A stretch of DNA of 64,000 nucleotides. It comes from an uncultured Saprospiraceae bacterium (GTDB lineage: Bacteria > Bacteroidota > Bacteroidia > Chitinophagales > Saprospiraceae). The stretch is taken from positions 124,001-188,000 of the forward strand of contig CALSOU010000002.1 of assembly GCA_943788055.1 (NCBI GenBank). The letters are read 5' to 3'. Position numbers and translations under genes: made by a program. Under the pieces are notes generated by a model, which worked only from the letters and a program-made list of their open reading frames with translations, was not told where the DNA came from and ran no database searches. Below are positions 1-64,000 of the stretch, piece after piece; the first letter of the stretch is position 1, and each line of letters begins with the position of its first letter.

Positions 1-752
1 TTATCCCTGTGTGTGCGACATTTTTCGCCTTTAGTGATTACATGAAACCAGTTTTACGTGTCGCCGCATTAATGGAACAGCCAGTTAAATTCATGTGGAC
101 ACACGATGCTTTCAGAGTGGGTGAAGATGGACCAACGCACCAGCCTATCGAGCAAGAAGCTCAGTTACGTTTACTAGAAAAACTTAATAATCATTCAGGC
201 AAATCCTCCATGATTGCTTTAAGACCAGCTGATTCGTCAGAGACAGTTGCTGCATGGAAATCGATGATGGAGACAAATGATCGTCCTACAGGTCTAATTC
301 TTTCAAGACAAGGTATCGCAGATTTACCTTCTTACACTTCCGAAAGCCGTCTAGAGGTTTCAATGAAATTGAATAAGGGTGGATATATATTGAAAGATGT
401 AGAAGATCCTGAAGTAATTTTATTGGCTAACGGTTCAGAGGTGAGTACCCTACACAGTGCGATAGAAGAATTATCGAAAAAGTATCGAACTCGAATTGTG
501 AGTGTTCCTTCTGAAGGTTTATTCCGCGAACAATCCGCTGATTATCAAGCAAAAGTATTACCAGCAGGTGTACCAATTTTTGGAATGACAGCTGGACTTC
601 CAGTAACGCTTGAAAGCTTGGTTAGAGGCAACGGTACTGTTTATGGTATGACACATTTCGGTTATTCAGCACCATATACCGTGCTTGACGAGAAGTTTGG
701 ATATACAGCAGAAAATGTTATTGCTCAGGTAGACGCTTTGATGAGTAAGTAG
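1..752 (+). CDS. tkt: Transketolase C-terminal part (5' truncated by window edge)
   Basis: Open frame from the left edge; FSDYMKPVLRVAALMEQPVKFMWTHDAFRVGEDGPTHQPIEQ and the C-terminal transketolase domain are recognisable. Confidence 0.93.
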   Translation, partial: IPVCATFFAFSDYMKPVLRVAALMEQPVKFMWTHDAFRVGEDGPTHQPIEQEAQLRLLEKLNNHSGKSSMIALRPADSSETVAAWKSMMETNDRPTGLILSRQGIADLPSYTSESRLEVSMKLNKGGYILKDVEDPEVILLANGSEVSTLHSAIEELSKKYRTRIVSVPSEGLFREQSADYQAKVLPAGVPIFGMTAGLPVTLESLVRGNGTVYGMTHFGYSAPYTVLDEKFGYTAENVIAQVDALMSK

Positions 753-908
753 ATTCATTCTTGCTTGAAATGCGGTCAGATTCTTGGAGAAATTCAAGCA
801 TGCAGCCTGTGATATTCGGAAGTAGAATTTTGAAAAATAGTGGTTTAAAGTTGCAAACTTCAAACTGCTGTATACAAGGGTTCAACATATTTTCTATACA
901 TTTATCGG

Positions 909-2051
909 ATGAAGATCAATTCAAAGTTACCTGACGTAGGAACGAATATTTTCTCCGAAATGTCGGGCTTAGCAAGACAATATGAAGCTATCAATCTAGC
1001 TCAGGGATTTCCGAATTTTAATCCACCGCAAGGGCTCATCGATTATGTTCAGAAAGCGCTTTCAGGAAACTTTCATCAGTACGCACCCATGAACGGCACA
1101 CTAGAGCTGAGGAATGCGATTAGTATCATGATTCAAAATACCAATGAAGTTGACGCAGATCTGCAAAACCAAATATGTGTAACATCTGGTGCTTCACAAG
1201 CCTTATCGACTGCAATCCAGGCATTTGTGCATCCTGGTGATGAAGTAATCTGTATTGAACCTTGCTATGATTTGTATCGTCCGAGTATCGAACTGAATCA
1301 GGGTATTTACAAAGCTGTAGTAACTGAAGGCCCTGATTTCGATATGGACTGGGAGAAACTGAAAGATACAATTACAGACAAAACACGTATGATTATCGTC
1401 AATACACCTAGTAATCCAACTGGTAAAGTTTGGACAGAAGCTGAATGGGATAAGCTTAATCATATTACAAAAAATAATAATATAATAATACTAAGTGATG
1501 AAGTTTATCAGCATCTAGTATTTGACGACAAAAGACATGTAAGCGTACTCGAACATTCTGAACTGAAGCAAAGAGCTATAGCTACTTTCTCTTTCGGTAA
1601 AACTTTTCACTGCACAGGATGGAAAATTGGTTATTGCATAGCACCGACAAATCTTATGAGTGAATTCAAAAAAGCACATCAATTCAATGTGTTTAGCGTA
1701 CCACATTTTCTTCAAATTGGCATTGCAAATTACCTTTCAGACCCAGATACTTATCAAGGACTTGGTAAATTTTATCAAGAGAAGCGAGACCTTTTTGAGC
1801 AGCTAATGGCAGATACTAAGTTTACCGCCTTGCCCTCTCAAGGAAGCTTCTTCCAATTATATGATCATCATGAACTTGATCAAAGCCATGACAAAGATCT
1901 AGCTATACAATTGACAAAGGAGCAAGGTGTCACAACCATACCCATTTCATCTTTTTACAGCCAACCACCAAAAAAACAGTATCTCCGATTTTGTTTTGCT
2001 AAAACCGAAGATGTCTTAGAGAAAGCTGCAGATTTACTTCGTGATTTTTAG
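909..2051 (+). CDS. PLP-dependent aminotransferase class I/II (methionine aminotransferase YbdL/kynurenine aminotransferase-like)
   Basis: NLAQGFPNFNPP, NTPSNPTGKVW and SFGKTFHCTGWKIGY motifs. Confidence 0.9.
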   Translation: MKINSKLPDVGTNIFSEMSGLARQYEAINLAQGFPNFNPPQGLIDYVQKALSGNFHQYAPMNGTLELRNAISIMIQNTNEVDADLQNQICVTSGASQALSTAIQAFVHPGDEVICIEPCYDLYRPSIELNQGIYKAVVTEGPDFDMDWEKLKDTITDKTRMIIVNTPSNPTGKVWTEAEWDKLNHITKNNNIIILSDEVYQHLVFDDKRHVSVLEHSELKQRAIATFSFGKTFHCTGWKIGYCIAPTNLMSEFKKAHQFNVFSVPHFLQIGIANYLSDPDTYQGLGKFYQEKRDLFEQLMADTKFTALPSQGSFFQLYDHHELDQSHDKDLAIQLTKEQGVTTIPISSFYSQPPKKQYLRFCFAKTEDVLEKAADLLRDF

Positions 2052-2155
2052 TTCGTAGAATGCCTGGCCTAAACACATCTAACTAATAATGAACTTATCT
2101 TCTTTATTTTACTTTCATAACATAAGATTTCACTCTTATCAATAATTCAAATTTC

Positions 2156-2527
2156 ATGCACTATATCATTTCTTTATTTTTAGTCTTTTCTTCTAGTTTT
2201 CTAGCCTTCAACTCCGAACAGGGTGATCCCATGTTCACAGCTGAGCAGTTGACAAAATATAAGGCCTTGATCGAGCAATTCTCAGAAGAGGATATCGCTG
2301 CTGTCGACGCTGCACTGATATACAAACAAAACTGTTCTTCATGCCATGGACGCAAAGGAGGTTTGGGATTAGCGGGCGCCACAAATCTTAAAACCTCTGC
2401 CTTATCGCTTGAAGAACGAGTAGCTACCGTGTATTTTGGAAAGAATAAAATGCAGTCATACAAGGAAGCTCTTAAGAAAGACGAATTGGTAGCAGTTTCA
2501 ATATATTTAGAAACATTGCGCAAGTAG
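2156..2527 (+). CDS. Small secreted c-type cytochrome
   Basis: N-terminal signal peptide; CSSCHG haem-binding motif; cytochrome c-like C-terminus (MQSYKEALKKDELVAVSIYLETLRK). Confidence 0.8.
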   Translation: MHYIISLFLVFSSSFLAFNSEQGDPMFTAEQLTKYKALIEQFSEEDIAAVDAALIYKQNCSSCHGRKGGLGLAGATNLKTSALSLEERVATVYFGKNKMQSYKEALKKDELVAVSIYLETLRK

Positions 2528-2533
2528 TTTGTA

Positions 2534-2966
2534 ATGGCAAAAGGCATGAAGCAGCATCTAGCTCATATTGCTCTAGTCGTTCGAGACTACGATGAAGCCA
2601 TTGAATTTTACACAAAAAAAACTGAACTTCAAGCTCGTCGAAGACACCGAACTCTCTGAGGAAAAAAGGTGGGTTATAGTCGCACCTCTTGGTGCAAAGG
2701 AATGTATGTTATTACTAGCAAAAGCCGGAAACGAAGAATAAGCATCCCGAATTGGAAATCAGGCTGGTGGTCGAGTTTTTCTTTTTCTCTTTACAGATGA
2801 TATAGAACGAGATTATCAGAAGATGAAAAATGAAGGAATCCGTTTTGTAAGATCACTTATTCAAGAAACCCATGGAAAAGTGTCCGTTTTCGCGGATTTA
2901 TATGGAAATCTGTGGGATCTGATTGAGCCGTCGGATAGGAATAAAGGCATACTCCACAGTAGCTGA
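2534..2966 (+). pseudogene. VOC/glyoxalase-family protein, disrupted by a frameshift and an in-frame stop
   Basis: MAKGMKQHLAHIALVVRDYDEAIEFYTKK, then a frame change at an A8 run (2615-2622) to LNFKLVEDTELSEEKRWVIVAPLGAKECMLLLAKAGNEE*ASRIGNQAGGRVFLFLFTDDIERDY...VFADLYGNLWDLIEP. Confidence 0.85.
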
Positions 2967-3008
2967 TCATAAGTTCTTCAATTAACAGCAAAGCAAACTA
3001 TAGCGACT

Positions 3009-4451
3009 TTACTTCATCGTCTTATCCAGAAAATTCCGGATTAAGTCTTCTGTTTCTCCGGTGCCTTTGAGATCACCTATCAGACCATACATTGCAGCTG
3101 AGCGCTTATTGTCTACATCTATATTTTCAAGGACTTTATCTTGCAACCTTTTGTACATTTTCTCGGGAAGAAGCTTCTTCAACCCACGCTTGGCCGTTAG
3201 TTGAGCTTGTTTTTTAAGGGATGCTACATTCCAACGTTTGACTTTTTGAATGCAAGTCCTAAGATCCTTTTCAAATTCTTCAAACACCTTTGCATGAACA
3301 GGGGAAATCGACATATGGAGCGCTGGCGGATTCTGCTGTCTATCCATCAACCATCCTTGCATATGCATTTCATCGGCTAAATCATAAATATCAAACTGAT
3401 CACTTCCAAAAGAATAAATACACATATCAGGTTGTCCAAAAACTTGAAGGCCTTCGATGGAGTTAATCAAGCTTCGGAATTTCCTACTTGTCTCCATGCT
3501 GCGATTCACCAATTTCTCATAGCCTGAACGACCCAATAGATGAAGAACAGTCCACGCGACAGCAATCGCGCCTCCTGGTTTGGTGCCTAGTATCGCAGGC
3601 GAGCCATACATGCCTCCTGGCCAATCGGTATAAACATAAAACTGTGTCTTTCGGAGATCGGGATTATTGTATAGAATAACGGATGCGCCTTTGGATGCAA
3701 ATCCGTACTTGTGGATATCAGCGCTGAGAGATGTAACTCCGGGCACCGAAAGGTTCCACTGCTTTTCAAAATTTTGTATAAAAGGCAAGACAAAGCCACC
3801 GACACATGCATCCACATGGAAAAGCAAATTATGCTTGATAGCTAATTGCCCGATTTCGGTAATTGGATCTACAACTCCCTGAGGATAAGAAGGAGCAGAA
3901 CCAACGATTAAAATGGTGTTTTCTGTAATAGCACATTCTAATGCTTCGAGGTTAGCTGTATAATCATCATTAATGGCCGTTATTTTGGGCTCGAGCCCAA
4001 AATAGTCGCAAGCTTTATTAAAAGCGGGATGCGCTGATAAAGAAAATATAACTTGAGGTTTCTCAATATGGGGTTTATGAATCTTTGCGTATTCTTTAGC
4101 GGACTTTAAAGCCATAAGAATACTTTCTGTTCCACCACTTGTCATACTTCCTACGGAATCTTCTCCTCCTTCAAAAAGTCCTAAACAACGATCAACCACC
4201 TCTATTTCCATGGATCTAAGTGATGGAAAAGCTGAAGGATTCAAAGCATTTTCTGAAAAGAAGAGCGTATATGCCTTTTTCAAGGTTTGCGTAATCATAC
4301 CATCTGCAAAATAGACATAAGAAAATGCCTTGCCAGATTGCCACTGAAGATCATCCTTCTTGCGATCTTCCAACTGCTTCAATAAGTTCTCAGCTGCTTC
4401 TCCTACTGCTGGAAATTCACGATTATTCATATTATGCAAGCCATTTTTCAA
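3009..4451 (-). CDS. PLP-dependent group II decarboxylase / sphingosine-1-phosphate lyase-like protein
   Basis: GSAPSYPQGVVDPI...HVDACVGGFVLPF...SLSADIHKYGFASKGASVILY PLP-lysine motif; start may be a few codons inside the ORF. Confidence 0.85.
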   Translation of the reverse strand: MKNGLHNMNNREFPAVGEAAENLLKQLEDRKKDDLQWQSGKAFSYVYFADGMITQTLKKAYTLFFSENALNPSAFPSLRSMEIEVVDRCLGLFEGGEDSVGSMTSGGTESILMALKSAKEYAKIHKPHIEKPQVIFSLSAHPAFNKACDYFGLEPKITAINDDYTANLEALECAITENTILIVGSAPSYPQGVVDPITEIGQLAIKHNLLFHVDACVGGFVLPFIQNFEKQWNLSVPGVTSLSADIHKYGFASKGASVILYNNPDLRKTQFYVYTDWPGGMYGSPAILGTKPGGAIAVAWTVLHLLGRSGYEKLVNRSMETSRKFRSLINSIEGLQVFGQPDMCIYSFGSDQFDIYDLADEMHMQGWLMDRQQNPPALHMSISPVHAKVFEEFEKDLRTCIQKVKRWNVASLKKQAQLTAKRGLKKLLPEKMYKRLQDKVLENIDVDNKRSAAMYGLIGDLKGTGETEDLIRNFLDKTMK

Positions 4452-5562
4452 GTAAATAATGCATGGAAATACCTAAATAATTGCCAATTGCGTAGCCAAC
4501 AAGACCCGTCGCGATTCCAGCAAAGACAACATCCCGATTTTTTAGCACACTAGCAATTTGACCAATAAAAGCTGGACCATATAAGGCTGCGGTTGAGGTA
4601 ATCAATGTAGTATCTCTATCGATTCTAAAGATTAGCGATAAAATCAAATGAAAGCCGATCGATAACAACCAACTAATCGCTGTGAAAGCAAGTAGCACCC
4701 CACCCTGTTCTACAATATTTCCAAAATCTGATCGCATACCCACTGCAACGCAAAACATCAACAAGAGGTAATCTCCCACCTCAAATGCACCTCGGAAGGC
4801 CCTTATTTTCGTAGAAAAGGAAGCAATAACACTCAGCGTGGTAAGGCTCAGAATTATAAAAGTAGTATTGGTCAGTCCACCATATAAAGCAGTTGCCAAT
4901 CCTAAGGTAACTCCAAGAATAACGATCGCTAGCATTGTAGCCTGCACCATAGACTTCCAATCCTTCTTAATTTCGACCGGATCATCGTCTATTTCAGATG
5001 TATTTCCATCGGACTCATATGCTGGCAAAACCTTGCCAAAGAGCAGAGGCGCAAAGCTTGTCAGGAAAAGCAAGTAGATTCCTCCACAAACTATCTCCAC
5101 AGAGTTAATGAGTGCAAAACTATCCTCAGGCGCTCCGATTGCAATACCCACTGCTTGCATATTAGCTGTTCCACCTGTGTAAACGCCCGTTAACATCGCT
5201 GCGTAATCCCATATCAAGTCTATCTTGTCTCGGAATAGATAAGCCGCAATTATGCAAGATAGCGCCGCACTAATGATCGCAAATACGAAGGATAATACTG
5301 TGGATCTTGCATGTCGAAACCATCCCAAAATATCGGCAGAAAATAGTAGTAAAGGTATTGCCAACATGATGCTCAGCTCAGAAAAATACTTACTAATTAA
5401 TGGATTGAGCGGCAAAAGACCGAAAGTCACAGAAGCAATTCCAACGGCGTAAGCCATCACAACAGGACTAAGCACCTTACCTATCTTACGATCTTTCAGT
5501 GCCCACATCAGGATTGCAGGCCCTATGCAAATAAGTAAGATCTGTGGAATAAATTCTAGCAT
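4432..5562 (-). CDS. DUF819 family membrane protein (YjcL-like)
   Basis: Multi-TM protein, MLEFIPQILLICIGPAILMWALKDRKIGKVLSPVVMAYAVGI; GGTANMQAVG; overlaps the downstream gene by 20 bp. Confidence 0.8.
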   Translation of the reverse strand: MLEFIPQILLICIGPAILMWALKDRKIGKVLSPVVMAYAVGIASVTFGLLPLNPLISKYFSELSIMLAIPLLLFSADILGWFRHARSTVLSFVFAIISAALSCIIAAYLFRDKIDLIWDYAAMLTGVYTGGTANMQAVGIAIGAPEDSFALINSVEIVCGGIYLLFLTSFAPLLFGKVLPAYESDGNTSEIDDDPVEIKKDWKSMVQATMLAIVILGVTLGLATALYGGLTNTTFIILSLTTLSVIASFSTKIRAFRGAFEVGDYLLLMFCVAVGMRSDFGNIVEQGGVLLAFTAISWLLSIGFHLILSLIFRIDRDTTLITSTAALYGPAFIGQIASVLKNRDVVFAGIATGLVGYAIGNYLGISMHYLLEKWLA

Positions 5563-5728
5563 AATTTATGACTACTAATCTCGCGACTCGAAAACGATTT
5601 AAGCTCTGATAATAGATAGCTTAGAGATCTATTCTGTTGATACATACATCAGAAAACATGAGTCAACTGTAACTATCGAATCATAAATATACATGCTTTT
5701 TTAACAAATGGTAATGGGGACAATTTAC

Positions 5729-6421
5729 CTAACCATAAAGCTTGTGCATCTTGTTGATCAATTCAATGCGAGACTTAATTTCCTGTCTTGCAAAAATCTG
5801 CTTCAAGTGGTAATTCACTGTGTTCATTGAAAGAAAAGTGGCCTCAGCAATTTCAGCATTGCTTTTTCTTTGGCAGATTAACTCAATGATTTCAAATTCA
5901 CATTCTGAAATATTTGCAACAGGGTATGCTTCTTGTAGATTTTGATATTTGAGCGCCCCCTGCACTTTTGAGATTATTGATGGCCTGAATTATTGTATTT
6001 AATAATTGCTCTTTAGTCAAAGGCTTAGTGATATAACCGGCGGGATTGGTGCTAGAAGCTTTCGTAAGTGTCTTTGGATCAGAATAAGACGTAAGAAAAA
6101 TGAAATCAGCTTTACAATTAAGGTTGATGTAGTCGGCTATTTCAATTCCGTCAATATCATCCTCAAGATTAATATCGAGCAATCCTAAGTCTACTGGATT
6201 ATTCTTGAGATAATCAATGGCTAGTCCAGCTCTATAAGCAACAAAAACAGGGGGGGGGCGATATCTTCACAAAAGTCGGCGATATCTTCTGCTATCAATG
6301 CTTCATCATCATCAATCAGCAATTTTATAGATTCCAGAGTAACTATGTCCAGAGGTTTTTTGGATAATATACTCGCTGATGAGTAATTCTGAGTAAGACC
6401 CTGTATTTCCAACCAACACAC
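5729..6421 (-). pseudogene. REC-LuxR type response regulator split by two frameshifts
   Basis: Three consecutive ORFs in different frames make one protein: ESIKLLIDDDEALIAEDIADFCEDI | VAYRAGLAIDYLKNNPVDLGLLDINLEDDIDGIEIADYI...TKPLTKEQLLNTI | ISECEFEIIELICQRKSNAEIAEATFLSMNTVNYHLKQIF; breaks at a 9-nt C/G tract (6250-6258) and a C5 tract (5956-5960). Confidence 0.8.
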
Positions 6422-6667
6422 TGCTTATGCGAGTTTTTGGACTCGCAAGCAAGTGTTAGTCTTCTTTTGTAGACAGTAACGTCAATTCAAGATTGAAAAT
6501 ACGCTTTTTTCATCCAAATAAATAAAATTCAAATGTCTACGATTGGTTTGTTGAATAAAATACATCTTTTTTGGGGTAATAGAGTTTTAATTGATCTTTA
6601 CAAAGGTCTATCAATGAAAACTTAATCTGACTACCCTTTTGGGTAGTTCGTAGCTAAAATTTCAAAA

Positions 6668-7360
6668 ATGCGTGTCGATCTCATACAAAAATATAAAGAT
6701 CAATTTTCTTCCTATTTGCAAGCATTAGTTTTAAAAAACGAACTTTACGAACCAGGATACAAATGGGATATTATTGAAAAGTGGCAAGAGCATTTCAATG
6801 TCGATGCAGCTAAATTGGATCAAGCTTTTGCAAATAGTCTTGAAAGTCCATATTCTGGCAGGCTTTGGGGTGGTGAGAAACATTCCGCCAAAAGTGGAAT
6901 GCTTATGTTGTTGAGGGAGAATCCCATTCTTATGCGTATTGCATTTTCAGATCTTTTTGATGAGACCAAAGACATTTCTATGAGGATGAATCGTTTTATT
7001 TTTCACTGCGATGAAGCACTCTTAGATCTATCTGCGAGAGATAAACGTATCAATACCCATTATCAAAATCACTACACAGCGAGTCTTTATTTAAGCTTCG
7101 AGTATCCTGACAAATACGGTCTTTCTGAGTACGAGAGTTTCTACAAGTTTATGGGATTAATTGGATCGAGGAATATTCCTCTCGAACAAGATAAGGAAAG
7201 GTTTTACAAATCTTTGAATGCACTTTATATTGTCATATCCAAGGATCAAGAGTTTATTAATGGGTTCCAATTCCTACTAAAAGACAGAGAATATGTGGGT
7301 AAATCTCTTTTTATGATCAATGACTTAATCAAATATAGCTTAGGAGAAGCATTTAGTTAG
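6668..7360 (+). CDS. Hypothetical protein
   Basis: 230-codon ORF, typical codon composition, no recognised domain. Confidence 0.7.
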   Translation: MRVDLIQKYKDQFSSYLQALVLKNELYEPGYKWDIIEKWQEHFNVDAAKLDQAFANSLESPYSGRLWGGEKHSAKSGMLMLLRENPILMRIAFSDLFDETKDISMRMNRFIFHCDEALLDLSARDKRINTHYQNHYTASLYLSFEYPDKYGLSEYESFYKFMGLIGSRNIPLEQDKERFYKSLNALYIVISKDQEFINGFQFLLKDREYVGKSLFMINDLIKYSLGEAFS

Positions 7361-7423
7361 ATCATTTTCCTGAAATGCTATCTAAACTGGAAACCAATAA
7401 ACCGCGTAAGTCGTTTACAAAAT

Positions 7424-8017
7424 ATGAAATATTCGGATCAAGATTTTTGGACAAGTAGATACAAACAACAACTCACTGGATGGGATGTTGGTTATCCCAC
7501 TACACCAATAAGTGAATACGTTGATCAGATAGTCAACAAAGATCTGCGCATACTCATACCAGGAGCTGGAAATGCCTACGAGGCAGAGTACCTTTGGAAA
7601 AAAGGATTCAAACACACACATATCCTTGATATAGCTGCATTTCCGATCAAACAATTTATCGAGCGAAATCCCACGTTCCCAAAAGATCAAGCTATCCAAG
7701 GTGACTTCTTTAAACACAAAGGAGCTTATGATCTGATTATAGAACAGACCTTCTTTTGCTCCTTTCCTCCTTTTCCTGAAAGCAGAAAGGCTTACGCCAA
7801 AAAGATGTACGAGCTACTAAACAATTGTGGTATGCTTGTAGGAGTATGGTTCAACTTTCCGCTGACCGGAGATATGCAAAGACGTCCTTTTGGTGGATCT
7901 AAAGATGACTATCTATCCTACTTTGATCCTCACTTTAGCGAAACCTATATGGAAATGTGTTATAATTCAATTCTTCCAAGGCAAGGGTCTGAGCTTTTTG
8001 GTATTATGAAGAAGTAA
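7424..8017 (+). CDS. TPMT-like SAM-dependent methyltransferase
   Basis: FWTSRYKQQLTGWDVGYPTTPI; RILIPGAGNAYEAEYLWKKGF motif I. Confidence 0.88.
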   Translation: MKYSDQDFWTSRYKQQLTGWDVGYPTTPISEYVDQIVNKDLRILIPGAGNAYEAEYLWKKGFKHTHILDIAAFPIKQFIERNPTFPKDQAIQGDFFKHKGAYDLIIEQTFFCSFPPFPESRKAYAKKMYELLNNCGMLVGVWFNFPLTGDMQRRPFGGSKDDYLSYFDPHFSETYMEMCYNSILPRQGSELFGIMKK

Positions 8018-8103
8018 GTTATTTCAATTTATGATTGTGGTATTGATTATGAGCCTGCTTGTATCAGAAGCATGAGTCTCTCAATTGTTCGTACATTTAT
8101 CAG

Positions 8104-9090
8104 ATGAAATTACGCTGGGGTATTATAGGTTTAGGAAAAATTGCGGGACATTTTGCCCGCGACTTTATACATGCTTCCTCGGATCAGAATGAACTTGTCG
8201 CGGTCGCATCAAGAAGTTTAGATAAAGCTAGGGCTTTCGCCCAAAATCATCACATAACAGAGTACTACGGAACCTACGAAGACCTTCTTGGAGACCCCAA
8301 TGTGGACATCCTTTATATAGCTACACCGCATAATAGCCATAAAAAATATACGATTGAAGCACTAAATGCAGGTAAACATGTGCTTTGCGAAAAGCCTATG
8401 GCTGTTAACAAAGCAGAGCTTAAAGAAATGATTGATGTTACTAGAAAAAACAAGGTTTTCTTGATGGAAGCACTTTGGACAAGATGGAATCCTGTCATGC
8501 TTGAGGTGCTGCAACTTATAAGATCAGGTAAACTAGGATCAATAATCAAGGCTGAAGCGGATTTCGGCTTTAAAGCTCACTTCGATCCCGAATCAAGACT
8601 ATTTAACCCCCAACTTGCTGGAGGTGCACTTCTGGATATCGGGATATATCCATTATTCTTGTCTTATCTGCTTTTGGGGGAACCTAACTCAATTTCTACA
8701 AAAGCAGAATTCTCTACTACGGGAGTTGATGTTGAGACAAGTGTCGAACTTAACTATGCTCATAACGTAAAATTTCAAGCCACCTGTACACTTCTTGCTG
8801 AAACAGACACCGTTGCCAGGATTACGTGTGAAAAGGCTAAAATTGTAATTAAGGCAAGATGGCATGAGGCAGAAAGTTATCAGATTACGTATGCAGATGG
8901 AAAAATTGAAGAGCATAGCGTAGAATTGCAAAATCGTGGCTATTACCAAGAAGTAAAACACTGTTATGAAAGGGTTAATAGCGCTAACGCAGAGAGTGAC
9001 ATGTGGAGTCTAAGAAACTCACTCGCGTTGGTTGGGATTCTCGATCAGGTAAGAGCAAAAATTGGATTAGTTTACCCTTTCGAAAAATAA
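8104..9090 (+). CDS. Gfo/Idh/MocA family oxidoreductase
   Basis: MKLRWGIIGLGKIAGHFARDF Rossmann motif; HVLCEKPMAVNKAE; start moved inside the ORF to ATG 8104. Confidence 0.92.
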   Translation: MKLRWGIIGLGKIAGHFARDFIHASSDQNELVAVASRSLDKARAFAQNHHITEYYGTYEDLLGDPNVDILYIATPHNSHKKYTIEALNAGKHVLCEKPMAVNKAELKEMIDVTRKNKVFLMEALWTRWNPVMLEVLQLIRSGKLGSIIKAEADFGFKAHFDPESRLFNPQLAGGALLDIGIYPLFLSYLLLGEPNSISTKAEFSTTGVDVETSVELNYAHNVKFQATCTLLAETDTVARITCEKAKIVIKARWHEAESYQITYADGKIEEHSVELQNRGYYQEVKHCYERVNSANAESDMWSLRNSLALVGILDQVRAKIGLVYPFEK

Positions 9091-9102
9091 TACCCTTTCC
9101 TC

Positions 9103-9447
9103 TTACTTCTTTTTGGATGATTTTGCGCGATCATTAAAGGCTAAACACAATTCTTTCCAAAAAGACAAATCACTTTCTTCGTAGTAGCCTGCTTCTTCCA
9201 CCAAGCAATAACCTTTCATAGATTTCTTCTTCATGTTCATGGGTAAATACCCAGTTTTTCCAGCGATTTCTTGTTCAACTTCGGGATCAAATCGACACAT
9301 CAGTCGTTCTCTAGTAATATTGATGCACATCTTCTCATTGACCATGAACCCAAGTCCTCCAAACATTTTTTTTTCGTTGATTAAGATACTGGGAACTTCA
9401 GATAAATAATTCCTTACTTGAGCAGCCAATTCTCTACTATATGCCAT
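9103..9447 (-). CDS. TfoX N-terminal domain protein
   Basis: KKMFGGLGFMVNEKMCINITRERLMCRFDP; likely start MAYSRELA at 9447. Confidence 0.85.
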   Translation of the reverse strand: MAYSRELAAQVRNYLSEVPSILINEKKMFGGLGFMVNEKMCINITRERLMCRFDPEVEQEIAGKTGYLPMNMKKKSMKGYCLVEEAGYYEESDLSFWKELCLAFNDRAKSSKKK

Positions 9448-9457
9448 AGTTGAAAGA

Positions 9458-10063
9458 TTACATGAAACCCTCAACATAAGAAGAAAATCCGTCAAGAAGC
9501 ATTTGGACAGCCATAATTAGTAGCAACATCCCCATAAGTTTTTCCAATGCTATCAGCCCTCTACGTCGAAGAACTCGAAGCAACAAAGGCGAAGAAAGCA
9601 AAATTACAGATGAAATTGCCCATGCTATCAAAAGAGCGACAAAGAGACCTGAAATATGATCGGAATGATTTTTTGACATCACCAAAAGTGTCGCAAGAGC
9701 TGACGGTCCCGCTACCATTGGCATTGCGATCGGAACCACGAAGGGTTCACCGACAGAAGCAAAAATACCACCTCCACTTGCTGGTGGAAAAATCAGTTTC
9801 AATGCAATAATCAAAAAGATCAAACCGCCCGCAATAGCTACGGCAGTAGTGCCTAAATGGAATAAATTTAGAAAAGGACGACCTGCAAAAAGAAACAATA
9901 GCAGTATCGCGAGCCCAATAAGCATTTCGCGAATAATAATAGCTCTGTGCTTCTTGCGATCTACATCTTTCAGTATCGTTATCAACAAGGGGACATTACC
10001 GAACGGATCAAGGATAAATGTTAGTACAATCGCAGTAGATATGATGGAAAAAGTCTGCTCCAT
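9458..10063 (-). CDS. MarC family membrane protein
   Basis: ILDPFGNVPLLITILKDV; PIAMPMVAGPSALATLLVM. Confidence 0.9.
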   Translation of the reverse strand: MEQTFSIISTAIVLTFILDPFGNVPLLITILKDVDRKKHRAIIIREMLIGLAILLLFLFAGRPFLNLFHLGTTAVAIAGGLIFLIIALKLIFPPASGGGIFASVGEPFVVPIAMPMVAGPSALATLLVMSKNHSDHISGLFVALLIAWAISSVILLSSPLLLRVLRRRGLIALEKLMGMLLLIMAVQMLLDGFSSYVEGFM

Positions 10064-10643
10064 GCTTTTTGACGCAAAGCTAAGAATAATTACAGCTCAT
10101 TTCTTCTTTCTTAGCAGCGATGCAAGGTTCTTGGTCATTTACATGAATACTTTGTTGATGATTTATGGTATTCTCAAATGGTGATTTTTTATTCTTGACT
10201 TCAGCTTTCAATTTTTTGAACCTCAGATTCCAATTTCAAAACATGATGCCCATCCTCTTGCTCAATCAAAGAAGTCTCCCGTGACGAATAATCGTCGTAT
10301 CGTCTACGACCAATGTTCTGCGTCTTGCATAAGACTTAAGAACCTTGCCTCTGACATACGTTTCGCCCCACTTCCACATACCTGTTGCACTTTACCGAAT
10401 CATACTAGTGCCTTACTAATAGAAATCCTAAAAAGGACGCTTGTTCAATAGTTGAGGATAAATTAATCACTTTTATTGTGACCGACTATCGATGAAGTTA
10501 AATTACTTGTGCGGTTTATTCTTCTACTCCAAGCTCCTAAAACCTTGTGAAACTAAATTTCTTTCTTATGCCTCTGTAGAGTATATACTTCAAGGAATTC
10601 ACCGACGGATAGCAGATATAACGAAGATAAGCTCATAATTCTC

Positions 10644-10651
10644 TAGCTTTG
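10644..10651 (+). promoter_or_regulatory. Candidate Bacteroidota -7 promoter element TAGCTTTG upstream of the DEAD-box helicase
   Basis: Matches TAnnTTTG about 16 nt upstream of ATG 10667; no clear -33 box assigned. Confidence 0.35.
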
Positions 10652-10666
10652 TGTAAAATTTATTCC

Positions 10667-12022
10667 ATGACTTTTCGAGAGCTAAATCTCAATAAAAACC
10701 TTTGGCAGGCGCTGGATGAAATGGGTTTTAAAACACCTACACACATCCAAAAAGAAGCTATTCCAGTGATCATGTCTGGCAAAGATATGATTGGTATCGC
10801 GCAGACAGGAACAGGAAAAACCTTTGCTTACCTCCTCCCCTTGCTGAGAATGTGGCAATTTAAAAAAGATCGGTTTCCACAGATTTTGATCATGGTTCCC
10901 ACTAGAGAGTTAGTCATTCAAGTAAAGGAAGAAATCGAGAAACTAAGTTCAAGAACTAACATGGTTGTTGTTGCCGCTTACGGCGGAACCAATATCAAAG
11001 GGCAGTCTTATGAAGTTGAAATGGGCTGTGATGTTGTAGTCGCAACTCCTGGTAGATTGCTCGACTTATGTCTAAATGGTTCTTTGAAATTAAAGAACAT
11101 CCGAAAATTTGTGATAGACGAAGTAGACGAGATGCTGAATTTGGGTTTCTTACCGCAGCTAAAACGTGTCATTGATTTTCTACCCGAAAAGAGGCAAAAT
11201 CTTATGTTTTCAGCTACGATGACTGATGACGTAGAAAAGGTAATAGAAGATTTCTTTAGCTTTCCAAAAAAAGTGGAAGCAGCTCCCATGGGCACACCGC
11301 TTGAGAATATCGATCAGCAAGTAATTCATATACCAAACTTCAATAGTAAGGTAATTGTCCTCAAAAGTTTACTCGACCAAAAAGATGCCTTCACAAAGGT
11401 CTTGATTTTCACTAGTACCAAGAAAATGGCTGATCTACTTGCTGCTGAAATTGAAGTCGAATATTATGAGGAAATCGGAGTAATTCATTCCAATAAATCG
11501 CAGAATTTTCGTTTCAACTCTGTAAATCAATTTGCCAATGGAACCTATCGAATACTCATAGCAACCGATATTGTCTCGAGAGGGATTGATGTTACTGGAG
11601 TTTCACATGTAATCAACTTCGACATTCCTGAAACACCTGAAAACTATGTACATAGAATTGGTCGTACTGGTCGTGCTGATCGAAAAGGTCATAGTATTTC
11701 ATTTTGTCGAGAACAAGAACTTGAGTCTCTGGCTGGTATTGAGGAACTAATGAACTTCAAAATACCCGAAATTCCTATTCCCGAAGGTCTTGAACTAAGT
11801 GATGAACTCATAGAAGATGAATTGCCTACATACAAAATGAAAAACATTGTTGTCAGAAGACCAGATGCAGCACCTGCTTCAGAAGGAGCGTTCCACGAGA
11901 AAAAGGATAAGAATAAGAAAGTCAACAATAAGATTCGTTACGAAGACAAGATGAAAATGAAATACAAGAAACCAAAAACTCGTGGTATGAAACGTAAAAA
12001 CAAAAAAGGAAAGAAAAAATAG
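10667..12022 (+). CDS. DEAD-box ATP-dependent RNA helicase
   Basis: AQTGTGKT, PTRELV, VIDEVDEM (DExD-type box variant), SAT, HRIGRTGR; basic C-terminal tail. Confidence 0.95.
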   Translation: MTFRELNLNKNLWQALDEMGFKTPTHIQKEAIPVIMSGKDMIGIAQTGTGKTFAYLLPLLRMWQFKKDRFPQILIMVPTRELVIQVKEEIEKLSSRTNMVVVAAYGGTNIKGQSYEVEMGCDVVVATPGRLLDLCLNGSLKLKNIRKFVIDEVDEMLNLGFLPQLKRVIDFLPEKRQNLMFSATMTDDVEKVIEDFFSFPKKVEAAPMGTPLENIDQQVIHIPNFNSKVIVLKSLLDQKDAFTKVLIFTSTKKMADLLAAEIEVEYYEEIGVIHSNKSQNFRFNSVNQFANGTYRILIATDIVSRGIDVTGVSHVINFDIPETPENYVHRIGRTGRADRKGHSISFCREQELESLAGIEELMNFKIPEIPIPEGLELSDELIEDELPTYKMKNIVVRRPDAAPASEGAFHEKKDKNKKVNNKIRYEDKMKMKYKKPKTRGMKRKNKKGKKK

Positions 12023-12050
12023 AACCCTCGCTAATTTCTTAACGAGGGTT
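12023..12050 (+). terminator. Hairpin immediately after the helicase stop
   Basis: AACCCTCG-N12-CGAGGGTT, perfect 8-bp stem; weak T-tract. Confidence 0.6.
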
Positions 12051-12092
12051 TAGCATTGCTGCTTGTACAAAACTTACTGTCTACTTACGTCT

Positions 12093-12420
12093 TTATTTGA
12101 TTTCAACTATGATTGGTAGAATGAAAACTTTAGATGATAAATCCTCCTCTAGATCCAATACTTGATTATTTAACACTGATTTGATTGACTATTCCTAATC
12201 TTCATTATTAGTCGAAATAACTTCAATTTCATTGTCTCTGTTAAAAGTAAACTTGACCATAACCATTTGATTTTGATCCGCGATCGACTTATATAGATCA
12301 GATTTTTGAATCAATTCGGATACTTGTTTTCCATAGATTTTACAGGTTCAGTATTTGAACTTGAAGCCATCGCGAAAAATGAAGAAGCAGGAAATAGGAT
12401 AGAAAATAATAGGGTTTCAT
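12093..12420 (-). pseudogene. Degraded small secreted protein gene
   Basis: Reassembled minus-strand reading across shifts and stops: LLFSILFPASSFFAMASSSNTEPVKSMEN | KQVSELIQKSDLYKSIADQNQMVMVKFTFNRDNEIEVISTNNED*E*SIKSVLNNQVLDLEEDLSSKVFILPIIVEIK*. Confidence 0.6.
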
Positions 12421-12724
12421 AAGGTAGAATTTAATTTGTTAGTAAAAAACATTTTTGTGCATGTTGAAAAAAGTGTTTGTCATAATTACTTCAACCGCAC
12501 ACCTTAAGGACTATTTTACTTCTGTAATGATTACACGATTCAGATCAACTGACCAAGCTAATCGACAAAAAAGTTATATGATCAAGAACAAAACCACTTT
12601 AGTTATAAAACACTATTGTGGGGGAATCAAATAAAACTCTCAAGCATGACTCTTTATCAAAATAACTAGCAGATTGATACTCTACACCCTTAGATTATTC
12701 ACATATTTACCTAAAAAACTACCG

Positions 12725-13384
12725 ATGCGCTTTTCTATACTTTTGACTCTCTGCATTTCCTTTTTGCTTTTTGGGTGTAAACCGGAAAAGACGGAGAAGA
12801 CTACCGAGCTTAACCTTGAGTTAAGCAAGCAAATTGACAAGATGGCCAATCTTGATAAGCAAATGCAGCTCAATGTTTTGCAGTTTGCCAGATTTGGTTA
12901 TGAAGAACTAGAGAAAGTAGAAAACCTAAGAGCTCAGGTTTATGAAAAACATGCAAATTCCATCAAGGAGATACTAGACACATATGGTTATCCTGGTAAT
13001 AAATTGGTGGGCAAACAGAGTGCAGATAGATTCTTTACCCTAATGCAACATACGCAGGATTTTCCTGAAATAATGAAATTGGGTATTGAGAAGATGGAAG
13101 AAGATCTGAAGGGAAATCAAATAGAAAAGTACCAATACATAAGCTTAAAAGATCAGTATGCAGTGCTCACAGATATACCTCAACCATTTGGCACAATTGT
13201 AAGGTTTGACGAAAAGGGCAAGTCTTATGCCTTAAATCCAGCAGAGGATATCGAGTCCAATCGCTCAGAAATGGGTATGGATTCCTTAAACCGGTATCTA
13301 GATCGAAAAACAATCGAGTATTTCAACCTTAATCTCACAGAACTTGCCAACAAAGGAATTGAACAGCCTATTCTAAACAAGTAA
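12725..13384 (+). CDS. DUF6624-like lipoprotein
   Basis: MRFSILLTLCISFLLFGCKPEK lipobox; YGYPGNKLVGKQSADRFFTLMQH and KDQYAVLTDIPQPFGT-like core. Confidence 0.7.
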   Translation: MRFSILLTLCISFLLFGCKPEKTEKTTELNLELSKQIDKMANLDKQMQLNVLQFARFGYEELEKVENLRAQVYEKHANSIKEILDTYGYPGNKLVGKQSADRFFTLMQHTQDFPEIMKLGIEKMEEDLKGNQIEKYQYISLKDQYAVLTDIPQPFGTIVRFDEKGKSYALNPAEDIESNRSEMGMDSLNRYLDRKTIEYFNLNLTELANKGIEQPILNK

Positions 13385-13393
13385 ATTAGACAA

Positions 13394-15043
13394 ATGACTA
13401 TACCATTTAATCGGAACAGCATATTCTTCTTGTTTCTGCTTTTTTGCGGATTGAGTCCTAATTTATCTGCTCAAGATTTTGATCTTCAAGATACATTGCG
13501 TGGAAGTATAACACCAGAACGTGCTTGGTGGGATCTTACACACTATGATCTCCATATTGATGTAAATATAGAGGACAGAATACTTGCTGGTCATAATACA
13601 ATAAGTTACAAAGTACTAGAAGCACAGCAGGTCATGCAAATTGACTTGCAGGAACCTATGCAGATTGATCAAGTAGAACAGAATGGTCAACAAGTAAAAT
13701 TCAAGCGATTGGGCAATGTTTTTTATCTAAAATTCAAGGAAGAGCAAAAAGTTGGTGATATCAAGCAAGTCAAAATTACGTACAGCGGAAAACCTACGCG
13801 TGCTGTAAGACCACCTTGGGATGGAGGTTTGACGTGGACAACGGATGACAATGCCAATCCATTTGTGGCAACATCATGCCAGGGCGATGGTGCGAGTATG
13901 TGGTGGCCCTGTAAAGATCATATGTACGACGAACCCGATAGTATGTTAATGTCCATTACAGTTCCGGAGAATCTACTTGATGTTTCCAACGGACAACTGA
14001 GAGAAGTAATTGAACAAGAGAACGGTAAGAAAACATTTGTCTGGGCAGTAGTCAATCCAATTAACAACTACGGCGTCAACATCAATATTGCTGATTATGC
14101 ACATTTTTCCGAGGTATACGAAGGAGAAAAAGGTGATCTAGACGTCGACTACTGGGTCTTGTCCTACAATGAAGAAAAGGCGCGCGAGCAGTTCGAGCAG
14201 GTACCGATGATGCTCAAGGCATTTGAACACTGGTTTGGACCATATCCATTCTATGAAGACGGTTACAAGTTGGTGGAGGTACCATATTTGGGTATGGAGC
14301 ATCAGAGTTCAGTAACCTACGGGAATCGATACAAGAATGGATATCTCGGAAATGACCTCAGTGGATCAGGATGGGGTAAAAAATTCGATTTCATAATTAT
14401 CCACGAATCTGGACATGAATGGTTTGCAAATAATATTACCTACAAAGATATAGCGGACATGTGGGTTCACGAGGGCTTTACAGCTTACAGCGAAAATCTA
14501 TACGTTGACTACTATTACGGTAAGGAAGCATCAGCTGACTACGTAATAGGTACAAGAAAAAACATCAGAAACGACAAACCGATCATTGGGCCATACAATG
14601 TGAATCAATCGGGTTCGGGAGATATGTACTACAAAGGAGCGAACATGCTCCACACGATCAGAGAACTTGTTGATGATGACGAAAAGTGGCGTTCAGTCCT
14701 TCGAGGATTGAATGAAACATTTTATCATCAGACGGTTACAACTGAACAGATTGAAAATTTCATAATCGATAAAACGGGGCTTGATCTTCAGCCTATTTTT
14801 GACCAGTATTTGAGAACATCTGATATTGCAGTTCTTGAATATTCTGTAAAACGGAAGAAAATCATGTATCGTTGGACTAATTGTATTGAAAGCTTCAATA
14901 TGCCAGTTGTCATTGAACACAAAGGGGAAAGACTAGCGTTAAATCCTACAACTGATTTTCAAAAAACGAAGCTAGCTGAAAAGAGCATGAATAAATGGAA
15001 GGTTGATCGAGATTATTATGTTGACATTAAACGTGTAAAGTAA
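13394..15043 (+). CDS. Secreted M1 family metallopeptidase
   Basis: Signal peptide; GMEHQSSVTYGN; IIIHESGHEWFANNITYKDIADMWVHEGFTAYSE (HExxH-X18-E). Confidence 0.93.
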   Translation: MTIPFNRNSIFFLFLLFCGLSPNLSAQDFDLQDTLRGSITPERAWWDLTHYDLHIDVNIEDRILAGHNTISYKVLEAQQVMQIDLQEPMQIDQVEQNGQQVKFKRLGNVFYLKFKEEQKVGDIKQVKITYSGKPTRAVRPPWDGGLTWTTDDNANPFVATSCQGDGASMWWPCKDHMYDEPDSMLMSITVPENLLDVSNGQLREVIEQENGKKTFVWAVVNPINNYGVNINIADYAHFSEVYEGEKGDLDVDYWVLSYNEEKAREQFEQVPMMLKAFEHWFGPYPFYEDGYKLVEVPYLGMEHQSSVTYGNRYKNGYLGNDLSGSGWGKKFDFIIIHESGHEWFANNITYKDIADMWVHEGFTAYSENLYVDYYYGKEASADYVIGTRKNIRNDKPIIGPYNVNQSGSGDMYYKGANMLHTIRELVDDDEKWRSVLRGLNETFYHQTVTTEQIENFIIDKTGLDLQPIFDQYLRTSDIAVLEYSVKRKKIMYRWTNCIESFNMPVVIEHKGERLALNPTTDFQKTKLAEKSMNKWKVDRDYYVDIKRVK

Positions 15044-15367
15044 TTGTGGAGGTCAGTAGAGTAAGCTTCACTTTGTTCCATTAAAAAAGCATTTCAAGAT
15101 AAGGCTTGGATTCTTTTGGGCGTCCGGGCGTGCTATCCGCTTATATCCTTCCTCACGCTGTTCGTCGGAACCCGCTTCTATCACTGACGCGGGCGGAACT
15201 GTGGGATCCAATTTTTCGTATGATCCCAAAACAATTTTGAGCCATTGTGCTCGAAACTTTAGTGTCGTAACTAAGATCATGTAGAATCCATGACGCACGT
15301 TCCATTAATTGCTGAAAGAACATGCATTTAAAGTGAAGCTGTCCCGATTTCTGTCAGTAAACTCCTT

Positions 15368-16651
15368 CTACACTTCAACCGTCTTCCACTTACCTTTCTG
15401 AAACCACCACATACTGATAATTGCGATGAGTACTTCAGCGCTAGTAATTGCAATCAACACACCTTTTGGGCCCCAGCCCCACACAATTGCCGTAAAATAA
15501 GCAATGGGAAGTTGAAATAGCCAAAAGCAGATGAAATTTATAACTGTTGGCGTGCTCGTATCACCAGCCCCATTGAATGCTTGTGTTAAAACCATCCCAT
15601 AGGCGTAAAAAACATATCCTGCTGCCATCACTCGTAGACTCAATCCACCGTAGTACACCACGTCAGAATCAGCATTAAACCAACTGACTATCAAAGGTGC
15701 CCACAATAAATAAACAATACTTACTGTCAACATAAAATAAGCATTATACTTGGCAGTGATCCATACAGATTTTGATGCACGTAGGGGTTGCTTTGCCCCT
15801 AAGTTCTGACCTACCAAGGTCGCAGCTGCGTTACTCATCCCCCATGCAGGCATTAAGGTAAATAACATGACTCGAATAGCGATCGTATATCCGGCAATTA
15901 CATCCGTCCCAAATTCTGACATAATTCGCATCAATACTACCCAACTAGATGTACCAATGATAAACTGGCCGATTCCCCCTAGTGAAACTTTGACCAGACG
16001 GAACATCACGCCCAAATTCAACACAAATAATTTGATCGATATCTTTATCCTACTCCAGCCGAAAAACAGTATAAATAATTGCGCTAAAACAGCTAGACTT
16101 CTACCTGTCACAGTTGCCATCGCGGCACCTGTCACACCAAATTGCGGAATTGGCCCCCAGCCAAATATCAATATCGGATCCAGAATTATATTAAGCCCAT
16201 TGGAGAAAACCAAAAGCCACATCGCAATGCTTGCTTCACCAGCTCCCCTAAAGATCGCGTTGATCAAGAACAAGAGCAAAATACTCACATTGGAAGCAAG
16301 TAATATCTGAGTATATCTGAAGCCAGATTCAATTACATCAGCTTCCGCACCCATAAGTCCGAGTAGTTCCTTCGCATAAAAGAAGCCCAAAACACCCACT
16401 ATGATAGCCACTAGAACACCTAGAATTATTGCCTGAACAGCAACGCGTTCCGCTCCCTCATCATCCTTCTCTCCCGCCCTTCGAGCTACCATTGCAGTAG
16501 CACCCATACTTAATCCGATTGCAACAGCATAAACAAGAGTAACTAGCGATTCTGTCAGACCAACTGTTGCAACCGCAGAGATACCAACCCGTGAAACGTA
16601 AATAATATCTACAAGCGCAAATACTGACTCCATCAACATTTCCAGAATCAT
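15368..16651 (-). CDS. MATE family efflux transporter
   Basis: Multi-TM; MILEMLMESVFALVDIIYVSRVG; QAFNGAGDTSTPTVINF. The frame stays open upstream and encodes SLFRQALAGEEDDYTSGSIGRAIFLLSVP, so the true start is probably upstream of 16651. Confidence 0.92.
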   Translation of the reverse strand: MILEMLMESVFALVDIIYVSRVGISAVATVGLTESLVTLVYAVAIGLSMGATAMVARRAGEKDDEGAERVAVQAIILGVLVAIIVGVLGFFYAKELLGLMGAEADVIESGFRYTQILLASNVSILLLFLINAIFRGAGEASIAMWLLVFSNGLNIILDPILIFGWGPIPQFGVTGAAMATVTGRSLAVLAQLFILFFGWSRIKISIKLFVLNLGVMFRLVKVSLGGIGQFIIGTSSWVVLMRIMSEFGTDVIAGYTIAIRVMLFTLMPAWGMSNAAATLVGQNLGAKQPLRASKSVWITAKYNAYFMLTVSIVYLLWAPLIVSWFNADSDVVYYGGLSLRVMAAGYVFYAYGMVLTQAFNGAGDTSTPTVINFICFWLFQLPIAYFTAIVWGWGPKGVLIAITSAEVLIAIISMWWFQKGKWKTVEV

Positions 16652-17027
16652 GGGAACGGACAGAAGAAAAATTGCTCGGCCTATCGAACCCGATGTATAA
16701 TCGTCTTCTTCACCTGCAAGGGCTTGTCTAAATAGAGAAATGATTGATTTGAATGTCTTCAGAGTCGTTTTTCGTTTGAAAGGGTATTGAAGCTGTAAAC
16801 ATACGCTGAAATTGGTATTAAGTTTGCACTAAGTTTTTTAAAATTTACCACGTTGGTAGGCAACTATTTAACACTTGAGGACCGTTATCATTCAGTTATT
16901 ATTCTGGTTTGATTCTATTTGACAATGAATTGATAATCATATCTTATTATGATGATAATACGAACAAATCGTTTGCCTTTATAAAGCATTCATTATCATA
17001 TTATTTTATATTACATAAGTATTTTAT

Positions 17028-17444
17028 ATGAAAATACATTTAGAAAATACAGGCTTTCAAAAATATGTTGGTCGAAACCATCTTGGGCAGGAAATTCAAC
17101 TGAGTGGTGATAAGTCGGCGGTAGGTCCTATGGAATCAGTGCTCATGGCTTTGGCTGGCTGCAGTTGTGTTGATGTAGAAATCATACTTCAAAAAACAAG
17201 ACAAAAGCTTGTGAAGGTAGAAGTTAATGTTGAAGGAACACGAAGAAAAGATGAAATTCCTGCGGTATTTACAGATATACGTGCACACTATATTCTGCAT
17301 GGAGAAATCAAAGAATCTAAAGCAAAGCAAGCAATTGACCTAGCAGTTGACAAGTATTGCTCTGTCGCAACAATGCTCCATAAATCTGTAAATATTACTC
17401 ATTCATTTGAAATCATCGAAGTAAAATCTGAGAAGAAAGACTAG
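17028..17444 (+). CDS. OsmC family protein
   Basis: GPMESVLMALAGCSCVDVEIILQK; KYCSVATMLHKSVNI. Confidence 0.92.
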   Translation: MKIHLENTGFQKYVGRNHLGQEIQLSGDKSAVGPMESVLMALAGCSCVDVEIILQKTRQKLVKVEVNVEGTRRKDEIPAVFTDIRAHYILHGEIKESKAKQAIDLAVDKYCSVATMLHKSVNITHSFEIIEVKSEKKD

Positions 17445-17627
17445 TAGCCCTTTAGCGTCAAACTTGTTCATCGTCAGATTACATCTTACCAGGATTAACT
17501 TGGCGTTGCTAGAAACACATATTAAAAAATAATTAATATAATTATATATTGTATCTTTACCTCTAACCACAAAAGCAAGAAATGCTTTTGTGTCGATTTC
17601 CTGAATTGAAAAATCTATTTTTCCAAC

Positions 17628-19169
17628 ATGAACGTAGGAATCCCAATTGAAATCGTTGATTCGGAACAACGTGTTGCTGCCACACCAAAAAATGTGCAGC
17701 GGCTAATCAAACAAGGCTTTCAAGTATTAGTACAAGCAGGCGCTGGAATCAAAGCAAACTACTCTGATACTGAGTATCAAGAAGCGGGTGCTGAAATTCT
17801 TAAAGATTCAGCCTCACTATATAGTAAGGCTGACATTGTTCTCAAAGTCCAACCTTTTCAAAACGAAGAGATACCACTGCTAAGAAAAGAACAAGTTAGT
17901 CTGAGCTACCTCTACCCTGCACAAAATCTTGAGCTTCTTGAAAGCCTAGCCAAACAAGGAGTTAATGCCATTGCGATGGATGCTATCCCAAGAATATCAA
18001 GGGCCCAAAAAATGGACGTATTGTCTTCAATGGCAAATATCGCTGGATATCGTTCAGTAATAGAAGCTGCAAATCATTTTGGTCGTTTTCTCAATGGACA
18101 AATTACAGCGGCTGGAAAAGTTAATCCTGCGAAAGTTCTTGTTATCGGTGCTGGTGTTGCTGGTTTAGCAGCAATCGGGACAGCTAGATCGCTTGGTGCT
18201 ATAGTCAGGGCCTTTGACACGAGAGCTGAAGTAGCGGAGCAAATAGAAAGTATGGGTGCTGAATTTCTAACAGTTGATATCGAAGAAGATGGATCAACTG
18301 ATAGTGGATATTCAAAAGTAATGAGTCCAGCATTTATCGAGGCTGAAATGGCGCTTTTCCTGGAGCAAGCAAAGGACGTAGATATCATCATTACAACCGC
18401 ACAGATACCAGGAAGAAATGCACCCAAGCTAGTATTGGATTATCACGTTGCAGCGATGAAGCCAGGATCTGTAATAGTTGATCTTGCTTCCTCAAGTGGA
18501 GGTAACTGCGTGCTGACAAAACACAATGAAATATACAAGACTGACAACGGAGTAACAATCATTGGAAAGCTTGATCAACTGCCTAGCCAAGCAAGTCAGC
18601 TCTACGGAAATAATTTATGTCATCTTTTGGATGATATGGGTAAAGGTGAGGATTTCGCTATCAATATGGATGACGATGTTGTCAAAAGAGCAATGGTCAC
18701 TCATGATGGTAAAGTTAATTGGCCTCCAGAGCCATTGCCTGTAAGTCCGACAAAAAAGAAAGTTCAACTAAGTGAAAAAGAAACGATAGATACAGCCGAA
18801 ACAAAAGTAGAATCCGCGGCTAGTAAAACTACTAGAATGCTGATTACACTAGCGATAATTGCTGGTTTACTGTACTTTCTTGCTTTATTTGCACCGCCAG
18901 AATTTATGGCTCATTTCACGGTATTTGTTCTAGCTGTTTTTGTCGGATGGCAGGTCATATGGAACGTATCACACTCGTTGCATACTCCTCTTATGGCGGT
19001 GACAAATGCGATAAGTGGAATTATAATAATAGGTGGACTCCTTCAAGTCAAAAGTGGATTATCAAATCCCATGAGCATTTTGGCATCAATTGCCATTTTA
19101 GTTGCTTGTATAAATATCGTTGGTGGCTTTGTTGTCACACGACGTATGCTTAACATGTTCAGAAAATAA
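17628..19169 (+). CDS. pntA: NAD(P) transhydrogenase subunit alpha (NAD-binding and TM parts fused)
   Basis: [37 protein letters not shown]-terminal TM domain. Confidence 0.95.
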
Positions 19170-19172
19170 ACA

Positions 19173-20570
19173 ATGATCTCAGCTCCTATACAAATTGCTT
19201 CATACTTGCTCGCAAGTATACTCTTTATACTCAGCCTTGGGGGATTATCTTCACAAGAGTCAGCCAAAAGAGGTGTCCTCTATGGGATGATCGGAATGGC
19301 AATCGCGATTCTTTCTACTGTTCTTGGAGAATCGATTGAAGGCCATGCCTATATATTAATAGCAATCGCGATTGCAAGTGTTATCGGAATTTTCGTGGCA
19401 CGAAAAGTTGAAATGACTTCAATGCCTCAACTCGTAGCGATTCTCCACTCATTCGTAGGACTTGCTGCTGTGTTGGTTGGTTATGGATCATATATAGATC
19501 CAGCAACAGCGGAAATTCAGGGTGCAGAACACACAATACATTTAGTTGAAGTCTTCATCGGTGTTTTTATTGGAGCTATAACCTTTACAGGCTCCATAAT
19601 TGCATGGGGGAAACTAGAAGGTAAGATTAGAAGTAAACCGCTTATCTATCCCGGAAGACATATCGTAAATATTGTTTTGGTGATCATTAGCATATTCTTA
19701 TGTGTACTCTTTTGTCAAGCACCAGGTACAGATGGATTAATCTATCTAATTATTATGACAGCAATTTCCTCTTTCATCGGAATTATGCTTGTCATGGCAA
19801 TTGGTGGTGCTGATATGCCAGTGGTTGTATCTATGTTGAATTCATATTCAGGATGGGCTGCAGCGGCGGCAGGATTCATGCTTGGAAATGATTTACTGAT
19901 CATCACTGGAGCACTAGTAGGTAGCTCAGGAGCTATTCTATCTATTATCATGTGTGAAGCAATGAATCGATCTTTTTGGTCAGTAATTTTTGGAGGTTTT
20001 GGTAACGCTCCATCTGGTACTGCGAAGGCCATTGAAGGCGAAGTTACTGATGTAGATCATGGGCATGTCGCTGATCTACTAGATGCAGCCAAGAAAGTTA
20101 TAATCGTCCCAGGTTATGGAATGGCTGTCGCGAAAGCACAATTTCCAATTAGAGAAATGGTTGAATATCTCCGTAAAGAGGGTAAAGAAGTCGAATTTGG
20201 TATACATCCTGTAGCAGGTCGGTTGCCTGGTCACATGAATGTTCTGTTGGCGGAAGCCAATGTTCCATATGACATTGTACAAGAAATGGACGAAATCAAC
20301 GGAGATTTTGATAGCACTGACATTGTATTAGTAATTGGCGCAAATGATATCGTAAATCCTGGAGCTGAAGACGATCCCGCTAGTCCAATATACGGTATGC
20401 CAGTATTAAAAGTATGGAATGCGAAAGACGTTATTGTAATGAAGCGCTCCATGGCTACGGGCTATGCTGGGGTTCAGAATCCACTGTTCTTCAATGAGAA
20501 TACCAATATGCTTTATGGAGACGCGAAAGATAGCGTCACCAAGATTCAGCAAGCATTGGTAATTAGCTAG
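19173..20570 (+). CDS. pntB: NAD(P) transhydrogenase subunit beta
   Basis: Multi-TM domain followed by [20 protein letters not shown]...[26 protein letters not shown]. Confidence 0.96.
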
Positions 20571-20675
20571 ATTCATACTAAGAGATAGCTTTTGAATAAA
20601 ATCATTTCTTTCGCATTTTTAAGTTTTCAAAGTTCATCTTTGTTCTAACTTTTATCAATTATTGAGAACCTAGAG

Positions 20676-22805
20676 ATGTCGATAGACAAGATTAGAGAAC
20701 TTGTTACAAAAAGAGTGAGCCTAGCTCCGAAATCTGTCCAGAACACGCTAGAATTACTACAGGATGGAGCCACAATACCTTTCATTGCGCGTTATCGAAA
20801 GGAAGCAACAGGCAGTCTAGATGAAGTACAAATAGCTGCAATTTCAACCGCTCAACAACAAGTCCTAGAGTTAGTCAGTCGAAAGGAATACATCCTGTCC
20901 ACCATTAAAGAGCAAGGTCAGCTTACGGATAATCTTCAACGAAAAATCAATGAATGCTGGGATCCAACACTCCTTGAGGATATTTATCTACCGTATAAAC
21001 GTAAAAAACAAACTAAGGCAGAGGCTGCGAGAAAGGCAGGACTGGAACCGCTTGCAAATACAATCTTTAGATCAAAAACAATGGATCTAAATCGTACAGC
21101 GCTCACTTTTGTCAAAGGAGAAATTGAAGACACCGAGCAGGCAATTGCGGGAGCTAGAGACATCATCGCTGAGTGGATTAGTGAACACCAAGTTGCACGT
21201 AAAATTACGAGAGAGATATTTCAACGATCAGCTGTCATTCATTCCAAGCTGATAAAATCCAAACAATCCGAAGCAGAAAAGTACAAGAACTATTGGGACT
21301 TTAGCCAGCCATTGAAGAGAATACCTTCGCATAGACTACTTGCAATGCTCAGAGGTGAGACAGAGAAACTGTTAAGGATAAAGCTTGTTATTGATGACGA
21401 ATGGCTAACTAGCAGATTAAATAGCTATTTCTCTACAACCGACAATGAATGTAGTGCCGAAGTTCAAGTTGCGATTCAAGATGCACTCAAAAGACTGATA
21501 ATCCCTTCAATCAGCAATGAGTTCAGAAAAACAGCAAAAGACAAAGCAGATGATGAAGCAATTGGCGTATTTTCGGAAAACCTACGACAGCTAATACTCT
21601 CTCCGCCATTGGGTGAAAAAGCAATTCTTGCCATTGACCCAGGATTCCGTACCGGTTGCAAAATAGTAGCACTCAACGATCAATCTGATCTGAATTCTTA
21701 CAAAACTATATATCCGCATCCACCCCAGAATAAACTCGATGAATCACGTTCAATTATCGCAAACTTTATAGATCGCTGGAACATTAAAGATATTGCCATT
21801 GGAAATGGAACAGCGGGAAAAGAAACTTTGGAATGGCTTAACAGCTGGGTTCCCGAGTCCGTTAACAGGTATCTTGTGAATGAACAAGGCGCTAGTATAT
21901 ACTCTGCTAGTGAACTTGCACGAGAAGAATTCCCTGATCTTGATCTTACAATTCGTGGCGCTATATCGATCGGTAGAAGACTGATGGATCCATTGGCTGA
22001 ACTAGTGAAAATTGACCCAAAGAGTATCGGTGTCGGTCAATACCAGCATGATGTAAATCAAGTCAAATTGAAATCAAAATTGGACCAAGTTGTCATCAAC
22101 GCTGTCAACAAGGTTGGCATTAATGCAAATACTGCCAGTAAGCATGTGCTAAATTATATTTCGGGTCTTGGGCCTGCCCTCGCCCAAAATATAGTCGATT
22201 TTCGTACTGAGCATCACGGTATTCATTCGAAAGCTTCATTAATGAAAGTACCGCGCATGGGCGCTAAGTCATTTGAGCAGGCAGCTGGATTTCTACGAAT
22301 CAAAAATGGTGAAAACCCACTTGATAACACAGGAGTTCACCCAGAAGCTTATCATATTGTCAGTAAGATAGCACGCAGCCTACACGTGGAAATTTCAGAT
22401 TTACTTGAGAATAAGTTATTGCTTGATCAACTCAATCCAACTGATTTTATCACGGATAAGATTGGCCTGCCTACCATTTTGGACATCATCCAAGAACTTA
22501 ACAAACCAGGTATCGATCCAAGAGGAGATGCTAAGCCAATGAAATTCACAAAAGGCCTTGAAAAAATCAGTGATTTAAAGATCGGAATGGAAGTTATTGG
22601 CATCATTAATAACATGACCAAATTTGGAGCCTTTGTAGATATTGGAATCAAAGAAAATGGACTTATTCATATTTCTCAAATCACAAACAAGTATATCTCT
22701 GACCCCAGCGAAATCTTAAGTCTTGGTCAGGAGGTTACGACACGAGTGATAGATATTGATATTGATCGAAAAAGGATTTCTTTGAGTATGAAGGATCTAG
22801 ATTAG
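20676..22805 (+). CDS. tex: Tex family S1 RNA-binding transcription accessory protein
   Basis: TIPFIARYRKEATGSLDE; LAIDPGFRTGCKIVALN; C-terminal S1 domain (FGAFVDIGIKENGLIHISQ). Confidence 0.95.
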   Translation: MSIDKIRELVTKRVSLAPKSVQNTLELLQDGATIPFIARYRKEATGSLDEVQIAAISTAQQQVLELVSRKEYILSTIKEQGQLTDNLQRKINECWDPTLLEDIYLPYKRKKQTKAEAARKAGLEPLANTIFRSKTMDLNRTALTFVKGEIEDTEQAIAGARDIIAEWISEHQVARKITREIFQRSAVIHSKLIKSKQSEAEKYKNYWDFSQPLKRIPSHRLLAMLRGETEKLLRIKLVIDDEWLTSRLNSYFSTTDNECSAEVQVAIQDALKRLIIPSISNEFRKTAKDKADDEAIGVFSENLRQLILSPPLGEKAILAIDPGFRTGCKIVALNDQSDLNSYKTIYPHPPQNKLDESRSIIANFIDRWNIKDIAIGNGTAGKETLEWLNSWVPESVNRYLVNEQGASIYSASELAREEFPDLDLTIRGAISIGRRLMDPLAELVKIDPKSIGVGQYQHDVNQVKLKSKLDQVVINAVNKVGINANTASKHVLNYISGLGPALAQNIVDFRTEHHGIHSKASLMKVPRMGAKSFEQAAGFLRIKNGENPLDNTGVHPEAYHIVSKIARSLHVEISDLLENKLLLDQLNPTDFITDKIGLPTILDIIQELNKPGIDPRGDAKPMKFTKGLEKISDLKIGMEVIGIINNMTKFGAFVDIGIKENGLIHISQITNKYISDPSEILSLGQEVTTRVIDIDIDRKRISLSMKDLD

Positions 22806-22847
22806 TTGTAATCTTTGGTATTTTCAGCCTCGTAACGTATTATTTAC

Positions 22848-23126
22848 CTATCGATTATCTAGCAATTCATAGAGACTGGATTTTACAGCATCCTTAATCG
22901 CATTGTCTATAGCAACTTTTATATCAGTGTTAGACACATGAGATAACTTGACATAATCAAGAAGTGTTGCACTCATATCAATTTTCATTTGGTAAAAATA
23001 CATTTGCTTTTCAAAGTAATAACGAGCTTTTCTGGAGCGAAACGTATATCCTGAAGGCGTATATCTTGGGAGAGGTTTTAGTAGTACTTCTTCCATATAG
23101 ATTCGATTGAAATTAGATCTGGTCAT
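22848..23126 (-). CDS. Hypothetical protein
   Basis: 92-codon ORF; internal start at MEEVLLKPLPRYTPSGY possible. Confidence 0.5.
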   Translation of the reverse strand: MTRSNFNRIYMEEVLLKPLPRYTPSGYTFRSRKARYYFEKQMYFYQMKIDMSATLLDYVKLSHVSNTDIKVAIDNAIKDAVKSSLYELLDNR

Positions 23127-23192
23127 TTCATACTATCAGCTTCCGGAAGATCTTTCAACTTGGATTCATACTTTCAAGCGTACCAACTATAT

Positions 23193-23306
23193 CTAGACTT
23201 GTTTAATAATCGTTTTCAACTCTTTCCTTCGTTTTATATCTTCAATCAAGTCCCAAACATTCCTGACGGCGCTGGGACTTTTGATATTGACTATCAGATA
23301 CTTCAT
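23193..23306 (-). CDS. Candidate 37-aa small ORF
   Basis: MKYLIVNIKSPSAVRNVWDLIEDIKRRKELKTIIKQV*; same strand as and upstream of 22848-23126; below the ORF-track cutoff. Confidence 0.35.
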   Translation of the reverse strand: MKYLIVNIKSPSAVRNVWDLIEDIKRRKELKTIIKQV

Positions 23307-23428
23307 ATCGGAAGTAAATTGAGTAATGACCAAAGTCCTTCCACACATCTTGCAGCACTAGCTTAGAGATTTTTGAGTTGAAACTCCTCAGTTCCAGTAT
23401 TTTACTAATCCTTATTAAAATCTATATT

Positions 23429-23794
23429 ATGAAAGCAACTCCAAATCATAATAAAAGAATCGCAAACCTTACGTGCGCATCAGTCTTTCCACACTACATA
23501 ACTAAAGTTGAGAAGAAAGACCGAACTAAAGATGAGCTGCATAAAGTCATAGAATGGCTAACAGGTAATGACGAAAATCAGATTGATAAAGTAGTTGAAG
23601 AGAAAGTCACATTTCAAATATTTTTTGAAAGAGCAACCCTGCATCCGAACGCTGGACTAATTAAAGGTGTGATTTGCGGATATCGTATCGACGAACTCGA
23701 AAATGAACTAACTATACAAGTAAGGTATCTAGATAAATTGGTTGATGAAATAGCTCGAGGTCGTAAGATGGAAAAGATTCTACGTCAAGCTTAA
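23429..23794 (+). CDS. DUF2200 family protein
   Basis: MKATPNHNKRIANLTCASVFPHYITKVEKKDRTKDELHKVIEWLTG...ICGYRIDELEN...VRYLDKLVDEIARGRKMEKILR. Confidence 0.9.
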   Translation: MKATPNHNKRIANLTCASVFPHYITKVEKKDRTKDELHKVIEWLTGNDENQIDKVVEEKVTFQIFFERATLHPNAGLIKGVICGYRIDELENELTIQVRYLDKLVDEIARGRKMEKILRQA

Positions 23795-23933
23795 GATATA
23801 CATCTGAATTGAATTACTCTTAAGGCTAGTTACTCATTGTGAAAGGTAAATGTGTAATCAATTACACATTTCTGAACTGTTCTGTGTATCTGGTGTTTCA
23901 TTTGCTTTAGAAGCAGTTCCAAACCTTCGAACT

Positions 23934-24764
23934 ATGTCGATCAGTTTACCATCCGAATCCATTGTTTTCGAGTCAAAAGACACAAGTCTATTGCACTATA
24001 TTACTTACAAGCGACCCACAAATACGGATTGGCTTCTTTTGATACATGGTGCTGGAGGTAGCACTCGAACTTGGAAACGTCAGATAGATGAGCTTGGTGC
24101 TCAATATAATTTGCTAGTCATTGATTTGCCAGGTCATGGCAATAGCGGAAGCTTTTCAAAAGATCATCCAAAGTACTCCTTCAATTTTATGTCAGACAAG
24201 ATATGGGATGTCATCGATCACGTAAGTATTGAAAAACTGCACCTCATCGGTGTCTCTTTAGGAACCGTCATTTGCTTACAAATGCGCATTTCGCAACCCG
24301 ATCGTATACTTTCGATTATCATGCCTGGCGCTATAGTAAAACTCAATACCAAACTAAAAGTCGTCGCTAATCTTAGTCTTATGTTAGCTAAGGTAATCGG
24401 TTTTAGAAACTTCTACAGTTTTAGCGCACATATCATGATGCCTAAAAATAACCACAAAAAATCGAGAGATACATTTATCAGAGAAGCAAAAGCACTTACG
24501 ATCAATGAATTCAAAAAATGGACTTCGCTGTATTACAATTTGAACAAAACACTTCTTGGCTTTTTTAAGTCAAGTTCAACTATTCCACACTTATTGATCA
24601 TGGGTAGCCAAGATCATCTTTTCCTTGAACCTGCAAAATCTTTTTCTGCGCAATACCCCAATTCGGAGCTATCGGTTATCCAGAACTGCGGACACGTTGT
24701 CAGTATCGAACGTGCGCAACAGTTTAATCAGATTTGCTTACAATTCCTTAAATCGATTTCCTAG
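23934..24764 (+). CDS. Alpha/beta hydrolase
   Basis: LLLIHGAGGSTRTWKRQIDEL; IDLPGHGNS; LIGVSLGTVICLQ nucleophile elbow. Confidence 0.9.
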   Translation: MSISLPSESIVFESKDTSLLHYITYKRPTNTDWLLLIHGAGGSTRTWKRQIDELGAQYNLLVIDLPGHGNSGSFSKDHPKYSFNFMSDKIWDVIDHVSIEKLHLIGVSLGTVICLQMRISQPDRILSIIMPGAIVKLNTKLKVVANLSLMLAKVIGFRNFYSFSAHIMMPKNNHKKSRDTFIREAKALTINEFKKWTSLYYNLNKTLLGFFKSSSTIPHLLIMGSQDHLFLEPAKSFSAQYPNSELSVIQNCGHVVSIERAQQFNQICLQFLKSIS

Positions 24765-24982
24765 ATCTATAACATTTCGTCGTTATACTCCCATTCTAGA
24801 ATTGTACCATCTTTAAAGTAAGTACAATCCACCTGAAAACAGTTATGCTGCGTACTTCTCAATACAATTCTACTAACTGTTCAAGTTAATAGACAAGTAG
24901 CTTACGATGAACCACAACGCTATCTAAATCATCTTTTTGAAATTGAAGATCTTGAGTTTACAGAAGAAGTTTTCGCTACTTT

Positions 24983-25204
24983 CGCTTAAGCGAAATCAAG
25001 AATAGTCCTGTACAGCATTGGAAAATGACTCCTGTCGACATGAGAGCACAAGAGTAATGGAGTGAATATAGTAGCTATAAAACAAAGATGTTTAAGAAAA
25101 CGGATACAAAGATATCTCCTTGGGTTGTAATTGACGCCAACAATAAGTACTTTGCGCGTTTTAATGCTTTTAATCATATTATAGATACGATTCCCTACAA
25201 GTAG
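24983..25204 (+). pseudogene. C-terminal remnant of a polyphosphate kinase 2 (PPK2) family gene
   Basis: RLSEIKNSPVQHWKMTPVDMRAQE*WSEYSSYKTKMFKKTDTKISPWVVIDANNKYFARFNAFNHIIDTIPYK*; in-frame TAA at 25055, no N-terminal kinase domain. Confidence 0.75.
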
Positions 25205-25240
25205 GGATTGCATTGAGGAAATTGAATTGCTAAGCAAATA

Positions 25241-25696
25241 CTAGATATTTCGTACTGAATTCCTGTCGATTAAGATTTCTTTGAGCTCCTTAATCGCCAA
25301 ATATTCATTGGGCAAGACTTTCTTGAAGATATCTTTAGCTGCAACGAACGAGCCTTTTTCAAGATCAGGAAAAACATGCTTGATTTTGTTGGAAACTCTT
25401 TTGAGATCGTGTTTAATCATTCCTCGAATTGAAGGGATATCATGCCAGTCTCCCTCTACCGCGATAGTGTGATGTACTGTGCTGTCTTTTTCTGTAATTG
25501 GCTCCAATTGGATGTAAGCATCAGAAGTGATCTTCGTAAGGCCATTGAACTTACGATTTTTTAGTTCACCTTGAGGAAGTTTCCAAACAGATTTATCTTC
25601 TGCTAATTTGGGATCAACCAAGAAAATCTCTAGGCCTTTCTCATGATACCGATAGATTAATACGCGTAATTGATCAAATACATCTAATTCTTGCAT
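25241..25696 (-). CDS. NUDIX-like hypothetical protein (degenerate Nudix box)
   Basis: RVLIYRYHEKGLEIFLVDPKLAEDKSVWKLPQGEL resembles a NUDIX N-terminal strand and WxLPxGxL, but no GX5EX7REUXEEXGU box follows. Confidence 0.55.
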   Translation of the reverse strand: MQELDVFDQLRVLIYRYHEKGLEIFLVDPKLAEDKSVWKLPQGELKNRKFNGLTKITSDAYIQLEPITEKDSTVHHTIAVEGDWHDIPSIRGMIKHDLKRVSNKIKHVFPDLEKGSFVAAKDIFKKVLPNEYLAIKELKEILIDRNSVRNI

Positions 25697-25748
25697 ACAC
25701 TCTAAACAAAAGTTAGATCAATAGGTTGATAAAACTGCATATTTTTTC

Positions 25749-26375
25749 TTAGTGGAAGGGTAATTTCTTCATTCGACGTGTAGTATCGATAATCTTAAAG
25801 ATCGCAAATGAGAGAAAAACAAGCTCTCCATCACTTGTAATTCCGCGTTGAAGTTGAAAAGCTCGGGGATTCACTTCTCTTGCTTTTTGAATATTTACAA
25901 GCGAGCCAACTAGTTGTTGATTAAAGAATATAGGCCACCATTCACTGTTTGTTTTTTGCTCTATACTACCTAAGACCCGATTCTTGGAAAGATATAACTT
26001 ATTGTCTTTTCTTAATTCTCCAAGAAATTTGTCGTCTACATAAAAGGAAGTTTTTCCTCCTTTAATAACGTACTCATATCGATACTTAGCTGTATTGGCC
26101 ACGATAATCTGAAAATCTCCACCCAATGCAGGTAGCTTTTTCCATTGGTAGGCAATCATATGCTCATGATAAATCGAAGAGATGATACCAGTTACACTAC
26201 TTTCAAATGCGGATTTAACTTTTCGTTCTGCGTGTATCAAGGACATCAATTCCAATTCTTCTCCTTCCCACGGAATCAGATGCTCAGAGAGCGGCTTCAC
26301 CTCTTTTCGAAGCTCTTCCATTTCGCGCTTGAGACGCGCTTTGCCAGGAAATATATAATCTAGTATTTTGAGCAT
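25749..26375 (-). CDS. Hypothetical protein
   Basis: 208-codon ORF, no recognised domain. Confidence 0.65.
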   Translation of the reverse strand: MLKILDYIFPGKARLKREMEELRKEVKPLSEHLIPWEGEELELMSLIHAERKVKSAFESSVTGIISSIYHEHMIAYQWKKLPALGGDFQIIVANTAKYRYEYVIKGGKTSFYVDDKFLGELRKDNKLYLSKNRVLGSIEQKTNSEWWPIFFNQQLVGSLVNIQKAREVNPRAFQLQRGITSDGELVFLSFAIFKIIDTTRRMKKLPFH

Positions 26376-26495
26376 ATGAATTGTGTAAACCTACTGTTTG
26401 TTGTTTACTACATTAAGGGCAAAATTAATAATATTCGATTGATTGCTAAGTCTTTGTTGGGCATTATTGGACATAGTTAGCAAACGACTCTACAA

Positions 26496-27021
26496 TTAGG
26501 AGCGCATCTGCTTGTGATTGGAATATTTTTGCAATCTCCTAAGTGACCGGTCATGTATCTGGCGAACTCGCTCACGAGTTAAGCCATGTTTAATACCTAT
26601 TTCTTCGAGAGTCTGTGGATTATTGCCACAAAGTCCGTAATAATCACTGAGAATCTCAATTTCTCGCGGGGAAAGTCGTTTGATGCCAAAATTGACTTCT
26701 TGAATTAGATTTTTCTTCATCAAATCTTCATCTGGTGCATCGCCATCGATCTCTTGAATAAGGTCGAGTATTGTGGAATCACCCTCGTCTCCACTTAGAG
26801 GTGCATCTACTGAAATATGTTTGATCGTATTGTTCAACATGGAGGATATCTCATTTTCTGGAATCACCATAATCTCACTCACTTCCTGATGGGAAGGCTC
26901 TAGTTCGTTTTGTTGGACAAAAGTGATGTATGCTTCATTGACCTTGTTATAATTACTGACCTTGTTCAATAGAAAACGGACCATTCGACTGTATTCTACA
27001 ATGGCTTGTAGAATTGATTGT
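26496..27021 (-). pseudogene. 5'-truncated RpoD-like sigma-70 factor (regions 3 and 4 retained)
   Basis: Open frame IRQSILQAIVEYSRMVRFLLNKVSNYNKVNEAY...LSPREIEILSDYYGLCGNNPQTLEEIGIKHGLTRERVRQIHDRSLRRLQKY; regions 1-2 missing. Confidence 0.75.
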
Positions 27022-27022
27022 C

Positions 27023-27298
27023 TTATCCTCTATGGGTATGTCCAAATTTAGTATTGATTACGATCTTACTTCTGTCTTTCCCCTTAAGAGCGTTGCCCAG
27101 TCGTTTCTCACCTGTACCATGTCCATAATTCAGTACCGTATCAAAAAAATTGACTCCTAAATCCATTGATTTATAAACCAGTTTGATAGCCTCGGTTTCA
27201 GTCATACTTTACCAACCGGAATTTTGTCCCTATTGCCTCGCGCCAAGACCAATTTCAGAGATATTTATTGAATGATCTATGTATTTTTCGTATTTCAT
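27023..27298 (-). pseudogene. Aldo/keto reductase N-terminal remnant with two nonsense codons
   Basis: MKYEKYIDHSINISEIGLGARQ*GQNSGW*SMTETEAIKLVYKSMDLGVNFFDTVLNYGHGTGEKRLGNALKGKDRSKIVINTKFGHTHRG*. Confidence 0.85.
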
Positions 27299-27552
27299 TT
27301 TGTTGAGGTTCAGTTATTTGTTGACTTACAAATATTTGTTTATAAGTATTTGTTTTGTGTCCGTGGATAGTATGTCTGAATAAAAAAGCTTGCTTTTGGG
27401 AGTAGTAGTAATGTCCATGGTTGACTTGAGATGGTTTGAAGCAAAGACTAGCTTGTCTTTAGCTTGGGCTAAATGTTTGGTTATACTTTATACCTTAAGT
27501 GATCCCCTGCTTGCGTCTCAGTACCTATTACTGCTGTCATTCCACTCTTATC

Positions 27553-30288
27553 CTACCTCCCCCTCATCACCACCAATCGCTGATTCATTTGTGCACCGTC
27601 AGCCAATCGAATCTGCATAATATACAAACCTTCACTGAGTGTGGATATATCGATGATGCGGTCTGCATTTGGATATTGCTGTAATACTTGACCATTGATC
27701 GAAACGATTTGTAGATGCTCAATTTGACTAGAGCTTTCTACTAACTCAAAATAAATTTCAGTCGAAGCGGGATTGGGGTATATTCGTATTGATTCCATGT
27801 CTTCCTCCGATAAAGCACTTAGCGTATATTGAACAGAGGATTCACATCCGTCGAAATCGACCACGGTGACAGTCTGCACATTATCTGTGATGTCAATTGA
27901 AATATCATATGGTTCTACACCTCCTGTCACGATGACCTCTTCGTCGACCAAGTTGACATTCATGGTGTCAAGCATACAGCAAATTTCCGTATCTTCATTG
28001 CTTATCGGTGCGCCATTTGGATAATACAGGTCAATGATGGATTGTAGGATTTCGGTACGTTGCTGCCATTCAGCTTCATCGTAGGTCAGTGATTTCTGGT
28101 AGTGCCACCCTACCCCGTAATCGGGATTGTCGGTTGGACCATTTGTGTACAGATTTGGATATACAAAAAGCGCATAATCAACAAAAGCTGCGTTGTCCTC
28201 GGGAATCAGTTCGAAATAATCTTGCAGCCTATTGTAGATCGTGAGCGAAGGTTGCACATTTAATTGGGCTAAGGTATCTTGCACAAAGATGGAATCTTGT
28301 GGTAGGATTCCAAAAACATGGAACAAGGGACGCAGATCTGCTTGTGCAGCAACACACAGTCGGATTATCCGAAGATCTATCTCCTGGTTATTGATACCAT
28401 AATTTATTCCGTTATCAAAGTCGGTAGACTCCTGCTTCCAGAAATTCCTGAGCGGACACCATCCGAGCATATTAACTATTTCAAAATAATGCCCGTAACC
28501 TCGATGCTGATATCGCACCTCATTGGTCGTGGAATTAACAATAATGCGCTCTGTTCCAAAAGTATTGGACACCATCCGATGGGTAGCTGTTTTATCGATG
28601 TCAAAGGTGTTGGGGACAAAACTGTAATTCACTGCCTCATTCAAGTCTACATTTAGTCCATGGTTCATCGCCATGATGTAAGGAAAATTGACAATTGCCT
28701 CGACTTCACCTGGGAACTTGGACATCGCCAAGGCATGACCGGATTCATGAAAATTGGTCTCATCGTCAGGTCCGGGACCGTTCAAGAAGTAAGCAGGGCC
28801 AGGAACATTGGAATAGTTTAGCGGCGTATTCGACATCGGATAACCGATCGAATAGACGTTATGTCGGATGGTTATATCCGCTATCATGTACATATTGTGT
28901 TTGTCGGAAACAATCTCTCTTGCCATAATGGAATTGACACCTTGTAATGCCATGTCCCAGTCTAGCATGGCTTGTTTGAGGTCATATTGACCAGGCAGTA
29001 TGGAATGTTTTGGAATGGAAAACATCACGTTGTCTGTCTCAAAAATAGCCCAGGGTCCAGGCTTGCTTAGTTCTGCGTCAAAGTCCGATGTTTCATAGAA
29101 TGACTTCAGCGAAAAGAAAGGAGACAATACTCCATTGCTTATACTAACCTCTACAATACCATCGTCGGCACCATAGGGAACAAGTATTGAAATAGCTCCT
29201 CCAAACGGATTGAACACCTCTATCGTCGTAGAGTCGATCGGAAACTTTCTCGATATCCTGTCCAATCGCTTAAATATCGGTCTGATGGTGAGATCCCATT
29301 CATGTGAACCCACTCTGACGAAATAGTCTTGTCCGACCAAGCTATCTGGCACAGTAACGCTAGCCACACTTCCAGGTGATAAATATAGTCCAGTAGGTCG
29401 CAGGGCGTGATTGGTTCCATCGCCATTAATATCTAAGTAAGGGTTCATTCCATCTGGATCTGCAAAATTTGCACGTATCAGCACTGAATTACTCACTGAA
29501 GAATCTGCTAGTGGTTCGACATATCCTGGGAAGGTATAGCACGAATTGAATTTCCATGCATTTATGTGCTGCGGATAATCTTTATACACCTCTGGTGTAA
29601 ATACATAGTCGAATATTCCCTGTTGGAGCGCCAACATTGCACGTTCCACTGTAAGGCCGGGAGCTGATGCCGGGTTCTTGGAAAAGCCGTTTGTGGTCGT
29701 AGGAGTCGTAAATAATGCTCCGATCTGCTCATCATAATCTTCGACAACACTTTTACCAAGTAATATCATCAACTCATTCTCGGCAAGACATGCTGGAAAC
29801 TGAACGAATGTATTTTTGACGAGTGTTAGTTCATCCGTATCAAGCGTCATAGTTCCATTGATATGTGCTTGAAGATCATTCAGAGCGTTGAGTGTTATGT
29901 TGCATGCATCCGGACAACTAACAACCTCAATGGCGTATTTTTCTATGTCATCGGCGCCACTAGCAACAAGCATATCATCGATGTAGAGCTCATAGCCGTT
30001 TGGCGCATAAATACCGTCTCCATAAGTATCGTAAATTTCGAAAAAAAAGCAACCATCGGCAAGGACGCAAGTGCTATCAGAATAACTGCTGTTGTTTCCG
30101 TAAACCCCTCCTTGTCCACCTTGTAAAAGGATCGTACCACTCAAATCTGTCAAGGTCCAAGATGTCTCGTTACCCCAATTATCGGTTGCAATGTCTACGC
30201 GCACTTCGACTTCATCAGAAGCACATTGAGCAAAATTGTAGTTAACGAATAGTATTACCAAGAAACTGATTATGAATATTCTTCTCAT
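27553..30288 (-). CDS. Secreted M60-like (gluzincin) metallopeptidase with T9SS type A sorting domain
   Basis: Signal peptide; NFHESGHALAMSKFPGE (HExxH); IRIYPNPASTEIYFELVESSSQIEHLQIVSINGQVLQQYP...LSEGLYIMQIRLADGAQMNQRLVVMR. Confidence 0.8.
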   Translation of the reverse strand: MRRIFIISFLVILFVNYNFAQCASDEVEVRVDIATDNWGNETSWTLTDLSGTILLQGGQGGVYGNNSSYSDSTCVLADGCFFFEIYDTYGDGIYAPNGYELYIDDMLVASGADDIEKYAIEVVSCPDACNITLNALNDLQAHINGTMTLDTDELTLVKNTFVQFPACLAENELMILLGKSVVEDYDEQIGALFTTPTTTNGFSKNPASAPGLTVERAMLALQQGIFDYVFTPEVYKDYPQHINAWKFNSCYTFPGYVEPLADSSVSNSVLIRANFADPDGMNPYLDINGDGTNHALRPTGLYLSPGSVASVTVPDSLVGQDYFVRVGSHEWDLTIRPIFKRLDRISRKFPIDSTTIEVFNPFGGAISILVPYGADDGIVEVSISNGVLSPFFSLKSFYETSDFDAELSKPGPWAIFETDNVMFSIPKHSILPGQYDLKQAMLDWDMALQGVNSIMAREIVSDKHNMYMIADITIRHNVYSIGYPMSNTPLNYSNVPGPAYFLNGPGPDDETNFHESGHALAMSKFPGEVEAIVNFPYIMAMNHGLNVDLNEAVNYSFVPNTFDIDKTATHRMVSNTFGTERIIVNSTTNEVRYQHRGYGHYFEIVNMLGWCPLRNFWKQESTDFDNGINYGINNQEIDLRIIRLCVAAQADLRPLFHVFGILPQDSIFVQDTLAQLNVQPSLTIYNRLQDYFELIPEDNAAFVDYALFVYPNLYTNGPTDNPDYGVGWHYQKSLTYDEAEWQQRTEILQSIIDLYYPNGAPISNEDTEICCMLDTMNVNLVDEEVIVTGGVEPYDISIDITDNVQTVTVVDFDGCESSVQYTLSALSEEDMESIRIYPNPASTEIYFELVESSSQIEHLQIVSINGQVLQQYPNADRIIDISTLSEGLYIMQIRLADGAQMNQRLVVMRGR

Positions 30289-30508
30289 TCTATTTTTTTA
30301 GGTGTTGAGCTATGAGATTTATGGTTACATAAAACAAGGACACAAATGCAATTATCTAGAATTTCATTGTTTATGAGAACTCTTACATACGAAGTTAGAG
30401 GTCAACAATCGAACAAAGTACAAATTTTCCTTAAATGTAAAATAACAAAAATATTGAAAACTACCTTAGACTTTCTACATGATCTGTGCTAGCATGTATC
30501 CGTATTAT

Positions 30509-33500
30509 CTATCTCAAGATCATCAGCTTTTCAATGACTTTGTCGCTCGTCTTAAGATCTTTAATCTCGATCAGATACATCCCAGCCTGTAAAGCGCTAA
30601 CATCGAGTTGAGTACCTCGAACTTCTTGCACGACTAACCTACCTTCAAGATCATATAGTGTAAGCGCACACTCTATATCACCGTCAAAGGCAATACTTAC
30701 ATTATTCACGGCTGGATTGGGGTAGATAACGAATTTCGTCTCACCGATCTCATGGATGGCAGATGTTACTAAATCCATACCATCACAATCTTCATCAATG
30801 CCATTGTTGGGAATTTCGACGGCATCAGGATTGATGTCGGCATTTTCATCGTCACAGTCTTCAGCTAAACCAAAGCCATCTTGATCCAAGTCATCATCCA
30901 ATGTCTCAGCATTACAATCGTCATCGATACCATTGTATGGCACTTCTGGCTGCGCAGGATTAATGTCTGGATTCGAATCATCGCAATCTGCGAAATCCGG
31001 AAACCCGTCTTCATCAAGGTCAATTGCATTTGGGTCATAGAACCCAAAATCAACCGTATTATTACCTCCAGCATCAAAATCAAAAATACAATCCTCGGGA
31101 TCTCCGTCATTCAGTGGTTCTCCATCCGTAGTCAAAGTCACTATTCCTGAAAATATATCGCTAAATGCACTACCAGAGCCATTGTTATCTAAGTCCACGT
31201 CATTGTCGGCATTTTCTTCATATACATCCGATGAAACGAAACCCTCTAAAGGTTCTCCTACATCCCAATTATTCACCTGCCAAACGAATACCACATAGTT
31301 GCCAGGTTCTAATCCTTCAAAACGATAGTACCCATCCGCATCCGTCACTTGCACTCCTCCGAAACCTTGCCAATCCGGAATATCATCAGCATCAGAATCT
31401 GCCCAGATGAGCACCGAAACACCTGGAATCCCTGGTTCAAAAGAGTCATTAATTCCGTTCTTATTGAAATCATTCCAAACTCGATTTCCAATCGAAACCA
31501 ATTCGCTTGGAATAAGATTTTCACCGCAATCTGCATAACAAAATGCTTTGGCATTAATCGCTGAAATCATTTCTTCTCCCAAGGTCTTACCTATATTCAG
31601 ATAAGTCTCTGCATTATTGTTGAAATGGTGTACAGCTGCTTGTGGTGACTCATCTTCCTCCTTGAAGTACGGTTTGGTATCTACAAAGCCAAGTCTTCCT
31701 CCGTAAGTTTCATCGTTGCAACCTACCTGTTCCTGTGCTACAGATACAATTTCTTGCATATCGTTGACCCACCCATCACTACTTGCTGTATAGCCTCCAT
31801 GTCCTGAACTTGCAATCACAATTGGCAGATCTGGATTTCCTAAGTCCGCTCTCACATCATTCACAAGATGGATCAAATTACTTTCATAGTTGTCGAGAAA
31901 ATCCTGGCTTGCTCCATCATTCCAACCTTGAAACCAAGCAAATCCTGAAATTTCATAGTCTTCCTCTACAATTACAGGAAATTCTGAGGATAGATTACTT
32001 GTTACCTGATTCACTGTTTCGATCATAGCCGTATAATACGGTCCTGTATCTCCACTTGCTGAAGGTGGTCTAAAATCTTCCGCAAGGCTTTTGCCACCCC
32101 ATGCAGTTTTGATGATTAAGACTGGATCATCGTAATAGGCGTCGAGCTGATGCGCAAACATAAGTTCAGGTCCTATCAGATTTGAATTAGCTCCCTGCCC
32201 TACTGTCGCATTGGTTCTTATAGTATCACTGTCGGATCTTGGAAAATAAACATAGGTATTTTCAAGACTTTTCCAATTGTCAACTTCTCCAATTGTAGAC
32301 CATTTTCCATCTGCATCTTTGTTCATTACATCTGTCAAACTTCCAGGATCATTTTCGGGATCTGTTATACTTCCGTAACCTTGCATATTTGACTGTCCAG
32401 CTAGCACAAAAACACGCAATTTGCTGTTAGATTTTTCCTGTCGAGTGACAATCGGCACATATCCCACTTCCATACCAGCAGGCGGTGTTACAATGATCTC
32501 AGGATCTAGTGTTGCCAACTCTCCCACCTCAGGATCTGCCGCGTATTGATCCGTATGACTCCAGTTGGAATGAATCAATTCAACACGCTCTTGCATCTTT
32601 TCAAGCATCTCAGCAGGAAGGTTCGCATGCACAATTGACGGTTGATCAATAAATCGATACCAATAATAGGTTAGAGTACTTCCATCACCCAAATCTGCTG
32701 TAAATGGGCCAGCTGAGGGTCCAGGACTCTTCCACGGACCATCCGGATCTTGCCAAGCACAATCATCTTCCATCGGTGTCAGATATGGAATCTCACTCCT
32801 TGGAACTGTAGGAACTGGTGTAGGCGCCAAATTTGAAGAAGCCGGTACATCGATTTCTGCTATAGGTTTCCATTTATCGTCTTCTAGTTTGTAGTACTCA
32901 GGAAGAAGGACATTTTTCTCTGTTTTGTTAACCACATTCAAGTCAAATGAATAACCCATCGTATTTGAATTCATTTGAGTAGGATTCATGAAGGCTAAAT
33001 CGATATCATGATTGTAGCCATCAGGTCCCGAAGATGTTATTTCTCCGACCATCGAACCGCCATTATTCTTGAATGGTACTGCAATTGTTCCATCCACTTT
33101 AAAACTTGGATCGACAACCTGCCCTCCATTAAACCAAGACACCATATCGTCCCACAAGGCATTTTGGGAATAAACAGAAATACCATGCATCGCAATACCA
33201 TTGTCTTCTCCACTGATCGGGAATTGCATAGCGAGTGTCTTAGCGTAGGTGTCATCGCTATCGTCTTTCGAAATAATAGCAGGGGTCGTCGCATGTTCAA
33301 GTCCAAAACCAACGTTCGGTTCAGAAGGTCTACTATCGAGGAATAAACCTTCCAAGGAAGTATCTTCAAGAACGGGTTCTGTCCAAAAAGTCGGCATAAA
33401 GAATGTAGCTGGACCTTTGAAATTTGTACTATTCAACATCAATGTCCAACATTGATTACCCGTTTCGATATCGACTCCTGCTGTTTGTTCAAGTGGATCT

Positions 33501-34069
33501 GTGATAGGTAGTGGTGTGTAACCATAACCCAACAGTTCGCCATTGAGACATTGAGCAACATTCAGTCCATCCGGTGCCCATAGCAATCGATTGGACAATT
33601 GCGCAACGCCATATTTTCCGCCGGGAGTACTCCAATCGCGTTGACCATTCGGTAAATTATTACTTCGACCTGCCCCTGTTCCATTGGCCCAAGCAAAAAA
33701 GTTATGTGAAACACCTCCCATGATAAATTTGGGTGTGTCTTTGCCAAATCGAGTATCTCCCCACCAACCGAGACCACCTTCTATCGTCGTATAGAATTGA
33801 TCTGGTTCGTTCCCTGTTTTTTGTGTAGTCATCCAGCAACCTGCTAGCCCCATCTGATAATTGGAAGCACCCGGATAAGGACTATACGTTGGCCAAGCTG
33901 CGCTGTATAGCGTGTAGCCAGCACCAAAGGACTTATCACTAACATCCTCCGTTGCAATCCAAGTAAATCCGCTTCGATTCGCATTGGTAATTTGGGCTTG
34001 CGTGCTTATTGAAAAGCTACATAAGATGAAAGAAAATAGAATGAACTTTAAATGGCTATGCATAGACAT
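30509..34069 (-). CDS. Multidomain T9SS-secreted protein: SGNH/sialate O-acetylesterase-like domain, SdrD B-like domain, MopE-type repeats, sorting domain
   Basis: RVFVLAGQSNMQGYGSI; GNRVWNDFNKNGINDSFEPGIPGVSVLIW...GYYRFEGLEPGNYVV; two DLDxDG...DCDDxNxxINPxxxEIPxNGIDxDC repeats; VIYPNPAVNNVSIAF...LQAGMYLIEIKD. Confidence 0.85.
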   Translation of the reverse strand: MSMHSHLKFILFSFILCSFSISTQAQITNANRSGFTWIATEDVSDKSFGAGYTLYSAAWPTYSPYPGASNYQMGLAGCWMTTQKTGNEPDQFYTTIEGGLGWWGDTRFGKDTPKFIMGGVSHNFFAWANGTGAGRSNNLPNGQRDWSTPGGKYGVAQLSNRLLWAPDGLNVAQCLNGELLGYGYTPLPITDPLEQTAGVDIETGNQCWTLMLNSTNFKGPATFFMPTFWTEPVLEDTSLEGLFLDSRPSEPNVGFGLEHATTPAIISKDDSDDTYAKTLAMQFPISGEDNGIAMHGISVYSQNALWDDMVSWFNGGQVVDPSFKVDGTIAVPFKNNGGSMVGEITSSGPDGYNHDIDLAFMNPTQMNSNTMGYSFDLNVVNKTEKNVLLPEYYKLEDDKWKPIAEIDVPASSNLAPTPVPTVPRSEIPYLTPMEDDCAWQDPDGPWKSPGPSAGPFTADLGDGSTLTYYWYRFIDQPSIVHANLPAEMLEKMQERVELIHSNWSHTDQYAADPEVGELATLDPEIIVTPPAGMEVGYVPIVTRQEKSNSKLRVFVLAGQSNMQGYGSITDPENDPGSLTDVMNKDADGKWSTIGEVDNWKSLENTYVYFPRSDSDTIRTNATVGQGANSNLIGPELMFAHQLDAYYDDPVLIIKTAWGGKSLAEDFRPPSASGDTGPYYTAMIETVNQVTSNLSSEFPVIVEEDYEISGFAWFQGWNDGASQDFLDNYESNLIHLVNDVRADLGNPDLPIVIASSGHGGYTASSDGWVNDMQEIVSVAQEQVGCNDETYGGRLGFVDTKPYFKEEDESPQAAVHHFNNNAETYLNIGKTLGEEMISAINAKAFCYADCGENLIPSELVSIGNRVWNDFNKNGINDSFEPGIPGVSVLIWADSDADDIPDWQGFGGVQVTDADGYYRFEGLEPGNYVVFVWQVNNWDVGEPLEGFVSSDVYEENADNDVDLDNNGSGSAFSDIFSGIVTLTTDGEPLNDGDPEDCIFDFDAGGNNTVDFGFYDPNAIDLDEDGFPDFADCDDSNPDINPAQPEVPYNGIDDDCNAETLDDDLDQDGFGLAEDCDDENADINPDAVEIPNNGIDEDCDGMDLVTSAIHEIGETKFVIYPNPAVNNVSIAFDGDIECALTLYDLEGRLVVQEVRGTQLDVSALQAGMYLIEIKDLKTSDKVIEKLMILR

Positions 34070-34262
34070 ATGATTGATTGAAAAGACTCGCTAAAAGTGG
34101 AAAACAGAACTAACAGCAAGGTACGACAAAACGACTAGCTGGTCAAGCTGTTCTTTCATTTTTTTGATTGCCATATATACTTGTGACAAAACAAAAGTCA
34201 ATATCAACAAGAATCGATCTTAGCTGGCAGCAAAAACCTTAGGCTACCCCTTTATTTCTTTC

Positions 34263-34886
34263 TCAATATTTAAGAGTAATCACTTCGGAATCGCCTTTTG
34301 ACTTCACGTTTACGATAAAGAGATTATCGTAGGCATTTTCTGGTAGATTGGGATAATCGGAAGTACCGGTTAAAACATTCAAGAAATTGGGCGTGGTATT
34401 GCTATGGCCTACAATAAGGACCTTTCCACCATTGACATTTTCCAAAATATCGTTGGTAACTGCCTGTTGATCGAAGCCTCCGTAATTGGTGATCTCCAAG
34501 CCTTGATTATCGGCCGTTGGTTGAGCGGTATCCATGGTTCGATTGTAATTGGTACTATACACGCGATCAATATCAAGCTCTGAAAGAATTCCAGCTAGTT
34601 TTTCAGCACGTTCCATGCCTTCTGCACTTAATACCGGATCACTTCCTTCGCCTGTCGTTTCAGCATGTCTAACTAAAATGAAATTGGTAATGCTTGCCTC
34701 CTCTTCAATAAATATTGTATCCGTTGTTGATATGATGATCGTGTCCGTATTGACGACAACAAGGGTATCATTTACGGTAATATATTCTGTTTCAATAATC
34801 GTTTCGGGCTCGCAACTTGAGAAAAGTCCGAAGAATACCGCAGCAAAAGTGAAGGTAACAATGCTGAATAAGAGTTTATTTTTCAT
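34263..34886 (-). CDS. Histidine phosphatase (phosphoglycerate mutase-like) lipoprotein
   Basis: Lipobox FSSCEPE; FILVRHAETTGEGSDPVLSAEGMERAEKLAGIL...VYSTNYNRTMDTAQPTA...VLIVGHSNTTPNFLN. Confidence 0.88.
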   Translation of the reverse strand: MKNKLLFSIVTFTFAAVFFGLFSSCEPETIIETEYITVNDTLVVVNTDTIIISTTDTIFIEEEASITNFILVRHAETTGEGSDPVLSAEGMERAEKLAGILSELDIDRVYSTNYNRTMDTAQPTADNQGLEITNYGGFDQQAVTNDILENVNGGKVLIVGHSNTTPNFLNVLTGTSDYPNLPENAYDNLFIVNVKSKGDSEVITLKY

Positions 34887-35027
34887 TTGTTTAGTTTAAA
34901 GCAACGTTCTAGGGTAAATGCAGATTCAATATCCAAGTTAGGATAGCTAAATATACAACTAAGCTAGGTAGATTGGGAAATAAAAGGGAGTGTACGCCAA
35001 TAAGGGTATGAAAATAATGGGGGGAAT

Positions 35028-35179
35028 GTGGATTTAATTCAAATTTGCATGCTCAATCGGCCAATCATTTTGAAATGGGTCTAAAAGGCTACTTGAAGCA
35101 ACAGTCTAGCTTTCAAGTTTCGCTATTTTCGATCGCCTAGAGGGACGAACTATTGCCTTATGAAATTGAGAAATTTGTG
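35028..35179 (+). pseudogene. Decayed partial duplicate of the TonB-dependent receptor gene
   Basis: Ungapped match to 39555-39706, 5 mismatches in 152 nt by eye; one mismatch gives a TAG (tcg to tag) in the receptor frame. Confidence 0.9.
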
Positions 35180-35199
35180 AACGGTTTGTGTTGTTTTTT

Positions 35200-35215
35200 A
35201 TTGTGCCTAACGTTC
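35200..35215 (-). repeat. Direct-repeat copy GAACGTTAGGCACAAT
   Basis: Minus-strand 16-mer; second copy at 37394-37409 with one mismatch; contains GTTAGGC, matching the attC core consensus GTTRRRY. Confidence 0.6.
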
Positions 35216-35219
35216 TGGT

Positions 35220-35243
35220 TAAACTGCGTTTTAATGCAGTTTA
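35220..35243 (-). terminator. Stem-loop downstream of the esterase pair (terminator or part of a cassette-boundary element)
   Basis: TAAACTGC-N8-GCAGTTTA perfect 8-bp stem. Confidence 0.45.
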
Positions 35244-35260
35244 GGTTTTACTATGCACTT

Positions 35261-36394
35261 TTATTTTGTTTTTATCAACCCTATGGATTGATTTTCAATA
35301 TTCAAAATATAAACATTAGGAGCTAATGAAGACAAATCGATTGTATTAATTTGAGAATTCAATTTACCACTCTTTACTAATTCTCCAATAACATTGTATA
35401 TCGAAAAATCATTGGATTGTGCAGATTTTACTTCAATCGTAAGCACCTGATTAAAAGGATTTGGAAACACCTTATAATTGTCAGTCTGTCCATTATTTTC
35501 GTTGATAGATGTAGTTATACATCCAATTAATCCGTTGATGTCATAACGTGAAACAAATTGCCAAATCTCTATATTCGCATCAATCGTCATATTTCCAAAA
35601 CTTCCAGGCCAATCATGTCCTCCTCCTATCACTTTTAATTCCTCCACGTAGGCACAACCTGATGCAGTGGACCAAGTATATCGTTCAACACTTGGACTTA
35701 CAGTACTCATGGTAGCAGTTGTGTCACAATTGTTATGCGTTGCCCAATACATATGTGTTGCTGCTGCGGAGATATAATATTCTATACCGCCAAATACGAT
35801 TCCAATGTATGGAGAAACCAAGTCATCCGTACCAAGAATTGTAAGAACTCCAGTGGGATGCACCGGAGAGCAAAAACTATTTGGATTGGCTTGCATGGTT
35901 CTGGCTACTGGAGCTATAGCTGCAATTCTGTTATTGAGCTTACATCCAAGTTCAAAGGTCATATCTCCTCCTAAGGAATAGCCACAAGCATATATTCTGT
36001 TCTGGTCTATTTGATAATTACTAGCAATCGTATCTATCAATGAACTAAAAAAGGGCACATCATCAAAAGTACCTGGGACTTTAGGAATCCAGTTAAAAGA
36101 GTTTCCGTCACTTGGGTCAGGACGTGCTTGGGGATAAACTAGAATAATTTCAGCAGTATCGGCAATAGGTCTCATGTCGGAAGCTGCTTGCCAAGCGGAA
36201 TTTGTACCACCTCCTCCATGTAAATTAAATAGTAAAGGAAAATTTGTAGTTCCATCATAACTCGCAGGAACGTAAATACTATATTCTCTTGTTAAGCTGT
36301 TATGCTGTACGGTTTCGCTCATGTATCCTTGAGCGTAGCCTGCATTAATAAAAGCAGTGAATGCTATTAATGACAGAATTTTTTTTGTTGTCAT
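35261..36394 (-). CDS. Secreted PHB depolymerase/LpqC-family esterase with T9SS sorting domain
   Basis: REYSIYVPASYDGTTNFPLLFNLHGGGG; IYACGYSLGGDMTFELGC; C-terminal VFPNPFNQVLTIEVKSAQSNDFSIYNVIGELVKSGKL. Confidence 0.88.
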   Translation of the reverse strand: MTTKKILSLIAFTAFINAGYAQGYMSETVQHNSLTREYSIYVPASYDGTTNFPLLFNLHGGGGTNSAWQAASDMRPIADTAEIILVYPQARPDPSDGNSFNWIPKVPGTFDDVPFFSSLIDTIASNYQIDQNRIYACGYSLGGDMTFELGCKLNNRIAAIAPVARTMQANPNSFCSPVHPTGVLTILGTDDLVSPYIGIVFGGIEYYISAAATHMYWATHNNCDTTATMSTVSPSVERYTWSTASGCAYVEELKVIGGGHDWPGSFGNMTIDANIEIWQFVSRYDINGLIGCITTSINENNGQTDNYKVFPNPFNQVLTIEVKSAQSNDFSIYNVIGELVKSGKLNSQINTIDLSSLAPNVYILNIENQSIGLIKTK

Positions 36395-36462
36395 AATTAT
36401 CTTTTTTATGGTTTTACAATAATCTATACCATTTGAAGCACGGGTTACCCTACTTTTATTCT

Positions 36463-37350
36463 TTATCTCAATCCATTTATGTCATAACGTGATACAAAAT
36501 TCCAAACCAATTCAGAAGCATTTTGACCTTGAAAGGTTGAATTAAACCAAACGTGGTCTCCTCCGATATATTTGTAATGTTCAACGGAAACTAAGCTTTC
36601 TCCTTGGTCATATACATAATGTTCAATTGTCATTCCTCCGCTATTGTCGTCGGTTACAGTTGGGTTTGTAGTCGTGTTATTGAAATTCATCCAATGGTCC
36701 AATGTACTTTGCGCAGAGTTCCAGCCACTTCCACCATTATAGGGCAGAACACCATCAGAGGTTCCGTGAAGATGAACTACTGGCATTGGATGACTTGTTG
36801 GTCCAATACAATCTAACATAACACCTGAAACAGAGGCTACCGCAGCAATTAAATCACTTTTATAGTTCGCAAGTCCATATGCCATCATACCACCGTTTGA
36901 GTATCCAGCAGCATAAATTCTTTCCATATCAATGTTATATTGCGATGAAATCTCATTTATCATTAATTCAACAAAACCAAAATCATCAGCATCACTTTTA
37001 TTGTCTCCACCATTTGGACAAGCATTCCAATGAGGTGAACCATCCAAACAGCCACCTTGAGGATAGACTAAGATAAAAGTATCAGCTTCTGCCAATGAGC
37101 GCATATCTGCTTCTTGCATGTAATCACTTGCGCTACCACCAAACCCATGAAAATTAAACATTAAAGGAACAGCAGATGTCCCGTCATATGAGTTAGGTAT
37201 ATACAATACATACTCTCTATTGATACCGTCATACACTAAGGTCTGTGCATAAGTATTTGAATAGCAACTCTCCGAATTATTTTTATCATCTTTTTTACAG
37301 CTAGTCAGGGTTGTTAATAGAATGGCAAAAAATAAAATTGATTTTTTCAT
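36463..37350 (-). CDS. PHB depolymerase/LpqC-family esterase lipoprotein, paralogous to the adjacent gene
   Basis: Lipobox LTSCKKD; REYVLYIPNSYDGTSAVPLMFNFHGFGGSASDYMQEADMRSLAEADTFILVYPQG; IYAAGYSNGGMMAYGLA. Confidence 0.88.
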   Translation of the reverse strand: MKKSILFFAILLTTLTSCKKDDKNNSESCYSNTYAQTLVYDGINREYVLYIPNSYDGTSAVPLMFNFHGFGGSASDYMQEADMRSLAEADTFILVYPQGGCLDGSPHWNACPNGGDNKSDADDFGFVELMINEISSQYNIDMERIYAAGYSNGGMMAYGLANYKSDLIAAVASVSGVMLDCIGPTSHPMPVVHLHGTSDGVLPYNGGSGWNSAQSTLDHWMNFNNTTTNPTVTDDNSGGMTIEHYVYDQGESLVSVEHYKYIGGDHVWFNSTFQGQNASELVWNFVSRYDINGLR

Positions 37351-37393
37351 TATACTTTCTTTTTTTAGTATTTATCATGGTCTCTCCGTTTTA

Positions 37394-37409
37394 ATTGTGC
37401 ATAACGTTC
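37394..37409 (-). repeat. Direct-repeat copy GAACGTTATGCACAAT
   Basis: Minus-strand 16-mer, one mismatch to the copy at 35200-35215. Confidence 0.6.
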
Positions 37410-37755
37410 CGTTTAAAAGAAGTAGCGGTTTGAGATTACTGCCAAAACGATATTATTTATACCTATATTGTAAGCTGGCTTTTTTTCAATTCAGCTTGGT
37501 TTTCAGCATTGGCAAAGACATACTCTTTTGCGATTTTTGGTTTATGTGTTGGCTGTAGTGAATTGCAAATGTGTATGGCTTTAAGCGTTGGAAAATTTTA
37601 GCTCTTTTGGTTTTTAGAGTGTTAGAATTGAGCATTGGCAAAAATCGAAAGTGCTAAAATATGCGGCTGGAACTATGAAACGGTCTTGTATATGCGTAGA
37701 GCGACCGATAGGAAGCATTATCGCATATACGATGTTAGCAGACGTTTTTTACAAA
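37410..37755. repeat. Non-coding palindrome-rich boundary element
   Basis: Inverted repeat GTATATGCG...CGCATATAC near 37690-37731, internal AGCATTGGCAAA repeats at about 37505 and 37631, GTTAGC near 37735; no supportable ORF. Confidence 0.45.
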
Positions 37756-37771
37756 CTTTGAAGTAATAAAA

Positions 37772-38017
37772 TCACAATTTGATGATTTTAGTAGACCTGT
37801 TTCCATTATTCGATTCAATCGTAACTGTATATAATCCAGAAGCTAATTTTGATACGTCAACTAGTTCTTTTTTAGCTGTGAGTATCAACTGACCAGAATT
37901 ATCATAAATGCTGACTTTTCTTAAAACGCTGTTTGCGTCTAGTTTAATTTCTAAGACATTATTTACCGGATTAGGATACAAACTCAATGTGCCTTCAAAA
38001 TCTAATGTACGAATTGA
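37772..38017 (-). pseudogene. Orphan T9SS type A sorting domain (remnant of a secreted protein gene)
   Basis: *SIRTLDFEGTLSLYPNPVNNVLEIKLDANSVLRKVSIYDNSGQLILTAKKELVDVSKLASGLYTVTIESNNGNRSTKIIKL*; no upstream coding body or signal peptide. Confidence 0.75.
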
Positions 38018-38098
38018 TTAACTGAAAGTTGGAATATATGATTAAACACTAGCTTAATGCTTCTGTTCTTGTTGTTACAAGCGATGTACATTATCTGT

Positions 38099-38106
38099 AC
38101 CTTTGA
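38099..38106 (+). promoter_or_regulatory. Candidate -7 promoter element TACCTTTG upstream of the TonB receptor gene
   Basis: Matches TAnnTTTG about 30 nt upstream of ATG 38135. Confidence 0.35.
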
Positions 38107-38134
38107 ACGTTTCTACTAATTCCTCCTTAAGGTC

Positions 38135-40199
38135 ATGAATCACAAGCTAAAATATATACTGCTTTTCGTCAACTGCTTGGTCTGTTATGTTTCTTACGGT
38201 CAGACTGATTCTATCACATCTTTGGCATATGATCTAGAGCCAGTTTATATCCAAGCTACCAAACTTCCTAAACCCTGGGTGAAAGCGGCCACTTCTGTGT
38301 ATCAGCTACCAACAATCGTCAAAGACCAGTTGATGCAAAATAGCTTGCAAGAGTATCTTCTTCACAGTCCTAGTATTTTCACGCTCAATGCAGATAATAA
38401 AGCGCAAGATCTACGTATTTCAATTCGTGGTTTTGGGTCGCGAGCGGCATTTGGTGTGCGAGGGGTCAAGATCATCGTAGATGGAATACCTGAGACCACT
38501 ACCGACGGACAAGGTCAGCTAGACAATCTCAATCTGGGCATCATTGAGCGGATCGAAGTCCTGAACAACGGGTCTTCCGCACTCTATGGGAACGCTTCAG
38601 GTGGTGTGATCAACATATCTACGATCAACGAAAATACCTTCAAGACCAAAGATCAATTTGCACACCTTGGCTTGGGTTTTCATGCTTATGGTGGACAACA
38701 ATATCAGTTAACTACAGGCGCAAAAAAGAACAACACAAGTCTGCTTTTTCACACTAATCATCATCAAGGAGATGGTTATCGAGAACACGCATCGTTTCAA
38801 TCAATTAATTTCAATCTTCGACTGATTCACGAATGGTCCGAGTCGAGCAGATTTGAGGTAATTGCCAATTATATGAATAGACCGACGGCTGATGATCCCG
38901 GTGGCGTTGATCTTGAAACCTTTATGACTTCGCCTCGGTCGGCAAGGGATAGGAATCTTCAGTTCATAGCGGGAGAGGCAGTTTCTCAGTTTAAAGGTTC
39001 ACTACGTTACTCGGGACAAGTCTCCGATCGTGTGAACTTGGTCTCTTATGGATTCTATTCTGGAAGAGATTTTGTTGGTCGCTTACCGTTCGAAAATAGT
39101 GGAATGATCGAACTCCAACGCGATTTTTTAGGCCATGGAACAAGTTTAACGGTAGATCTTTTCGAGGGCCAAACGACTTGGAAATCATTGGTAGGATATG
39201 AAATAAGTGCTCAGTTGGACGATCGATCGAGGTTTGACAATCTAGATGGCGAACAAGGAGCTAGGGTGCTTTTTCAAGACGAACAGTTCTATAATGCTGG
39301 TTTCTGCATGATCAATGATGTTAATCGAGATAATTTTACATTCAATGCCGCACTTCGATACGATTTCAATCAGATTCAGGTGCAAGATAAGCTGCTTGAT
39401 AATGGTGATGATTCTGGTAGTATTGATTTGAATGATTTTAACTATTCTTTGGGGTTGGCTTATGAATTGGCTGGGGCCAAAAGTCTTTTTGCGACTTATT
39501 CTACTAGTTTTGAAACCCCTACTTTGAATGAATTGTCCAACAATCCAGATGGAAGTGGATTTAATCCAAATTTGCGTGCTCAATCGGCCAATCATTTTGA
39601 AATGGGTCTAAAAGGCTACTTGAAGCAACAGTCTAGCTTTCAAGTTTCGTTATTTTCGATCGCCTCGAGGGACGACCTATTGCCTTATGAAATTGAGAAA
39701 TTTGTGGGACGAACATTCTTTAGAAACGTAGGGAGTATCAATCGAACTGGGCTTGAAATGTTTCTCCGACATCCATTCACCGATCGATTTTCTGTTGCGA
39801 CCAATTGGTCGTACAATCGTTTTAGGTTTACGGAATACGAACTAGATGGCGAAAAACTATGCTGGTAATGTCTTACCTGGTTTACCGGATTTCCAAGGAT
39901 TCATTCAAGTAGATTTTACAGTACTAAAGCATTTAAAAGTGAATGTTCAAAATCAGTTTTTTGGAAAAATATTCACGTCGGACTCCAATGACACGTTTCA
40001 AAGACCAGTGTACATTTCCAATATTTCACTCAAATACAGCATTAAGAGAGCAAGGATCAGTTGGCATCCTTACATTGGTGTGAATAATATGTTTGGAACA
40101 AACTATGCTGATAATATCCGAATCAATGCCTTTGGAGCTCGATATTATGAAGCTGCAGCGCCGGTATTTCTTTATGGAGGATTGAGGCTGAAGATTTGA
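38135..40199 (+). pseudogene. TonB-dependent receptor with a frameshift near its 3' end
   Basis: Plug DLRISIRGFGSRAAFGVRGVKIIVDGIPE and GSSALYGNASGGVINIST; beta-barrel continues from frame 38135-39868 into 39846-40199 (NYAGNVLPGLPDFQGFIQVDFTVLKHLKVNVQNQFFG); break at the A5 run 39852-39856. Confidence 0.85.
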
Positions 40200-40269
40200 G
40201 ACAACGTAGATTTATAAGTCAACCTCGCCTTTTGGGCGAAAGCCCTACCCTGCTAGAGAAAAAATTGCT

Positions 40270-40698
40270 CTAAGCTCTGACAACGATCGAACGGACCAAT
40301 TTATCGTGAATAGCTCGAGATTGCTCGTCGAAATTGATCGTCACCAGTGATAGTACACCTAGAATCAGCTTTACAATGTATCTTAGAATAGAGCGAAAAA
40401 GTCCGATACTTCTCAGAGCTACATTCTCCTCCGTTTTCTGCTCGACCACTCTGATACCAATAAATCGCTGACCTATTGTCTGCGAAAATGAGACCATGAT
40501 GGGTTCATAAAGAAATACCAAAACAAAAAGTATACCTTTGACGACTCCAGATTCTATTCCAAAAAAACTCAATGCATAATAAGCCGTAAACATTAGTCCG
40601 ACAAGTACAACTGAATCGATTAATGCGGACTTAATTCGATCTGCTATTATTGGCGTATTGTGGAATATCACTTTAGGTTCAAAACTCGCTTCAGTCAT
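40270..40698 (-). CDS. RDD family membrane protein
   Basis: RIKSALIDSVVLVGLM; TIGQRFIGIRVVEQ; typical RDD layout. Confidence 0.85.
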   Translation of the reverse strand: MTEASFEPKVIFHNTPIIADRIKSALIDSVVLVGLMFTAYYALSFFGIESGVVKGILFVLVFLYEPIMVSFSQTIGQRFIGIRVVEQKTEENVALRSIGLFRSILRYIVKLILGVLSLVTINFDEQSRAIHDKLVRSIVVRA

Positions 40699-40901
40699 CG
40701 TTTATGTGTTTTATCTATTGATCCACAATCCCTTACATTAAGCTTGCGATTGCTATAAATTTACAATATATAAAGCATAATTCAGGAGTATAATTTCCAT
40801 TGCAAGGAATATATCGGCGAAAATGGGCGAAAATCTGACGAACTACTGATAAGCCTATGATGAAAACTACAGTGTATATCTGCACTTGTAACTGGAATAC
40901 A

Positions 40902-40938
40902 ACAAAAAATCCCAAGCCTTATACAAGACTTGGGATTT
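40902..40938 (-). terminator. Rho-independent terminator of pnp
   Basis: Minus strand AAATCCCAAG-N12-CTTGGGATTTTTTG. Confidence 0.85.
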
Positions 40939-40968
40939 ATTTTGTATCAAAAAGACTTAGAATGAATT

Positions 40969-43098
40969 CTAATCTCTCTTTGGTTTTTCCAATAATACTT
41001 TAGCAGATAATCTGAATTTCTTCGTCTTAGGATCAATTCCGATAAGCTTAACTTTCACAGAATCACCTTCTTTGAAAACTTTACTTACGTCATTAACTCT
41101 TTCATGCGAAATTTCAGAAACATGCAGAAGTCCGCTTTGACCTGAGAAATCAACGAATACACCATAGGGCATAACAGAAGCTACTTTTGCATCATATACA
41201 TTTCCAACTTCAGGAACGTGTGTAATCTGCTCGATTTTAGCTACTGCTGCATCGATGTTCGCTTTATTGCTACTGCTGATCTTCACAACTCCTTCGTTAC
41301 CCACTTCTTCTATCGTAATCGTAGTCTGAGTAACTTCTTGAAGCTCTTGAATCACTTTTCCACCTGAACCAATTACTGCTCCGATGAAGCTCTTATCAAT
41401 TCTCATCTCAGTGATACGTGGTGCATGATCTTTAAGATCTGCAGCTGGTGCGCTAATCGTCTTAGCCATTTCTCCCAAAATATGAAGTCTTCCTTCTTTA
41501 GCTTGACTTAAAGCCTTCTCTAAAGTTTCGTAAGGAAGTCCGTCAATTTTGATATCCATTTGACATCCAGTGATACCTTTTTCAGTACCTGTCACTTTGA
41601 AATCCATATCTCCTAAAGCATCCTCATCTCCAAGGATATCAGATAATACTGCAATTCGATCACCATCAGCGATCATTCCCATTGCAATACCTGAAACTGG
41701 TGCCTTGATTTTAATACCACCATCCATCAATGCCATAGAACCAGAACAAACCGTTGCCATTGACGATGAACCATTTGATTCAAGTACATCAGCAACAAGT
41801 CGGATAGTATATGCATTTTCATCAGGCAATACTTGTCTCAAAGAACGTGCAGCCAAAGCAGCATGTCCTACCTCACGTCGTCCAGGACCACGCATTGGCT
41901 TGATTTCACCAACAGATAAAGCTGGGAAATTGTAGTGAAGTATAAATTTCTCAAAGTAGTGAGCTAGAGCCGTGTCAATCATTTGCTCATCAAGTTTAGT
42001 ACCTAATGTTAATGTCGTCAAAGCTTGAGTCTCACCTCTTGTAAAGATCGCTGATCCGTGTGGAGAAGGCAAGTAGCCTATTTCCGTCCAGATTGGTCTT
42101 ACTTGATCCAAAGGACGTCCATCAAGACGTACACCTTCTGATAAGACCATTTCACGAATGATATCTTTCTTAAGTTTTCCGAATGCTAGATTTGCATCTT
42201 CACCATGCTCTTCCAACCACTCTTCACCTTTCTCTTCTAGTTCAGTTTTAAGATTCTCTTGAATCTCAGAGAACTGCTCTTTTCTTGATTTTTTATCTAA
42301 AGCACCTTTTGCTACTTTGTAGATTGCATCTCCAGTCATTGACTTTACAAGTTCAAGTACTTCTGGATTGATTTCGTGTTCAACGAATTCACGCTTGATT
42401 AAAGCTTTATCACCTACTTTCTGAGCAAGTGCATTCTGAGCTTCGATTTGAGTCTTGATTGCATCGTGTCCGATTTTGATTGCTTCAACCAATTCGCTTT
42501 CCATGCACTCTTTAGCCTCTCCCTCTACCATCATCACATTATCCATCGTCGCCGCAACGATAATTTCCAATGTTGCTTCTGCTAATTCTGATTTTTTAGG
42601 ATTGATCTGATATGTACCACCAATCTTAGCAACTCGCACTTCCGAAAGTGACTCTTGGAATGGAATATCACTTACAGCTAGTGCCGCACTTGCTGCCAAT
42701 GCTGCATAAGCATCAGGCATTACGTCTTCCTCAGCAGAAATCAAGTTAATGATTACTTGAGTTTCGTGCATATAGCCATTTGGAAATAGAGGACGAATCG
42801 CTCTATCTACTAATCTTGAAGTCAAAATTTCATAATCTGAAAGTCTTGCTTCTCTCTTAAAAAAGTTACCAGGAATACGACCAGCAGCCGCAAATTTCTC
42901 TTGATAATCTACTGATAAAGGAAAGAAAGATTGACCTTCTTTCGCTTTCGTTGCAGAAACTACAGATGCAAATAACATCGTATTTCCCACTCTTACTACT
43001 ACTGACCCGTGAGCCTGTGTAGCTAGTTTACCCGTTTCAATGATCACTTCTTGTCCGTTGGGTAAATTGAACGAACTAGTGATTGGAATTTGTCCCAT
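40969..43098 (-). CDS. pnp: Polyribonucleotide nucleotidyltransferase
   Basis: GRIPGNFFKREARLSDYEILTSRLVDRAIRPLFP; GRREVGHAALAARSL; KH domain (IGAVIGSGGKVIQELQ) and S1 domain. Confidence 0.98.
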   Translation of the reverse strand: MGQIPITSSFNLPNGQEVIIETGKLATQAHGSVVVRVGNTMLFASVVSATKAKEGQSFFPLSVDYQEKFAAAGRIPGNFFKREARLSDYEILTSRLVDRAIRPLFPNGYMHETQVIINLISAEEDVMPDAYAALAASAALAVSDIPFQESLSEVRVAKIGGTYQINPKKSELAEATLEIIVAATMDNVMMVEGEAKECMESELVEAIKIGHDAIKTQIEAQNALAQKVGDKALIKREFVEHEINPEVLELVKSMTGDAIYKVAKGALDKKSRKEQFSEIQENLKTELEEKGEEWLEEHGEDANLAFGKLKKDIIREMVLSEGVRLDGRPLDQVRPIWTEIGYLPSPHGSAIFTRGETQALTTLTLGTKLDEQMIDTALAHYFEKFILHYNFPALSVGEIKPMRGPGRREVGHAALAARSLRQVLPDENAYTIRLVADVLESNGSSSMATVCSGSMALMDGGIKIKAPVSGIAMGMIADGDRIAVLSDILGDEDALGDMDFKVTGTEKGITGCQMDIKIDGLPYETLEKALSQAKEGRLHILGEMAKTISAPAADLKDHAPRITEMRIDKSFIGAVIGSGGKVIQELQEVTQTTITIEEVGNEGVVKISSSNKANIDAAVAKIEQITHVPEVGNVYDAKVASVMPYGVFVDFSGQSGLLHVSEISHERVNDVSKVFKEGDSVKVKLIGIDPKTKKFRLSAKVLLEKPKRD

Positions 43099-43191
43099 AA
43101 AAATTTATATATCTGTTTAAAAAAATAGATGGAGAAAACCGCTTACATGAATCAATTTTGGGTATAATTGATTCGCTCCATCCAAGACCGC

Positions 43192-43224
43192 TAAAAAGAA
43201 AGGGGAACCGTAATGGCACCCCTC
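43192..43224 (-). terminator. Terminator between rpsO and pnp
   Basis: Minus strand AGGGGTGCC-ATTAC-GGTTCCCCT followed by TTCTTTTT. Confidence 0.7.
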
Positions 43225-43244
43225 TCGTAAATTAAAATTTCTTA

Positions 43245-43520
43245 TTATTTCCGTATTCCCAACTTGGCGATAAGGTCACGATATTTGTTAATATCTTTAC
43301 TTGCCAAATAAGCTAAAAGTTTTCTTCTTTTACCAACTAGTGACAAAAGTGTTCTTCTACAAGAGTGATCTTTCTTGTTTGCTCGAAGGTGCTCGGATAA
43401 ACCGTTGATTCTGTAAGTAAAAAGAGCGATCTGCCCTTCTGCAGAACCTGAATTGTTAGCATTTCCCCCGTACTCGGCGAAAATTTCTTGCTTTTTTTCT
43501 TTTGTTAAATAAACTGCCAT
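43245..43520 (-). CDS. rpsO: 30S ribosomal protein S15
   Basis: [48 protein letters not shown]. Confidence 0.98.
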
Positions 43521-43909
43521 TGTTTTTACATTTTACCATTAGTGATACTACAATCATTTATAGCGACCACAAAAGTAGTAAAATTAATTGAATCACTTAG
43601 CTTTTATTTTTCTTAATAATAGTATGATTCAAAGTTTTCAGATCTCAGCACAAGCTACAAATCATAATGGCGCTTCTCTAGGATACCTAGGTTAATGGTA
43701 TGTTTTAGATCTCGATACAAAGTCAATCCTAGTATATCTAGATTTAATCATTTTGGTGCTGATAGTCCTACTCCCAGCAATCATATGTTTCATGTTAGAA
43801 ACAGATGAGTCTACGTAAACTCCAAAAACCAATTGTTTGCATCGAAGAATTAAGAATTTAGATCAATTTGCAAGGAATTTTACAGCATATTTGTTAAAAA
43901 CTACTATCC

Positions 43910-44374
43910 ATGTTAGACACTGACTTTAGAATACTACAAATCACAAGAGAAAACATTCAGAAACTCATATCCACCTTTACGCTGGAGCAATTAAATATAA
44001 TTCCTCCTAAAATGAATAATAACCTGATTTGGAATCTCGGTCACGTGATTGTTACGCAGCAAATTCTATGTTATAAACTCAGTGGTCTCCCGATTCATCT
44101 CGATAGCACGTTTATCGAGAAATACAAAAAAGGGACTCGGCCAAACCCAGATCAAGCGATTTCCCAAAAGGAGATCGACCTTCTTCTGGAATCTCTTCAA
44201 TCCACACAGGATCAACTCAAAAGTGACTATGCAAACGGAGTATTTCAAAGTTACGAAACCTACACTACCAGTTACAACATGACACTCACATCAATTGAAG
44301 ATGCCATACGATTCAATAATGTTCATGAAGCAATGCATCTGGGAACTTGCTTGGCATTGAAAAACCTCCTTTAA
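43910..44374 (+). CDS. DinB superfamily protein
   Basis: NLIWNLGHVIVTQQILCYKLSGLP and a C-terminal HEAMHLGTCLALKNLL helix. Confidence 0.85.
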   Translation: MLDTDFRILQITRENIQKLISTFTLEQLNIIPPKMNNNLIWNLGHVIVTQQILCYKLSGLPIHLDSTFIEKYKKGTRPNPDQAISQKEIDLLLESLQSTQDQLKSDYANGVFQSYETYTTSYNMTLTSIEDAIRFNNVHEAMHLGTCLALKNLL

Positions 44375-44545
44375 GGTTTATAACAAAGCTGTTGTTCTCA
44401 ATAAACAATCATGGATGGTCTCAAGATCGCTGCTAAGATTTTCATTATATGCTAGAACATTTCTCAAAATGAAGGTTCGAAAGAAGAGTCGACATGCGGA
44501 TCGTAAATAAACAAAAATGCTCTACCTTCGCAGCAAAAAACAAGA

Positions 44546-45319
44546 ATGGATAAGCGATTAGTTGCCTTCAATAGGCTTCTTGACATTATGGACGACCTGC
44601 GGGCCAAGTGTCCATGGGATATGAAGCAAACCTTTGAAAGCCTTCGTAACTTATCTATTGAAGAGGTGTACGAACTTGCTGATGCTATTCTTGAGCAAGA
44701 TGTACAAGGTATCAAGGAAGAAGTGGGAGACTTGATGCTCCATATGGTTTTTTATGCAAAAATTGCTTCAGAAACAGACGAGTGGGACATTGCTGATGCA
44801 TTAAATGAAGTATGCGACAAACTGGTACACAGACATCCACATATTTACGGAGACGTAGAAGTTGCTGATGAAGCCGAAGTCAAGAAAAACTGGGAACAGT
44901 TAAAGCTTCAAGAAGGTAAGAAATCAGTATTGTCAGGTGTTCCAAATAGCCTTCCTGCAATGGTCAAAGCCTACAGAATGCAGGAGAAAACGGCTCAAGT
45001 TGGCTTTGAGTGGGATAAATTGGAAGAGGTATGGTTAAAAGTTCAAGAAGAAATTACGGAACTCAACGAAGCGATTGAAACGAAGTCTCAAGCAGATATC
45101 GAGGAAGAATTTGGAGATGTTCTATTCTCCTTAATCAACTATGCTCGATTCATCAATGTAGATCCTGAGACTGCGCTTGAAAAAATAAATAAGAAATTTA
45201 AATTCCGTTTTGAACATATCGAGGCTGAAGCAAAGAAGCCTCTAAAAGATATGACGCTAGAAGAAATGGATGTTTTATGGAACGACGCCAAGAATATCGA
45301 TAAACATGCTGGCAGATAG
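44546..45319 (+). CDS. mazG: Nucleoside triphosphate pyrophosphohydrolase MazG
   Basis: LRAKCPWDMKQTFESLRNLSIEEVYELADAI; EEVGDLMLHMVFYA; second MazG repeat EEEFGDVLFSLINYARF. Confidence 0.96.
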   Translation: MDKRLVAFNRLLDIMDDLRAKCPWDMKQTFESLRNLSIEEVYELADAILEQDVQGIKEEVGDLMLHMVFYAKIASETDEWDIADALNEVCDKLVHRHPHIYGDVEVADEAEVKKNWEQLKLQEGKKSVLSGVPNSLPAMVKAYRMQEKTAQVGFEWDKLEEVWLKVQEEITELNEAIETKSQADIEEEFGDVLFSLINYARFINVDPETALEKINKKFKFRFEHIEAEAKKPLKDMTLEEMDVLWNDAKNIDKHAGR

Positions 45320-45386
45320 AACTAGAATACAGTTCAGTACGTTATAAATATATAGTAAATCAGCTAGTGGAACCTTTAACATTTAC

Positions 45387-45394
45387 TAACTTTG
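45387..45394 (+). promoter_or_regulatory. Candidate -7 promoter element TAACTTTG upstream of the nqrM-like gene
   Basis: Matches TAnnTTTG about 29 nt upstream of ATG 45423. Confidence 0.35.
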
Positions 45395-45422
45395 CCTTTT
45401 AGCTTAACAAGAAATCGTACAG

Positions 45423-45662
45423 ATGTCATTTGTCTATATTTTCGCAATCATTTTTGGAACATTCGCAATCAGTTTTGCCTTGATCAATATTCGTCACATT
45501 TTCACTGGAAACGAGTTTAGAGGTACATGCTCTAGCAATAACCCAATGGTAAAGGATAAGTTTGGAAATTGCAATGTCTGTGGAAAAGGTCCAGATGAAA
45601 TCTGTGAAAACCCAGAAGAAAACCGACGAGATTCGAGTCTCCCTTCTATCGGAACAGCCTAA
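45423..45662 (+). CDS. nqrM: NqrM-like (Na+-NQR maturation factor, DUF539) membrane protein
   Basis: One TM followed by RGTCSSNNPMVKDKFGNCNVCGKGPDEIC cysteine pattern. Confidence 0.75.
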   Translation: MSFVYIFAIIFGTFAISFALINIRHIFTGNEFRGTCSSNNPMVKDKFGNCNVCGKGPDEICENPEENRRDSSLPSIGTA

Positions 45663-45724
45663 GCTGATTCAGTCTAATCTTGGTCTACATATTCTTAAAA
45701 CGGGAGGTATACTTTTTGGGTTTA

Positions 45725-45904
45725 CTAAAAATTTCTGACAAGCTTGTCGAAATTTACTGCGATAATTCCTGCAACGATCAAAGCCCCTCCAATTCCTAAT
45801 ACTAGCATGCAATTAGTAGATTTAATTGTAGTGAATAATTTAGCGACACCGTAAATGTAACAAATTGTAAGGTTCCAACAAAAGCTTATTTGACTTATTA
45901 TCAT
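45725..45904 (-). CDS. Candidate 59-aa membrane micro-ORF
   Basis: MIISQISFCWNLTICYIYGVAKLFTTIKSTNCMLVLGIGGALIVAGIIAVNFDKLVRNF*; one strong TM segment; below the ORF-track cutoff; could be a transporter C-terminal remnant. Confidence 0.3.
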   Translation of the reverse strand: MIISQISFCWNLTICYIYGVAKLFTTIKSTNCMLVLGIGGALIVAGIIAVNFDKLVRNF

Positions 45905-46072
45905 ATTATTTTATTTTATTATATGTAAACGGTATTTTTAGCTGATTTTGCAGTATACATTAGCTATTAAAATATATCAAATAGTTTGTCCGAGTGACTT
46001 GTAATTTCATTTTGAAGTCATTCAAAAACTTCTATAATAAATGTCAATTGGCAATCACTTATATTTGAACTA

Positions 46073-47026
46073 GTGAGCCAAATCAATTACATAGACAAAA
46101 CTTTTATCAATCAAAATTCGGACTATCCAGAATTGATTGCCGAGCTTGAAACGGGATTCAGCAATAATAACTTACTAATACCTCCAAGGATTCATCAAAA
46201 CTACCCGCATAGAAGTGGTGGAGAGGACGCTACCCTGCTCATGATGCCCGCATGGAATAAAATGGGAAATTCCGGTGTTAAAATAGTTACAGTCAATCCA
46301 CAAAACCATTCCAAAAATCTCCCTTCGATCCAAGGAACATATGTATTTTTTGATTCAGAAACAGGTGTTCTCAAAGCTATTCTAGACGCAAAAGCATTGA
46401 CAGCAAAGCGGACTGCAGCGACTTCTGCCCTAGCCTCCTCGTATTTGTCTAAAATCGACTCAAGTTCGATGCTAATGATTGGGAATGGAGCCTTGGCACC
46501 AGAGTTAATTCGTGCACATATGGCGGTGCGTCCAATAAAGGATATTTTCCTTTGGGGTAGGAATCAACGCAAAAGTGCAGCAATCAAAGATCTACTAGCT
46601 GAAGAAGGCATTCATATCCAAACTATTGTCAAAATTGATAATTACATAGGCAGTGTAGATATAATTAGTTCAGCTACTTTGAGCCCTACCCCACTAATCT
46701 TCGGAAATATGCTTAATGTGGGTCAACATGTTGATCTAGTAGGTTCTTATAAACCCACAATGCGAGAATCGGACGACGAGCTCATGAGAAGGAGCAAAAT
46801 CTATGTTGATGCACTTGAAAGCGGCCTACGAGAAAGTGGTGACATATTTCTTCCACTTCAAGATGGTGTCATTTCAAAGTCAGATATTCTAGGAGATCTA
46901 TTCGGATTGTGTACGAAAAAAGTAAGTGGTCGTCGGGATAATACTGATATAACAACTTTCAAGTCAGTAGGACACGCTCTTGAGGATTTGATCGCAGCCG
47001 AATATTTCTATTCAAAATACACGTAA
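46073..47026 (+). CDS. Ornithine cyclodeaminase/mu-crystallin family (delta1-pyrroline-2-carboxylate reductase-like)
   Basis: GTG start; PRIHQNYPH...LKAILDAKALTAKRTAATSALASSYLS...MLMIGNGALAPELIRAH. Confidence 0.88.
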   Translation: MSQINYIDKTFINQNSDYPELIAELETGFSNNNLLIPPRIHQNYPHRSGGEDATLLMMPAWNKMGNSGVKIVTVNPQNHSKNLPSIQGTYVFFDSETGVLKAILDAKALTAKRTAATSALASSYLSKIDSSSMLMIGNGALAPELIRAHMAVRPIKDIFLWGRNQRKSAAIKDLLAEEGIHIQTIVKIDNYIGSVDIISSATLSPTPLIFGNMLNVGQHVDLVGSYKPTMRESDDELMRRSKIYVDALESGLRESGDIFLPLQDGVISKSDILGDLFGLCTKKVSGRRDNTDITTFKSVGHALEDLIAAEYFYSKYT

Positions 47027-47032
47027 TAGTTT

Positions 47033-48103
47033 ATGCCAAAAGAAACGTATAAGAAATTCAAGAAGTCGTTCAACAATGCATCGCTTTCAAAACGCTTTAG
47101 AAGGTACAAGACGATTGACATGCATACAGGTGGCGAACCGCTCAGAGTGATCATGGAAGGTTTACCAGAAATTAATGCCAACTCCGTCCTCGATTATAGG
47201 AGGATACTCAGAGACGAGCATGATCACGTTAGACAAGTGCTCATGTATGAACCTCGTGGTCATTCGGATATGTATGGGTGCATCCTTGTTCCTCCAAATG
47301 ATCACACAGGCGATTTTGGTATTGTCTTTCTTCACAATGAAGGATACTCCACGATGTGTGGACATGCAATCATCGCAATTTCAACCCTAGCCATAGAAAT
47401 GGAATGGGTGCAGGTGAAAGGTGATCAACATATTCTGAAGATAGATGCTCCTTGCGGCAGAATAACTTCTTATGTAAATATGAAAGATGAAATAGTTGAA
47501 AGTGTAACTTTTCATTGTGTCCCTAGTTTTGTTTTGAATGAGAATATTTGTTTGGAAGTACCAAAACTGGGTTCTGTAAAACTAGATATTGCCTATGGAG
47601 GCGCCTTCTACGCTTATATTCGTATGGAAGACCACGATTTCCCTTTTGGGCTTGACCAAAAAGACTGCAGTGCAATAATCGAAGCAGGTATGTCAATTAA
47701 GAAAACTGTGATCGAAAGCAATTTACTGATTGAACATCCCTATGAAACCGATTTGTCATTTCTGTACGGCACGATCTTCACACAAGTTTCACAAAAGGAA
47801 AATATAGATTCACGGAACGTATGTGTATTTGCTGATGGTGAAGTTGATCGGTGTCCGACCGGTTCGGGTGTTGCTGGTAGAATGGCGATTCATTATTTGA
47901 AAGATGGATTGGCTCAGGGCCAAAAAATGCGCATCGAAAGTATCACAGATTCCGTGTTTGAATGTTCTGTAATTGATACGATTGCTTACCACAAACATCA
48001 AGCTGTCATCCCAGCAATAACAGGAGCAGCTTACCTTACAGGAATACATGAATTTCTTATCGATGAACATGATCCCTTCCAAAAAGGATTCTTTCTTAGA
48101 TAG
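47033..48103 (+). CDS. Proline racemase family; likely trans-3-hydroxy-L-proline dehydratase
   Basis: TIDMHTGGEPLRVI; GYSTMCGHAIIA; EVDRCPTGSGVAGRMA, with Thr where proline racemases have the second catalytic Cys. Confidence 0.88.
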   Translation: MPKETYKKFKKSFNNASLSKRFRRYKTIDMHTGGEPLRVIMEGLPEINANSVLDYRRILRDEHDHVRQVLMYEPRGHSDMYGCILVPPNDHTGDFGIVFLHNEGYSTMCGHAIIAISTLAIEMEWVQVKGDQHILKIDAPCGRITSYVNMKDEIVESVTFHCVPSFVLNENICLEVPKLGSVKLDIAYGGAFYAYIRMEDHDFPFGLDQKDCSAIIEAGMSIKKTVIESNLLIEHPYETDLSFLYGTIFTQVSQKENIDSRNVCVFADGEVDRCPTGSGVAGRMAIHYLKDGLAQGQKMRIESITDSVFECSVIDTIAYHKHQAVIPAITGAAYLTGIHEFLIDEHDPFQKGFFLR

Positions 48104-48283
48104 CACAAGAGGTTCATCAAGAACTGAGTGTCCAAACAGATAGTCGTACTAAAAGTATCTTATCCCCACCGATTGTGAACAATTTATTTATATTCACATT
48201 TTTATATATATTTTACAAGTGAGACAATAACATTAATAATATACAATATATATAGATAATTGATTTACAAAGAGTAACAAATA

Positions 48284-50797
48284 ATGAAAGTAAGTAATAT
48301 AATCTCTATTTTTTTTATAAGCATTTTGATGAGTACATTAGCTTTCTCTCAAGCACCAGAGAAATGGACAAGCGCTGAAATTCAAGATCGAATTAAAAAG
48401 CTAAATTTCCTTGGAAGTGTACTATATGTTGCCGCACATCCTGACGATGAGAATACTAGACTAATTTCCTTTATGGCTAATGAGAAGAAAGCAGAAACTG
48501 CTTACCTCTCACTCACTAGAGGTGATGGTGGACAAAATCTAATAGGAACTGAGATAAGAGAATTATTGGGCGTACTTCGGACGCAAGAACTACTTGCCGC
48601 GAGGAGGATCGATGGTGGAAAGCAGTTTTTTACCAGAGCCAATGACTTCGGTTACAGTAAACACCCTGATGAAACATTTGAAATATGGAACAAAGAAGAA
48701 GTGCTTTCCGATGTAGTAATGACAATCCGTAAGTTTCAGCCAGACATAATAGTCAATAGATTTGATCATAGAAGTCCAGGCAGAACGCACGGTCACCATA
48801 CTGGTTCGGCGATGCTTGGATTAGAAGCCTTCGGTATGAGTGGTGATGCAGCTGTTTATCCAGAACATTTGGATGTTTACGAACCTCACCAACCTGAGCG
48901 TATATTCTTTAACACAAGCTGGTGGTTTTATGGAAGTAGAGAGAACTTTAAAAAAGCGGACAAAACTAATATGTATACTGCTGACATAGGTGTTTACTAT
49001 CCTCTAAAAGGTAAATCAAATACTGAAATAGCAGCAGAATCTAGATCAATGCATAAATGTCAAGGATTTGGATCTACAGGAAGTCGCGGTGAACAAAGCG
49101 AGTATCTAGAATTTTTGGATGGTTCAAAACCAACAGCGAAAGATGACGTTTTCTCGGGTATTAACACAAGTTGGACGCGCCTAAAAGGTGGGGCACCAAT
49201 TGGAGAATTAGTTTCCCTTGTCGAACGTACATTTGATCCTACAGCTCCTTATAATTCTGTGGATGTTTTAGTTGAAATTTATGACGAAATTAGCAAGTTA
49301 GAGGATAGCGTTTGGAAACAGCGAAAATTGGAAGAAACGAAGGAATTGATTCTAGCTTGTAGCGGATTCTATTTGGACGTACATACACGAGATAGATCGG
49401 CAACACCTGGTGACACCGTAGATATTGAGTTTGAAATTATAAATAGAAGTCCAGTAAACATGGAGCTCAAGGGGGTTGAAGCTAATCTTACCAATTTCAA
49501 CCCGACTTTCGATGTAAGTCTAGAGAATAACAATAACAATATCTTTCGATCAGAAGTAGTTGTGCCAAAGGACATGGAATACAGCACTTCATATTGGTTA
49601 AGAAAAGATGGGACATTAGGAATGTATGCGGTCGAGGACAAGTCACTTATTGGTGTACCTCAAACGCCCGATCCAATAGTCTTTGATTTTAATCTACATG
49701 TAAATAATATGAGCATTCTAGTTTCTAGACCACTTGTATTCAAAAAAAGAGATCCGGTCAAAGGTGAGGTATATGATCCTTTCGAGGTATTACCAGCAGG
49801 TTTTGCAGAGTCTAAAGATGAGACTGTAATTTTCAAACCTGGCCAAACCCGCACTATCCGAGTAGAAGTGACAGCTGGTAGGGATAATCTAAACGGAGTT
49901 CTAATACCCTGCGGTGATGAAAAATGGAAATTGAGCCCTGAGCGAATTCCCTTTGAGCTAGAATCAAAAAATGAAAAAGCGTATTTCGATGTTACGGTAA
50001 CTGCACCGGACAAACAAGACATTTCCAAAATGGCTTACATTGTTGAAATAGATGGCGAGTCATTTACTGACAAACTAGTGACGATTCAATATGACCATAT
50101 TCCAACTCAGCAGGTCGTTCAAGACAATAACTTCAATGCGATTTGCATTGACATTAAATCAGTTGGAAATAAGGTGGCGTATATTATGGGAGCGGGAGAC
50201 AAGATTCCTGATGCCTTGCGAGCGATAGGTTATCAGGTTGATGAATTGTCTGAAGCGGATATTCGCAGCGAAGTTCTAAATAAGTATCAATCTGTTATTG
50301 TAGGAATTCGAGCATACAATACAATCGACAATATGAAATTTCACCACAAAGTTTTGATGGACTTTGTAAAGCAAGGTGGAAATGTAGTAATACAGTATAA
50401 TACAAGTAGAGGGTTAAAGTCTGATGATTTGGGACCCTACCCTTTGAAGTTAAGCAGAGGGCGAGTAACTGACGAAACAGCACCTGTTAAAATTATTGCT
50501 CCCGATCATCCGATTGTAAATTACCCAAACAAAATTACATCAGCTGATTTTGATGGCTGGGTGCAAGAGCGTGGATTATATTTTCCAAGTGAGTGGGATG
50601 ATGCATATACGCCGATTCTGCAATCAAATGACCCTGGAGAAGAAGCTCTTTCGGGTGGGCTATTAGTAGCCAAATATGGAAATGGCCATTTTGTATATAC
50701 AGGATACTCTTTCTTTAGAGAACTTCCAGCTGGTGTTCCAGGAGCATATCGTCTTTTCGCTAATCTGATCTCGTATGGTCAACAAAACCGTCCATAA
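48284..50797 (+). CDS. Secreted PIG-L/LmbE family deacetylase, large form
   Basis: Signal peptide; VLYVAAHPDDENTRLISFMANEKKAETAYLSLTRGDGGQNLIG; HHTGSAMLG; long C-terminal extension. Confidence 0.9.
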   Translation: MKVSNIISIFFISILMSTLAFSQAPEKWTSAEIQDRIKKLNFLGSVLYVAAHPDDENTRLISFMANEKKAETAYLSLTRGDGGQNLIGTEIRELLGVLRTQELLAARRIDGGKQFFTRANDFGYSKHPDETFEIWNKEEVLSDVVMTIRKFQPDIIVNRFDHRSPGRTHGHHTGSAMLGLEAFGMSGDAAVYPEHLDVYEPHQPERIFFNTSWWFYGSRENFKKADKTNMYTADIGVYYPLKGKSNTEIAAESRSMHKCQGFGSTGSRGEQSEYLEFLDGSKPTAKDDVFSGINTSWTRLKGGAPIGELVSLVERTFDPTAPYNSVDVLVEIYDEISKLEDSVWKQRKLEETKELILACSGFYLDVHTRDRSATPGDTVDIEFEIINRSPVNMELKGVEANLTNFNPTFDVSLENNNNNIFRSEVVVPKDMEYSTSYWLRKDGTLGMYAVEDKSLIGVPQTPDPIVFDFNLHVNNMSILVSRPLVFKKRDPVKGEVYDPFEVLPAGFAESKDETVIFKPGQTRTIRVEVTAGRDNLNGVLIPCGDEKWKLSPERIPFELESKNEKAYFDVTVTAPDKQDISKMAYIVEIDGESFTDKLVTIQYDHIPTQQVVQDNNFNAICIDIKSVGNKVAYIMGAGDKIPDALRAIGYQVDELSEADIRSEVLNKYQSVIVGIRAYNTIDNMKFHHKVLMDFVKQGGNVVIQYNTSRGLKSDDLGPYPLKLSRGRVTDETAPVKIIAPDHPIVNYPNKITSADFDGWVQERGLYFPSEWDDAYTPILQSNDPGEEALSGGLLVAKYGNGHFVYTGYSFFRELPAGVPGAYRLFANLISYGQQNRP

Positions 50798-50913
50798 TGG
50801 AAAACGAAAAACCTCCAATTCTGGGTAACTGGCGGAATATGTATACCGCTGTTCTAATCATTCACTTATTAGTGATTCTTCTATTCACTTATATCACTTA
50901 TATCTATCGCTAA
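50797..50913 (+). CDS. 38-aa single-TM micro-ORF between PIG-L deacetylase and SSS symporter
   Basis: MENEKPPILGNWRNMYTAVLIIHLLVILLFTYITYIYR*; TAATG start/stop overlaps with both neighbours; below the ORF-track cutoff. Confidence 0.72.
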   Translation: MENEKPPILGNWRNMYTAVLIIHLLVILLFTYITYIYR

Positions 50914-52646
50914 TGCATCCTATTGATTGGATTATTCTTTTTGTGATTTTAGCCCTCATTGTAGGTTATGGCATCTACAAGACGCGTGATATCAATGGAT
51001 CAGAATCCTACTTCATCGGTAATCGTGACCTTAAATGGTGGACGATAGGTCTTTCTGTTATGGCTACTCAAGCTAGTGCAATTACCTTTCTATCAACACC
51101 AGGACAGGCTTTTGACGACGGAATGCGATTTGCTCAATTCTACATTGGTCTTCCGATAGCGATGGTCATCTTGTGTATATTCGTATTACCGCAATACTAC
51201 AGGACCAAGGTAGTTACCGCATATGAGTTTTTGGAAAAGCGCTTTGACGTGAAAACACGAACCTTAACTGCACTACTATTTCTTATTCAGCGAGGATTAG
51301 CTGCTGGATTGACAATATTTGCTCCATCAATCATTTTATCCAGTATTTTGGGATGGAACCTCCAACTTACAACCACAATAATCGGCGTACTCGTGATCTT
51401 GTATACTGTATCAGGTGGAGCGGTTGCCGTGTCTCAGACACAGAAACAGCAAATGATTGTCATTCTCAGTGGTATGTTTATAGCATTTTTGGTGATCGTT
51501 TACAAGTTACCCCCAGATATATCATTTTCAGACACGGTATCTGTTGCAGGTAAAATGGGTAAGCTTAATGTGATCGATTGGAATTTTGATTTATCCAATA
51601 AGTACAATGTTTGGTCCGGGATACTAGGTGGTACGTTTCTATTCTTGAGTTACTTTGGGACAGACCAATCACAAGTTCAAAGGTATTTATCAGGTAAGAG
51701 TCTAACGGAGAGTCGTCTAGGGCTTCTATTCAATGGTATTTTCAAAGTTCCTATGCAAATGAGTATTCTCTTTGTTGGGATTATGGTTTTCATGTTTTAT
51801 CAGTTTAATCCTGCACCACTGCACTTTAACAAAGCCAATGTGATTACCATTCAGGAATCTCCATTTGCTGCCGATTACGCTAGTCTTGAAACTGAACTAA
51901 GTGCAGTTCACGAAGCAAAGTCTACGGCTATATATGACCTCGTCGACGTATTACACAGTGATGATGAAAATTCGATCGCTGTCGAACAAGGCAAAATACA
52001 AAATCTGATGATTCAAGAGCGAGAACTTCGTTCTCGAGCTGAAGAAATCATTGAAACCTATAGTGAAACTGCGGAGGTAAAACTCGACACAGAGGATACC
52101 GACTATGTGTTCATCAATTTCGTGACGGAAAACCTTCCAATTGGACTAGTTGGACTTCTTCTAGCTGTTATTTTTGCAGCAGCTATGTCTTCTACTTCAG
52201 CAGAATTGAACGCACTTGCTACAACCACTGCCGTAGATATTTATAAAAGATTAATCAAGTCTGATGGAAATGATGCTCATTATCTGAAGACCGCAAAAAT
52301 TTTTACTGCACTTTGGGGTGGACTTGCACTGCTGTTTGCCAGCTATGCATCATTATTTGAGAATCTTATTGAGGCTGTCAACATCATTGGTTCACTATTC
52401 TATGGTGTAATTCTTGGAGTATTTGCAATAGCATTTTTCTTTAAATCAATCAGAGGTAATGCTGTCTTTATCGCCGCCATTATTTCTGAACTTGTAATAC
52501 TTGGACTCTTCGTTCTGAAAGGCTACGGATACATAGACCTAGCCTATTTATGGTTAAATGCCATTGGATGTCTTTTAGTCATCATAATAGCAAGTACATA
52601 TCAGTTTATTATACCTCAGCCTGAAAAGTTAGTTGAAAATGGATAG
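50913..52646 (+). CDS. Sodium:solute symporter (SSS family)
   Basis: ESYFIGNRDLKWWTIGLSVMATQASAITFLSTPGQAFDDG; FLSYFGTDQSQVQRYLSGKSLTES; AAMSSTSAELNALATTTAVDIYKR. Confidence 0.95.
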   Translation: MHPIDWIILFVILALIVGYGIYKTRDINGSESYFIGNRDLKWWTIGLSVMATQASAITFLSTPGQAFDDGMRFAQFYIGLPIAMVILCIFVLPQYYRTKVVTAYEFLEKRFDVKTRTLTALLFLIQRGLAAGLTIFAPSIILSSILGWNLQLTTTIIGVLVILYTVSGGAVAVSQTQKQQMIVILSGMFIAFLVIVYKLPPDISFSDTVSVAGKMGKLNVIDWNFDLSNKYNVWSGILGGTFLFLSYFGTDQSQVQRYLSGKSLTESRLGLLFNGIFKVPMQMSILFVGIMVFMFYQFNPAPLHFNKANVITIQESPFAADYASLETELSAVHEAKSTAIYDLVDVLHSDDENSIAVEQGKIQNLMIQERELRSRAEEIIETYSETAEVKLDTEDTDYVFINFVTENLPIGLVGLLLAVIFAAAMSSTSAELNALATTTAVDIYKRLIKSDGNDAHYLKTAKIFTALWGGLALLFASYASLFENLIEAVNIIGSLFYGVILGVFAIAFFFKSIRGNAVFIAAIISELVILGLFVLKGYGYIDLAYLWLNAIGCLLVIIIASTYQFIIPQPEKLVENG

Positions 52647-53049
52647 CATATTATGGAACCTTTATACTTACGCGAGCATAGGATTGGTAGGATTAATATG
52701 GACGATACAGATGGTGCATTATCCAAGCTTTCGCTTTGTAGACGAGAAACAATGGGAGCGTTTCCATGGGTACCATACCTTTAGTATCAGTATTATTGTA
52801 ATGCCGCCTATGCTGGTAGAAATGGTTTTAAGTCTTTATTTCGCTTTCTTTCATCCAGGATGGATCACTTATACATGTTTAGCCATCGTGATTGCTATAT
52901 GGATCAATACATTCTTTCAGGCAGTTCCATTGCATAATAAATTGCAAAAGAAGATGGACTTTGCCATTATTAAGAAACTTGTTCAAGTTAATTGGATCAG
53001 GACCTTTTTATGGAGCATCAAGGCTGTGTTAGTGCTTATCGCCTTTTAA
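52639..53049 (+). CDS. Membrane protein of unknown function
   Basis: Multi-TM; start MDSILWNLYTYASIGLVGLIWTIQMVHYPSF overlaps the end of the symporter gene. Confidence 0.75.
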   Translation: MDSILWNLYTYASIGLVGLIWTIQMVHYPSFRFVDEKQWERFHGYHTFSISIIVMPPMLVEMVLSLYFAFFHPGWITYTCLAIVIAIWINTFFQAVPLHNKLQKKMDFAIIKKLVQVNWIRTFLWSIKAVLVLIAF

Positions 53050-53161
53050 GTACCATCATCACTGCTAGAAACTACCTTAGTACCTTGACCAAAAAGTGTG
53101 AAACCAAACAAAAAAGAAAAGGATGCAACAGGAAATCTTTGACATGCTCATTCCCAAAAAT

Positions 53162-53193
53162 AAAAAAACCGACTGGGATCTCACTCCAGTCGG
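53162..53193 (-). terminator. Rho-independent terminator for 53222-53722
   Basis: Minus strand CCGACTGG-N9-CCAGTCGG followed by a T7 tract. Confidence 0.85.
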
Positions 53194-53221
53194 CTATCGT
53201 TACTCGTGATATTTTAAGACC

Positions 53222-53722
53222 TTAGTCGAAAAAGCCTTTATCACACGTTCCAATAAAACTCAATCTATCTTCATAACTAAAAAAATAGTTGTTATTACTT
53301 ATATCATATTGCATAGGAGGAGCACCATTCGGTGTCGTCATCTTTTCGTTTACAAAATAATCGAAAGCAATCTCGTTAAAACACTCTTCAAAAACACTAT
53401 CGAAAGTGATAAGTGTTGCCATTTTAGAAGTAGGAGTGTTTAGAATATTTCCTGAAAAATTCCCGGCAAAATATACACCATTTTCGGTGTAGTCGAAAGA
53501 GCTTGAATTGGTCTCAAAGACCAATCTTTTGGAAAGATTATCAACACAGAAGGCATCATTAACCGCTTCAGTAACTGAAGTATTTCCGTAAATACTTGAA
53601 TGTACCCGAAGATCGTACATTGAAGATCTTTGCGTTCCAATATCTGCAGAGCATTGACACTGTCCATGATATATATGAAGTGTATATATCGAAATTAAAG
53701 TTGAAGACAATAAAGACTTCAT
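53222..53722 (-). CDS. Secreted hypothetical protein
   Basis: 166-codon ORF with N-terminal signal-like segment and several Cys; own terminator downstream. Confidence 0.65.
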   Translation of the reverse strand: MKSLLSSTLISIYTLHIYHGQCQCSADIGTQRSSMYDLRVHSSIYGNTSVTEAVNDAFCVDNLSKRLVFETNSSSFDYTENGVYFAGNFSGNILNTPTSKMATLITFDSVFEECFNEIAFDYFVNEKMTTPNGAPPMQYDISNNNYFFSYEDRLSFIGTCDKGFFD

Positions 53723-54065
53723 GTAAATGTAGTTTTCTAGTTTGATTATAGTTCTACATCCATTCGCAAGTCAAAAGCAGATAAATCGATAGCTAACTTT
53801 CAATTACGACCTAATTCTATGAATTATACCAATTTTTAAAATCTAAAAATAATAGCCGGCAACTGACTAATTATCAGCAAATTAAAAGTCTTGGTATACG
53901 TTGGTTTAACATTCTGCTTGTAAATATATAATTATATTTAATATGTAGTACATATTAAATAAATATTTTATATATTTTTTGTCAAATAGTATTATTACTC
54001 ATGTTGTACAGTAATACTAGAATCAAAACAGAATATCAATTAGTCATTTATTTTATACTATGCAC

Positions 54066-54103
54066 AAAAAAAGGGACCCTTCGTTTGAAGACTCCCTTTT
54101 TTT
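54066..54103. terminator. Terminator hairpin with A/T tracts on both sides
   Basis: AAAAAAAGGGA...TCCCTTTTTTT; follows the DUF2911 gene on the minus strand. Confidence 0.75.
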
Positions 54104-54121
54104 AAATAAACAATAATTTGC

Positions 54122-54970
54122 CTATTTCATTTTCTTCCATTCTGCAATGGACTTCTCATTCATTCTTATATAAGCATCATAATTCGCTGCTTTAGCAAGC
54201 TCTAAAGATCTCTCAGCTGCCTTAATTGCTTCTTCGTAGTTATCCATTTCTGCAAGAATCAAAGCCTTTCTTCTCACTGTCCAAAACTTTTCATAGTCCA
54301 TAGAGATTGCCTTATTAACATACTCTAGCGCAGTTGCCAAATTTTCTTTTTCATCAAGATAAAAACCAGCAGCATCGTAGTAGTCGCGATTACTTGGACC
54401 GGCCATTACCTTGTCAATACTCTTTTGTACAATTTCCTTTGTTGGTACAACGATTGGAAATGAAACCATCGTGTTTTCCCATACTAATTGAAAATCAGCA
54501 CTATTGTTGGTAATGCTTCCAATGTTCAACATCATAGTTTCCATCGTAATTGGCAATTTCATTGACTTAGCCATTACTTTAGCTGCTACTTTCGTATCAT
54601 CCCATGCTCCTGGAGTTCCGTTGTTGTTTGTATCAGTATAGAAATAAACTTCCCACTCATTAGCCATTGGCTTTGTAAACAATGCATATGTACCAGCCTT
54701 AAGATCTTCACCACCTACTGTTACGTCCGTAGAGAACTCTATAGTAGTATTTCTGTTAGCACCAGTTCTCCATAAAGTATTTATCGGAACAAGATCTCCA
54801 AAAATAGTACGACCTTTCATTGAAGGACGAGAATATTTAATAATTACATCCGTCAAACCAACTTGTTGTTCTAACTCAGCGCTAGGGCTTGGTTGTGGAG
54901 TGTTTAGTTGAGCAGTCATGCTTCCCGTTCCTAAGAAAGCAACGATTAGTGTTAGTATAAAACTTCTCAT
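54122..54970 (-). CDS. DUF2911 family secreted protein with C-terminal TPR-like part
   Basis: VTVGGEDLKAGTYALFTKPMANEWEVYFYTDTNNNGTPGAWDDTKVAAKV; GRTIFGDLVPINTLWRTGANRNTTIEFS. Confidence 0.9.
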   Translation of the reverse strand: MRSFILTLIVAFLGTGSMTAQLNTPQPSPSAELEQQVGLTDVIIKYSRPSMKGRTIFGDLVPINTLWRTGANRNTTIEFSTDVTVGGEDLKAGTYALFTKPMANEWEVYFYTDTNNNGTPGAWDDTKVAAKVMAKSMKLPITMETMMLNIGSITNNSADFQLVWENTMVSFPIVVPTKEIVQKSIDKVMAGPSNRDYYDAAGFYLDEKENLATALEYVNKAISMDYEKFWTVRRKALILAEMDNYEEAIKAAERSLELAKAANYDAYIRMNEKSIAEWKKMK

Positions 54971-55372
54971 TGAGTAATTGTTTGGTTAATAAATAAATCT
55001 AAATATTTTATGGCACGACCTAGAAAATTGAGGGTCAAACCGAAAAACTAAACGGCTTTATGGTTGATATGTTTAAAATATACGAGGGTATTATTCCTGT
55101 GAGAGAATTTCTAACTACCCTTTTTACTTAGCTATCCTTTGTAGCATTCCCATCATCAGAAATCAAACACTAAAGTTTTTTTACAAGTGTTAAAAACCAC
55201 AAATATAGTCTATATCTTGGTGCTAATAATACATCGTTTTTATCAACGTCACCAACAAACTCTTTTCAAAAGTCATAGTTGTACTGTACTAAAGATAAAT
55301 TTCAGTTTTCACTTGTAATGAGCGTATAAGAATACTCAATTCCAGAGATTCCCTTCCGTCCCTCCCCAACAC

Positions 55373-55409
55373 AAAAAAACCCGTCTAAAATCTAACGATT
55401 CTAGACGGA
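55373..55409 (-). terminator. Rho-independent terminator of the 2083-aa gene
   Basis: CCGTCTA-N14-TAGACGG; T7 tract on the minus strand. Confidence 0.75.
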
Positions 55410-55471
55410 TCCCAAACAGTTTTTAAGTTTTCAAACTTACTACCAACTCCTGGTTGTAGTTTGTTTTATTA

Positions 55472-58400
55472 TTATTCCATCATAACCATACACTTAACTA
55501 ACTTACGGTTACCACTAGTGAATTCGTAAACAATGACTCCTGACTGCATTCCTATTTCAGATTTATAAACTTGCACTTCGTTATATCCTTTCGAAGCATA
55601 GCCTGTCAATTGAGTAAGTAGTTTTCCATCCATATCGAAAAATGATAGCATGTAGTCACCATCTTGAACCATTTCAAATGAAATCATAGTCTCATTTGAC
55701 CAAGGATTAGGAGCATTTTGATACAGTACAGCTTTTGCTTGTTGTAGTACATTAGTCTCATTACTGAATCTAAGCTCAGCTATTTCATACTTGTCCGTGT
55801 AAAACTCGTTGACACTTGGGCTAAGAGTAATCACATCAGCTGGAACTAAATTCTCATCTGATTTCACAACTAGCGTAAACAATAAGTCTCCAGATTTCAC
55901 ATCAATAACTGAAGGATTGACCCAGGAAATCTTCAGTTTACGTCCAAATTGACTTGTTCTAAATTCCGATTTATTCAAATCTATCGATCCAGGTAGAACA
56001 TCTACAATGCGCTTCTCAGAAATAATACTCATTTCCAATGCTTGCAATGCTTCAAAGTTTTCAGAGTAGACTGGAATTTCGACAAAGCCGCCAATTGATC
56101 TGGTTTTATTAGATTCTAGACTAAGCGAATGCGTTGATCTTGTTTGAATATTAAGCTCAGTTGGCCCTTCATCATCTGGTTGGTTAACAAAAGATCCATT
56201 AACATCTCCTACTTTAATACCTACGAAATCTTGAGTCACACCTTCACTTAGATTGGTGAAATCAGCAGTCTCTGGGAAATTAGTTATAAACGGATCCGTA
56301 ATATCCAAGAACTCGTAGTTTGAATCCACAAATCGGAAAGACGTATTATTATTAAAAACATCGGTCTCTCCTAAGATTAATTTCTGTAGATTTATTATAT
56401 CATTTCCACTTATTGACTCGGAGTGATCAACATCAGCTGCAATTAAGTCGTACGGCGATGTCAGTATGTTAACGTTCAATATATGATTTTGAATCATCAA
56501 TACATCTAATGTAGTTATGCCTTGCAATAGATTGCTATTGTTGTATGGCAGTATGGTCGCATTTGAAAACAGCGGTACTGAAGGGAACGCATAAAGTCCA
56601 CTACTTGCTACCGTAGTAGTTAGATTAACCATTCCTTCAAGACTTACTGTGGTACCTTCGACAATCTCTCCTTGTATTGTTTTAACATCACCTTCCACTA
56701 CTAGTCCCTGAGGAGCATTGTCACAGAAGTTATTTGGATCTAAAACAGTTACAAGTGCTGCAGAAGTACAAGTATTTCCGCTATTATCTGTTACTGTTAA
56801 TACGACAGAATTTACTCCGACATCATCACAATCAAATGTGTCAGAATCAATCGTATAACTGACAATCATACCACAATCGTCAAAACTGCCATTGTCAACA
56901 TCGAGAGCGTCAACTATAGCCAAGCCAGAAATTTCAATCATAACTGTAATATCTTGGACCTGACAGATTGGCGCCACTTGATCCGTTACATTTACAAAAC
57001 CCTCACAAGTCGAAGAATTCCCGCTGTCATCTGTAACTGTTAGTATCACTGTGTTCATTCCTATATCTCCACAGCCAAACACATTTGGCGTAATTGTAGT
57101 ACTTACAATTGTTCCACAAGCATCAGTGGATCCCGCGTCAACAAATGATGCAGGCACAGTTACATCTGTATTAGAAAATAGTGTAATATTCGCAGTTCCC
57201 GCATTACAAATAGGCGCTCCCGTATCATTAACTACTACAACCACACCACAAGTGCTAGCATTTCCGCACTCGTCAGTGAGAGTATAGGTAAGATCTGTAA
57301 TTCCAACAGGGTAAGAACCCGTGGCAGCACCTATGCTTGAGGTGGAGAATTGACTATCATTTGTTGTGACAACTCCAAAACTACAAGAGCTATCGAATGT
57401 TGGTAAGTCTACTGTGACAGGTGCGAAACAAGTTCCATCCATTGACATTGAAAATACAGTGTCAGGACAAGAAATTATTATTGGTTCAAAAGCATTTAAT
57501 TGCTTTATTGTTTGTACAAATGTATATTCCAAAGGCGGTAAAAAGCAATTGAACGTAACTAACCATGTTCGCTCGATATCTGCGCATGCATCACCATCTG
57601 AAGAAATATCAACATCAGTAAATGTCACGTCGAAATCTCCACAAACACATGGCTCAGTTACCTCTGCTTCACTAAAAATTGATTCTGGTTGCAAGTCAAC
57701 AACACAAAAATCAACTAGTAGATTTGTGTCTGGCCACACGATGCAATCTTCTGGTTTGGGACAGATGTCGACATCATTATTATCTTGAATGATTACTGTA
57801 GCAGTACCAGAGCTTTGCAACCCACTAATACTATCTGTGACATAAACCGTAACGATATTAATACCTAAATTGAAGCAGTCGAAAACTGCTACTGTACTAT
57901 CTCCTTCAGTATCATAACTAAGTGTAAATGGACTACCACAAGGTGTCTCACTATCACCACCAACCAATTCAACATCCAAAAAAGCCATTTCTGAGTCAAG
58001 AATATTATCTCCATCAGTATCAATTGGAGTTAGTTCAACCGCAAGATCTTGCAAATTGGCCAATGGAGGAGTACTATTAAATATTGTAAACATTTGCGTA
58101 CATACCGCTTCATTTCCACAAAGATCCTCAAACTCGTATACAATGCGGTGAGTGCCTAGCGGATAAAACCCTTCCACTAGAATAGTACCTCCAACTGATG
58201 TTTCAGTTTGATCAAATGAACCATCGTTGTTTATATCTATAAAGTATGAATTTCTAATATTTTCTGTAGCTGTGCAATCATCAGTTGCACTCGCTGTTAA
58301 ACTGATAAACCCTTCATCACAGTCAGCATTCAAAGAAGAACTGATAGAATCACATAAGCTTGTAATAACTGGATCAACGCTATTTGTCACAACGATAGTT

Positions 58401-61400
58401 TGGTCATGCAAAAACATCATAGGAGAACCATCTGATTGAATATTACACATATCCATAACCATCCATGTTCTTATTATTTTAAAGCATGCATCGTCAGAAG
58501 TTGTGAATGATTGATCTTGGAATCCTAGATCAATCATATCGCAAGCATTTGGAGTAAGAACTGGACTGTTGTATGGTGCTTCTAAGTCTTCTGGTTGAAG
58601 ACCGTCTACATCACAACTCTCATCTGTTGTGTAGTCCAATGGCCAAGTTATGTCAGATAATGCAAACACATTGCTATTCTGCACCGTAATAGTCTGTGTC
58701 CCTACTGCTTCGCCATTTCCATCGCTTGCAGTAAATGTTCTTACTATGAATCCTGTATTACAGTCATTGATAGCTAGATTGGATTCTTCAGTAATTGTTG
58801 TATTCAAGCAATTATCCGTAGCAGACGCAGTTCCAAAAGTTAGACCTAGATTAGCTGAATCATAAGGATCTGTGCATTCTATAGTCATATCTGCCGGTAC
58901 ATTTATTACTGGTAGGTTCTTATCTTGAACAACCATATTTACCATACAAGTGTTTGTATTATTATTTTCATCTGTTGCCTTCAATAGGATTTGAACAGTC
59001 TCTCCAACATCAGCGCAACAGAACTCAACATATGGACCAAATTCTGTATTTGATACACCACAAGCGGCACCGTTATCCATCCGTAAGACTTCAAAAGTCA
59101 AGACCGTACAATCTTCTATAGTTCCGTCGTCAAACACACTTGCTGGAGCAAAAGCTATTCCGTCGACATTTAGAGATATAACTGAATTTTGATCACAAAC
59201 CATCACTGGTTCGGTATTATCTTCCACAGTGATAGTATAAGATTGACTTGTAGAATTTAAGCAAGCGTCATAAACAGTATATGTGATTGTACTAGTTCCT
59301 AATTCTACATCTACCGAACCTCCATTTGAATTATTTAGAAACCCTCCAGGATACTGAATATCTACTTCAAAGGTTTCACTACAATCATCTTCAGGACTTA
59401 TTGCTGGCAAGTCGACAGTAGCGATACATTCTGCAACATTGGTTGTTACAGTGATATCAGCAGGAACCTCAAAAGTAGGGTCTGCTATATCAGCAATATT
59501 AATTTCCTGTATTACGGTCTCAATAATAGACTGCCCACACCACCATTCGTGTGCTGTCCATGTTCTCATAACCTTTGTAAAACAGCTATTTGGTGCCACG
59601 ACTAGATCGGTGTAGCTTATTCCAAATGAACAGAACTGATCTTGGTAAGGATATAAACTTAAACCCTTGTAAGTTGGCACACCTGCTGTACTAGGTGCAG
59701 GGTTTCCATTTTCGTCAATGTCAAACTGTTGACAGAATACTGGATTGCCGTCAATAACTGTTCTATCAATTGGAAAGACAATACTATCAAGGTCAATTCT
59801 TTCTAAGAATATTCTTTGTTCAGTTGGAACAGATTTATTTCCTTCACTATCTGTAGCAACAAAAATCCGGGTGATTTCAGTAGTAAAATTAGTATTACAA
59901 GATAGTTGCTCAATTGATTCAGATACTAACTCCACTATTGGATTGGTATCACAATTATCTAAACCTAAAGGAAAAGGTAGGTTTGGATCTTCATTACAAG
60001 AGATAGTTACGTCTTGGGCATCAACTGTGGGTTTAATTTTATCGAAAACTGTTATTTGAGTCCAGCAAGAGTTACCAGAACAAACATCCATGATCGTGAC
60101 TTCCATTTCCTGACCTACATACTCTGCAGTAATAATCGGTTCTAGAAGCTCGTTACCTTCTGGATCGGTCACGATTACTGTATAAACTTGGTCGCCAGTG
60201 ATAGGAGATTCAAGTACTAGATCTGGTGTCACAACAAGATTACAATCAGGACTTAACGAGATGTTTGCTTTAGCAATGCACGCTAGAGCTCCACCTGGAA
60301 CACCTACCTCTACATCGATTGCAGAAGGATTGAGACAAAGACTCGCGTTGGTTTGCTCAACTGATAAAGTATATGGTCCACCTACACCTGGATCCCAAAG
60401 GACTTCAATACAAGCAGCATCAGAAGCTGTCATGATTACTCCACCTCCGCTAAGAGACCAACTATATGTACTTCCAGGATTTTCTTCAACACAGTAACTA
60501 GTTACACTTGATTCACAAACATTTTCTTGACCTAGAATGATTTGTTCATTATAATTACAACCACCACCTATAATTGCTACAGTATCTGATCCGTTTGTCA
60601 CCTCAACTTCAAAAACATCACCATCAGCTGAGACGCCGGCAAAACTATAGATTGAACTGCTATCTTGCGCATCTTCATAGAGTGCTTCTGCATTGATTCC
60701 AGTTGCAAATGGCACAGTTGCAACTTGATCACCTATTACATAAGTACTTAAATCAAACTCCTCATCAGGAGTAGTGATTCCTTGTTCTATGCCCGAAGCT
60801 GAAATTATTTGCCAAGTCTCACCCGGTACATCCGTAGTTATGGAGAGCACATTTACAAATTGACCTGCTTCATCAAGGGTCGCATTAGCTAAACAGTAGC
60901 AAGCTTCTGAGACTCCTGATTCAAGCACCACAAAAGCTACTCCAGCATTTGATTCGCTCTGCTCTAAAGCAGTTCGGGCATTGACTGATTGCTCAGTCAA
61001 TGCCGATTCGAATACTGTTGCCGCAGAAGAGTTTGGATTCGCCTCTGCAGCGTAATCATCGGTTACTTGAAATGGCACTCTCCCTTCATTATTCCAATTA
61101 TTCGTAGCGGGCATGTGAACAGAAGTGTTACTTGAGTAAGTACTTTGTCCATTAGCTGCTCCAAAAGTGGCGTAGTTAATGAAAGCGTCATAAGAAAAGC
61201 TTGTGTTAATATGTAATTGATAAAACTGATTCAGTTTGTTTGAAGTCTTTGAATAAGTACTTCCTATTTGTTGATCATCAGATGATGAGTTCAAAACAAC
61301 AGCATAGTTCACTTCTACATTATTCCCAGAAGAAACTTGCTGATATATGTCTTTAGTAGTTTCGATACCAGAAACTACATGTTTATCATGTTTAAATTCC

Positions 61401-61723
61401 ACACGGTATTTTTGGTTTGGATTCAAATGTTTGAAAGCGTAATGTCCAAGTGCATCTGACGATGTGCGATCAACCATTTCACCTTGTTCGTCATATATAT
61501 TTACTAAGACAGACGAAACGCTAGCTACCTTATCAAATCTATTAGTAGATGAATCATCGTCGACTCCATTAGTGTTGTCATCAATAAAAACAGTACCTGA
61601 AATTTCTCCAGATACTTTATTAATGCTTGCATTCAATGAAATTGAAAATGCAAATACTAATAGGAGAATGCCGAAAAGGATTCTGCCGAAATTGGGAACT
61701 CTTGTGTCTTGTAGTTGTCTCAT
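55472..61723 (-). CDS. Giant (2083 aa) T9SS-secreted protein with SdrD B-like N-terminal domain, many HYR/Ig-like repeats, dockerin-like and cohesin-like C-terminal regions
   Basis: GEISGTVFIDDNTNGVDDDSST...SSDALGHYAFKHLNPNQKYRVEF; repeated VxVTDxSGNxxTC units; GITTLDVLMIQNHIL...AADVDHSESISGNDIINLQKLILGET; LYQNAPNPWSNETMISFEMVQDGDYMLSFFDMDGK. Confidence 0.88.
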   Translation of the reverse strand: MRQLQDTRVPNFGRILFGILLLVFAFSISLNASINKVSGEISGTVFIDDNTNGVDDDSSTNRFDKVASVSSVLVNIYDEQGEMVDRTSSDALGHYAFKHLNPNQKYRVEFKHDKHVVSGIETTKDIYQQVSSGNNVEVNYAVVLNSSSDDQQIGSTYSKTSNKLNQFYQLHINTSFSYDAFINYATFGAANGQSTYSSNTSVHMPATNNWNNEGRVPFQVTDDYAAEANPNSSAATVFESALTEQSVNARTALEQSESNAGVAFVVLESGVSEACYCLANATLDEAGQFVNVLSITTDVPGETWQIISASGIEQGITTPDEEFDLSTYVIGDQVATVPFATGINAEALYEDAQDSSSIYSFAGVSADGDVFEVEVTNGSDTVAIIGGGCNYNEQIILGQENVCESSVTSYCVEENPGSTYSWSLSGGGVIMTASDAACIEVLWDPGVGGPYTLSVEQTNASLCLNPSAIDVEVGVPGGALACIAKANISLSPDCNLVVTPDLVLESPITGDQVYTVIVTDPEGNELLEPIITAEYVGQEMEVTIMDVCSGNSCWTQITVFDKIKPTVDAQDVTISCNEDPNLPFPLGLDNCDTNPIVELVSESIEQLSCNTNFTTEITRIFVATDSEGNKSVPTEQRIFLERIDLDSIVFPIDRTVIDGNPVFCQQFDIDENGNPAPSTAGVPTYKGLSLYPYQDQFCSFGISYTDLVVAPNSCFTKVMRTWTAHEWWCGQSIIETVIQEINIADIADPTFEVPADITVTTNVAECIATVDLPAISPEDDCSETFEVDIQYPGGFLNNSNGGSVDVELGTSTITYTVYDACLNSTSQSYTITVEDNTEPVMVCDQNSVISLNVDGIAFAPASVFDDGTIEDCTVLTFEVLRMDNGAACGVSNTEFGPYVEFCCADVGETVQILLKATDENNNTNTCMVNMVVQDKNLPVINVPADMTIECTDPYDSANLGLTFGTASATDNCLNTTITEESNLAINDCNTGFIVRTFTASDGNGEAVGTQTITVQNSNVFALSDITWPLDYTTDESCDVDGLQPEDLEAPYNSPVLTPNACDMIDLGFQDQSFTTSDDACFKIIRTWMVMDMCNIQSDGSPMMFLHDQTIVVTNSVDPVITSLCDSISSSLNADCDEGFISLTASATDDCTATENIRNSYFIDINNDGSFDQTETSVGGTILVEGFYPLGTHRIVYEFEDLCGNEAVCTQMFTIFNSTPPLANLQDLAVELTPIDTDGDNILDSEMAFLDVELVGGDSETPCGSPFTLSYDTEGDSTVAVFDCFNLGINIVTVYVTDSISGLQSSGTATVIIQDNNDVDICPKPEDCIVWPDTNLLVDFCVVDLQPESIFSEAEVTEPCVCGDFDVTFTDVDISSDGDACADIERTWLVTFNCFLPPLEYTFVQTIKQLNAFEPIIISCPDTVFSMSMDGTCFAPVTVDLPTFDSSCSFGVVTTNDSQFSTSSIGAATGSYPVGITDLTYTLTDECGNASTCGVVVVVNDTGAPICNAGTANITLFSNTDVTVPASFVDAGSTDACGTIVSTTITPNVFGCGDIGMNTVILTVTDDSGNSSTCEGFVNVTDQVAPICQVQDITVMIEISGLAIVDALDVDNGSFDDCGMIVSYTIDSDTFDCDDVGVNSVVLTVTDNSGNTCTSAALVTVLDPNNFCDNAPQGLVVEGDVKTIQGEIVEGTTVSLEGMVNLTTTVASSGLYAFPSVPLFSNATILPYNNSNLLQGITTLDVLMIQNHILNVNILTSPYDLIAADVDHSESISGNDIINLQKLILGETDVFNNNTSFRFVDSNYEFLDITDPFITNFPETADFTNLSEGVTQDFVGIKVGDVNGSFVNQPDDEGPTELNIQTRSTHSLSLESNKTRSIGGFVEIPVYSENFEALQALEMSIISEKRIVDVLPGSIDLNKSEFRTSQFGRKLKISWVNPSVIDVKSGDLLFTLVVKSDENLVPADVITLSPSVNEFYTDKYEIAELRFSNETNVLQQAKAVLYQNAPNPWSNETMISFEMVQDGDYMLSFFDMDGKLLTQLTGYASKGYNEVQVYKSEIGMQSGVIVYEFTSGNRKLVKCMVMME

Positions 61724-62076
61724 GTCAAATGGACCTTTTAACTTTAAATACGATGGGGAATAATATAAACAGCACCATTACAAGCCATCGAGATGACTTA
61801 AATAGCAGGATACTATATCAAATTCAGCAAGAACCACCAGTTAATCTGGGCTTTCTCACAAGGTCTACTGTTAGTATATTAGGATTTCTAGTAAAGTGTA
61901 ATTATATGTTTTAGCGTTATTTATACATTACTAGAATCACAAATATATAAATATTGATTAAAAACAAGATAAAAACATGTTAATATATTACACATTTTTA
62001 TAATATGTATACAAGTGACGTTAATTTAAGGGTCTAAAAAGCTAGTGAGCAGACTCTTTTACACTAATTTTACAGT

Positions 62077-63252
62077 ATGGCATTAAAAGAAATTATTCTT
62101 AAAAGAGGTAAAGAATCAAATCTTCAACGAAAGCACCCTTGGATCTTTTCGGGAGCAATTCATAGTAAGGATAAATCGATAGCGAGCGGTGATCAGGTTG
62201 TCGTGCTAGACAGTCAAGGACATACGATAGCTGTAGGTCATTACACCGATTCATCGATAGCAGTAAGAATACTGTCTTTTGAACCAAGGGCAATAGATCT
62301 AGAGTTTTATAAGGAGTATCTCAGTACTGCAAAACACGCTAGAAATTCGGTGCTGTCACTACCCTCTTCATTAACTAACTGCTATCGGCTAATTGCTGGA
62401 GAAGGTGATTTTCTGCCTGGACTGATTATAGATATGTATGACGATGTTGCAGTTATTCAATGTCATACGGCTGGAATGCTGGGAGATATTGACTTGATTG
62501 CTGAGGCTTTGGATCAGGTTTTTGAAGAAAGTCTAGATTCAATATACTTGAAAGCAATTCACATTAAAGAACAAGCCTATGAAAGTCAATTCTTAAAAGG
62601 ATGCAAGACTGAACAGCTCGTAAAGGAACATGATATATCCTTTCATGTAGATTGGACAAAGGGTCAAAAGACAGGTTTCTTTTTGGATCAGCGAGAAAAT
62701 CGATTTCTGATACAGAAATATGCGAAAGGTCGAAGAGTCTTAAACACATTCTGTTACACAGGTGGTTTCTCATTAAATGCTTTGAAAGCGGATGCCGAAC
62801 TTGTGCATTCGATAGATATCAGTCAAACAGCTATGGACCAGACTGATCGAAATGTCAATTTAAATAATGCTAAGGAATCAAGACATAAGTCAATTACAGG
62901 TAACGTTATCGAATTTCTAAATAAGAGCAAGAAAGATGAGTACGATCTTATCATTCTTGATCCTCCTGCTTTCGCAAAAAATCGAAATAAAAGTCATAAC
63001 GCCGTACAAGCTTACAAACGAATCAATTTGGCAGCGATGCAAAAAATCGGTAGTAATGGAATAATCTTTACATTTTCTTGCAGTCAAGTCGTCGATCGCA
63101 AGCTATTTGAGAATACCATAAGAGCCGCTGCAATCGAAAGCGGAAGAAATATCAGAATTCTCCATCATCTAAATCAAGCGCCTGATCATACGGTGAACAT
63201 CTATCATCAAGAAGGTCATTATCTAAAAGGCTTGGTCATACACGTGGAATAA
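62077..63252 (+). CDS. rlmI: Class I SAM-dependent rRNA methyltransferase, RlmI-like (PUA + MTase)
   Basis: LKRGKESNLQRKHPWIFSGAIHS PUA region; KTGFFLDQRENR; VLNTFCYTGGFSLNAL; LIILDPPAFAKN. Confidence 0.92.
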   Translation: MALKEIILKRGKESNLQRKHPWIFSGAIHSKDKSIASGDQVVVLDSQGHTIAVGHYTDSSIAVRILSFEPRAIDLEFYKEYLSTAKHARNSVLSLPSSLTNCYRLIAGEGDFLPGLIIDMYDDVAVIQCHTAGMLGDIDLIAEALDQVFEESLDSIYLKAIHIKEQAYESQFLKGCKTEQLVKEHDISFHVDWTKGQKTGFFLDQRENRFLIQKYAKGRRVLNTFCYTGGFSLNALKADAELVHSIDISQTAMDQTDRNVNLNNAKESRHKSITGNVIEFLNKSKKDEYDLIILDPPAFAKNRNKSHNAVQAYKRINLAAMQKIGSNGIIFTFSCSQVVDRKLFENTIRAAAIESGRNIRILHHLNQAPDHTVNIYHQEGHYLKGLVIHVE

Positions 63253-63335
63253 AAAGCTGATCAATTTCGCAATTGATATCATTAATCGCAACTCCCAGCG
63301 TGAATGATTGTAGCAGCCGGAGCTTGCGACGGTCC

Positions 63336-63418
63336 CGAATATGCCTACAGAATTCAACCACTCGCCACCTTTTGGATATGAAAATGTACCTTAATGTAAA
63401 AATTCAGAGGCATATTCG
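63336..63418. repeat. Intergenic inverted repeat
   Basis: CGAATATGCCTACAGAATT (63336-63354) and AATTCAGAGGCATATTCG (63401-63418), near-perfect inverted arms about 46 nt apart. Confidence 0.7.
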
Positions 63419-63478
63419 TGGATGTAACTGCGAAAAGCCGGACCCTGAAAGGGACACGCCTAAAAAAAACGACTTTAC

Positions 63479-64000
63479 TTACTTGATATTGGTATCTCGA
63501 ACAATAACATCGTGAGCTCCTCCTTCAACAATACTTGTTGCGGATACCAATGTAATCTTAGCATTCGCCATGAGATCTGGAATCGTTGTGACACCGCAGC
63601 TACACATAGTTGATTTGATCTTACCAATTGTAAGAGCCAAATTATCTTTCAGCTTGCCTGCATAAGGAACAAAACTATCAACACCTTCCTCAAACTTCAA
63701 TCCTGAATTATCAGCTCCCATATCATAGCGTTCCCAATTTCTTGCTCGACTTGAGCCTTCTCCCCAGTATTCTTTCATGTAGTTACCATTGACCATCATC
63801 TTCCGAGTAGGACTCTCATCAAAGCGAGCAAAGTATCTTCCCATCATAAGGAAATCTGCTCCCATCGCCAATGCCAATACCATATGATAATCCTGTGCAA
63901 TTCCACCATCTGAGCATAAAGGGATATATTCTCCTGTTTTTTCAAAATGGGTGTCTCTAGCCTCTGCAACCTCAATCATCGATGTTGCCTGCCCCCTGCC
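63479..64000 (-). CDS. guaB: IMP dehydrogenase C-terminal part (5' end beyond right window edge)
   Basis: Frame open to the edge ([16 protein letters not shown]); [72 protein letters not shown]. Confidence 0.9.

Follow-up and report, generated by a model that had tools for sequence, protein, structure and literature searches.

A pair of esterase genes in the window, as we call the whole 64-kb stretch of DNA analysed here, probably constitutes a two-gene cassette within an integron-like array of which only a decayed part, lacking an integrase, is left. We also think it reasonably probable that Bacteroidota possess a second, phylum-wide integron-like system, with a XerA-derived recombinase that lacks the IntI domain and a site class of its own, which standard attC/IntI searches miss and whose cassette gene pool has been largely overlooked. 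The case that this site family exists and behaves like the sites of integron cassettes is strong, as judged from sequence; to call the window a decayed cassette of the family is a fair conclusion, and a cassette origin of the locus is likely. The locus comprises the following features:

37775..38010, minus strand: putative T9SS sorting-tail fragment (..LSLYPNPVNNVLEIKL..GLYTVTIESNNGNRSTKIIKL and stop), upstream of E1, from reading the sequence
37675..37740, minus strand: attC-like site E1, TGCTAACATCGTATATGCG .. CGCATATACAAGACCGTTTCAT (covariance models R1 and R2)
37590..37665, minus strand: hairpin type B, between E1 and E2 (inverted repeat 37595-37615/37640-37660)
37480..37590, minus strand: hairpin type A, with GCCAACGC ends (query 134-222 matches, 77-88%, in relatives G010, G044, G067 and G097)
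37399..37473, minus strand: attC-like site E2, degenerate, GCTTACAATATAGGTATAAATAA .. TTTAAACGGAACGTTATGC (read by comparison with L058:9951-10082)
36463..37350, minus strand: esterase 1 (Esterase_PHB, Pfam PF10503, 1.5e-8), with a lipoprotein-type start
35261..36394, minus strand: esterase 2, a distant paralogue with a T9SS C-terminal tail (Por_Secre_tail, 2.3e-11; BD-FAE below cut-off)
35250..35258, minus strand: R'' arm of E3, GTGCATAGT (sequence)
35205..35256, minus strand: attC-like site E3, short form, GCATAGTAAAACCTAAACTGCATTAAAACGCAGTTTAACCAGAACGTTAGGC (R2, E 2.5e-4)
35211..37404, minus strand: cassette body inferred for a G|TT crossover like that of integrons (two GTT cores and start/R'' complementarity)

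E1 was recovered by both models in the window (R1, E 1.3e-5; R2, E 1.3e-7) and against the whole of its own genome (6e-4 and 5.9e-6, respectively), and pieces of it are 80-88% alike in the intergenic DNA of relatives. Scanned with R2, a covariance model built from 13 short sites, none of them out of the window, the 64-kb window gave E1 and E3 as the sole matches below E 2.9, while E2 fell under the R2 threshold and, with an R1 E value of 6.6, is insignificant alone. The original prediction that the esterase pair is bounded by attC-like sites is supported, with the correction that the upstream site at 37.4 kb, E2, is degenerate. Inspection by eye suggested one more site, a fourth, near 34.9 kb (AACGTTCTAGGGTAAATGC), which was dropped because R2 gave it no support. 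Searches of the window against Rfam and for tRNAs returned no match.

Part of that prediction was a 16-mer repeat, and the pair is indeed there: two minus-strand copies that differ at a single position and lie 2194 nt apart. As standalone evidence we rejected it, since it is within chance: at least two matches at three or fewer mismatches occurred in 27 of 100 shuffles of the 64-kb window. The 16-mers rise above chance through their location within two structured sites, both being the right ends of sites on the minus strand, where the core GTT runs into the beginning of the cassette that follows. The first joins the R' core of E2 to the start of the esterase cassette and the second joins the R' core of E3 to the start that follows; AACGTTAGGCACAATA is found again at 113.5 kb of contig C2. 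The GTT of E2 (37405-37403) begins the esterase cassette, whose start, CACAATTAAAACGGA, is common to it and to a locus at 50.8 kb of contig C1 of the same genome. That array also holds a sister copy of E3 (C1:50804-50858; 89% over 55 nt, E 1.7e-14), by which the R'' of E3 was identified as GTGCATAGT, with its core AAC mutated to AGT (alignment with C1:50797-50848). Over 7 nt (GTGCATA of GTGCATAgT) this R'' is complementary to GTTATGCAC, with which its own cassette, that of the esterases, begins. The stem-loop described just inside the 35.2-kb copy is present (35220-35230/35233-35243), and both esterase reading frames point the same way, as had been claimed.

The long boundary upstream of the esterases had been described as palindromic and as something other than a canonical attC, and both descriptions stand: the segment 37390-37765 folds better than 100 of 100 shuffles (z -3.0), with GTTAGC ending at 37739. 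It is, however, not one attC; it is made up of a pair of short sites and, lying in between, two unrelated hairpins. As a repeated unit the 401-nt boundary was rejected, since the whole is single copy in its genome, and only its pieces recur. Boundary pieces match intergenic DNA in 15 of 98 relatives, and also plasmids of Arenibacter, Flammeovirga and Persicobacter. An empty site was sought in genus mates and none was found; they lack an orthologue of the TonB receptor that adjoins the locus. Hairpins of type B lie between the cassettes of relatives (query 216-301 matched in G082 and G097), and those of type A, in relatives and at C1:3.9 kb of the same genome, come after the cassette gene's stop codon and ahead of the site. 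In many cassettes, hairpins with GCCAACGC ends and a conserved CTCTTTTG / CAAATGTG occupy this position between stop codon and recombination site (window 37480-37665; L184 1560-1660; L023, L024 and L026), and they are perhaps terminators or a separate small element. The sorting-tail fragment at 37775..38010 appears to be the remnant of a truncated gene.

Esterase 1 is 81% identical to its homologue in G029, 79% in G084, a member of another family, 69% in G024 and otherwise at most 49%, with no more than 45% in genus mates. Such identity across genus and family, set against its absence among genus mates, suggests that the gene was acquired by transfer. No significant site immediately adjoins the three close homologues (G029, G084 and G024), and the gene therefore need not have moved as a cassette; nor was an esterase 2 homologue found next to them. 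Esterase 2 is 40% identical to esterase 1.

The window is one of four places in its genome that together hold at least 11 sites. The further sites, found with the covariance models, are these:

Contig C1, 3.9, 50.8, 53.0 and 53.9 kb: sites of the family
Contig C2, 108.8, 110.0, 110.7, 112.5 and 113.5 kb: sites of the family

The own-genome sites adjoin McrBC, bestrophin, DoxX-like, GyrI/Cass2-like and porin genes, and display start/R'' pairs such as GTTGCCCAC/GTGGGCAAC and GTTAGGCAC/GTGCCTAAC. The GyrI-like product of one cassette (L162 5196-5630) also has a match to Cass2, an effector binding family associated with integrons. No integrase had been visible in the window, and searches of the whole genome and of three genus mates, two of them incomplete, likewise turned up no family recombinase. 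Because its own genome yielded none, the window copy is unlikely to be mobile now; that any copy recombines today is unproven.

The earlier suggestion of a different, non-canonical Bacteroidota exchange unit is supported, and related sites occur at other places of the genome as well as among many relatives. Across an alignment of 37 sites from several Bacteroidota families, AACA, CGTT, one T-A pair and one unpaired A are invariant, and changes on both sides occur in 12 of 13 predicted pairs. The observed covariation was reached in 0 of 500 shuffles. Pairing holds in 88% of cells for the inner helix and in only 45% for the outer R arm, as it should if the right flank is part of the following cassette. 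In 33 of the 37 sites a conserved A stands opposite C (an A.C mismatch, G.T on the bottom strand), and the bottom strand has the more stable fold in 31. The arms are of attC type (R''/R', L''/L'), with conserved structure, unconserved sequence, unequal spacers and invariant AAC/GTT; many sites measure about 124 nt from AAC to GTT, and a short form also exists. As only two of the 37 fit the canonical core RYYYAAC, and three GTTRRRY, the GCCTAAC match that had been taken as an integron inverse core is not diagnostic.

A unit cut at GTT and closed into a circle needs a start complementary to the R'' in its own 3' site. Across 45 consecutive pairs, start and own R'' agreed at 4.56 of 7 positions; the value was 2.6 for comparisons inside one site and 2.95 when pairs were drawn at random from the same locus. 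The test was repeated on plasmid pPP2 of Persicobacter psychrovividus, an independent set with no part in model building, where 35 of 52 matched at 7/9 or better as against 3 of 65 within sites. This complementarity, found in two independent sets as in integron cassettes, is a signature of integron-type excision and insertion.

Plasmid pPP2 carries 65 R1 sites in 100 kb, all 65 on one strand, as in a co-oriented cassette array, and the genes between them are mostly annotated as hypothetical. Several of its cassettes are duplicated, with the same protein accession in two places, and no family recombinase was found in the stretches read (L178/L179). The matched contigs of relative G097 are likewise arrays, in which one or a few genes and then a palindromic element follow each other repeatedly. 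R1 matched 57 of 99 relatives and 102 of 197 high-quality genomes spread across Bacteroidota, and none of 33 control genomes outside the phylum, 13 or more of them with a true IntI. On a plasmid of Chryseobacterium sp. SNU WT5 (L183 18753-20069), a group II intron reverse transcriptase sits inside a cassette array, reminiscent of the group IIC introns that target attC.

The arrays adjoin a tyrosine recombinase of 370-400 residues. A scan of bacterial genomes for this family gave 35 Bacteroidota loci, and R1, run on 80 recombinase loci, found 49 sites, all in Bacteroidota; 45 of these lie downstream of the recombinase gene and are co-oriented with it (22 of the 26 sites that had no part in training; p 9e-7). 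Recombinase and array share one direction in most loci, and plasmids of Chryseobacterium and Rufibacter have the recombinase with sites downstream. After the recombinase stop codon, a hairpin and then GTT[AG] follow in many of 28 loci (p 4e-5), with the cassettes beyond, a position like that of attI. The clade of L090 and L096, with which the G097 enzyme groups, has the layout of a standard integron, its sites being upstream and divergent. Where visible, the array is upstream and divergent throughout L090, L096 and L072, and the G097 contig ends at an attI-like sequence. Related recombinases also occur in gut Bacteroidales (L095 of Mediterranea sp. An20; plasmids of Parabacteroides and Bacteroides).

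The IntI-specific additional domain sits around patch III (PMC9668308). In the array enzymes measurable by motif, the GKG-HxxRH spacing that holds this domain is 64-66 residues, compared with 107-108 in 13 true IntI, and in a quick tree IntI forms a separate, fully supported clade. TIGR02249 (NCBIfam) matches to the array recombinases all lie below the cut-off and were rejected as proof of IntI, weak matches occurring in control genomes too. By spacing, sub-cut-off matches and separate clade the enzymes thus lack the IntI domain, and the system, which by its sequences behaves like an integron, is by this criterion not one in the strict sense. In the predicted structure (pLDDT 85.5), a small N-terminal bbabb domain precedes a core that most resembles IntI4 and XerA, the nearest solved structure being IntI4 bound to its hairpin (2a3v, E 2e-15). 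The N-terminal 60 residues (alignment A3, e.g. L090:2925-3104) bear the motif F.YD..LI...K....KWS....WY.P; the domain is weakly similar to HARP and DUF5710, but neither identity was accepted, the matches falling short of the threshold (E about 0.002 and 0.0005, respectively). The domain could help handle folded single strands.

Akin to integrons, these arrays consist of mostly single, co-oriented genes with structured 3' sites of conserved stem and variable sequence, with a GTT core, start/R'' complementarity, a recombinase beside the array, a putative attI-like site and a stabler bottom-strand fold. They differ in the recombinase, which has an extra N-terminal domain and no IntI additional domain, and in sites with AACA/CGTT in place of RYYYAAC/GTTRRRY, of about 124 nt or short form, with an A.C mismatch. 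XerA, XerC and XerD act on dif in chromosome dimer resolution. The array enzymes share with them a catalytic core without the IntI insertion (NCBI names NF040815, for XerA/XerC/XerD, 'site-specific tyrosine recombinase/integron integrase') and differ in sitting beside arrays and in carrying the bbabb domain. Most loci of the family have the arrangement of reverse integrons, in which recombinase and array run in the same direction, e.g. in Treponema denticola (PMC7691350). The window, with E1 and E3, and the other arrays of its genome resemble CALINs, clusters of at least two attC sites with no integrase nearby, by analogy only because the sites are of the Bacteroidota type. A published survey of integrons covered the same phylum with IntI and attC models, and the accessible part of it does not report the present system; nor did full-text literature, in a coverage that excludes preprints and most subscription papers, yield a description.

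That the window is a canonical IntI/attC cassette, callable by standard tools, is hardly credible: the IntI4 structure and the sub-cut-off TIGR02249 matches speak for it, but the short spacing, the separate IntI clade and the sites that miss RYYYAAC/GTTRRRY speak against. Very improbable, too, is the reading that ordinary intergenic hairpins, terminators or REP-like, flank the esterases by chance and that nothing moves. The sites are palindromic and follow stop codons, and the 16-mer repeat alone is chance; yet terminators would not make the GTTNNNNNN upstream of the genes complementary to the R'' of their own downstream site, would not keep AACA..CGTT invariant around covarying stems, and would not share one orientation beside one recombinase family.

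A further explanation accepts the array sites as real and takes the window for two unrelated remnants brought around chromosomal esterases by chance or later rearrangement, so that the pair never moved as a unit. The weakness of E2, the lack of a gene between E1 and E2, and close esterase 1 homologues that have neither flanking sites nor an esterase 2 homologue beside them all favour it. We nevertheless consider it unlikely, if worth keeping in mind, given that start and R'' are complementary over 7 nt, that E3 and the CACAATTAAAACGGA start motif recur in the C1 array, and that esterase 1 is patchy, at 79-81% across genus and family and absent at that level from genus mates.

In intact arrays of the family, the system could operate as follows. 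A tyrosine recombinase with an IntI/XerA-like core and a small N-terminal domain would act on hairpin sites of the form AACA, covarying stem, CGTT, cutting, by analogy with integrons, at G|TT. A gene with its 3' site would be excised as a circle, again as in integrons, and inserted at the attI-like hairpin beside the recombinase gene; a single strand, the bottom one, would presumably be used.

The window itself is a modest relic, and its value is as a lead to the site family. If the system is as proposed, cassette exchange would be routine, on plasmids as well as chromosomes, for half of a phylum that is among the largest in bacteria, although surveys found almost no integrons in Bacteroidota, and folded-site recombination would be possible without the IntI additional domain. 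The AACA..CGTT models let the cassette genes, now mostly 'hypothetical proteins', be listed and tested.
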